Of a DNA stretch of 24,593 nt, positions 1-24,593 are shown one piece after another. Each line of letters opens with the position of its first letter. Within the stretch, counting starts at the first letter, position 1. The notes below the pieces were generated by a model that saw only the letters and a list, made by a program, of their open reading frames with translations, had not been told where the DNA came from and searched no databases. This DNA is from a virus: the IMG/VR virus record IMGVR_UViG_3300008450_000427, positions 1 to 24,593 of that record. The stretch is one strand, 5' to 3'. Both the position numbers and the translations under genes were made by a program.

Positions 1-144
1 GTTATATAAAGTATAATCTATTTCATCATCAGCTAATGCAAATTGTGTAATTTTAAATTGACCATTTTGTTGGGCCAATAATTGACGTCCTACATCTGTT
101 AAAATGGCGTCAACTGTAACTACTGTATTTGAAAGATATCCCAT
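1..144 (-). CDS. conserved phage structural protein, N-terminal part (partial)
   Basis: The reading frame starts at 144 and runs off the window edge, so only the first 48 residues are visible. It begins MGYLSNTVVTVDAILTDVGR, followed by a segment ending in ALADDEIDYTLYN. I recall this opening as typical of a conserved virion protein found next to baseplate and tail-fibre genes in large T4-like and marine phages; its exact role is unknown to me. The AT-rich motif TATTTATAA lies about ten bases upstream of the start, as it does before other late genes here. The frame is open to the edge, with no internal stop. The family assignment is from memory of similar proteins, not from a search. Confidence 0.75.
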   Translation of the reverse strand, partial: MGYLSNTVVTVDAILTDVGRQLLAQQNGQFKITQFALADDEIDYTLYN

Positions 145-153
145 ATTGTTTTG

Positions 154-170
154 TTATAAATATATTAAGT
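154..170 (-). promoter_or_regulatory. candidate late promoter motif before the partial structural gene
   Basis: The minus strand reads CTTAATATATTTATAA, a two-base-longer version of the motif at 8893 and 14920. It starts the gap between the giant tail protein and the partial structural gene at 144. Confidence 0.4.
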
Positions 171-182
171 TTTGTTTTTTAT

Positions 183-3100
183 TCAAATTATTCCTGCTTT
201 TTTAGCAAGATCGTAAATATTGTAATTTGGATTAAAATTAAATGGTACTAAAAATCCTGAGTTATTTGGGTTACTAGGAATATTTTGTACAAGAATAAAA
301 TTTTCATATTGAATTCTTCTCATAATTCTTATATTTTGATTATTTCTATTTGATAATGCGGTGTTTTGTACAAATGGATAAGTATTTATTAATGGAGTTA
401 TATTGATACTTGATATTACATTATCATCTGAACCAGTTATTATGTTATTGATTTGGAATAATCCTCCTCCAGTAAAAGTACCATCTAATGAGTCCCTATT
501 TGAAATAGAATAAGAAGCTGTTGTACCAAATCTTATCATATCTCCATACCTTAATGGTAAAAATGTATCATTATAATTAATTATACTAGGTGTAGATCCT
601 GAGTTTATGTATTGGCCTGTTTTTTTATTATAAATACTAACTCCTTTATTATTATTAAAATAAAATGATTCTATAGTTCCAATTGATGAAGATGGATTTG
701 ATAAAGCATAAATCCAACTTGATCCACTTATACTTAGGGAACCACTGTCCGTTAATGTAAATAAACTTGATGTATTAAAATATATACTATAAGTATCTCC
801 TATCAATACCATACTACCTGACATTTGTGATATTATTACAGGATTTTCACTACCAGTTGATAATAATATAGTTTCATATAAAGCACCACCCTCTACAATA
901 TTTACATTTATTGTTGGGGCTCCAGAAGATGTTGTTGATGGGTAAATATAAGCAGGAGTGTTTTTTACAAAAGTATTTTCTACAATAAATGAATTTTTAT
1001 TATCTCCTGTTAATGGTATAGCTTCACCTTCAGTACTTATTAAATAAACACCATGTATATTTCCACCACCAGGATATTGAGGTGTAGAACTTCCTATCCA
1101 ATCAAAATATATAAAATAATTAGAAAAATTATCTATAGGGTAACCTATTGGAGTACTTCTATCAGCAAAAGATGTTGTATAATTATATTCTCCTGAATAT
1201 TTTGATCCTTCATATCTAGGATTAATAATTCTAGCTGTTGTGTAATATGAATCAGGGACAGTGGCTTTAGTGGCACTTCCACTTAAAATCTGTTGTTGGT
1301 TTACTGCAATAATTTGTCCCTCAGAAAAATCAACATCTAAATATTTTGAATTTTCTCTATTATCTAAAGCATTATTTATTAATACTGATTCTGAGGGGAT
1401 AGCTAATGTTCCATCAGTAACAACCAAATTAGAACCACTCAATTGTCCATCATAAAATTCAGTTTGAGAAGTTTGAGTAAATGGAACATTTCCAAGTAAT
1501 GAAGGTGTAATTCCTGTCCAACTTTGAGTGATATTTACAACATAATCAAATGATTGAGTTTGTCCAAATAAATCAGGCATTGAACCACCATTTCCTCCTT
1601 CAATTGTACCTACATCCACGGAACCAGTAATTGTTAGATCTTCAACAACATAAGGAATATTGGTTGAACCACTAGCTACCCAAGCAATAGATGTAGAAGG
1701 TGATACTTGGGGTGGTCTATATCTATTTCTTTCTAATAGGGTTTGTTTAATTACAATTCCTGCCGCCAAACTAGTTCTTGCGGGAATAAAATCATCAAAT
1801 AATTTAAATAATGAATTATCAAAGAATTTGATTAATCTAATATAATCGTTCCAATCATAATTTGAATCATATTTTTCAAAATAAGCATATCTAATTGCAT
1901 CTAATTCTGGGTATGAATCTAATAGAGAAGATTGAAATCTTGGGTCTCCAATTACTTGACCAATATTGAAATATCCTATTTGTGAATTTATATCATCATT
2001 TATTTCATTTTGTGGAGAAAATGCTAATTCAACATAATCTGTGTCTTTTGTATAACTTGAACTTTCAAAAGTTTGTTGTTGAACAGAAATAAATGGAGAC
2101 AATATATTTTGATTAGGAATATTTGATTCATTACTTCCTGTATATGGTAAAACGGTATATTGTTGTTTTATTTTGTTTGAAACAGCATTTTGTATTCCTG
2201 CTGGGACTTGATCAAAGTAAAACACCTCATTATTTGAAATAAATTGTCCACCTGACCCTGTTGTAAAATTACTATTTGAAACAAATGATGAAGTAGCAAT
2301 CCATGAACCAGTGACTTTAGGATGGACTGATGTTAAATTTTTATATAATTGTCCTCCTAAAGTTGCTCTAAATGCTAAATTTTCACTTTGTTCGGTTGAA
2401 TAAGGATTCATTACATAGGCCTCAAAACTATTTTTAGATAACGGTTGAGTATAATATCTAATTTCTTGTAATGAACCAGAAAAATTTGAACCAAAAATAG
2501 ATGTTAAACCAGAGGACCAATTGTTGCTTCCTATTACAGAGGAAGAAGCATAAAACACTATTGTATTTCCTTCCTCACCTGTATAACTTTTATTTGCAGA
2601 CAATAATTCAAATCCTGCACTTGAACTATTTACCGTTACTGCCCACCAATTTTCATTATAAAAAGGTAAATAAACACTAGCTGAGGTTGATAATGAAGAG
2701 GTTGAAGGAATAAATTCCAATAAAGCATATTGGTAATAAGGATCTATTATAGAACCTGAGTAAGAACCACTAGTATATCCTGAGCCAGTATATCTTAATT
2801 GTAAACTAACTCCATTGTTTGTTTGCCATAAAATTTGAGTTGCTATACTTGCTGTATTATATGGTAAAGTATTTGGTTTAAATCTAAATTCAACAGAGGA
2901 AGGTCTATTGTTTGTTGCATCCCATGTTGAATTTAATACAAAAGATGAACTAACAAAATTTGAACCACTAGAATAGTATACATAATTGTATTCATTTTGC
3001 CAATTATCAAATGAGTTAGGATTTTGATCTTTTCCACCAAATTCATTTATTCTTAAAATAGTATTGGCAACACCAAAAGTTGTAATTAAGTCTCTAATTC

Positions 3101-4778
3101 CTGCAACTGAACCTTTTTTCTTTAATAATAAAGGTAAATTATGATATATTCGTTTATATTGCGATTTATTGACATCATCGGTGGGTATTATGGAAGATGT
3201 AGATGATGCCGTTATATACGTTGTTATATATTCTAAAAACGAACCAGTTGGTACCGGTAATGTAGGTGTTGTAAATGGTAAATTATATAAACTTCCTGAT
3301 GGAGTTAAACCAATTAATGCTTGATATAAATCATTGGATGAAAAGTTATTTTGGTAAATATTAACACCCATATCCCTCAATACATCAGCAACTAAATCTT
3401 TTGAAACTCCATAGTTCAAACGATTATCAGCATCAGATTTAGTGGTTACATCTTGTAAATAAACAAAGATATTGTCAAATAATTGACCTATCATTTCAAC
3501 AAACAATTCAAATTTTTCATTTGATAAATCCTCTCTTATATAAGAGGGAACAGCTAAAGTTAAAGCATTGTTGTTTTCAATATCATATTGTTCAGCAATT
3601 AATGATTGACTTATAAACCAATTACTTCCTGAAATTGATGTAGGAGAATAATTTATGTAAGGAGGATTAGAATTGGTTTTTGGCCAAGATGTTGAACCTG
3701 ATGAGTAATATAGGAAGTATTCATATCCATCAAATCCTGTAATTATTTCATTTATTTTATTTTGATATATAATATTACTAGAAGAAACATAATAAGAACC
3801 ACTTGATGGATTTGTGGATAAACTAGCACTGTAATTATATTCTTCTAATAATTGTAATTTATAATAAAAATTTTCTAATCTAGTTTGAGCTGATGAAAAA
3901 TGTATGAAGTTTGAATAATCAGAATAATCAACATTAACAGATATCCCTGTTTGGGCTAAAATATTGTTTAATTGATAATTAAAACTGCTTGTACCAGAAG
4001 ATGTAGTGGTTGATTTTAAACCAGCATAATTTATATAAGCTGTGGAATTATTTAATTGGTCTTGTAATGCTAAATTAAAATTAGGACCTGATAAATTGAT
4101 TATATCTTCAGGGATTTCAATTATGTTTTCAATTGAAATATTATATGCTACTGGGTTTGATATTTGAGAGACAACCCATGTTTGAGTATTTATATTAAAT
4201 TGTGGTGGTAATGGTTCGTATAATTTAATTAAAACTGTGGGATTATCAGTGTTTGAATTATCTAATAATGCATTAACTGCAATGACTAAATCATTATTTC
4301 CAAAATTTAAGTAAAAATCATAATAACTTCCTGTTGAATTGTCTATTTTGGATGTTAATTCTAAAGATGAACTAACAACCAATTCATTTGGGATGGATGT
4401 TGTATCTAATCTTATTTCTGTTCTGTCAGGACTTATTTGTGAAATAAAATAAGTGTTGACATTATTTGAGACTAATTCAGGAGTTAAAAAATTGTATAAA
4501 GTATTGTATTGCCCTTCATCAAAACCAAAAGATCTTACATCAGATACAGGATCTAAAACAACATTGTTGTCAATTAATTTATAACCAGGATAACCACTAT
4601 TGTTTTGTATTAAAATATTACCATTTAAATCATATATAAAATATTCAATATAATCTTTAGAAGGATCAAAAACAGTATCTAATTCAAATGAATTAATAAT
4701 AGTATTATCTTCTATTGAATATTCTTGAAATTCAAAATTTGTTGGATTTATAGGCAATATGTTAATTATCTCAGCCAT
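183..4778 (-). CDS. giant tail/baseplate protein, P2 gpI-like segment plus LamG-like domain
   Basis: This is a 1531-residue virion protein, the largest in the window. Residues 1-420 are beta-rich and full of Ser, Asn and Tyr. Around 425-600 comes a helical part (LFVEMIGQLFDNIFVYLQDV, then LPLLLKKKGSVAGIRDLI near 552-570, then FGV). This resembles the conserved core of P2 gpI-type tail proteins and related baseplate proteins. About residues 610-800 look like a concanavalin/LamG sandwich (SVEFRFKPNTLP, SLQEIRYYTQPLS), a fold often used to bind surface sugars. The last 700 residues are repetitive in GSGS and Ser/Thr-rich strands, as in adhesins. It follows the 114-residue coiled-coil gene with an eight-base overlap. 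Likely a baseplate-attached, receptor-facing protein; the domain limits are estimates. Confidence 0.8.
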   Translation of the reverse strand: MAEIINILPINPTNFEFQEYSIEDNTIINSFELDTVFDPSKDYIEYFIYDLNGNILIQNNSGYPGYKLIDNNVVLDPVSDVRSFGFDEGQYNTLYNFLTPELVSNNVNTYFISQISPDRTEIRLDTTSIPNELVVSSSLELTSKIDNSTGSYYDFYLNFGNNDLVIAVNALLDNSNTDNPTVLIKLYEPLPPQFNINTQTWVVSQISNPVAYNISIENIIEIPEDIINLSGPNFNLALQDQLNNSTAYINYAGLKSTTTSSGTSSFNYQLNNILAQTGISVNVDYSDYSNFIHFSSAQTRLENFYYKLQLLEEYNYSASLSTNPSSGSYYVSSSNIIYQNKINEIITGFDGYEYFLYYSSGSTSWPKTNSNPPYINYSPTSISGSNWFISQSLIAEQYDIENNNALTLAVPSYIREDLSNEKFELFVEMIGQLFDNIFVYLQDVTTKSDADNRLNYGVSKDLVADVLRDMGVNIYQNNFSSNDLYQALIGLTPSGSLYNLPFTTPTLPVPTGSFLEYITTYITASSTSSIIPTDDVNKSQYKRIYHNLPLLLKKKGSVAGIRDLITTFGVANTILRINEFGGKDQNPNSFDNWQNEYNYVYYSSGSNFVSSSFVLNSTWDATNNRPSSVEFRFKPNTLPYNTASIATQILWQTNNGVSLQLRYTGSGYTSGSYSGSIIDPYYQYALLEFIPSTSSLSTSASVYLPFYNENWWAVTVNSSSAGFELLSANKSYTGEEGNTIVFYASSSVIGSNNWSSGLTSIFGSNFSGSLQEIRYYTQPLSKNSFEAYVMNPYSTEQSENLAFRATLGGQLYKNLTSVHPKVTGSWIATSSFVSNSNFTTGSGGQFISNNEVFYFDQVPAGIQNAVSNKIKQQYTVLPYTGSNESNIPNQNILSPFISVQQQTFESSSYTKDTDYVELAFSPQNEINDDINSQIGYFNIGQVIGDPRFQSSLLDSYPELDAIRYAYFEKYDSNYDWNDYIRLIKFFDNSLFKLFDDFIPARTSLAAGIVIKQTLLERNRYRPPQVSPSTSIAWVASGSTNIPYVVEDLTITGSVDVGTIEGGNGGSMPDLFGQTQSFDYVVNITQSWTGITPSLLGNVPFTQTSQTEFYDGQLSGSNLVVTDGTLAIPSESVLINNALDNRENSKYLDVDFSEGQIIAVNQQQILSGSATKATVPDSYYTTARIINPRYEGSKYSGEYNYTTSFADRSTPIGYPIDNFSNYFIYFDWIGSSTPQYPGGGNIHGVYLISTEGEAIPLTGDNKNSFIVENTFVKNTPAYIYPSTTSSGAPTINVNIVEGGALYETILLSTGSENPVIISQMSGSMVLIGDTYSIYFNTSSLFTLTDSGSLSISGSSWIYALSNPSSSIGTIESFYFNNNKGVSIYNKKTGQYINSGSTPSIINYNDTFLPLRYGDMIRFGTTASYSISNRDSLDGTFTGGGLFQINNIITGSDDNVISSINITPLINTYPFVQNTALSNRNNQNIRIMRRIQYENFILVQNIPSNPNNSGFLVPFNFNPNYNIYDLAKKAGII

Positions 4779-5115
4779 TTATATTTTGATCTAATAATTG
4801 TTGTTGTAATTCTAAATTTTCTTGTCTCAATTGAGTTATTTCTTCTATTAAAGCCTGTATTGTATCATCATTTGAAAAATCACCAGCATATTGTTGACTG
4901 GTTTTAATAAGGTATTCATGAGAATTTGTATTTCCAAATTTAGGTATTTCAAAAAATAATGTTTGATAATTTTGAAAAAATTCAGCAACAGATATAGTAG
5001 GCGTTATAATTACTGTTTCTGGTTCTGGTTCAACCAATTGTGTAAAACTAGTATCAATAACTCTTTCATATTGATTTTTACTATATACTGTTTTACTTAA
5101 ATTTATTTGTTCCAT
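4771..5115 (-). CDS. small coiled-coil baseplate-cluster protein
   Basis: A 114-residue protein of unknown function. The N-terminal half is polar with a Pro/Glu stretch (LVEPEPETVIITP). The C-terminal 35 residues form a strong heptad-like coiled coil (IQALIEEITQLRQENLELQQ). Its stop overlaps the start of the giant tail protein by eight bases, and its start shares one base with the stop of the DNRLRE-like gene before it. This suggests translational coupling and equal expression. A trimeric or dimeric coiled coil between two fibre-like proteins could be a connector or a fibre chaperone, but that is inference from position and shape. No signal peptide or membrane segment is visible. Confidence 0.7.
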   Translation of the reverse strand: MEQINLSKTVYSKNQYERVIDTSFTQLVEPEPETVIITPTISVAEFFQNYQTLFFEIPKFGNTNSHEYLIKTSQQYAGDFSNDDTIQALIEEITQLRQENLELQQQLLDQNING

Positions 5116-6236
5116 TATCCATTAATGACTTTAAAATAATATTGATCATCAAACACTTGAGTAGTTCCTTGTATATTTGATTTAATTAAAACTGTATAAT
5201 ATCTTTCTGGTTGAAGGAAGTTCATATTTAAATCAAAATAACTTGAAGTTGAATCAGCACTCAATTTAGTATAAATATTATCAAAATCAATTATATATTC
5301 ATTTGTTTCTAAATCTTTTAAAGCCCAATATGATTCAGTTGGTAAAAAATAATTATTTGTATAAACTGAACCAGTTGTCCATATTTGTGATGGAAATTCA
5401 GGTCTAGCATTTACCCTAAATCTATTTATACTTTCTGGGTAAAATATTCCTGGATTTTGTACTAGATTTACTGTAGCAGGAAGAATATCTAATATACTTT
5501 GTGATGATGAACCTGTATTCCATATAAAATCATCATATGAAATTTGTAATATTGGGGGATATATGGTATTTGTATCTCTTGAGAAATATTTTAAAGTTAC
5601 TTGTTGGTTAGTATTATTTACAAACTCTTGGGATTGGGTTTGTCTCACTATAAAACCATAATTATTAAATACACTAGAGGACCATTTATTAACTATATTA
5701 GTTACATTAGTATTTATATCCAATGGTGTATAATATTCAAAAGATTGGCTTGCTTGAGAACTAGTATACCATACACCTCCCCCAACATTTGAGCCACTAT
5801 AAGAACCAGTAGTACCAGAAATAAAACTAGATGTTGTCCATGTTGTTCCGTTTGAATAATTTGTAAATAACCAAGATACACCATTTTGTGTTTCTGGGTT
5901 GTCATAATATTTACCTGTACCCATAGCCCAATTTTCCGCTAGAGCATTTATTGCAATTGTTGTGGTGTTTGATAAACCTGTACTTTCTGCTACAAATACT
6001 TTTAAATTGGCCTCCCAACTTGAGGTATGGATTAAATTAGTGAAAATATTTAATATATCATCCTGATCAAACTGGATTAAAAATCTTGAGGTTTGAGGTA
6101 ATTCACCTTGAGATCGTAGACTACCAGTTAAGAAATTAGTAGAGGCTTCAATTATTTCATCAAGCCCTGTATTTAACTGATTGTAGGCCGAATATATAGT
6201 TGCATCTTTTGTGGGGAATATTTGTATTACTGACAT
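5115..6236 (-). CDS. DNRLRE-like beta-sandwich tail protein
   Basis: A 373-residue protein that opens SVIQIFPTKDATIYSAYNQL and continues with NTGLDEIIEA. The pattern 'x-P-T-K-D-A-T-I-Y-S ... N-x-G-x-D-E-I' is typical of DNRLRE-type beta-sandwich modules found in surface and tail proteins. The middle is rich in Trp, Ser, Gly and Tyr, which suits a carbohydrate- or protein-binding surface. The C-terminal third (residues 250-373) looks like a second beta domain (ERYYTVLIKSNIQGTTQVF). It lies 35 bases after the gp6/J-like wedge gene, so it is probably a baseplate-attached structural protein. The A-rich sequence before the start has no Shine-Dalgarno match, as elsewhere in the window. The domain call is by eye. 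Confidence 0.7.
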   Translation of the reverse strand: MSVIQIFPTKDATIYSAYNQLNTGLDEIIEASTNFLTGSLRSQGELPQTSRFLIQFDQDDILNIFTNLIHTSSWEANLKVFVAESTGLSNTTTIAINALAENWAMGTGKYYDNPETQNGVSWLFTNYSNGTTWTTSSFISGTTGSYSGSNVGGGVWYTSSQASQSFEYYTPLDINTNVTNIVNKWSSSVFNNYGFIVRQTQSQEFVNNTNQQVTLKYFSRDTNTIYPPILQISYDDFIWNTGSSSQSILDILPATVNLVQNPGIFYPESINRFRVNARPEFPSQIWTTGSVYTNNYFLPTESYWALKDLETNEYIIDFDNIYTKLSADSTSSYFDLNMNFLQPERYYTVLIKSNIQGTTQVFDDQYYFKVING

Positions 6237-6271
6237 TATGAGTAGTTTTTTCTAAATTTGTATATAAAAAA

Positions 6272-8134
6272 TTAGATATTAGTACAACGACCTTGAATAT
6301 CTAAAGAAGGGAACTTAATCTCAAATATAGAAGGATCTAAAGAAGGATAAATTGTATTAGATTGAGTTGCTCCTTTAATATCATATGCATATTTACTATA
6401 TCCTAAATTTTCTCCTACTAAGTTTGTTATTTCTATATTTTTTACTGTTTGAACTCCTTCTATTGAATCCAATAGAATATAAAGATCTCTCAATACTATA
6501 GGTTCATTAATTTGCCATTTATCTATTGCAAAATAATCTTGTAAAGCAACTATACATTTAGTCAATATTTCATTACTATTGAAATTAGGTAAAACAATAA
6601 TATCAAAGTTAACTCCTATATTAATAATAAATGCATCTTTTATATTAACTGAATCATTTACCATTTTATATTGTGATAAATAAGTAGTTAAATTTTGTTT
6701 TAATGCTGGGGAGCAAGTATTAAGTTGTTTTAATGAATTATAAGATAAAACATATAAATCCAATACAGATTGAGATTCACCAGCTGAAATGGATTGAGCT
6801 TTAGTAGGTTCAATATAGGCTTTAGAAATAACACCATATTTGGCGGGCATAGATAAAGCCCTTACTAAATAATCATTTTGGGTTACATTTCGTAATTGGG
6901 AAGCAAAATTGGCAGACGCATTTTGTCTAATTTCCTCTATTGAATCTCCATCCCCTCCTCCATCTGCTGCTGTTGGATTGGTTATAGCCAATGAAGAAAA
7001 AATTGTATTTGCTGTGGTTGAATTTAAATTTGAATTTAAAAATCTAGTATTTGCCACTAAATTTGTTAAAGTATTAGCATCAACATTTGATTGAACCCCT
7101 CCTCCTACTAAATATCTTACTGTTAAAGTTGTATTTGAAGGGGCAATACCATAAGTTTTAGTAAATAAAAAATTGTTTGGTGAATAAGCAGTTGTTAATT
7201 TATTTTGTCCAAAAGGTAATCCTAAACCTACATTATCTGGATTTGGAGTTATTTCTTCATCAGTATCATTTGCTGTACCTGAACCAAATTGGAGTTGTAA
7301 AGTATTTGAGTTTAAAAATCTAGTAGTAAATCTTCTTTGGATTAGATTTAATTGTAATAAATAGGGTGTATCTCCTGAATATTGAGATAAATAAGGGTCA
7401 TTTTGGTTAGTATTTTTGATAGAATCAAACACTGTTTCTTGAGCCAAATAATCTACCTCATACCATTTATTACCATTATTATCTATTATATCCAATATTC
7501 CTATTATTCTTTCTCCATTAATTTCAACTGTTGAAAATGGAACTGGTAAACCAAAAGAAAAAGTTGTAGTTTGAATGGTTGCTGATGATACTTGTCTAGT
7601 TTTCTTTAATAAAAAATAAGTTGGATTAACCCCAGACACCGCATATACTGAAACCTCTGTTGGGTCACTTGAACTTGAAACAGAAAAATCAACAGGATCT
7701 GATGTTAAAAATGTTATATTATTTGTATTTAAATTAGATCTAACAGTTGCATTTTCAGGTATATATAAAGCATAGTCAAAATCAGGTACATATTCTGAAC
7801 CTGATAATTTGGAAGGGAGTTGTTGATAAAAATCAATATTGGTAGTTGCAACTTGTGTTACATTGGGTTTATACCCAAACATATATGCCAATTCATATAA
7901 ATTGTTTGTTTGGCGAGCATATTGTAAAAAGTTTTCTTGTATTTGATTGTCTAAATAAAACGATAAAACATCACCTACATATGCTGCCATTTCCATAAAC
8001 ATCATACCTGGTGATGATGGAGAAAAATCATTGTATGTGTTAGGGAAATAAGTTCTAGCATAATCTATTAAACTAGCCCTTAGTTCTGTAAAATCTTTAT
8101 TTATGTAGGTTATATTTCGTTTTTTAGTAGTCAT
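6272..8134 (-). CDS. baseplate wedge protein, gp6 / phage Mu-P2 J-like
   Basis: A 620-residue protein. Residues 1-90 contain YINKDFTELRASLIDYARTY, then SPSSPGMMFMEMAAYVGDVL and YLDNQIQENFLQYARQTNN, the hallmark start of T4 gp6-like and J-like baseplate wedge proteins. Near residues 390-450 is the second conserved block: GGGDGDSIEEIRQNA, then RNVTQNDYLVRALSMP and GVISKAYI. In this family the protein dimerises around the hub and links the wedges into the inner baseplate ring. The gene follows directly on the gp25-like gene (they share one base), the order known from T4-like and P2-like baseplates (W/gp25 then J/gp6). Length is close to T4 gp6. This is one of the firmest assignments in the window. 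Confidence 0.9.
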   Translation of the reverse strand: MTTKKRNITYINKDFTELRASLIDYARTYFPNTYNDFSPSSPGMMFMEMAAYVGDVLSFYLDNQIQENFLQYARQTNNLYELAYMFGYKPNVTQVATTNIDFYQQLPSKLSGSEYVPDFDYALYIPENATVRSNLNTNNITFLTSDPVDFSVSSSSDPTEVSVYAVSGVNPTYFLLKKTRQVSSATIQTTTFSFGLPVPFSTVEINGERIIGILDIIDNNGNKWYEVDYLAQETVFDSIKNTNQNDPYLSQYSGDTPYLLQLNLIQRRFTTRFLNSNTLQLQFGSGTANDTDEEITPNPDNVGLGLPFGQNKLTTAYSPNNFLFTKTYGIAPSNTTLTVRYLVGGGVQSNVDANTLTNLVANTRFLNSNLNSTTANTIFSSLAITNPTAADGGGDGDSIEEIRQNASANFASQLRNVTQNDYLVRALSMPAKYGVISKAYIEPTKAQSISAGESQSVLDLYVLSYNSLKQLNTCSPALKQNLTTYLSQYKMVNDSVNIKDAFIINIGVNFDIIVLPNFNSNEILTKCIVALQDYFAIDKWQINEPIVLRDLYILLDSIEGVQTVKNIEITNLVGENLGYSKYAYDIKGATQSNTIYPSLDPSIFEIKFPSLDIQGRCTNI

Positions 8135-8541
8135 TATATGAATGCAATATTTATTTCATCGTTAATTCCAGTATCAATAACATTATATTTTAATTCAACT
8201 GAAATTTGGTTAATGTCAGGTAAAGAATCAATATTTAAAGATGCTACTAAAACATTAGGAAAATAAATCCCTAATTTTTGTTGTATATCTTGTTTTAAAT
8301 ATTCTGTGTTTCCTTCAGTTATTTGTTGAAAAATAAAATCTCTTAAACTTGCCCCAAATGTGGGATTTAAATATCTTTCAGGTTGATTTGTTAAGAAAAA
8401 ATTAATTAAATTATTTCTAATAGCGTCTTTGGTAGTATATGTTGACTTAAATACTCCAGGTGCATTAAAAGGCAGATTTATACCTACTGCTTTACCAGGG
8501 TTTAAATCAATAGGGAATATACGTTTAGCACCAAATGCCAT
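8134..8541 (-). CDS. baseplate wedge protein, gp25-like (W-like)
   Basis: A 135-residue protein matching the gp25/W (GPW_gp25) family in length and pattern. It has TTKDAIRNNLINFFLTNQPE followed by RYLNPTFGASLRDFIFQQIT at residues 36-75, and EVSVELKYNVID-type strands at the C-terminus (SVELKYNVIDTGINDEINIA). In this family the protein sits in the baseplate wedge, joins gp6 and starts sheath assembly; an early 'lysozyme-like' label for the family is not a lytic function. It overlaps its neighbours by one base on each side, so the 115-residue gene, gp25 and gp6 form one coupled unit behind the late-type motif at 8893-8905. Confidence 0.92.
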   Translation of the reverse strand: MAFGAKRIFPIDLNPGKAVGINLPFNAPGVFKSTYTTKDAIRNNLINFFLTNQPERYLNPTFGASLRDFIFQQITEGNTEYLKQDIQQKLGIYFPNVLVASLNIDSLPDINQISVELKYNVIDTGINDEINIAFI

Positions 8542-8888
8542 TATTTACTATTCATTAAATTCATTATTTGATCTAATCCTACCTGTCCTTCAGGTAATGC
8601 TCCATTAATTGTATCAACTGGGGTTGGTTTAAAATCTCCAGAGTATGAAGAATTAACTACAGCCCCAGTTTGCATTTCATTTAACATTCCAGCAAACATA
8701 TTTCTACGTTCTTGGGCTGTTAATTGTTTTGGATTTTCAATATGTGGTTGAGCATAAGTATCCTTTAAAGATTCAGATACAACTTTTTTAGGAGAACTAA
8801 TGGCCTCTAGTAAAATATCTTTCAATTCTTCTTGAATTGCTTCTTTCACAGCCTGTTTAATTAGTTTTTTGAAAATTTCGGTTTTCAT
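8541..8888 (-). CDS. small helical protein of the baseplate operon, unknown function
   Basis: A 115-residue protein that I do not recognise beyond its position. Residues 1-30 form a charged amphipathic helix (KKLIKQAVKEAIQEELKDIL), and 52-75 form another (LTAQERRNMFAGMLNEMQTG). The C-terminal part is Gly/Pro-rich and ends DQIMNLMNSK. It has no signal peptide or membrane segment. The motif TTAATATTTATAA ends five bases before its start codon, so it is probably the first gene of a late transcript that continues into gp25 and gp6. An assembly chaperone or small baseplate component is possible, but nothing in the sequence decides it. Confidence 0.7.
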   Translation of the reverse strand: MKTEIFKKLIKQAVKEAIQEELKDILLEAISSPKKVVSESLKDTYAQPHIENPKQLTAQERRNMFAGMLNEMQTGAVVNSSYSGDFKPTPVDTINGALPEGQVGLDQIMNLMNSK

Positions 8889-8892
8889 TTTG

Positions 8893-8905
8893 TTATAAAT
8901 ATTAA
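8893..8905 (-). promoter_or_regulatory. candidate late promoter motif TTAATATTTATAA before the baseplate operon
   Basis: This 13-base motif is identical to that at 14920-14932 and ends four bases before the ATG of the 115-residue gene. It lies in the coding tail of the preceding gene. There is no -33 box at the spacing seen in early promoters. Confidence 0.45.
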
Positions 8906-8907
8906 AA

Positions 8908-9864
8908 TTAATAAGCTTTTAAATTATCTCTGTCAATTATTAACTTAAGTTCATTTATTAAAACTTGGTCGTCTGTAGTAAATGATAGTTCAGTTTGAAT
9001 TAAAATGATACCCTGTGCATTTTTACCTATTGCTCTTCTACGTGTTACCGTAGGGGTATATGGTACTTGTTGTATTTCGATAATAAAACCGTTATAAGTG
9101 GTTTGATTTTGGGTTTGTTGAGATTGTAATTGTGATGAAGTTATATCTTGAATTTCTTTAGAAATTGGTTCTAAAGTATTACTTGGGTCACAAGTTTTTA
9201 ATACTAAATCTATACGATTTAAAGTTTCAGATGCTCTAAATATATAGTTTCCTATTATGGATGCGACTAAAGCAGCTCCCCCTATTATAGCTGATAATTT
9301 AGATAATCTAGAATTACCTTTTTCATCTATCAATAATGAATTTTTAGCTGTACTTAATGTATTTAAGGTTGTAGGTAAAGTTGCTGCTAATGCTGGATTT
9401 ATTAATGCTGCTATTTTGGCTGCTATTTTGGCTGTATCTATTCCTTTAATTGCAGTTTGGAGTAAAGATAAAAATGTGGATACTCCTGTTAAAGAAATAG
9501 TTATTATATTTAAAGTTCTTCCTATTTTATTTAAATTAGAAACAATTAAATTTCTTTGTTGTCTTAATTTATCTAACTCAGCTTGAGTTAAACAAACCCC
9601 TTGTGAATTAAATTTATTTACATATTGTCTTATTAAATTATCTAAAGAAGGTTGGATAATTGTTTTAACTTGATTTCCTATTACCAATAATAATAATGGT
9701 AATTTTGAAACTCCCATTGCTTTTAGATCAGAGGGGGTTGCATTTTGAATTTGGTTTACATCAATTGTTTCTTCATTTTGTTGAGACAATACAAATTCAT
9801 CTTCAGCAGATTGTTGAAGTCGTTGTTGTTCTATTTGTTCTGGAGATTGAAAAGGTCCTGCCAT
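8908..9864 (-). CDS. hydrophobic baseplate-region protein, unknown function
   Basis: A 318-residue protein in the baseplate cluster. The first 50 residues are Gln/Glu-rich and polar. Then come several hydrophobic helical stretches at about 54-63, 118-138, 146-168 and 188-209 (the last is SAIIGGAALVASIIGNYIFR). The C-terminal 100 residues are a soluble mixed domain ending FTTDDQVLINELKLIIDRD. Internal hydrophobic helices are unusual for a baseplate protein, and could insert into the host envelope or pack inside a tail component. It lies between the hub/spike gene (overlap of one base) and the 115-residue gene. I recall similar proteins next to gp5-like genes in other large phages, without known function. 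Confidence 0.72.
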   Translation of the reverse strand: MAGPFQSPEQIEQQRLQQSAEDEFVLSQQNEETIDVNQIQNATPSDLKAMGVSKLPLLLLVIGNQVKTIIQPSLDNLIRQYVNKFNSQGVCLTQAELDKLRQQRNLIVSNLNKIGRTLNIITISLTGVSTFLSLLQTAIKGIDTAKIAAKIAALINPALAATLPTTLNTLSTAKNSLLIDEKGNSRLSKLSAIIGGAALVASIIGNYIFRASETLNRIDLVLKTCDPSNTLEPISKEIQDITSSQLQSQQTQNQTTYNGFIIEIQQVPYTPTVTRRRAIGKNAQGIILIQTELSFTTDDQVLINELKLIIDRDNLKAY

Positions 9865-11096
9865 TATATGGTATAGCTAGAATTTGATTTTAACTTTTCA
9901 AGATTTCCTTGAATTTTCAATAATTGTTGAGATAATTGTGTGGCCGCAGCATTTAATGGTACTAAAGGTGTTCCTGGAGGGGTTGAAACTAATGTTGAAC
10001 AAATAATAACAAAACTATTTAAATTATCAATTAAATTATTTAATGTATTTATTGTTTTGTTTCCTAATAATAGGGGTTCTGTAGCATTTTTAGAACCTAT
10101 TTTTACCTGTTTTGATTGAATAGTAGTTATGGTGGTATCTATATTGATTCCTTCAACAGCATTTAAATTTATTGATTTATTTGAACTTAATAAAATATGA
10201 TCTGTTGAAGAATTAAATACTAATCTACCTGAGTTTATCAGAATTTGTTTTCCTGAAAATTGAGATGGTTCAGTAGGGGGGTTATTTTTATAACTTAAAT
10301 AGTTTTTACTTGAAACATTTAATGGTACTTTTTGAGTTGAAGTTAAATAAACAGAAGATTCATCATTGTTTATATTTTCTACAACAGGTAACCAACCTTC
10401 TTCGTTTTGGTTTCCTTGACCATTTCTTAAAATCAAAATAGGGTCTCCATTTGAACCAGTTGAAGACCAATTATTTGGTGTGTTTGTTACTGTTGAACCA
10501 ATTCTTATACTATTTCCCCATCTACCTTCTGAAATTATATCTCCTTCAAATGGTAAAATTGGATGAATATTGGAACGTTCTTTAAATGTATTTCCTAAAA
10601 ATATTTCGGTTGATTGGTCTGTTACTCTTCTTACATTACCTAATTGGGTTTGGATATAGTCTTTTTGTTGTGAAGGAGGTAAACTATTGGGTGATGTAGG
10701 ATAAGCATTGTGGTGAGGATGATTCCATAATGAAACTATATCTATATAATACTTACCGGAATTGGAAGATATTGTATCAATATCAGTATTAGGTAATGTA
10801 AGTAAATATACTATTTCATTTACTAATGGAAATTTTTTAAAATTACTTAATGCTGGTTTGGCCGTAGCTAATGATGGAGAAGGTAAAGGATTTACAACTT
10901 CTTCATATTCTATAATACCTAAAGCATTCCATTCACCTAATTCTTTAAATCTTGGATGAAATTCATCCAATACTATACTTAATACCCTTACTGGGGTTAT
11001 TAGATTTGTTTGTTGAGATAATTGATTGACAGCAAACCCATTATTTATTGTTGGGTTTAAATTTTGATTTAATGCTGAAAATCCATATTTACTCAT
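9864..11096 (-). CDS. baseplate hub / tail spike protein, gp5-like (OB fold plus beta-helix)
   Basis: A 410-residue protein. Residues 33-60 (TPVRVLSIVLDEFHPRFKEL, then GEWNALGIIEYEEV) and the following strands to about 180 fit an OB-fold like that at the start of gp5/VgrG-type hub proteins. Residues about 280-345 are a run of short strands (ILINSGRLVFNSSTDHILLS, INLNAVEGINIDTT, VKIGSKNATEPLLLGNK) typical of the beta-helical needle of spike proteins. The last 60 residues are helical. No lysozyme domain is visible, unlike T4 gp5. The likely role is the central membrane-piercing spike and hub. It starts one base before the stop codon of the preceding 112-residue gene region and overlaps the next gene by one base. 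Confidence 0.78.
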   Translation of the reverse strand: MSKYGFSALNQNLNPTINNGFAVNQLSQQTNLITPVRVLSIVLDEFHPRFKELGEWNALGIIEYEEVVNPLPSPSLATAKPALSNFKKFPLVNEIVYLLTLPNTDIDTISSNSGKYYIDIVSLWNHPHHNAYPTSPNSLPPSQQKDYIQTQLGNVRRVTDQSTEIFLGNTFKERSNIHPILPFEGDIISEGRWGNSIRIGSTVTNTPNNWSSTGSNGDPILILRNGQGNQNEEGWLPVVENINNDESSVYLTSTQKVPLNVSSKNYLSYKNNPPTEPSQFSGKQILINSGRLVFNSSTDHILLSSNKSINLNAVEGINIDTTITTIQSKQVKIGSKNATEPLLLGNKTINTLNNLIDNLNSFVIICSTLVSTPPGTPLVPLNAAATQLSQQLLKIQGNLEKLKSNSSYTI

Positions 11097-11435
11097 TTAT
11101 TTAAGTTCTTTTAATTGATGGGCAGTAGCCAATAATTGTTCTTTTTCTTCCTCTGAAATAGTTAAACCTCCATCTGCTGTTTGGGTTTGCATTGCTCTTT
11201 GTGCTAAAGCAGCCATTTTAATTAGTAAATCATCATTTTTAACTCCAATTTCCATATATTCTTTAATTAAAGGAACAATTAGAGTTGCATCCCCTATATC
11301 AGAAATAAGAGGTTTTAATTCACTTATTAAAGCATTAACTTGTTGATCTTTCTTTTTTTGGTTATTATAAATTTCCTCCAAAACTGAGGAGAATTTCTTT
11401 TTACCAAATATTATAGTATCAAATTGAGACATCAA
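11097..11435 (-). CDS. small helical phage protein, unknown function
   Basis: A 112-residue, almost wholly helical protein (EEIYNNQKKKDQQVNALISE; KEYMEIGVKNDDLLIKMAAL; EEEKEQLLATAHQLKELK). The start could be either of two adjacent Met codons. It is 16 bases after the sigma-factor gene and abuts the hub/spike gene, so it could belong to either the regulatory or the structural group. Similar short helical proteins are common next to baseplate genes in large Bacteroidetes phages, in my recollection, without assigned function. No catalytic motif, signal peptide or membrane segment is visible. It may be a structural accessory or tail chaperone; this is only positional inference. Confidence 0.68.
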   Translation of the reverse strand: MMSQFDTIIFGKKKFSSVLEEIYNNQKKKDQQVNALISELKPLISDIGDATLIVPLIKEYMEIGVKNDDLLIKMAALAQRAMQTQTADGGLTISEEEKEQLLATAHQLKELK

Positions 11436-11451
11436 TTATACATATTTGAAT

Positions 11452-12150
11452 TTAAAATTTTATATATCCATTTTCTAAATAAAATAAATATCCTTTTTTA
11501 AATATTTTATGTAATTGATTTGCAATTCTAGTAATTTTTGGGGCCTTTGCATCCACTATTTCTCTAATATAAATGTAAAGGGCTTTTTTGTTAAAAATAT
11601 CAATATGTTCTCTTTTTCTGAAGAGTTCCAATATGGCATCTGCTATTTGGGCATCTTCTTCTTTAGGAAATAAAGCATATATATTTGTAGTACAATAGTC
11701 AACAAATTTATCTATATAAAAATTTAAAACATCATTTTTAGGTAAACCATCATTTAATTCATAAGAATGTTTCTCATTTTCGTCTAAAATCTCAATACCA
11801 ATGGTTTCTATTTTCTTTTTATAATTGGATTGATTATTTAATATTAAATAACGCTTAGCAATAGTCCCAAAATAAGAATATGCTTTAGCTCCTTTTTCTG
11901 GGTTGAATAAATGTATTTTATTTAAAAGAAAAATAATTACTTCATGTTGTAGATTTTCAATATTGTCAACCTCAGTATGATAGTATTTAAATGTATGAAT
12001 AATATTTTCTGTTAATTTAAAAAAAGCATAGTGAATCCTATCCCTATAAATTTCATTTCTTTTTTCAGGATCTGGAGTGTTATTATATTCTATAATAGCA
12101 TCTTCAGTATCTTGGGTGAAATATTGGGTTTTGGATTTTACTTGAGTCAT
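11452..12150 (-). CDS. late-transcription sigma factor, T4 gp55-like
   Basis: A 232-residue protein that resembles a reduced sigma-70 factor. Residues about 62-105 (DNIENLQHEVIIFLLNKIHL, then FNPEKGAKAYSYFGTIAKRY) match the region 2 pattern, with the KAYSYF...IAKRYLI helix that binds core RNA polymerase and the -10 element and is found in T4 gp55 and its relatives. No clear region 4 (-35 binding) is present; this is also true of gp55, which recognises only a -10-like late promoter. The gene sits just upstream of the baseplate genes. This fits a phage that reprograms host polymerase for late expression. The motif TTAATATTTATAA at late gene starts is a candidate target. Confidence 0.82.
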   Translation of the reverse strand: MTQVKSKTQYFTQDTEDAIIEYNNTPDPEKRNEIYRDRIHYAFFKLTENIIHTFKYYHTEVDNIENLQHEVIIFLLNKIHLFNPEKGAKAYSYFGTIAKRYLILNNQSNYKKKIETIGIEILDENEKHSYELNDGLPKNDVLNFYIDKFVDYCTTNIYALFPKEEDAQIADAILELFRKREHIDIFNKKALYIYIREIVDAKAPKITRIANQLHKIFKKGYLFYLENGYIKF

Positions 12151-12151
12151 A

Positions 12152-12430
12152 TTATTTAATTTCCTTAATTATAAATGTATTTAAAATAGTTTGAATACTT
12201 TTAATCTGTTCAAATATAAACCCAACTTCATCATCTGATTTAAATGACCCTCTTTGATCTACCTCTTGTAATCTTTTATCTGAGGCCTCAATTGTGTCTG
12301 AGATTTTATTCAGGTAAGTCATATATCCAGATAATATATCTTCTTGTTTTTCGTTTTTACGGAGTAAATTTATTGTAGTGTAACCTAAAACTAAAACTAA
12401 AATTGATAAAATTATAATTAAAACTATCAT
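12152..12430 (-). CDS. single-pass membrane protein with coiled coil
   Basis: A 92-residue protein. Residues 1-20 are a hydrophobic membrane segment (MIVLIIILSILVLVLGYTTI), followed by a short basic patch (LLRKNEK) that should stay in the cytoplasm, and then a helical, coiled-coil-like tail (KISDTIEASDKRLQEVDQRG; FEQIKSIQTILNTFIIKEIK). It begins inside the stop region of the HD-hydrolase gene (four-base overlap) and ends one base before the sigma-factor gene, so the three are probably translated together. The topology is that of a spanin-like or scaffold protein, but it has no lipobox and lies away from the lysis genes. Function unknown; small one-TM proteins of this form are frequent in these phages. 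Confidence 0.7.
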   Translation of the reverse strand: MIVLIIILSILVLVLGYTTINLLRKNEKQEDILSGYMTYLNKISDTIEASDKRLQEVDQRGSFKSDDEVGFIFEQIKSIQTILNTFIIKEIK

Positions 12431-13203
12431 ATATTATCTAATAAATTTTTTAAACCAGTACTTTTTATAGTGTTTAAAGCTTTTTGTTGTTTGTTTACCT
12501 GAGGAGTAGGTTTTGTTTCTAATTTAAACTTTTTTTCTGTTTTAACCTCTTCCTTAAATTTAGGTAACCACTCTCTTTCAAACTCAATACGAGCAGCCAT
12601 TAAATCAGCCTGATGTAAAATATAAGGAAGGCTAGTTCTTGGTTTTTGTTCAGGGGCATAACTCAACAAATATTTTTTATTAGCCTCATCATATAAACCA
12701 TCATGTGTTTGAATTGCTACCATTTCATTAAAAGTATATTTTATATCATGAGACTGGAGTAGAAATAATCCCCTATCAGGGACCGAAGCAAAATCAAGTT
12801 TATTATTAAACATATAATCTTCTCCTAATTTGTCTTTTCTCCATTGATCAGTCTGGGGAATATATGATTCTTGGGTTTCATCTCCCATTTTCCCTAAATC
12901 ATGGTTTAGAGCTGAAAATACTAATTCTTCTTTGGTAAAAGAATTTAAATCAGCCCCCATTTCACCCCACAATTCATGTAAATTAAGAGCACAAGTAATA
13001 ACCCTATTTACATGTTCTACATAACCTCCAGGAAATGCATTGTGATATTCTTTTTTATGAGCCGCTGGCATTAATACTAATCGATCTTCATATTTTTTAT
13101 AGAATTCAAGTAGTTTTGTTTTTCTAGGTTCAGAAATATGATCTTCTATAAAACCTAAAAATTTAACCCAATTTTGTTGTATTTGTTCAGCTGTTAAATT
13201 CAT
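12427..13203 (-). CDS. HD-domain metal-dependent phosphohydrolase
   Basis: A 258-residue protein with an HD superfamily signature. Candidate metal ligands are His64 (GGYVEHVNRV), the His101-Asp102 doublet in ALNHDLGKMG, His167-Asp168 (THDG) and the closing Asp200 (HQADLMAARIE). HD enzymes hydrolyse phosphate esters of nucleotides, including dNTPs, (p)ppGpp and cyclic nucleotides; the substrate cannot be told from the sequence. The last 45 residues are Lys-rich and likely flexible. It lies between a 62-residue helical protein and the one-TM protein, and upstream of the late sigma factor. Roles in nucleotide-pool remodelling or in removing an alarm nucleotide are both plausible. Confidence 0.82.
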   Translation of the reverse strand: MNLTAEQIQQNWVKFLGFIEDHISEPRKTKLLEFYKKYEDRLVLMPAAHKKEYHNAFPGGYVEHVNRVITCALNLHELWGEMGADLNSFTKEELVFSALNHDLGKMGDETQESYIPQTDQWRKDKLGEDYMFNNKLDFASVPDRGLFLLQSHDIKYTFNEMVAIQTHDGLYDEANKKYLLSYAPEQKPRTSLPYILHQADLMAARIEFEREWLPKFKEEVKTEKKFKLETKPTPQVNKQQKALNTIKSTGLKNLLDNI

Positions 13204-13206
13204 AAA

Positions 13207-13395
13207 TTAATTAATTTCATTAGGACTTAGAGGTTCTTGTTGAACAAATGATTTAGCATCATTGATATTGTCTCTCATATCTTGCAAAATCTGTTCAACT
13301 ACTTGCCAATTTCCCTGTCTCAGGGCTAATTGAAGTTTTTCCACTCCCCCTTCTACGCTCTCCATTCGTCTCATTATTATTTCTCTGTTTTTCAT
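13207..13395 (-). CDS. 62-residue helical protein, unknown function
   Basis: A short protein made almost entirely of helix (RRMESVEGGVEKLQLALRQG; VEQILQDMRDNINDAKSFVQ), with a Pro-containing tail. It ends three bases before the start of the HD-hydrolase gene, so it is probably the first gene of that operon. The upstream 145 bases carry a purine-rich, apparently untranslated leader on the coding strand. Its codon use and the absence of any better frame support it as a real gene, but the function is unknown. An alternative start is the second Met (residue 8). Confidence 0.6.
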   Translation of the reverse strand: MKNREIIMRRMESVEGGVEKLQLALRQGNWQVVEQILQDMRDNINDAKSFVQQEPLSPNEIN

Positions 13396-13540
13396 ATATA
13401 ACTTATATTATTGTATATCCATTGTAACCCTTTCCCCCTGTTTCTCATCTCATCTTTCTCACATTCATCTCAGTTACATTTATTTCTTCAAACCCCGTAA
13501 TCAGAATCTAACAGAAAAAAATTGGGTTACCAAACTAAAG
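13396..13540 (-). other. intergenic leader, purine-rich on the coding strand
   Basis: No gene is visible. Read on the minus strand, positions about 13490-13425 form a purine-dominated run (GAGATGAATGTGAGAAAG, GAGATGAGAAACAGGGGGAA) just upstream of the HD-hydrolase operon. Its composition is unlike its surroundings, where runs of A and T dominate. A host-type promoter with TTTG and TATATTTA is not seen here. It may be a 5' untranslated leader or protein-binding region; this is inference. Confidence 0.35.
13522..13536 (-). terminator. weak intrinsic terminator after the 138-residue gene
   Basis: On the minus strand the sequence TTGG-TAAC-CCAA is followed by seven T residues (CCAATTTTTTT). The stem is only four pairs, so termination would be weak. 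It lies just downstream of the 138-residue reading frame. Confidence 0.4.
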
Positions 13541-13957
13541 TTAAAAAAGATTTAAAAAATCTAAAATTTCTTTCAAAACCTTACATTTTTCATATTCTTC
13601 ATATTTTTCAAAATATTTTATACTCAATTCCAGATTGGTTTTCAATGATATATCGTGGGATTTTATAAATAAAGCCTCTTGATGTTGTTTATTATTTACA
13701 TCAATATTGCAAATATGTTCATATGCTTTACTTAAAACAATAAACTCTCCAGCCTTATTTACATCTTCAGGCTGTAGTTCTTCATCTATAAACTTAAAAA
13801 AAGGAATTAAACTTTTATTAAGAGAATAATAATTATTTATTAGTTTAGTAAACATACCAATAAAATATAGAGGGTGTTGTTTATATTGTTCTAATTCATT
13901 GTAAGTTTCCTCCTCTCCAGAGGACTTAAATAAATCAAATATTTTATCGGTATCCAT
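13541..13957 (-). CDS. 138-residue helical protein, unknown function
   Basis: I do not recognise this protein. It is acidic and helical (LFKSSGEEETYNELEQYKQH at the start; LSIKYFEKYEEYEKCKVLKE at the end), with alternating helices and aromatic residues that could form a TPR-like or other helical-repeat fold. No membrane segment or signal peptide is present. It is separated from the amidase gene by 91 bases and is followed on the minus strand by a short hairpin and T-run. The neighbourhood (lysis on one side, nucleotide metabolism and sigma on the other) gives no clear hint to function. Confidence 0.68.
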   Translation of the reverse strand: MDTDKIFDLFKSSGEEETYNELEQYKQHPLYFIGMFTKLINNYYSLNKSLIPFFKFIDEELQPEDVNKAGEFIVLSKAYEHICNIDVNNKQHQEALFIKSHDISLKTNLELSIKYFEKYEEYEKCKVLKEILDFLNLF

Positions 13958-14048
13958 ACATTAAAATCAACTATACGTTGTTTATAGCGCCTATATTAAA
14001 TTATCTATCCATCTTCATAGTCCTCATCGCTACAATCGTAAAACGCAT

Positions 14049-14693
14049 TTATAACGTTTGTAACATTTCAATTAATTTATGGTGAGGATAAACATCTACT
14101 TTATCAGGTCTAACTGAGTTGTGAGTAAATACTCCTTTTTCACCTCTAAGTGCTCTAGGGGTTACATCCCAAATATCTGAATTATAGGTTAGAGGAATAT
14201 TGTATCTTTCTTTCCAAAGAAGTAATAATTCTTTTGTGGAAGCAATTTGAGCATCAGTATAATTATGATAATATTTAAAACCTCGGTGAGGAGTTCTTAA
14301 TTCATATACTTGGGTAGGTGGGATTTCTTTATTAAGATAATTAAAAAATCTCCCCTTTCTTTCAGTCAATTGCCCCCAATTACATATTTCAATACCTATT
14401 GATATTCTATCTAAATTAATAAAAGGTAAACCAAACCTAGAAAAATGTGAATTTTTTACTCCGAGATGATAAGCCCAAAATTTAGAGGAAAAACCTTGAA
14501 CAATTTCCCCATCATATGGTCCATCCCCACTTATTACAACACAAGTGGCTATTCTATCTCTAGTAGTTGCCCACCCATGAAATACAATATCCGCATTAGG
14601 ACCACCTGCTGTGTGATGTAGATATATTTGAGTTTTAGGAAATTCTTCTCTAATAAATTGAGTATCTGGGAAATTAATTTGTCTTATATTCAT
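14049..14693 (-). CDS. endolysin, N-acetylmuramoyl-L-alanine amidase (Amidase_2 type)
   Basis: A 214-residue peptidoglycan hydrolase. Zinc ligand candidates are His26/His27 in IYLHHTAGG and the late His in THNSVRPDKVDVYPH. The latter matches the conserved 'H-x-x-V-x-P-x-K-x-D' end of Amidase_2/PGRP enzymes, where Lys and Asp help catalysis. Residues 95-105 (RISIGIEICNWG) form the conserved core strand. The enzyme should cut the bond between N-acetylmuramate and L-alanine to lyse the host at the end of infection. No signal peptide is visible, which fits release through a holin. It starts two bases after the holin-like gene, and both are probably read from the late-type motif at 14920-14932. 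Confidence 0.88.
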   Translation of the reverse strand: MNIRQINFPDTQFIREEFPKTQIYLHHTAGGPNADIVFHGWATTRDRIATCVVISGDGPYDGEIVQGFSSKFWAYHLGVKNSHFSRFGLPFINLDRISIGIEICNWGQLTERKGRFFNYLNKEIPPTQVYELRTPHRGFKYYHNYTDAQIASTKELLLLWKERYNIPLTYNSDIWDVTPRALRGEKGVFTHNSVRPDKVDVYPHHKLIEMLQTL

Positions 14694-14695
14694 AA

Positions 14696-14917
14696 TTAAA
14701 TTTCGGTTGTATTTGATTTATTTCTGAATTTTTCAACAACAGTACCTAAACCATAAGCTATAGTTGTAAATTCTACTGCTGAAATGGCCTCTGTTTTATG
14801 AACTTCTTTACATGTAAATAAAAACACTATTAAAGATAGGAAACCAATGGTTCCTAATATTCTCTTATGAGAAGTACCATTGTCTTCAGACCACATTGAT
14901 AATAAAAATTTTCTCAT
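14696..14917 (-). CDS. holin-like two-TM protein
   Basis: A 73-residue protein with two hydrophobic segments at about residues 20-36 (ILGTIGFLSLIVFLFTC) and 44-61 (AISAVEFTTIAYGLGTVV), and charged ends (MRKFLL..., ...EKFRNKSNTTEI). Size, topology and position two bases before the amidase gene support a holin that makes the membrane hole at lysis. A relative of this type, with SEDNGTSHKRI before the first TM, is familiar to me from other phage lysis cassettes, where it is often annotated only as hypothetical or holin. The late-type motif TTAATATTTATAA ends two bases before the start codon, so its mRNA may be nearly leaderless. Confidence 0.72.
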   Translation of the reverse strand: MRKFLLSMWSEDNGTSHKRILGTIGFLSLIVFLFTCKEVHKTEAISAVEFTTIAYGLGTVVEKFRNKSNTTEI

Positions 14918-14919
14918 GA

Positions 14920-14932
14920 TTATAAATATTAA
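14920..14932 (-). promoter_or_regulatory. candidate late promoter motif TTAATATTTATAA before the lysis genes
   Basis: The minus-strand sequence TTAATATTTATAA ends two bases before the holin-like start codon. The same 13 bases precede the 8888 start. No TTTG box lies 20 bp upstream, unlike the early promoters, so it may be read by a sigma factor that uses only a -10 element. Confidence 0.45.
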
Positions 14933-14940
14933 AAAAAGAA

Positions 14941-14967
14941 AAACCCACCAAACTTAATTGATGGGTT
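14941..14967 (-). terminator. intrinsic terminator of the tRNA array
   Basis: On the minus strand AAACCCATCAA pairs with TTGGTGGGTTT (one G-U pair) around a short loop, followed by TTTTCTTTTTTT. It lies between the last tRNA and the holin-like gene, separating early/middle tRNA transcription from the late lysis unit. Confidence 0.8.
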
Positions 14968-15029
14968 TAACTTTGTAATAAGAAAAAATAAACTAAAACA
15001 TATTGAAATACCTAACTAAATAAACTTTG

Positions 15030-15103
15030 TATCCCCGATAGGATTCGAACCTATGACCTACTCATTAGAAGTGAGTCGCTCTATCCAACTGAGCTACGGA
15101 GAC
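15030..15103 (-). tRNA. tRNA-Arg (anticodon TCT)
   Basis: The acceptor is GTCTCCG/CGGGGAT with wobble pairs and discriminator A. The anticodon stem ACTCA/TGAGT holds loop CTTCTAA, and the T-arm is TAGG-TTCGAAT-CCTA. It reads AGA codons, which are frequent in AT-rich phage genes. CCA is not encoded. It is the last tRNA before the terminator. Confidence 0.92.
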
Positions 15104-15109
15104 ATTTTG

Positions 15110-15196
15110 CGGAAGCCGTGAGACTCGAACTCACAATACCCTTGCGAGGTATTACTGCTTTTCAAGAGCAGCCCCTCATCCAGCCGGATGACTTCC
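15110..15196 (-). tRNA. tRNA-Ser (anticodon TGA)
   Basis: This is an 87-nt class II tRNA. The acceptor is GGAAGTC/GGCTTCC, discriminator G, the anticodon stem CTGCT/AGCAG holds loop CTTGAAA, and a long variable arm includes TACCTCGCAAGGGTA. All are typical of tRNA-Ser. Confidence 0.93.
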
Positions 15197-15326
15197 AAAT
15201 AAAAATTAACCTACACAACTATAACCTATTTACGCTTCAGTTATAATCCCATTCACCATGATGCTAAATCGTAACTTTCGCATCCCTTATTGCTTACTTA
15301 TTTTTCGGCTCCTCGGTTAATTTTCG
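15197..15326 (-). ncRNA. structured spacer between tRNA-Ser and tRNA-like element 1
   Basis: No gene is seen in these 130 bases. The ends carry a perfect 10-bp inverted repeat (AAAATTAACC at 15202-15211 and GGTTAATTTT at 15315-15324), so an RNA read from this strand could close into one large stem-loop. Whether it is a stable RNA, a processing scaffold or a decayed tRNA is unknown. Confidence 0.4.
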
Positions 15327-15408
15327 TAGTCAGGACAGGATTCAAACCTGCACCGTTGGATTTACAGAAAGTCCTACCAGAAGCGTCTGTCAATTTCACC
15401 ACCTGACT
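15327..15408 (-). tRNA. tRNA-like element 1, anticodon unclear (possible pseudo-tRNA)
   Basis: The ends are tRNA-like: acceptor AGTCAGG/CCTGACT with discriminator A, a Leu-like D region (GGTGAAATTGACAGAC) and a T-arm CAGG-TTTGAAT-CCTG. It has the same length as the Leu(TAA) tRNA at 16152. In the middle no 5-bp anticodon stem with a 7-base loop can be drawn; the closest is GGA...TCC around a loop containing CTGTAAA. It shares its acceptor stem with element 2. It may be a decayed tRNA or a tRNA mimic. Confidence 0.5.
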
Positions 15409-15487
15409 GTTTTGACACTAAAGTAGTTTCCACTCACTGCATATTCTATCGTGAAGCAGCATCACACGTAAGGTTGCGAACCTTTAG
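15409..15487 (-). ncRNA. structured spacer between the two tRNA-like elements
   Basis: This 79-base spacer has outer complementary 7-mers ACTAAAG (15417-15423) and CTTTAGT (15482-15488). An inner hairpin AAGGTT-GCG-AACCTT (15470-15484) competes for part of the same bases. On the minus strand a TGTGA/TCACG stem encloses a 7-base loop TGCTGCT. It has no canonical T-arm and no ORF. Confidence 0.35.
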
Positions 15488-15588
15488 TAGCCAGGACAGG
15501 ATTCGAACCTGTATCTTTACCAACCTTTAACATCCCTTTGAGAAGATTGGGGACTCGAACCCCATGTTACCAATTACACCACCTGACT
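15488..15588 (-). tRNA. tRNA-like element 2, 101 nt, abnormal core
   Basis: The acceptor AGTCAGG/CCTGGCT, a D-arm of Gln/Glu type (GGTGTAATTGGTAACA) and a final T-arm (ACAGG-TTCGAAT-CCTGT) are clear. Between them are a second T-arm-like hairpin GGGG-TTCGAGT-CCCC, which would give a CGA anticodon if used as the anticodon arm, and an 8-bp stem CCAATCTT/AAGGTTGG. Total length is about 25 nt beyond a normal tRNA. It could be a type II tRNA with an oversized variable arm, a recombined tRNA, or a mimic. Confidence 0.5.
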
Positions 15589-15590
15589 AT

Positions 15591-15600
15591 TTTAAAGAAC
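15591..15600 (-). promoter_or_regulatory. boxA-like antitermination element (GTTCTTTAAA)
   Basis: The minus strand reads GTTCTTTAAAA two bases before tRNA-like element 2 and downstream of the promoter at 15641-15672. It resembles the boxA core (CTTTAACA) that loads NusB/S10 on rRNA and tRNA transcripts. Confidence 0.4.
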
Positions 15601-15640
15601 TTTTGTTGTCTTAATTGATTACTTATCAACCTTAACAATG

Positions 15641-15672
15641 TAAATATACGAACAAGATTTTAAAAAACCAAA
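15641..15672 (-). promoter_or_regulatory. Bacteroidetes-type promoter for the distal tRNA unit
   Basis: TTTG (15672-15669), 20-bp spacer ending TTCG, then TATATTTA (15648-15641). It drives tRNA-like element 2 through tRNA-Arg(TCT). The -33 box overlaps an inverted repeat AAATCTTT/AAAGATTT at 15670-15688. Confidence 0.75.
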
Positions 15673-15704
15673 TCTTTTTGAAAGATTTTTAAAATTTCTT
15701 TTTG

Positions 15705-15777
15705 CTCCCCGGCTAGGATTTGAACCTAGGACCTATCGCTTAACAGGCGAGTGCTCTAACCACTGAGCTACCGAGGA
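15705..15777 (-). tRNA. tRNA-Asn (anticodon GTT)
   Basis: The acceptor is TCCTCGG/CCGGGGA with discriminator G. The anticodon arm has loop CTGTTAA, and the T-arm is CTAGG-TTCAAAT-CCTAG. All arms are regular and CCA is not encoded. Confidence 0.93.
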
Positions 15778-15960
15778 ATAATTTGTTTCTTATTCTCTTA
15801 CCCTTTTATTTCGAAACTAACCTGCTTATCTATTAACATCTCTCTACTAAAATGTAGAGGCTTCACTAACAGAAGCTTACTCAATCAGGGATTATATGCA
15901 ACTAGATCATATAATTTGAATGTTGTTAAATAATACGAGTTTTTCAAGGGTACAGGTTAT
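15778..15960 (-). ncRNA. structured spacer between tRNA-Asn and tRNA-Met
   Basis: This 183-base gap has no ORF of note. On the minus strand there are two hairpins: GCTTC-TGTTAGT-GAAGC, with a seven-base loop like an anticodon arm, and CTCTAC-ATTTTA-GTAGAG. The outer parts contain two complementary pairs, TACCCTT/AAGGGTA and AACCTG/CAGGTT, so the whole spacer may fold into one domain. This may be a small RNA or the remains of lost tRNAs. Confidence 0.4.
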
Positions 15961-16038
15961 TGGTGGGCCCTACAGGACTTGAACCTGTGACCTACTGATT
16001 ATGAGTCAGTTGCTACTAACCTACTGAGCTAAGAGTCC
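15961..16038 (-). tRNA. tRNA-Met (anticodon CAT, elongator type), CCA encoded
   Basis: The anticodon stem ACTGA/TCAGT holds loop CTCATAA. The acceptor GGACTCT/AGGGCCC has one A-C mismatch. The D-arm AGCTCAGTAGGTTAGTAGCA and G-C first pair fit an elongator tRNA. It could also be an Ile tRNA with a lysidine anticodon. The 3' ACCA is encoded, which I see in no other tRNA here. Confidence 0.88.
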
Positions 16039-16044
16039 ATTTTG

Positions 16045-16118
16045 TGCTTCCTGTCAGATTCGAACTGACACTGTATAGTTCCTAAGACTATTGCCTCTTC
16101 CAGTTGGGCTAAGGAAGC
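16045..16118 (-). tRNA. tRNA with anticodon TAG (Leu), class I shape
   Basis: The acceptor is GCTTCCT/AGGAAGC with discriminator A. The anticodon stem ATAGT/ACTAT holds loop CTTAGGA, so the anticodon is TAG, reading CUA (Leu). The variable region is only five bases (ACAGT), whereas bacterial tRNA-Leu has a long variable arm; the two Leu(TAA) tRNAs here do have one. TAG read as anticodon is not amber suppression, which needs CTA. Confidence 0.8.
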
Positions 16119-16133
16119 GTTGGTATTTCAAGA

Positions 16134-16144
16134 TGTCAAAGATC
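16134..16144 (-). promoter_or_regulatory. boxA-like element (GATCTTTGACA) before tRNA-Leu(TAG)
   Basis: The minus strand reads GATCTTTGACATCTTG, starting 15 bases before the tRNA. It is close to the element at 17897-17907 (GTTCTTTGACATATTG) in front of tRNA-Phe. Confidence 0.4.
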
Positions 16145-16151
16145 GTTGTTG

Positions 16152-16234
16152 TGCTCCTGACAGGAATCGAACCTGCACGGACAATGTCCAAGGGATTTTA
16201 AGTCCCTTGTGTCTACCTGTTTCACCACAAGAGC
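16152..16234 (-). tRNA. tRNA-Leu (anticodon TAA), first copy
   Basis: This is a class II tRNA. The acceptor is GCTCTTG/CAGGAGC with discriminator A, the D-region is GTGAAACAGGTAGAC, the stem AGGGA/TCCCT holds loop CTTAAAA, the variable arm is GGACATTGTCC, and the T-arm is normal. It reads UUA, a common codon in this AT-rich genome. Confidence 0.94.
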
Positions 16235-16240
16235 ATATTT

Positions 16241-16250
16241 TTTAAAGAAC
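16241..16250 (-). promoter_or_regulatory. boxA-like element (GTTCTTTAAA) before tRNA-Leu(TAA)
   Basis: GTTCTTTAAAAAATATG on the minus strand lies six bases before the tRNA and about 40 bases after the promoter at 16287-16318. It matches the element at 15591-15600. Confidence 0.4.
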
Positions 16251-16286
16251 GTGTTGATGTTGTTTTTCTTATCAACCTCAACATTG

Positions 16287-16318
16287 TAAATATACGAACA
16301 ATTTTTCAAAAAGCCAAA
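16287..16318 (-). promoter_or_regulatory. Bacteroidetes-type promoter for Leu-Leu-Met-Asn tRNAs
   Basis: TTTG (16318-16315), 20-bp spacer ending TTCG, TATATTTA (16294-16287). The leader contains GTTGAT...ATCAAC and the shared AAGAAAAACAA. A palindrome lies 20 bp upstream of the -33 box. Confidence 0.78.
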
Positions 16319-16338
16319 TCTTTTTAAAAGATTTTTTC

Positions 16339-16357
16339 ATTTGGAATTGTTCTAAAT
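16339..16357. promoter_or_regulatory. 19-bp imperfect palindrome upstream of a promoter (copy 1)
   Basis: Plus strand ATTTGGAATTGTTCTAAAT. It begins 20 bp beyond the -33 box of the promoter at 16287-16318 and lies two bases from the end of tRNA-Trp. Close copies occur at 19633-19651 and 22742-22760, also upstream of promoters. Either an operator or an RNA hairpin. Confidence 0.5.
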
Positions 16358-16359
16358 AG

Positions 16360-16430
16360 CACGCCTGTAAGGAATCGAACCCTACCCTCGAGGTTTTGGA
16401 GACCTGAGCGGCACCTTGCCTGTCAGACGT
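16360..16430 (-). tRNA. tRNA-Trp (anticodon CCA)
   Basis: The acceptor ACGTCTG/CAGGCGT has discriminator G. The anticodon stem AGGT/ACCT holds loop CTCCAAA, and the T-arm is TAGGG-TTCGATT-CCTTA. The D-arm is short (AGGC-AAGGT-GCC), giving a 71-nt tRNA. Confidence 0.87.
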
Positions 16431-16437
16431 AGGTTTG

Positions 16438-16508
16438 AGGTCAGTACTGGAGTCAAACCAGTCTAGAGGCTTTTGCAGAGCCTTACCTAATCGCTCGGAC
16501 AACTGACC
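16438..16508 (-). tRNA. tRNA-Cys (anticodon GCA)
   Basis: The acceptor GGTCAGT/ACTGACC carries discriminator T, the Cys identity base. The stem AGGCT/AGCCT holds loop CTGCAAA, and the T-arm is ACTGG-TTTGACT-CCAGT. Confidence 0.93.
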
Positions 16509-16515
16509 TTATGGG

Positions 16516-16589
16516 TGGTTCCTATAGGATTTAAACCTATAACCTCTTAATCCGTAGTTAAGTGCTCTATTCTGTTGAGCTAAGGAACC
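16516..16589 (-). tRNA. tRNA-Arg (anticodon ACG)
   Basis: The acceptor GGTTCCT/AGGAACC has discriminator A. The stem CTTAA/TTAAG holds loop CTACGGA, and the T-arm is ATAGG-TTTAAAT-CCTAT. The A34 is expected to be read as inosine if the host has TadA. Confidence 0.92.
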
Positions 16590-16596
16590 CGTTAGT

Positions 16597-17049
16597 CTAT
16601 TTAACTAATGTATCGGCAGCAAATGTTGCCATTGCTCCAAAAGTTTTGTATCTAACCTCATAACCCATTCCTACAATTAATCCAATTGCTGAAGTTAAAA
16701 CTTCATTGGATTTATATCTTTTATCTGGGTTAATATCAATATCAATATATTTTACTTTAGGCAAACCAGCTTGTTTCAAAAACTCAGCTACTTCAATTGA
16801 TTTCCAAACTTCGTTCATCAATCTAATTTGTCTAACTTTTTCAGGTTCTGTTTTTTCCCTTTTATACAACACATGTGCACCATTTCCAGGTTTATATAGC
16901 GCGACTACTGTTGCATATATAGTCTTATCTTTATATCCTTGAGAATCACATCCAATCAAAATTTCAACGTTGTTATACATTGATATATAAGATTTGATAT
17001 AATCTACGATGTCAACCTGCTTGTTTGTTACTAGTGTTTTAAAGTCCAT
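16597..17049 (-). CDS. RNase H-like protein, YkuK / DUF458 type, inside the tRNA array
   Basis: A 150-residue protein with the look of the YkuK (DUF458) branch of the RNase H-like superfamily. Asp35 in ILIGCDSQGYKD, then strands TIYATVVALYKP and HVLYKREKT, an acidic YIDIDIN (Asp103/Asp105) and a late Asp146 could supply the acidic metal-binding cluster; Glu80 is a further candidate. Members may act on nucleic acid, but their substrates are not established as far as I know. It sits between tRNA-Arg(ACG) and tRNA-Ser(GCT), 40 bases after the latter, with no promoter of its own visible, so it is probably carried on the polycistronic tRNA transcript. A role in RNA processing is a guess from position. 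Confidence 0.75.
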   Translation of the reverse strand: MDFKTLVTNKQVDIVDYIKSYISMYNNVEILIGCDSQGYKDKTIYATVVALYKPGNGAHVLYKREKTEPEKVRQIRLMNEVWKSIEVAEFLKQAGLPKVKYIDIDINPDKRYKSNEVLTSAIGLIVGMGYEVRYKTFGAMATFAADTLVK

Positions 17050-17089
17050 AGTTGTTTTTATTTAGTTTCTTACATAGTTTTTAATATAG

Positions 17090-17177
17090 CGGAAAATGTT
17101 GGTATCGATCCAAATACTCTTTAATGAGTACGCATTGCTTAGCAGGCAAGCCCTTTCACCATCTAGGGTCATTTTCC
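17090..17177 (-). tRNA. tRNA-Ser (anticodon GCT)
   Basis: This is an 88-nt class II tRNA with acceptor GGAAAAT/ATTTTCC and discriminator G. The stem CTTGC/GCAAT holds loop CTGCTAA, and the long variable arm includes TACTCATTAAAGAGTA. Confidence 0.93.
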
Positions 17178-17183
17178 AAATTG

Positions 17184-17257
17184 GGGTGTTTAAGGAATTT
17201 CGAAATCCCGACCTCTGGATCCACAAACCAGCGCTCTTCCTCTGAGCTATAAACACC
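17184..17257 (-). tRNA. tRNA-His (anticodon GTG)
   Basis: The acceptor GGTGTTT/AAACACC has discriminator C, as in tRNA-His. The anticodon arm CTGG/CCAG has loop TTGTGGA plus one T-T mismatch. The base before position 1 is T, so the -1 G must be provided after transcription or by other processing. Confidence 0.9.
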
Positions 17258-17262
17258 ATTTG

Positions 17263-17335
17263 TAGGGATGAGGAGATTCGAACTCCTAACCTCGATTGTA
17301 TAAGAATCTTGCTCTCACCATTGAGCTACATCCCC
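17263..17335 (-). tRNA. tRNA-Ile (anticodon TAT)
   Basis: The acceptor GGGGATG/CATCCCT has discriminator A. The anticodon arm has loop CTTATAC, and the T-arm is AGGAG-TTCGAAT-CTCCT. It reads AUA directly, which suits an AT-rich phage and avoids the lysidine route. Confidence 0.92.
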
Positions 17336-17343
17336 ATATATTG

Positions 17344-17417
17344 TAGTGATAGTAAGACTCGAACTTACAACCTTCTCCGTATCAGAGAGATGCTCTCACC
17401 AATTGAGCTATACCACT
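17344..17417 (-). tRNA. tRNA-Ile (anticodon GAT)
   Basis: The acceptor AGTGGTA/TATCACT has discriminator A. The stem TCTCT/GGAGA (one G-U pair) holds loop CTGATAC, and the T-arm is GTAAG-TTCGAGT-CTTAC. Confidence 0.93.
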
Positions 17418-17423
17418 AGGTTG

Positions 17424-17507
17424 TGCCGCCTACAGGATTCGAACCTGTTCACCCAAAAGGGACTAGATTTACAGTCTAGCGTACCTCTCCCACTGTACCG
17501 CGATGGC
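17424..17507 (-). tRNA. tRNA-Tyr (anticodon GTA)
   Basis: This is a class II tRNA. The stem CTAGA/TCTAG holds loop CTGTAAA, the variable arm is CCCTTTTGGG, and the T-arm is ACAGG-TTCGAAT-CCTGT. The acceptor (GCCATCG against AGGCGGC) has two mismatches, which is poor for a functional tRNA unless edited or tolerated. Confidence 0.85.
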
Positions 17508-17513
17508 GTTTTG

Positions 17514-17589
17514 TCCCTCCTGCTGGATTCGAACCAACGATCTTCTCTGTGTAAAAGAGATGCTTTAAAACCGACTAAGCGAAGGTGGG
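17514..17589 (-). tRNA. tRNA-Val (anticodon TAC)
   Basis: The acceptor CCCACCT/AGGAGGG has one A-A mismatch and discriminator A. The stem TCTCT/AGAGA holds loop TTTACAC, and the T-arm is GTTGG-TTCGAAT-CCAGC. Confidence 0.88.
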
Positions 17590-17640
17590 TGGTCCAACTT
17601 TATGATTTAAACTATCAACGGCATGTGACTCCTTAGTTTT
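17590..17640 (-). pseudogene. possible decayed tRNA 3' half
   Basis: The minus-strand spacer between tRNA-Lys and tRNA-Val contains GATAGTTTAAATCAT, like a T-arm, and ends AGTTGGACCACC, like an acceptor end. No D-arm or anticodon arm fits in the remaining 30 bases, and the T-stem pairs poorly. Probably a tRNA remnant. Confidence 0.3.
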
Positions 17641-17642
17641 TG

Positions 17643-17717
17643 TGACCCCGGGAAGATTCGAACTTTCGATCCCCTCATTAAAAGTGAGGTGCTTTAAACC
17701 AACTAAGCTACGAGGTC
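17643..17717 (-). tRNA. tRNA-Lys (anticodon TTT)
   Basis: The acceptor GACCTCG/CGGGGTC has discriminator A. The stem CCTCA/TGAGG holds loop CTTTTAA. The T-arm is GAAAG-TTCGAAT-CTTCC, with a mismatch in the outer stem. Confidence 0.92.
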
Positions 17718-17722
17718 TTTTG

Positions 17723-17796
17723 TAGGGTAAGCCGGACTCGAACCGACATGATGTCCACATCCCAAATGTGGAGGCTTACCATTAGCCCATTACCCT
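17723..17796 (-). tRNA. tRNA-Pro (anticodon TGG)
   Basis: The acceptor AGGGTAA/TTACCCT has discriminator A. The stem CCACA/TGTGG holds loop TTTGGGA, the D-arm is GGCTAATGGTAAGCC, and the T-arm is GTCGG-TTCGAGT-CCGGC. Confidence 0.93.
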
Positions 17797-17807
17797 AATT
17801 AAAATTG

Positions 17808-17880
17808 TGTACCAGATAGGTATCGAACCTATATCCTCTGCTCTTCAGGCAGTTGCATGAACCTCCATTGCTACTGGTAC
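17808..17880 (-). tRNA. tRNA-Phe (anticodon GAA)
   Basis: The acceptor GTACCAG/CTGGTAC has discriminator A. The anticodon arm CTGC/GCAG holds loop CTGAAGA, and the T-arm is ATAGG-TTCGATA-CCTAT. It is the first tRNA after the leader with a terminator at 17914-17934. Confidence 0.9.
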
Positions 17881-17896
17881 ATCAGGTTTTCCAATA

Positions 17897-17907
17897 TGTC
17901 AAAGAAC
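17897..17907 (-). promoter_or_regulatory. boxA-like element (GTTCTTTGACA) before tRNA-Phe
   Basis: The minus strand reads GTTCTTTGACATATTGG directly after the terminator's T-run and 16 bases before tRNA-Phe. It is the best match in the window to a boxA core (CTTTAACA in E. coli). Confidence 0.45.
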
Positions 17908-17913
17908 TTAAAA

Positions 17914-17934
17914 AGCCTAACTTTTGGTTAGGCT
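17914..17934 (-). terminator. intrinsic terminator in the tRNA leader (attenuator candidate)
   Basis: On the minus strand AGCCTAAC and GTTAGGCT pair (8 bp) around loop CAAAA, followed by TTTTAAG. Its 5' arm shares AGCC (17931-17934) with the 3' arm of the 12-bp hairpin at 17931-17979, so the two cannot fully form together. Confidence 0.7.
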
Positions 17935-17979
17935 CACAATGTTTGGTTTATATATAATTTATAACCTACATTATGAGCC
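17931..17979 (-). promoter_or_regulatory. long leader hairpin competing with the terminator
   Basis: On the minus strand GGCTCATAATGT pairs with ACATTGTGAGCC over 12 positions, one of them G-U. An inner GGTT/AACC stem extends it. The stop codon of the 29-codon ORF lies at the end of its 5' arm. Confidence 0.6.
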
Positions 17980-18055
17980 GCCACAATCTAATATCTTCTG
18001 CCACGGGAGATATCCAGGCATTGAGACTAAATTGATATGACTTATTATGTTTCAT
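17966..18055 (-). CDS. 29-codon leader ORF ahead of the main tRNA unit
   Basis: The ORF begins ATG at 18055, some twelve bases after the promoter's TATATTTA box, and ends TAG at 17966. It has 29 codons and ends R-L-W-R-L-I-M. Codons near the end include TGG, CGG, CTC and ATA, several of which look uncommon in this AT-rich window, though I did not count usage. The stop codon falls in the 5' arm of the long hairpin, the position expected of an attenuator leader peptide. No family is recognisable. It may be untranslated, in which case the region is a small RNA of about 150 bases. Confidence 0.4.
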   Translation of the reverse strand: MKHNKSYQFSLNAWISPVAEDIRLWRLIM

Positions 18056-18067
18056 TTTTCTATATTA

Positions 18068-18099
18068 TAAATATACGAAAAAGATTTCAAAGTTCCAAA
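18068..18099 (-). promoter_or_regulatory. Bacteroidetes-type promoter for the main tRNA unit
   Basis: TTTG (18099-18096), 20-bp spacer ending TTCG, TATATTTA (18075-18068). It lies just after tRNA-Gly and ahead of the attenuator-like leader. Confidence 0.75.
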
Positions 18100-18130
18100 T
18101 TTTTTGAAAAATTTTTTCTTTTTCTTTTTG

Positions 18131-18203
18131 AGCGGGTGGACAGAATCGAACTGTCATCCTAACATTGGAAGTGTTATATAATAAGCCATTATACGACACC
18201 CGC
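18131..18203 (-). tRNA. tRNA-Gly (anticodon TCC)
   Basis: The acceptor GCGGGTG/CACCCGC has discriminator T. The stem TAACA/TGTTA holds loop CTTCCAA, and the T-arm is GACAG-TTCGATT-CTGTC. Confidence 0.93.
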
Positions 18204-18325
18204 ATATATAGTTTTCAAATACCCCTAGACTATACAAACTATGCCAACCTACGATTTGGAGAAAAAGTGTGCTGTTCTTATGAGAAGCATTTTCTGTCTT
18301 CGTTCCTGTGTACTTTAGGATTTCG
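18204..18325 (-). other. 122-base spacer between tRNA-Thr and tRNA-Gly
   Basis: No ORF or complete tRNA is visible. The minus strand holds TTCT-CATA-AGAA inside TGC...GCA, faintly like a Met anticodon arm, and GAAG...CTTC. It could be a decayed tRNA or a folded spacer like those at 15197 and 15778. Confidence 0.3.
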
Positions 18326-18409
18326 AGCTGGTAGTAGGATTCGAACCTACGTGTCTTATTCAGATCCTGCTTACAAGGCAGGCGCAATCGGCCACTATGC
18401 GATACCAGC
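18326..18409 (-). tRNA. tRNA-Thr (anticodon TGT) with an extended variable arm
   Basis: The acceptor GCTGGTA/TACCAGC has discriminator T. The stem CCTGC/GCAGG holds loop CTTGTAA, and the T-arm is GTAGG-TTCGAAT-CCTAC. The variable region is about 15 bases (ATCTGAATAAGACAC) with a TCT/AGA mini-stem, which is class II-like and unusual for Thr. Confidence 0.85.
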
Positions 18410-18418
18410 TTTTGTTTT

Positions 18419-18574
18419 TTAAAGAGTATCCTTTACCAAACTATCAGATTTAATAGTTGAATCAGATACAATGGTAGAGTCTACTGATGTTGAATCTACA
18501 ACCGGGGTTTCTGTAGGTACAGAACATGCAACAAACATGGTTGCAATCATAAGTGTGAAAATTACTTTTTTCAT
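18419..18574 (-). CDS. small lipoprotein inside the tRNA array
   Basis: A 51-residue protein starting MKKVIFTLMIATMFVACSVP. Residues 1-17 form a signal peptide with basic start and hydrophobic core, and the lipobox-like FVAC makes Cys17 the lipidation site. The mature part is only 34 residues, rich in Val, Asp, Ser and Thr (VVDSTSVDSTIVSDSTIKSD). A longer frame opens upstream, but its extra residues come from the tRNA, so this Met is the start. Such short Asp/Ser-rich lipoproteins are common in flavobacterial genomes, so it may be a host-acquired extra gene. Small phage lipoproteins sometimes block superinfection; that role here is inference. A TATATTTATA sequence lies just upstream. Confidence 0.75.
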   Translation of the reverse strand: MKKVIFTLMIATMFVACSVPTETPVVDSTSVDSTIVSDSTIKSDSLVKDTL

Positions 18575-18606
18575 ATGTGTATAAATATATAGTTGTTTAT
18601 TTTTTG

Positions 18607-18692
18607 TACCGCTGGCCGGGATCGAACCGGCAAGAACCTTTCGGCTCGCCAAATTTTAAGTCTGGTGTGTTTTCCTGTTTCACCACAACGGC
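18607..18692 (-). tRNA. tRNA-Leu (anticodon TAA), second copy
   Basis: This is a class II tRNA. The acceptor GCCGTTG/CAGCGGT has discriminator A, the stem CCAGA/TTTGG holds loop CTTAAAA, the variable arm includes GAGCCGAAAGGTTC, and the T-arm is GCCGG-TTCGATC-CCGGC. It differs widely from the first Leu(TAA) tRNA, so the two probably have separate origins. Confidence 0.93.
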
Positions 18693-18700
18693 ATTTGATT

Positions 18701-18732
18701 TAAATATATGAAAGAACTTTTAATTTTCCAAC
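18701..18732 (-). promoter_or_regulatory. promoter variant for the first tRNA unit
   Basis: GTTG (18732-18729), 20-bp spacer ending TTCA, TATATTTA (18708-18701). It has an imperfect -33 box but the exact spacing. It drives tRNA-Leu, the lipoprotein, tRNA-Thr and tRNA-Gly. Confidence 0.65.
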
Positions 18733-18768
18733 CTTAAGTACATTCCCTTAAGCGGGAACGTACTCAAG
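18733..18768 (-). terminator. 15-bp stem-loop with the DUF932 stop codon in its loop
   Basis: On the minus strand CTTGAGTACGTTCCC pairs with GGGAATGTACTTAAG (two G-U pairs). The loop GCTTAA contains the TAA stop of the 266-residue gene. No T-run follows, so it may be an mRNA 3' end stabiliser or factor-dependent terminator. The next promoter's -33 box starts at its foot. Confidence 0.55.
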
Positions 18769-19548
18769 AGCCAAATCATACAAACGTTCGTTCAAAACCA
18801 TATCTTGTTGGAAGTTTTTAATTTTACGAGCCTTCCTTGATTTTTCTCCATATTGGTATCGGAAATCACCTTTAACCAATTTTTCTTGAACTACATTATA
18901 TACATTCCACAAATCCATACTCCTGTCTTCTGGACGGGTTGGGGTAAGGAGATCTTCCAAATCAATTTCAATATTATTGATGTCTTCTCCAAACCTAACT
19001 TCAAGTGCTTTTTGAGCAAATTCAAGGGCTTGTTCTTGACCAAGTTCTACTTGTCGGAATTTGTTAAGAGATTCAACAGTCAAAGGCAATTTTTCAACCA
19101 TACCTTTAATGGTATTTTGGAGTTCTTCAAATGAATAACCATAATGCCTAATTTTCATGTTTTCAAATTCACGTGAGGAAATAACCAATCCATTTTCACA
19201 CACCAACCTAAACAAACCAGCGGTAAAAGTAAATGCATTTTTACCGTCATGTGAATTGGTCAATAGGATTTGTGGGAAAACATTATCACCATCTTCGGCT
19301 GTAATTTGCAAATCATTATTGCGGAAAACCACCAGATGTTTTTGGTAACCCACTCCCTTACGAGCTTTAACTTCTTTGGCATCAACTACTCCCCAACCCA
19401 AAATAGACATATCATCAATGATTTTTTCGGTTGAGATGTGAGCATACTTGTCACTTACATTTGGGGAACCTTTGTCAGTAAAAATAGAATTGGCTTTCTG
19501 ACGGATTTGGGTTTTGGTGAGGAATTGGGAGTTTTGAATGTTTAGCAT
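18748..19548 (-). CDS. DUF932 family protein A
   Basis: A 266-residue protein with DUF932-type blocks: LGWGVVDAKEVKARK near 50-64, NSHDGKNAFTF near 98-108, then FRLVCENGLVISS near 113-125, and a helical C-terminal half (EQALEFAQKALEVRFGED; LWNVYNVVQEKLVKGDFRYQ). DUF932 proteins are found in phages and plasmids, sometimes called phage/plasmid-like or LGT_TIGR03299 proteins; their biochemical role is unknown to me. The second copy at 21015-21800 shares the same order of blocks. It has its own promoter at 19581-19612, and its leader is the shared AAGAAAAAT type. Its wording of codons looks less AT-biased than that of the second copy. Confidence 0.8.
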   Translation of the reverse strand: MLNIQNSQFLTKTQIRQKANSIFTDKGSPNVSDKYAHISTEKIIDDMSILGWGVVDAKEVKARKGVGYQKHLVVFRNNDLQITAEDGDNVFPQILLTNSHDGKNAFTFTAGLFRLVCENGLVISSREFENMKIRHYGYSFEELQNTIKGMVEKLPLTVESLNKFRQVELGQEQALEFAQKALEVRFGEDINNIEIDLEDLLTPTRPEDRSMDLWNVYNVVQEKLVKGDFRYQYGEKSRKARKIKNFQQDMVLNERLYDLALEYVPA

Positions 19549-19580
19549 AACTTTTATTTTTTCTTATTTTTCTTACATCG

Positions 19581-19612
19581 TAAATATACGAAAGGATTTT
19601 GCGGAGGCCAAA
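19581..19612 (-). promoter_or_regulatory. Bacteroidetes-type promoter for DUF932-A
   Basis: TTTG (19612-19609), 20-bp spacer ending TTCG, TATATTTA (19588-19581). The palindrome at 19633-19651 starts 20 bp further upstream. Confidence 0.8.
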
Positions 19613-19632
19613 TTTTTTAAAAAGAAATTTTC

Positions 19633-19651
19633 ATTTGGAATTATTCTAAAT
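19633..19651. promoter_or_regulatory. 19-bp imperfect palindrome upstream of a promoter (copy 2)
   Basis: Plus strand ATTTGGAATTATTCTAAAT. It overlaps the stop codon of the 193-residue gene and lies 20 bp beyond the -33 box of the DUF932-A promoter. See the copies at 16339 and 22742. Confidence 0.5.
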
Positions 19652-20206
19652 AAGAGGTTTTCCTAAAAGAATTTTTTCTAATTTTTTACCACCAATAAAT
19701 CTAGTATAAGTACCATCATCTTGAATATCTAAGGCTTTATCTCCCATTACTTTTTCAATTGTGGTTTTATTTGTTACTACTGGTACCCCTTTGGCCATCA
19801 ATATATCTTTTAATTTACCTGATACTTCAACAAAACTACCTGGTTTTTTTAAGATATCTGCTGTTTTATTGAGAGAACTAGATTTGGCTGGAGAACTATT
19901 GTCATGACCCATAGCACCTATTTTTTTACCTGCTGGTTTATTTTTATAAGTAACCACAGCATCAGGGTCAGGATCATCATCTAAATCAATAACAATATAG
20001 TTTGCGTCTCCTTCAGAACCTGTTACATCATCAGGACTTTGGTAGTTTAAATTACCACCAATGGCTGAGTATGCTTTGTCAATAAGGTCAAAGATATCAC
20101 CAGCATATTCTTGGGTTTCTTGTTTATCAAGTTCAACCCATTTGTTTTTAGGTAACTCCTCAAGTAATGGATTATTTTTTAGGTATTCAAGTAAATTAAA
20201 TGACAT
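19646..20206 (-). CDS. phage protein of unknown function (Asp-rich middle)
   Basis: The frame can start at 20227, but the Met at 20206 (MSFNLLEYLKNNPLLEEL) gives a more natural N-terminus and still overlaps the hydrolase gene by a few bases; I choose it (186 residues). Residues 28-50 form a helix (TQEYAGDIFDLIDKAYSAIG). Near 60-75 is an acidic, Ca-binding-like stretch (YIVIDLDDDPDPDAVVTYKN). The C-terminus has VPVVTNKTTIEKVMGDKALD. I recall similar proteins with 'DDDPDPD' in T4-like phages, linked to virion or head assembly in some annotations, but cannot confirm the role. No catalytic motif is seen. It is probably co-transcribed with the hydrolase upstream. Confidence 0.62.
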   Translation of the reverse strand: MSFNLLEYLKNNPLLEELPKNKWVELDKQETQEYAGDIFDLIDKAYSAIGGNLNYQSPDDVTGSEGDANYIVIDLDDDPDPDAVVTYKNKPAGKKIGAMGHDNSSPAKSSSLNKTADILKKPGSFVEVSGKLKDILMAKGVPVVTNKTTIEKVMGDKALDIQDDGTYTRFIGGKKLEKILLGKPLI

Positions 20207-20678
20207 GTTTATTATACATATCAACAAATACGGGAAAAGATACTCTATGACCCATATCCTCTATTTCCTCAATTTCATACTCAAACATAATATCTTTAAG
20301 CAGTTCTTTGGTAATTAAAGGATTAACAACATCATCTTTCATTCCTAAAACAACAATTGGATAAAAACCAATCTCAGCATCATCTTTTTCTAAATTATTT
20401 AATTCTGGGGAAAATGGGCGAGAGTGAATAGCGGGGTTGAAAACCAAACAATCAATATGGTATTTATTGGCAAGTAACATACCAACATAACCACCCATTG
20501 AAGAACCAATAATTACATTAGGTTGGAAATTTTCTACCAGAGTAACTAATTTTTCCTCAATATTTTTATCAAAATAATCAATTGAAGGAGCAAAAGCAAT
20601 ACTATGTTGATGGAGAAAATCTATTTTATCTCCTGTGTTTGAACTTTCTAAACCGTGTAAATATAAAACCCTTTTCAT
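20196..20678 (-). CDS. small alpha/beta hydrolase, YqiA / UPF0227-like esterase
   Basis: A 160-residue protein with the hallmarks of a short alpha/beta hydrolase. It starts MKRVLYLHGLESSNTG, with the oxyanion-hole HGLESS. The nucleophile elbow is GSSMGGYVG (Ser60 in a GxSxG setting), the probable acid is Asp115 or Asp116 in LGMKDDVVNP, and the His is in EDMGHRVSF (His144). YqiA-like enzymes hydrolyse small acyl esters, but the phage substrate is unknown. It has its own promoter, built on the preceding unit's terminator hairpin. It could alter host lipid or small-molecule esters, or protect from a toxic ester; no sequence evidence favours one. Confidence 0.8.
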   Translation of the reverse strand: MKRVLYLHGLESSNTGDKIDFLHQHSIAFAPSIDYFDKNIEEKLVTLVENFQPNVIIGSSMGGYVGMLLANKYHIDCLVFNPAIHSRPFSPELNNLEKDDAEIGFYPIVVLGMKDDVVNPLITKELLKDIMFEYEIEEIEDMGHRVSFPVFVDMYNKHVI

Positions 20679-20700
20679 AACTTGTTTTTCTGTTACCTTA

Positions 20701-20732
20701 TCAATATACGAAAGAAGGGTTGGAAATCCAAC
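20701..20732 (-). promoter_or_regulatory. promoter for the hydrolase unit, built on a terminator hairpin
   Basis: GTTG (20732-20729), 20-bp spacer ending TTCG, TATATTGA (20708-20701). The -33 box lies within the hairpin at 20715-20736. Confidence 0.65.
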
Positions 20733-20736
20733 CCTT
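20715..20736 (-). terminator. terminator hairpin after the 86-residue gene
   Basis: AAGGGTTGG and CCAACCCTT pair around a four-base loop, starting seven bases after the stop codon. On the minus strand only CTTCTTT follows. The better T-run (TTCTTTTTT) lies on the plus side, so the hairpin may work both ways. Confidence 0.65.
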
Positions 20737-20742
20737 TCTTTT

Positions 20743-21003
20743 TTATTTCTTTCTATTTTTCTTCCTAGCTTGTTTGGCTGCTTTAGCCTTATTTCTAGAT
20801 TTTTGTTGTTTTTTAGTCAATTGAGATTTTCTAGGAACTGATATATATGGTTCATACTCTGTATTTAGAATTTCTCTTAGTTGTTTGACATATTCATTAT
20901 CCATTGATAACAAACCATCCAAGTCTGATTGGACTTGTTCTTTAATACTCGGTTGTGACATAGCCATCATTAGTGGTAACAACATTTTTGATTTATCTTT
21001 CAT
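20743..21003 (-). CDS. small basic-tailed protein, unknown function
   Basis: An 86-residue protein. Residues 1-55 are a normal globular or helical part (MKDKSKMLLPLMMAMSQPSI; SMDNEYVKQLREILNTEYEP). The last 30 residues are strongly basic (KSQLTKKQQKSRNKAKAAKQ, then ARKKNRKK), typical of a nucleic-acid-binding or nucleoid-binding tail. It follows the DUF932-B gene with an 11-base gap and shares its promoter. It might be a partner of the DUF932 protein or a host-nucleoid binder; this is inference. Confidence 0.65.
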   Translation of the reverse strand: MKDKSKMLLPLMMAMSQPSIKEQVQSDLDGLLSMDNEYVKQLREILNTEYEPYISVPRKSQLTKKQQKSRNKAKAAKQARKKNRKK

Positions 21004-21014
21004 ATTTTGATTTT

Positions 21015-21800
21015 TTAAGCTACTGCTACTAGTTCAAATAATTCTTTATTAATACGAGTATCTTCCTCTATACTAGATATACCATTTAAAGGATTACCTG
21101 AATGGTCTACAAGTCTGTGGGGTTGAGTAAGATTTTCTTGAATCCTATTGAATACAGTCCATACATCTTCTCCTTTATCTTCTTCTCTTACTATATTAAG
21201 TAATTGAGATACATCAATTCTATGACCTTTACCAAAACGAATATCAGCAGCTTGAGTAGCTAAATTCATTGCTTCTTGAGGTGACAAATCTCTTTCTTTT
21301 AGTTTATTAAACTCTTCCATTACACCTTGAGTACGAATACCAAGATCACAAAGAATTTCTTGCAAACTATATTGACCTTTTTCAGTATGTGGTACTTTAG
21401 CACTACTATAAGATGTATGAGCAATCATACCATTTTCACAAACCAGACGATAAGCACCTAAATCTAATTCCATTGGTTTAGAACCATTACATGAATTAAA
21501 AATATTCATAGTGGCAACAGCATCAATTTGACATTTACTATTGGTAACTTTAAAATCAGGATGTTCCATTCTAATAAAGTGAGAACCAATTTTACGATTT
21601 TGTTTATTACGCTGTTCATAAGCACCAGCAATATTCCAACCTTGGTGTTGAAATTCTCTAACAGCATCTAAGGATTCAATCATAGTTGCTTTAGAATTAA
21701 TACGTTGAGAAGCTCTCCAATCTTTATCCAATGAAGGAATAAAGGCAGATAGTTTGTTAATGTCGTTGTTTAGGGGAATTAAGTTAATACCTTTTTTCAT
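21015..21800 (-). CDS. DUF932 family protein B (paralogue of A)
   Basis: A 261-residue protein with the same block order as the copy at 18748-19548: QGWNIAGAYEQRNKQNRK, then MNIFNSCNGSKPMELDLGAY, RLVCENGMIAHTS, a helical EAMNLATQAADIRFGKGHRI and a 'DVWTVFNRIQENLTQPHRLV' block. The two differ widely in side chains, so duplication is old or the two were acquired separately. It starts with the Met at 21800, 18 bases after the promoter's TATATTTA box, after a leader close to AATAAGAAAAA. Function in phages is unknown to me. Having two copies in separate, similarly promoted units suggests distinct roles or partners. Confidence 0.8.
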   Translation of the reverse strand: MKKGINLIPLNNDINKLSAFIPSLDKDWRASQRINSKATMIESLDAVREFQHQGWNIAGAYEQRNKQNRKIGSHFIRMEHPDFKVTNSKCQIDAVATMNIFNSCNGSKPMELDLGAYRLVCENGMIAHTSYSSAKVPHTEKGQYSLQEILCDLGIRTQGVMEEFNKLKERDLSPQEAMNLATQAADIRFGKGHRIDVSQLLNIVREEDKGEDVWTVFNRIQENLTQPHRLVDHSGNPLNGISSIEEDTRINKELFELVAVA

Positions 21801-21818
21801 ATTTTTCTTATTACGAGG

Positions 21819-21850
21819 TAAATATACGAATTTTCTTTTACTTTTCCAAA
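21819..21850 (-). promoter_or_regulatory. Bacteroidetes-type promoter for DUF932-B
   Basis: TTTG (21850-21847), 20-bp spacer ending TTCG, TATATTTA (21826-21819). No palindrome is seen upstream, unlike other copies. The start codon follows 18 bases after the -10 box. Confidence 0.78.
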
Positions 21851-21857
21851 TTTATTT

Positions 21858-22673
21858 TTAAGATTCTGTTTCGTTTACCTGACCATAAGAATAATAAACA
21901 TTATCTTTGTGGATTGAGAAAAATACTTCAAAATCTTTATCACAATCACGGTTTTTACTAAAATACAACTTACGTTGCAAACCATCTTTTGAACGCTCAA
22001 TGTGACACATTGCATCAGTCATATGTTTCAAACGGTTAGAACCTGCAAATTCCCCTTGTTTAGTAACTTGTTGAATATTGATAAAAGTAGTGTAATAATT
22101 ATTTTTATTTTCACCCTTTTTATTTTGATCTTGCAATTGCAAAAACCAACCTTCAGCAGCACTTTCAGTCATACGATAATTATCTTTTATCATCTCAATA
22201 ACCTCAGCAATACTATCAACAGCAATAACATCATATCCTTCATTAAAAACATATTCAAGAGTTTCTTTAGCACAATGAGCATAATTTTTCAAAAATAATG
22301 TTTGAACACAAGCAAATTTAGGTAAACGCTTACAATATTTGTAATGAGCAATTTCATCCATTTCACCACTTACAAACAAACATTTAAGTCCTTGACGAGT
22401 AAAATTAGAAAGCATATCAAGTACAACTGTTGATTTACCTGAACCAGGACCACCAACAAATACCATATTAGTACCTGGCATAACACCACCTTCAGTACTC
22501 ATAATAATATCTAATTCAGAATTAGTTTTCAATGGTTTAAACAAAGATTCATTAAACTTAAGTTCAGAACCTCTCATCAGTTTAACACTGGAAGGATCAA
22601 ATACAGAAGTAATGGTTTGTTTTGAAGGACGACCGCGTTTCTTCAGAGTGGGAGTTGTTTGTACTGTTTGCAT
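21858..22673 (-). CDS. RadA/KaiC-like RecA-fold ATPase with N-terminal AT-hook
   Basis: A 271-residue ATPase. Walker A is GGPGSGKST at 74-82 and Walker B is VIAVDS at 149-154. Near 204-220 is TKQGEFAGSNRLKHMTD, very like the RadA/Sms motif 'TKEG-x-AGP-x-LEHxVD'; near 239-243 SKNRD recalls the RadA KNRFG. The zinc finger and Lon-like domain of full RadA are absent, so it is a core-only relative. Residues 11-18 (KKRGRPSK) form an AT-hook, which binds the minor groove of AT-rich DNA. RadA is a branch-migration helicase in recombination, so this protein may act in phage replication or repair. It has its own promoter at 22700-22731. Confidence 0.82.
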   Translation of the reverse strand: MQTVQTTPTLKKRGRPSKQTITSVFDPSSVKLMRGSELKFNESLFKPLKTNSELDIIMSTEGGVMPGTNMVFVGGPGSGKSTVVLDMLSNFTRQGLKCLFVSGEMDEIAHYKYCKRLPKFACVQTLFLKNYAHCAKETLEYVFNEGYDVIAVDSIAEVIEMIKDNYRMTESAAEGWFLQLQDQNKKGENKNNYYTTFINIQQVTKQGEFAGSNRLKHMTDAMCHIERSKDGLQRKLYFSKNRDCDKDFEVFFSIHKDNVYYSYGQVNETES

Positions 22674-22699
22674 AACCTTTTGTTTTTCTTATTACAACG

Positions 22700-22731
22700 T
22701 AAATATACGAACAAGATTTGCGAAAGCCAAA
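22700..22731 (-). promoter_or_regulatory. Bacteroidetes-type promoter for the RadA-like gene
   Basis: TTTG (22731-22728), 20-bp spacer ending TTCG, TATATTTA (22707-22700). The leader is GTTGTAATAAGAAAAACAA. The palindrome at 22742-22760 begins 10 bp upstream. Confidence 0.82.
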
Positions 22732-22741
22732 TCTTTTTTTC

Positions 22742-22760
22742 ATTTGGAATCATTCCAAAT
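22742..22760. promoter_or_regulatory. 19-bp perfect palindrome upstream of a promoter (copy 3)
   Basis: Plus strand ATTTGGAAT-C-ATTCCAAAT. On the minus strand the three central bases are the TGA stop of the 60-residue gene. It lies 10 bp beyond the -33 box of the RadA promoter, against 20 bp in copies 1 and 2. Confidence 0.55.
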
Positions 22761-22932
22761 AATGTTCTAGTTGGTCTTCATTAAAAATATGAAGTAATCC
22801 ATACTCATCCATTTCTGCCACTACCCTAATATTTCCGTTTACTGTTTGAAAAACAGAAACAATAGTACATGGAAATTGATAACCCTTAGGCTTGTAGGCC
22901 TTGTCTCCGATTTTGAATTTATACTGTGTCAT
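22750..22932 (-). CDS. 60-residue SH3-like protein, conserved in phages
   Basis: A 60-residue protein MTQYKFKIGDKAYKPKGYQF, then CTIVSVFQTVNGNIRVVAEM and GLLHIFNEDQLEHYLE. The pattern 'FKxGDKxxKPKGYxF-x-x-xVVxVFxTxxG-xxRxVxE...GLLHIFNE' is one I recall as common in phages and bacteria; it fits a small SH3-like beta barrel. Function is unknown, perhaps nucleic-acid or protein binding. It overlaps the preceding gene by 14 bases and is the last of a four-gene unit that begins at 24331. Its stop codon is at the centre of a perfect palindrome. Confidence 0.75.
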   Translation of the reverse strand: MTQYKFKIGDKAYKPKGYQFPCTIVSVFQTVNGNIRVVAEMDEYGLLHIFNEDQLEHYLE

Positions 22933-23278
22933 ATGTGATTTTTAAATATATTGTTTTTGGGAAATATCCATATACGAATTTAGTTACATCACATAGCCAA
23001 ATTTTTATACCTATAAATACATTATCCATTACAATATGCCCGCTATAAGTAGCTCCTCCTGTTTCTGGTTCACTTGTCTTAACTAAACATGATTGAAAAT
23101 CGAGAATAAATTGTTCGGAAACCATTAGAATTATCCTATCTTGACCTTTTGATAGTAGGTCTAACATTCGATCGGCTCCTTGAACCATTTCTAAATCTTC
23201 TTTAGAACCTTGCCATTCTGGGAGGTCTATGTACCATCTTCCATCGGGTTCTTTATAAAAAGTAAATTGTTTTTCCAT
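22919..23278 (-). CDS. conserved phage protein of 119 residues, unknown function
   Basis: A 119-residue protein that starts MEKQFTFYKEPDGRWYIDLP, followed by EWQGSKEDLEMVQGADRMLD, then strands LIMVSEQFILDFQS and KIWLCDVTKFVYGYFPKTIY. The opening 'FYKE-DGRWYIDLPEW-GSKEDLEMV-GAD' is one I recall from conserved bacterial and phage proteins without known function. It is mixed alpha/beta with no membrane segment. The gene shares one base with the stop of the 200-residue gene before it and overlaps the 60-residue gene after it, so the set is translated in a coupled way. Confidence 0.72.
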   Translation of the reverse strand: MEKQFTFYKEPDGRWYIDLPEWQGSKEDLEMVQGADRMLDLLSKGQDRIILMVSEQFILDFQSCLVKTSEPETGGATYSGHIVMDNVFIGIKIWLCDVTKFVYGYFPKTIYLKITYDTV

Positions 23279-23880
23279 TAATTTAAGCTTTCGGGGAGGT
23301 AGAGTAAGGTGGGATTCTTTTTTTGTATATCGATTTCTGGGTATTTTTTCTTGAACTCTATTACATCAAATCGTTTAGTAATTAAATGAAATCCATTTTT
23401 TGTTGGAATCATTACTTCAATCTTATCACCTTCTGGCCTACATAACATATTAATACTTAACATAACCCCAGCCAATTCACCGGCATCTTTTGTATCAATA
23501 TCTACAATCCATCTTTTTTCACGGGTTTTAAGTTGACCCACTACTGAGTCAAAAAGATTCTTTTGGTTTACAGCCCCCGATTTAATTCTGGTTGCGAGTT
23601 CAACCATCATTTCCAATGATACATCATTATGGTTTTGTTTTTGGATATGAATATAAGCACGTGCTTTAAACATCTCACAAAGCTGTTTTATTTCCTCATA
23701 CCTCTTTTCAAGATGTTCAATACTTTCAATACAGTATGTTTTAATAGTACGTACTGATTGATGGTTATCTCTCTCACCTTCAGGTTGATCCTTTTTACGT
23801 TTAAAAATGTAGAGCATATAAAAATCTCCCTCATCCTCAAAGTTTAAAAGACTCTTGATTAAATTTAGATTATCAATCAT
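23278..23880 (-). CDS. phage protein with primase-like (AEP) motifs, function unproven
   Basis: A 200-residue protein. A helical N-terminal half includes EDEGDFYMLYIFKRKKDQ and ARAYIHIQKQNH (residues 73-84). Residues 124-129 are WIVDID (Asp127, Asp129), and 157-168 are MIPTKNGFHLIT with His165, followed by RFDVIEFKKKYPEI. A DxD strand and a later 'xGxH' strand is the arrangement of archaeo-eukaryotic primase/polymerase (AEP) active sites, so a small AEP-like fold is possible. I recall close relatives in other phages, all without known function. Against primase: it is short and no zinc or helicase part is visible. It lies in a four-gene early unit close to the RadA-like gene. Confidence 0.68.
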   Translation of the reverse strand: MIDNLNLIKSLLNFEDEGDFYMLYIFKRKKDQPEGERDNHQSVRTIKTYCIESIEHLEKRYEEIKQLCEMFKARAYIHIQKQNHNDVSLEMMVELATRIKSGAVNQKNLFDSVVGQLKTREKRWIVDIDTKDAGELAGVMLSINMLCRPEGDKIEVMIPTKNGFHLITKRFDVIEFKKKYPEIDIQKKNPTLLYLPESLN

Positions 23881-24331
23881 GACTTTGTTTTACAATTTCG
23901 ATTAACTTTTTAAGACAAGCAAGTTCTGCTTCTTCATAGGTATAAGTTTTCTCATAGTAAGCAGAGTTCTTTTTATATGCTTCATCATCCCTGTCCATGA
24001 GTTCCCATTTTTTATCTTTTATTATAAAACGACAAACTTCTTTCCCGTTTAGGTACATGATACGAGAATTCAAAATATCGGAATTTTTCTTCAAACAACA
24101 TTCTAATCCATGCTCCTCTCTAAACCATCTAAATGCTTGTGAGAATGTTGGTCTTAAAAGAGGTTTATTGCCATAACCATCAATAGTATTTTTATCACAT
24201 TCTTTAAAAACAAAAGAACCAATTCCCAAATAAGAGGTTGTGTTAAAATAACCTAAACAAGGTTCATCAAATCCTAACTTTTTTAACTCGACTGATTCTT
24301 GATACGGAACAAAATCTTTTTCTATACTCAT
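23873..24331 (-). CDS. conserved phage protein of 152 residues, unknown function
   Basis: A 152-residue protein with the sequence KDFVPYQESVELKKLGFDEP near the start, LLRPTFSQAFRWFREEHGLE in the middle and TYEEAELACLKKLIEIVKQS at the end. This 'PYxxxLxLKxLGFDEPC...PTxSQAFRWFREK...YEEAExACLxKLIEIVK' pattern is one I recall in many phage proteins. It may be a small DNA- or nucleotide-associated protein; no catalytic residues stand out. It is the first gene of the unit driven by the promoter at 24352-24383 and overlaps the 200-residue gene by eight bases. Confidence 0.75.
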   Translation of the reverse strand: MSIEKDFVPYQESVELKKLGFDEPCLGYFNTTSYLGIGSFVFKECDKNTIDGYGNKPLLRPTFSQAFRWFREEHGLECCLKKNSDILNSRIMYLNGKEVCRFIIKDKKWELMDRDDEAYKKNSAYYEKTYTYEEAELACLKKLIEIVKQSHD

Positions 24332-24351
24332 TTGTTTTTCTTATTACAATG

Positions 24352-24383
24352 TAAATATACGAAAAAAGGCTTGGATTTCCAAG
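24352..24383 (-). promoter_or_regulatory. promoter for the four-gene early unit, built on a terminator hairpin
   Basis: CTTG (24383-24380), 20-bp spacer ending TTCG, TATATTTA (24359-24352). The -33 box lies in the right arm of the terminator stem at 24368-24385. The leader is ACATTGTAATAAGAAAAACAA. Confidence 0.75.
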
Positions 24384-24385
24384 CC
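24368..24385 (-). terminator. intrinsic terminator after the partial gene
   Basis: On the minus strand GGCTTGG-AAAT-CCAAGCC is followed by TTTTTTCG. A seven-pair stem with six Ts forms a strong terminator, and it overlaps the next promoter's -33 box. Confidence 0.85.
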
Positions 24386-24413
24386 TCTCTTCAAATTTGT
24401 TTTGGAGTCTTTG

Positions 24414-24593
24414 TTAATATTCTCCAAATTCCCGACGCCACTTCTCCTGTACTACTTCTGGATTTTTTGAGTAGTTCACAAGTTCGGCCATGGCTTGTTC
24501 TACTGATTCAAAAGCAATACTTTTACAGCCTACCTGGATTACACAACCCCGATCCATGAAATTAATCTGGATGTTGTAACTTTTTAGGGCTTC
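24414..24593 (-). CDS. C-terminal part of a small protein, unknown function (partial)
   Basis: The frame is open from the window edge for 59 residues, then stops at 24414. The visible part includes KSYNIQINFMDRGCVIQVGC, followed by SVEQAMAELVNYSKNPEVVQ and EKWRREFGEY. It looks like a small alpha/beta protein of the type common in phage early regions. The predicted N-terminus lies outside the window, so size and start are unknown. It ends ahead of the terminator at 24368-24385. Confidence 0.6.
   Translation of the reverse strand, partial: EALKSYNIQINFMDRGCVIQVGCKSIAFESVEQAMAELVNYSKNPEVVQEKWRREFGEY

Follow-up and report, generated by a model that had tools for sequence, protein, structure and literature searches.

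On the minus strand of the window, by which we mean the whole 24.6-kb stretch of viral DNA analyzed here, a Bacteroidota-type promoter is followed in order by a 29-codon ORF, a hairpin, an intrinsic terminator, a boxA and a series of tRNA genes. The promoter (18099-18068) comprises TTTG (18099-18096), a 20-nt spacer and TATATTTA (18075-18068), and its -33/-7 pattern is kept before the leader in the related loci L007, L008, L009 and L011 and at most other sites described below. The leader ORF (18055-17966) encodes MKHNKSYQFSLNAWISPVAEDIRLWRLIM and ends in TAG, the first base of which is also the last base of GGCTCATAATGT (17979-17968), the 5' arm of a 12-pair putative antiterminator hairpin. 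The 3' arm of this hairpin (ACATTGTGAGCC, 17942-17931) overlaps the 5' arm of the terminator (GAGCCTAAC-CAAAA-GTTAGGCTT with its T tract, 17935-17913), GAGCC being common to both structures. Next come the boxA (GTTCTTTGACATATTG, 17907-17892), a motif known from Bacteroidota rRNA operons, and tRNA-Phe (17880-17807). All of these elements, including the terminator that shares bases with the hairpin, had been listed in a first-pass annotation of this DNA and were found where it had placed them. No close named relatives of the window record were found. When the leader was compared with Rfam, only tRNA matches reached the gathering threshold and no leader family appeared over the leader at E<=1, which places it outside the T-box and other RNA leader families described there.

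ARAGORN called 19 tRNAs on the minus strand of the window, and about 12 tRNA genes lie between the leader and the next promoter (16317). The first block (17182..17880) holds Phe, Pro, Lys, Val, Tyr, Ile(GAT), Ile(TAT) and His. It is followed by tRNA-Ser(GCT) (17090..17177), which was recognized by inspection from its 7-pair acceptor GGAAAAT/ATTTTCC after being missed by ARAGORN and Rfam, and by a gene for an RNaseH_like (PF04308) protein (16597..17049) that is also found inside the unit in relatives. The last genes before the next promoter are tRNA-Arg(ACG), tRNA-Cys(GCA) and a Trp(CCA)-like tRNA (16360..16589), the latter (16430-16360) again identified by inspection. The first-pass annotation had described a ten-tRNA transcription unit, a figure that holds for the ARAGORN calls (the first block plus Arg and Cys) and rises to about 12 with Ser(GCT) and the Trp-like gene.

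Two promoters inside the array (16320-16245 and 15675-15600, minus strand) run via boxA-like GTTCTTTAAAA straight into tRNA genes. The first of them (16279..16320) consists of TTTG...TATATTTAC, followed by the boxA-like motif and tRNA-Leu. As neither has a leader attenuator, part of the array may escape control. Elsewhere in the window, odd or degenerate tRNA-like genes that ARAGORN did not call lie at 15488-15588 and 15327-15408 (Rfam 42 and 29 bits), a small lipoprotein-like ORF (MKKVIFTLMIATMFVACSVPTE...) occupies 18419-18571 between tRNA-Leu and tRNA-Thr, and a DUF932 protein is encoded at 18748-19548, with a similar-looking 261-aa ORF at 21015-21800.

With a RecA-like neighbor protein as query, 56 related loci were retrieved; four carried a homologous leader, and in three to five others the anatomy was the same but the leader had diverged. 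Scans for boxA and for a terminator followed by boxA yielded 252 loci, which were then screened mechanically for a terminator immediately upstream of boxA. Of 83 matches, five were dropped by hand as false (L144, two in L169, L189 at 3180 and window position 18717), leaving 78 sites in contigs of uncultured phages, 48 of which have leaders no more than 75% alike. Two further scans, run with other patterns and near-identical detection rules, added 21 new sites that served as a hold-out set, and two more sites were found in the cultured Tenacibaculum phage Gundel_1. By these counts, phages of Bacteroidota-type bacteria apparently have, in all, about 100 switches of this kind. The terminator-boxA pattern itself occurred in 75 stretches of viral contigs and in none of ~85,000 bacterial and archaeal species genomes, where boxA itself is common. 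Nucleotide searches that used the L105 and L150 leaders as queries matched no named phage. Three candidates among named phages were rejected as attenuators: the annotated surroundings of the phi14:2 match show no tRNA gene, the ALITA match sits in annotated protein genes, and the Lak phage boxA is preceded by a promoter-like sequence without a leader. A variant outside the counted set was seen in L041 (~7750-7960), where a leader ending GGGTTTAAC...GTTAAACCC and a terminator have only the GTTCTTTAAAA motif behind them, followed by a new promoter with boxA.

The boxA found here shares its exact sequence with one from host rRNA operons of Bacteroidota, which Rfam located in the 16S-23S spacer at the two loci it resolved; the phage boxA may likewise recruit a host NusB/NusE-type complex. 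Among 126 exact boxA sites sampled from viral contigs, 23 belonged to attenuators, 34 lay between tRNAs, 28 preceded a tRNA without such a terminator, 3 followed the last tRNA and 38 had no tRNA nearby. Phages of Bacteroidota thus seem to use the host rRNA boxA widely. The motif also occurs at the end of some phage arrays, just before a protein gene (L062-L181 and other loci), and in loci of Bacteroidales genomes (L302-L337) TTTACACG or ATTACCG often comes after the exact boxA.

The RNA of the window leader folds beyond chance, at -41.5 kcal/mol compared to -25.2 +/- 3.4 for shuffles (z -4.9). In the predicted minimum free energy structure of the whole leader the antiterminator is formed and the terminator broken, with an additional hairpin inside the ORF; with the ORF end masked, the remaining 3' segment adopts the terminator fold (-11.9, z -3.4). 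The two structures are thus mutually exclusive by in silico pairing, as in an attenuator. Both helices are 98% paired in seven close relatives, and pairing falls to 12-48% when the partner is slid by 1-3 columns. Two antiterminator pairs and three terminator pairs have changed on both sides in these relatives; the former count is weak when taken alone (reached by 43 of 500 shuffles), the latter stronger (3 of 500). Across sites, the ORF-end arm pairs with the terminator 5' arm better than shuffles do (mean z -2.3), and the median distance between the 3' end of this arm and the end of the ORF is -1 nt. Exchanging arms between sites gave a less sharp contrast (mean z -1.8; 19 of 48 sites at or below 5%), as the same motifs recur in many of the terminators, and at some sites (L108, L229, L242) the antiterminator arm has only 6-7 pairs. 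The ORF between promoter and terminator is itself under purifying selection, with a pN/pS of 0.30 among leaders of 80-95% DNA identity and 0.59 at a second divergence level. The pairs were chosen by DNA identity, choice by peptide identity being a source of bias in the ratio. Both values support the view that the leader is translated. The first-pass annotation had proposed that translation-sensing attenuation governs this tRNA array and had named conserved pairing with changing bases in relatives as a check; the conserved anatomy and the compensatory changes speak for that proposal.

The composition of the leader peptides mirrors the tRNA genes behind them. As a working definition, a unit comprises the tRNAs downstream of a site and ends at the next attenuator or where a gap of 1.5 kb occurs. 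An amino acid was present in the leader in 96-98% of cases if its tRNA was in the unit, versus 56-59% for other amino acids, giving an odds ratio of 17-33 when stratified by amino acid. When leaders were shuffled among 18, 24 or 36 clusters, the observed match was reached in 0 of 20,000 permutations each. For random phage-protein fragments of equal length, coverage of the unit amino acids was only 0.72-0.74, and leaders covered only 0.48-0.53 of those amino acids whose tRNA gene lies in the same locus but outside the unit. In three phages with two attenuators, leaders matched their own unit in 48 of 49 cases and the other unit in 22 of 49 (Fisher 2e-9). Where units are small, the leaders have a narrow composition that fits the unit they precede (L175, L204, L241, L213 and Gundel_1): the L204 leader MKTLLDILLVSLMAVALLWDDDAEEVRKVGFIEGDRG stands before Asp, Asp, Glu, Val, Leu, Leu, Ala and Trp, and the L175 leader MRNYMNICDYRNINMNINECEDYISTTG before Glu, Glu, Asp, Asp, Tyr, Tyr, Asp and Cys. 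At the other extreme, the L007 leader contains all 20 amino acids in 31 residues and precedes an array of 21 tRNAs. Counts of distinct amino acids alone ("pangram" leaders) were too weak a measure (mean z 0.7 over 48 leaders), and the tRNA match was used instead.

The window leader lacks Cys, Gly and Thr. It does not control the tRNAs for Gly and Thr, whose genes are located upstream of the leader; Cys, however, is a genuine exception, as tRNA-Cys is in the unit, and leaders of relatives start with MKHC. A few other leaders miss amino acids of their unit, namely L080 (G, R, V), L228 (W) and L220 (D, at 5.9 kb). In the hold-out set every unit amino acid was present in the leader at 17 of 17 sites with two or more unit amino acids, versus 0.59 for out-of-unit amino acids, a match reached in 0 of 10,000 permutations; for the six hold-out leaders least like the discovery set, the difference remained at the upper extreme of the permutations (34 of 10,000). 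As in an attenuator, the leader codons are therefore cognate to what the operon supplies.

The correspondence extends to codon boxes. Where only one of the two boxes of an amino acid had its tRNA in the unit (Arg CGN/AGR, Leu CTN/TTR, Ser TCN/AGY, Ile ATY/ATA), the leader used this box more in 25 cases, less in 2 and equally in 3 (18 clusters), and in the hold-out set 16 cases agreed, 1 was against and 6 were ties. This agreement favors reading by tRNAs over a function of the peptide. Position within the leader matters as well. Codons before the last eight match the controlled tRNAs at 0.91-0.92 versus 0.39-0.42, while the last eight codons show no match (0.33 vs 0.31-0.32; 18-36 independent leader clusters for both), and by position the enrichment is ~1.5-fold at codon -10 and farther upstream, with little or none below -9. 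A ribosome stalled in the last codons would hide the antiterminator arm, so attenuation predicts a match limited to upstream codons; the regulatory codons are indeed placed such that a stall would leave the arm free. In the window leader, codons 2 to ~21 would form the tRNA-sensing zone and the last eight the antiterminator arm region. The first-pass annotation had suggested sensing at, for example, TGG, CGG, CTC or ATA codons near the ORF's end, a placement that these data do not support: the four codons lie in or beside the antiterminator arm, where a stalled ribosome would mask the arm and favor termination. It had also missed that the codon set of the leader mirrors the tRNAs of its unit and that the architecture is spread widely among these phages.

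Gundel_1 was reached through tRNA similarity and not through the search pattern. Its first leader (MKTKLYSYSCFSSWFKNRAG and a stop codon) precedes an annotated tRNA cluster of Tyr, Trp, Phe, Ser(TGA), Cys and Ser(GCT), in which Tyr and Trp were assigned by inspection (Rfam just below threshold), as was Cys. The second leader (MKTNNLHIQQNNLPVFLEGFLYM and a stop codon) precedes Pro, Gln, Met, Asn and Leu(TAG). At both terminators the 5' arm is complementary to the ORF end (AGCAGGA/TCCTGCT; TGGAAGGATTT/AAATCCTTCCA). Neither site has a boxA, and for the first leader the predicted minimum free energy structure favors the terminator.

Overall, a ribosome-mediated transcription attenuator that polls many tRNAs at once is very probably the best explanation for this architecture, judged from sequence. 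RNA polymerase would start just downstream of 18068, trailed by a ribosome that translates the leader ORF, whose codons correspond to the tRNA genes farther downstream. If all polled codons were read promptly, the ribosome at the stop codon would cover the ORF-end arm, the terminator (17935-17913) would form and the tRNA genes would stay off. If charged tRNA were short for any polled codon, as might result from tRNA nucleases, host shut-off or decay, codon mismatch or starvation, the ribosome would stall upstream of the arm. The freed arm could then pair with the segment that includes the terminator 5' arm, blocking the terminator and allowing polymerase to enter the boxA and the tRNA genes. 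The boxA may help polymerase through the long structured tRNA region. Such a switch would act by feedback, with a shortage of tRNA increasing the supply until ribosomes again read the leader smoothly.

An alternative is that the leader reports overall ribosome speed or shortage, such as during host shut-off, its rich composition simply offering many chances of slowing. The 17-20 different amino acids that some leaders hold in ~30 residues (all 20 in L007) would suit such a role, and the antiterminator is expected to form also with no ribosome at all; by sequence alone, shortage of polled tRNAs and general failure of translation are indistinguishable. However, narrow small-unit leaders matched to their own unit, two leaders in one phage that divide the amino acids as the tRNAs are divided, and codon boxes that follow anticodons argue against a sensor of this kind, and we regard it as unlikely. 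Sensing through the peptide sequence, by a nascent-peptide arrest leader of the SecM or TnaC kind, is more improbable still: class-specific motifs such as W..P or KH(M/I) do recur, but composition tracks the tRNAs and not one arrest motif, and many unrelated peptide classes occur in the same architecture. Least probable is that a small protein gene with its own terminator merely neighbors tRNAs transcribed from elsewhere, since, although short ORFs with terminators are common in phages and the window array holds more promoters (16317, 15670), the terminator ends at a median of 7 nt before boxA, leaving no room for a promoter between them, the ORF end is complementary to the terminator arm, and peptide classes that share no family yet match their tRNAs.

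Taking the leaders as attenuators that poll tRNAs, we consider it likely that they are widespread viral regulators in which one short peptide checks for the presence of many tRNA species, codon box by codon box. Should any of these be missing, for instance through cleavage by anticodon nucleases of the host, precisely the tRNA genes that follow the leader would be switched on, and phages would have divided their tRNA repertoire into several units, each polled separately. The presence of tRNA genes in phages has lacked a clear explanation for more than 50 years (PMC10264068). If the leaders work in this way, the phage itself names the tRNAs whose shortage it anticipates and makes substitutes only when that shortage occurs, and codon compensation, host decay and tRNA-nuclease defense would all become testable through one reporter. 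Attenuation would thereby be extended from single amino acids to the whole tRNA pool, in a natural and modular sensor of tRNA shortage. In a non-exhaustive search of open-access full texts, no attenuator on phage tRNA genes and no leader polling a whole tRNA set were found.

Phage tRNA arrays have been described as counter-defense against host tRNA nucleases (PMC10264068, PMC11555353). The genes considered here are of the same kind and a trigger by tRNA shortage would fit that role, but here a sensor is proposed; the text of PMC10264068 makes no mention of a promoter, attenuation or a terminator. The boxA of rRNA operons recruits NusB/NusE in antitermination (PMC4807359, PMC10250234), whereas here it is found ahead of phage tRNA genes as well as between them, in many cases just after a regulated terminator. 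The leaders resemble pheST and T-box systems in that a shortage of charged tRNA is proposed to switch on part of the translation apparatus, and differ in that the tRNA genes themselves are controlled. In pheST leader attenuation and T-boxes such a shortage turns on aminoacyl-tRNA synthetase genes; one tRNA is sensed and a synthetase made, and T-boxes bind tRNA directly, without a leader peptide. In the trp attenuator, a pause hairpin (1:2) synchronizes ribosome and polymerase; the layout here has two hairpins, with the arm inside the ORF end and no separate pause hairpin established. Attenuation of amino-acid operons (trp, his and the multivalent ilv/leu) has the same leader ORF, regulatory codons and antiterminator opposed to an intrinsic terminator, and slow reading of the regulatory codons leads to read-through (PMC1183508). 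In contrast to these operons, the product here is tRNA rather than enzymes, the setting is phages, a boxA follows, and up to ~16 amino acids would be polled per leader, by codon box. The principle is thus that of known amino-acid operon attenuation, and what is new is a leader peptide that holds the amino acids and codon boxes of the tRNAs it controls.
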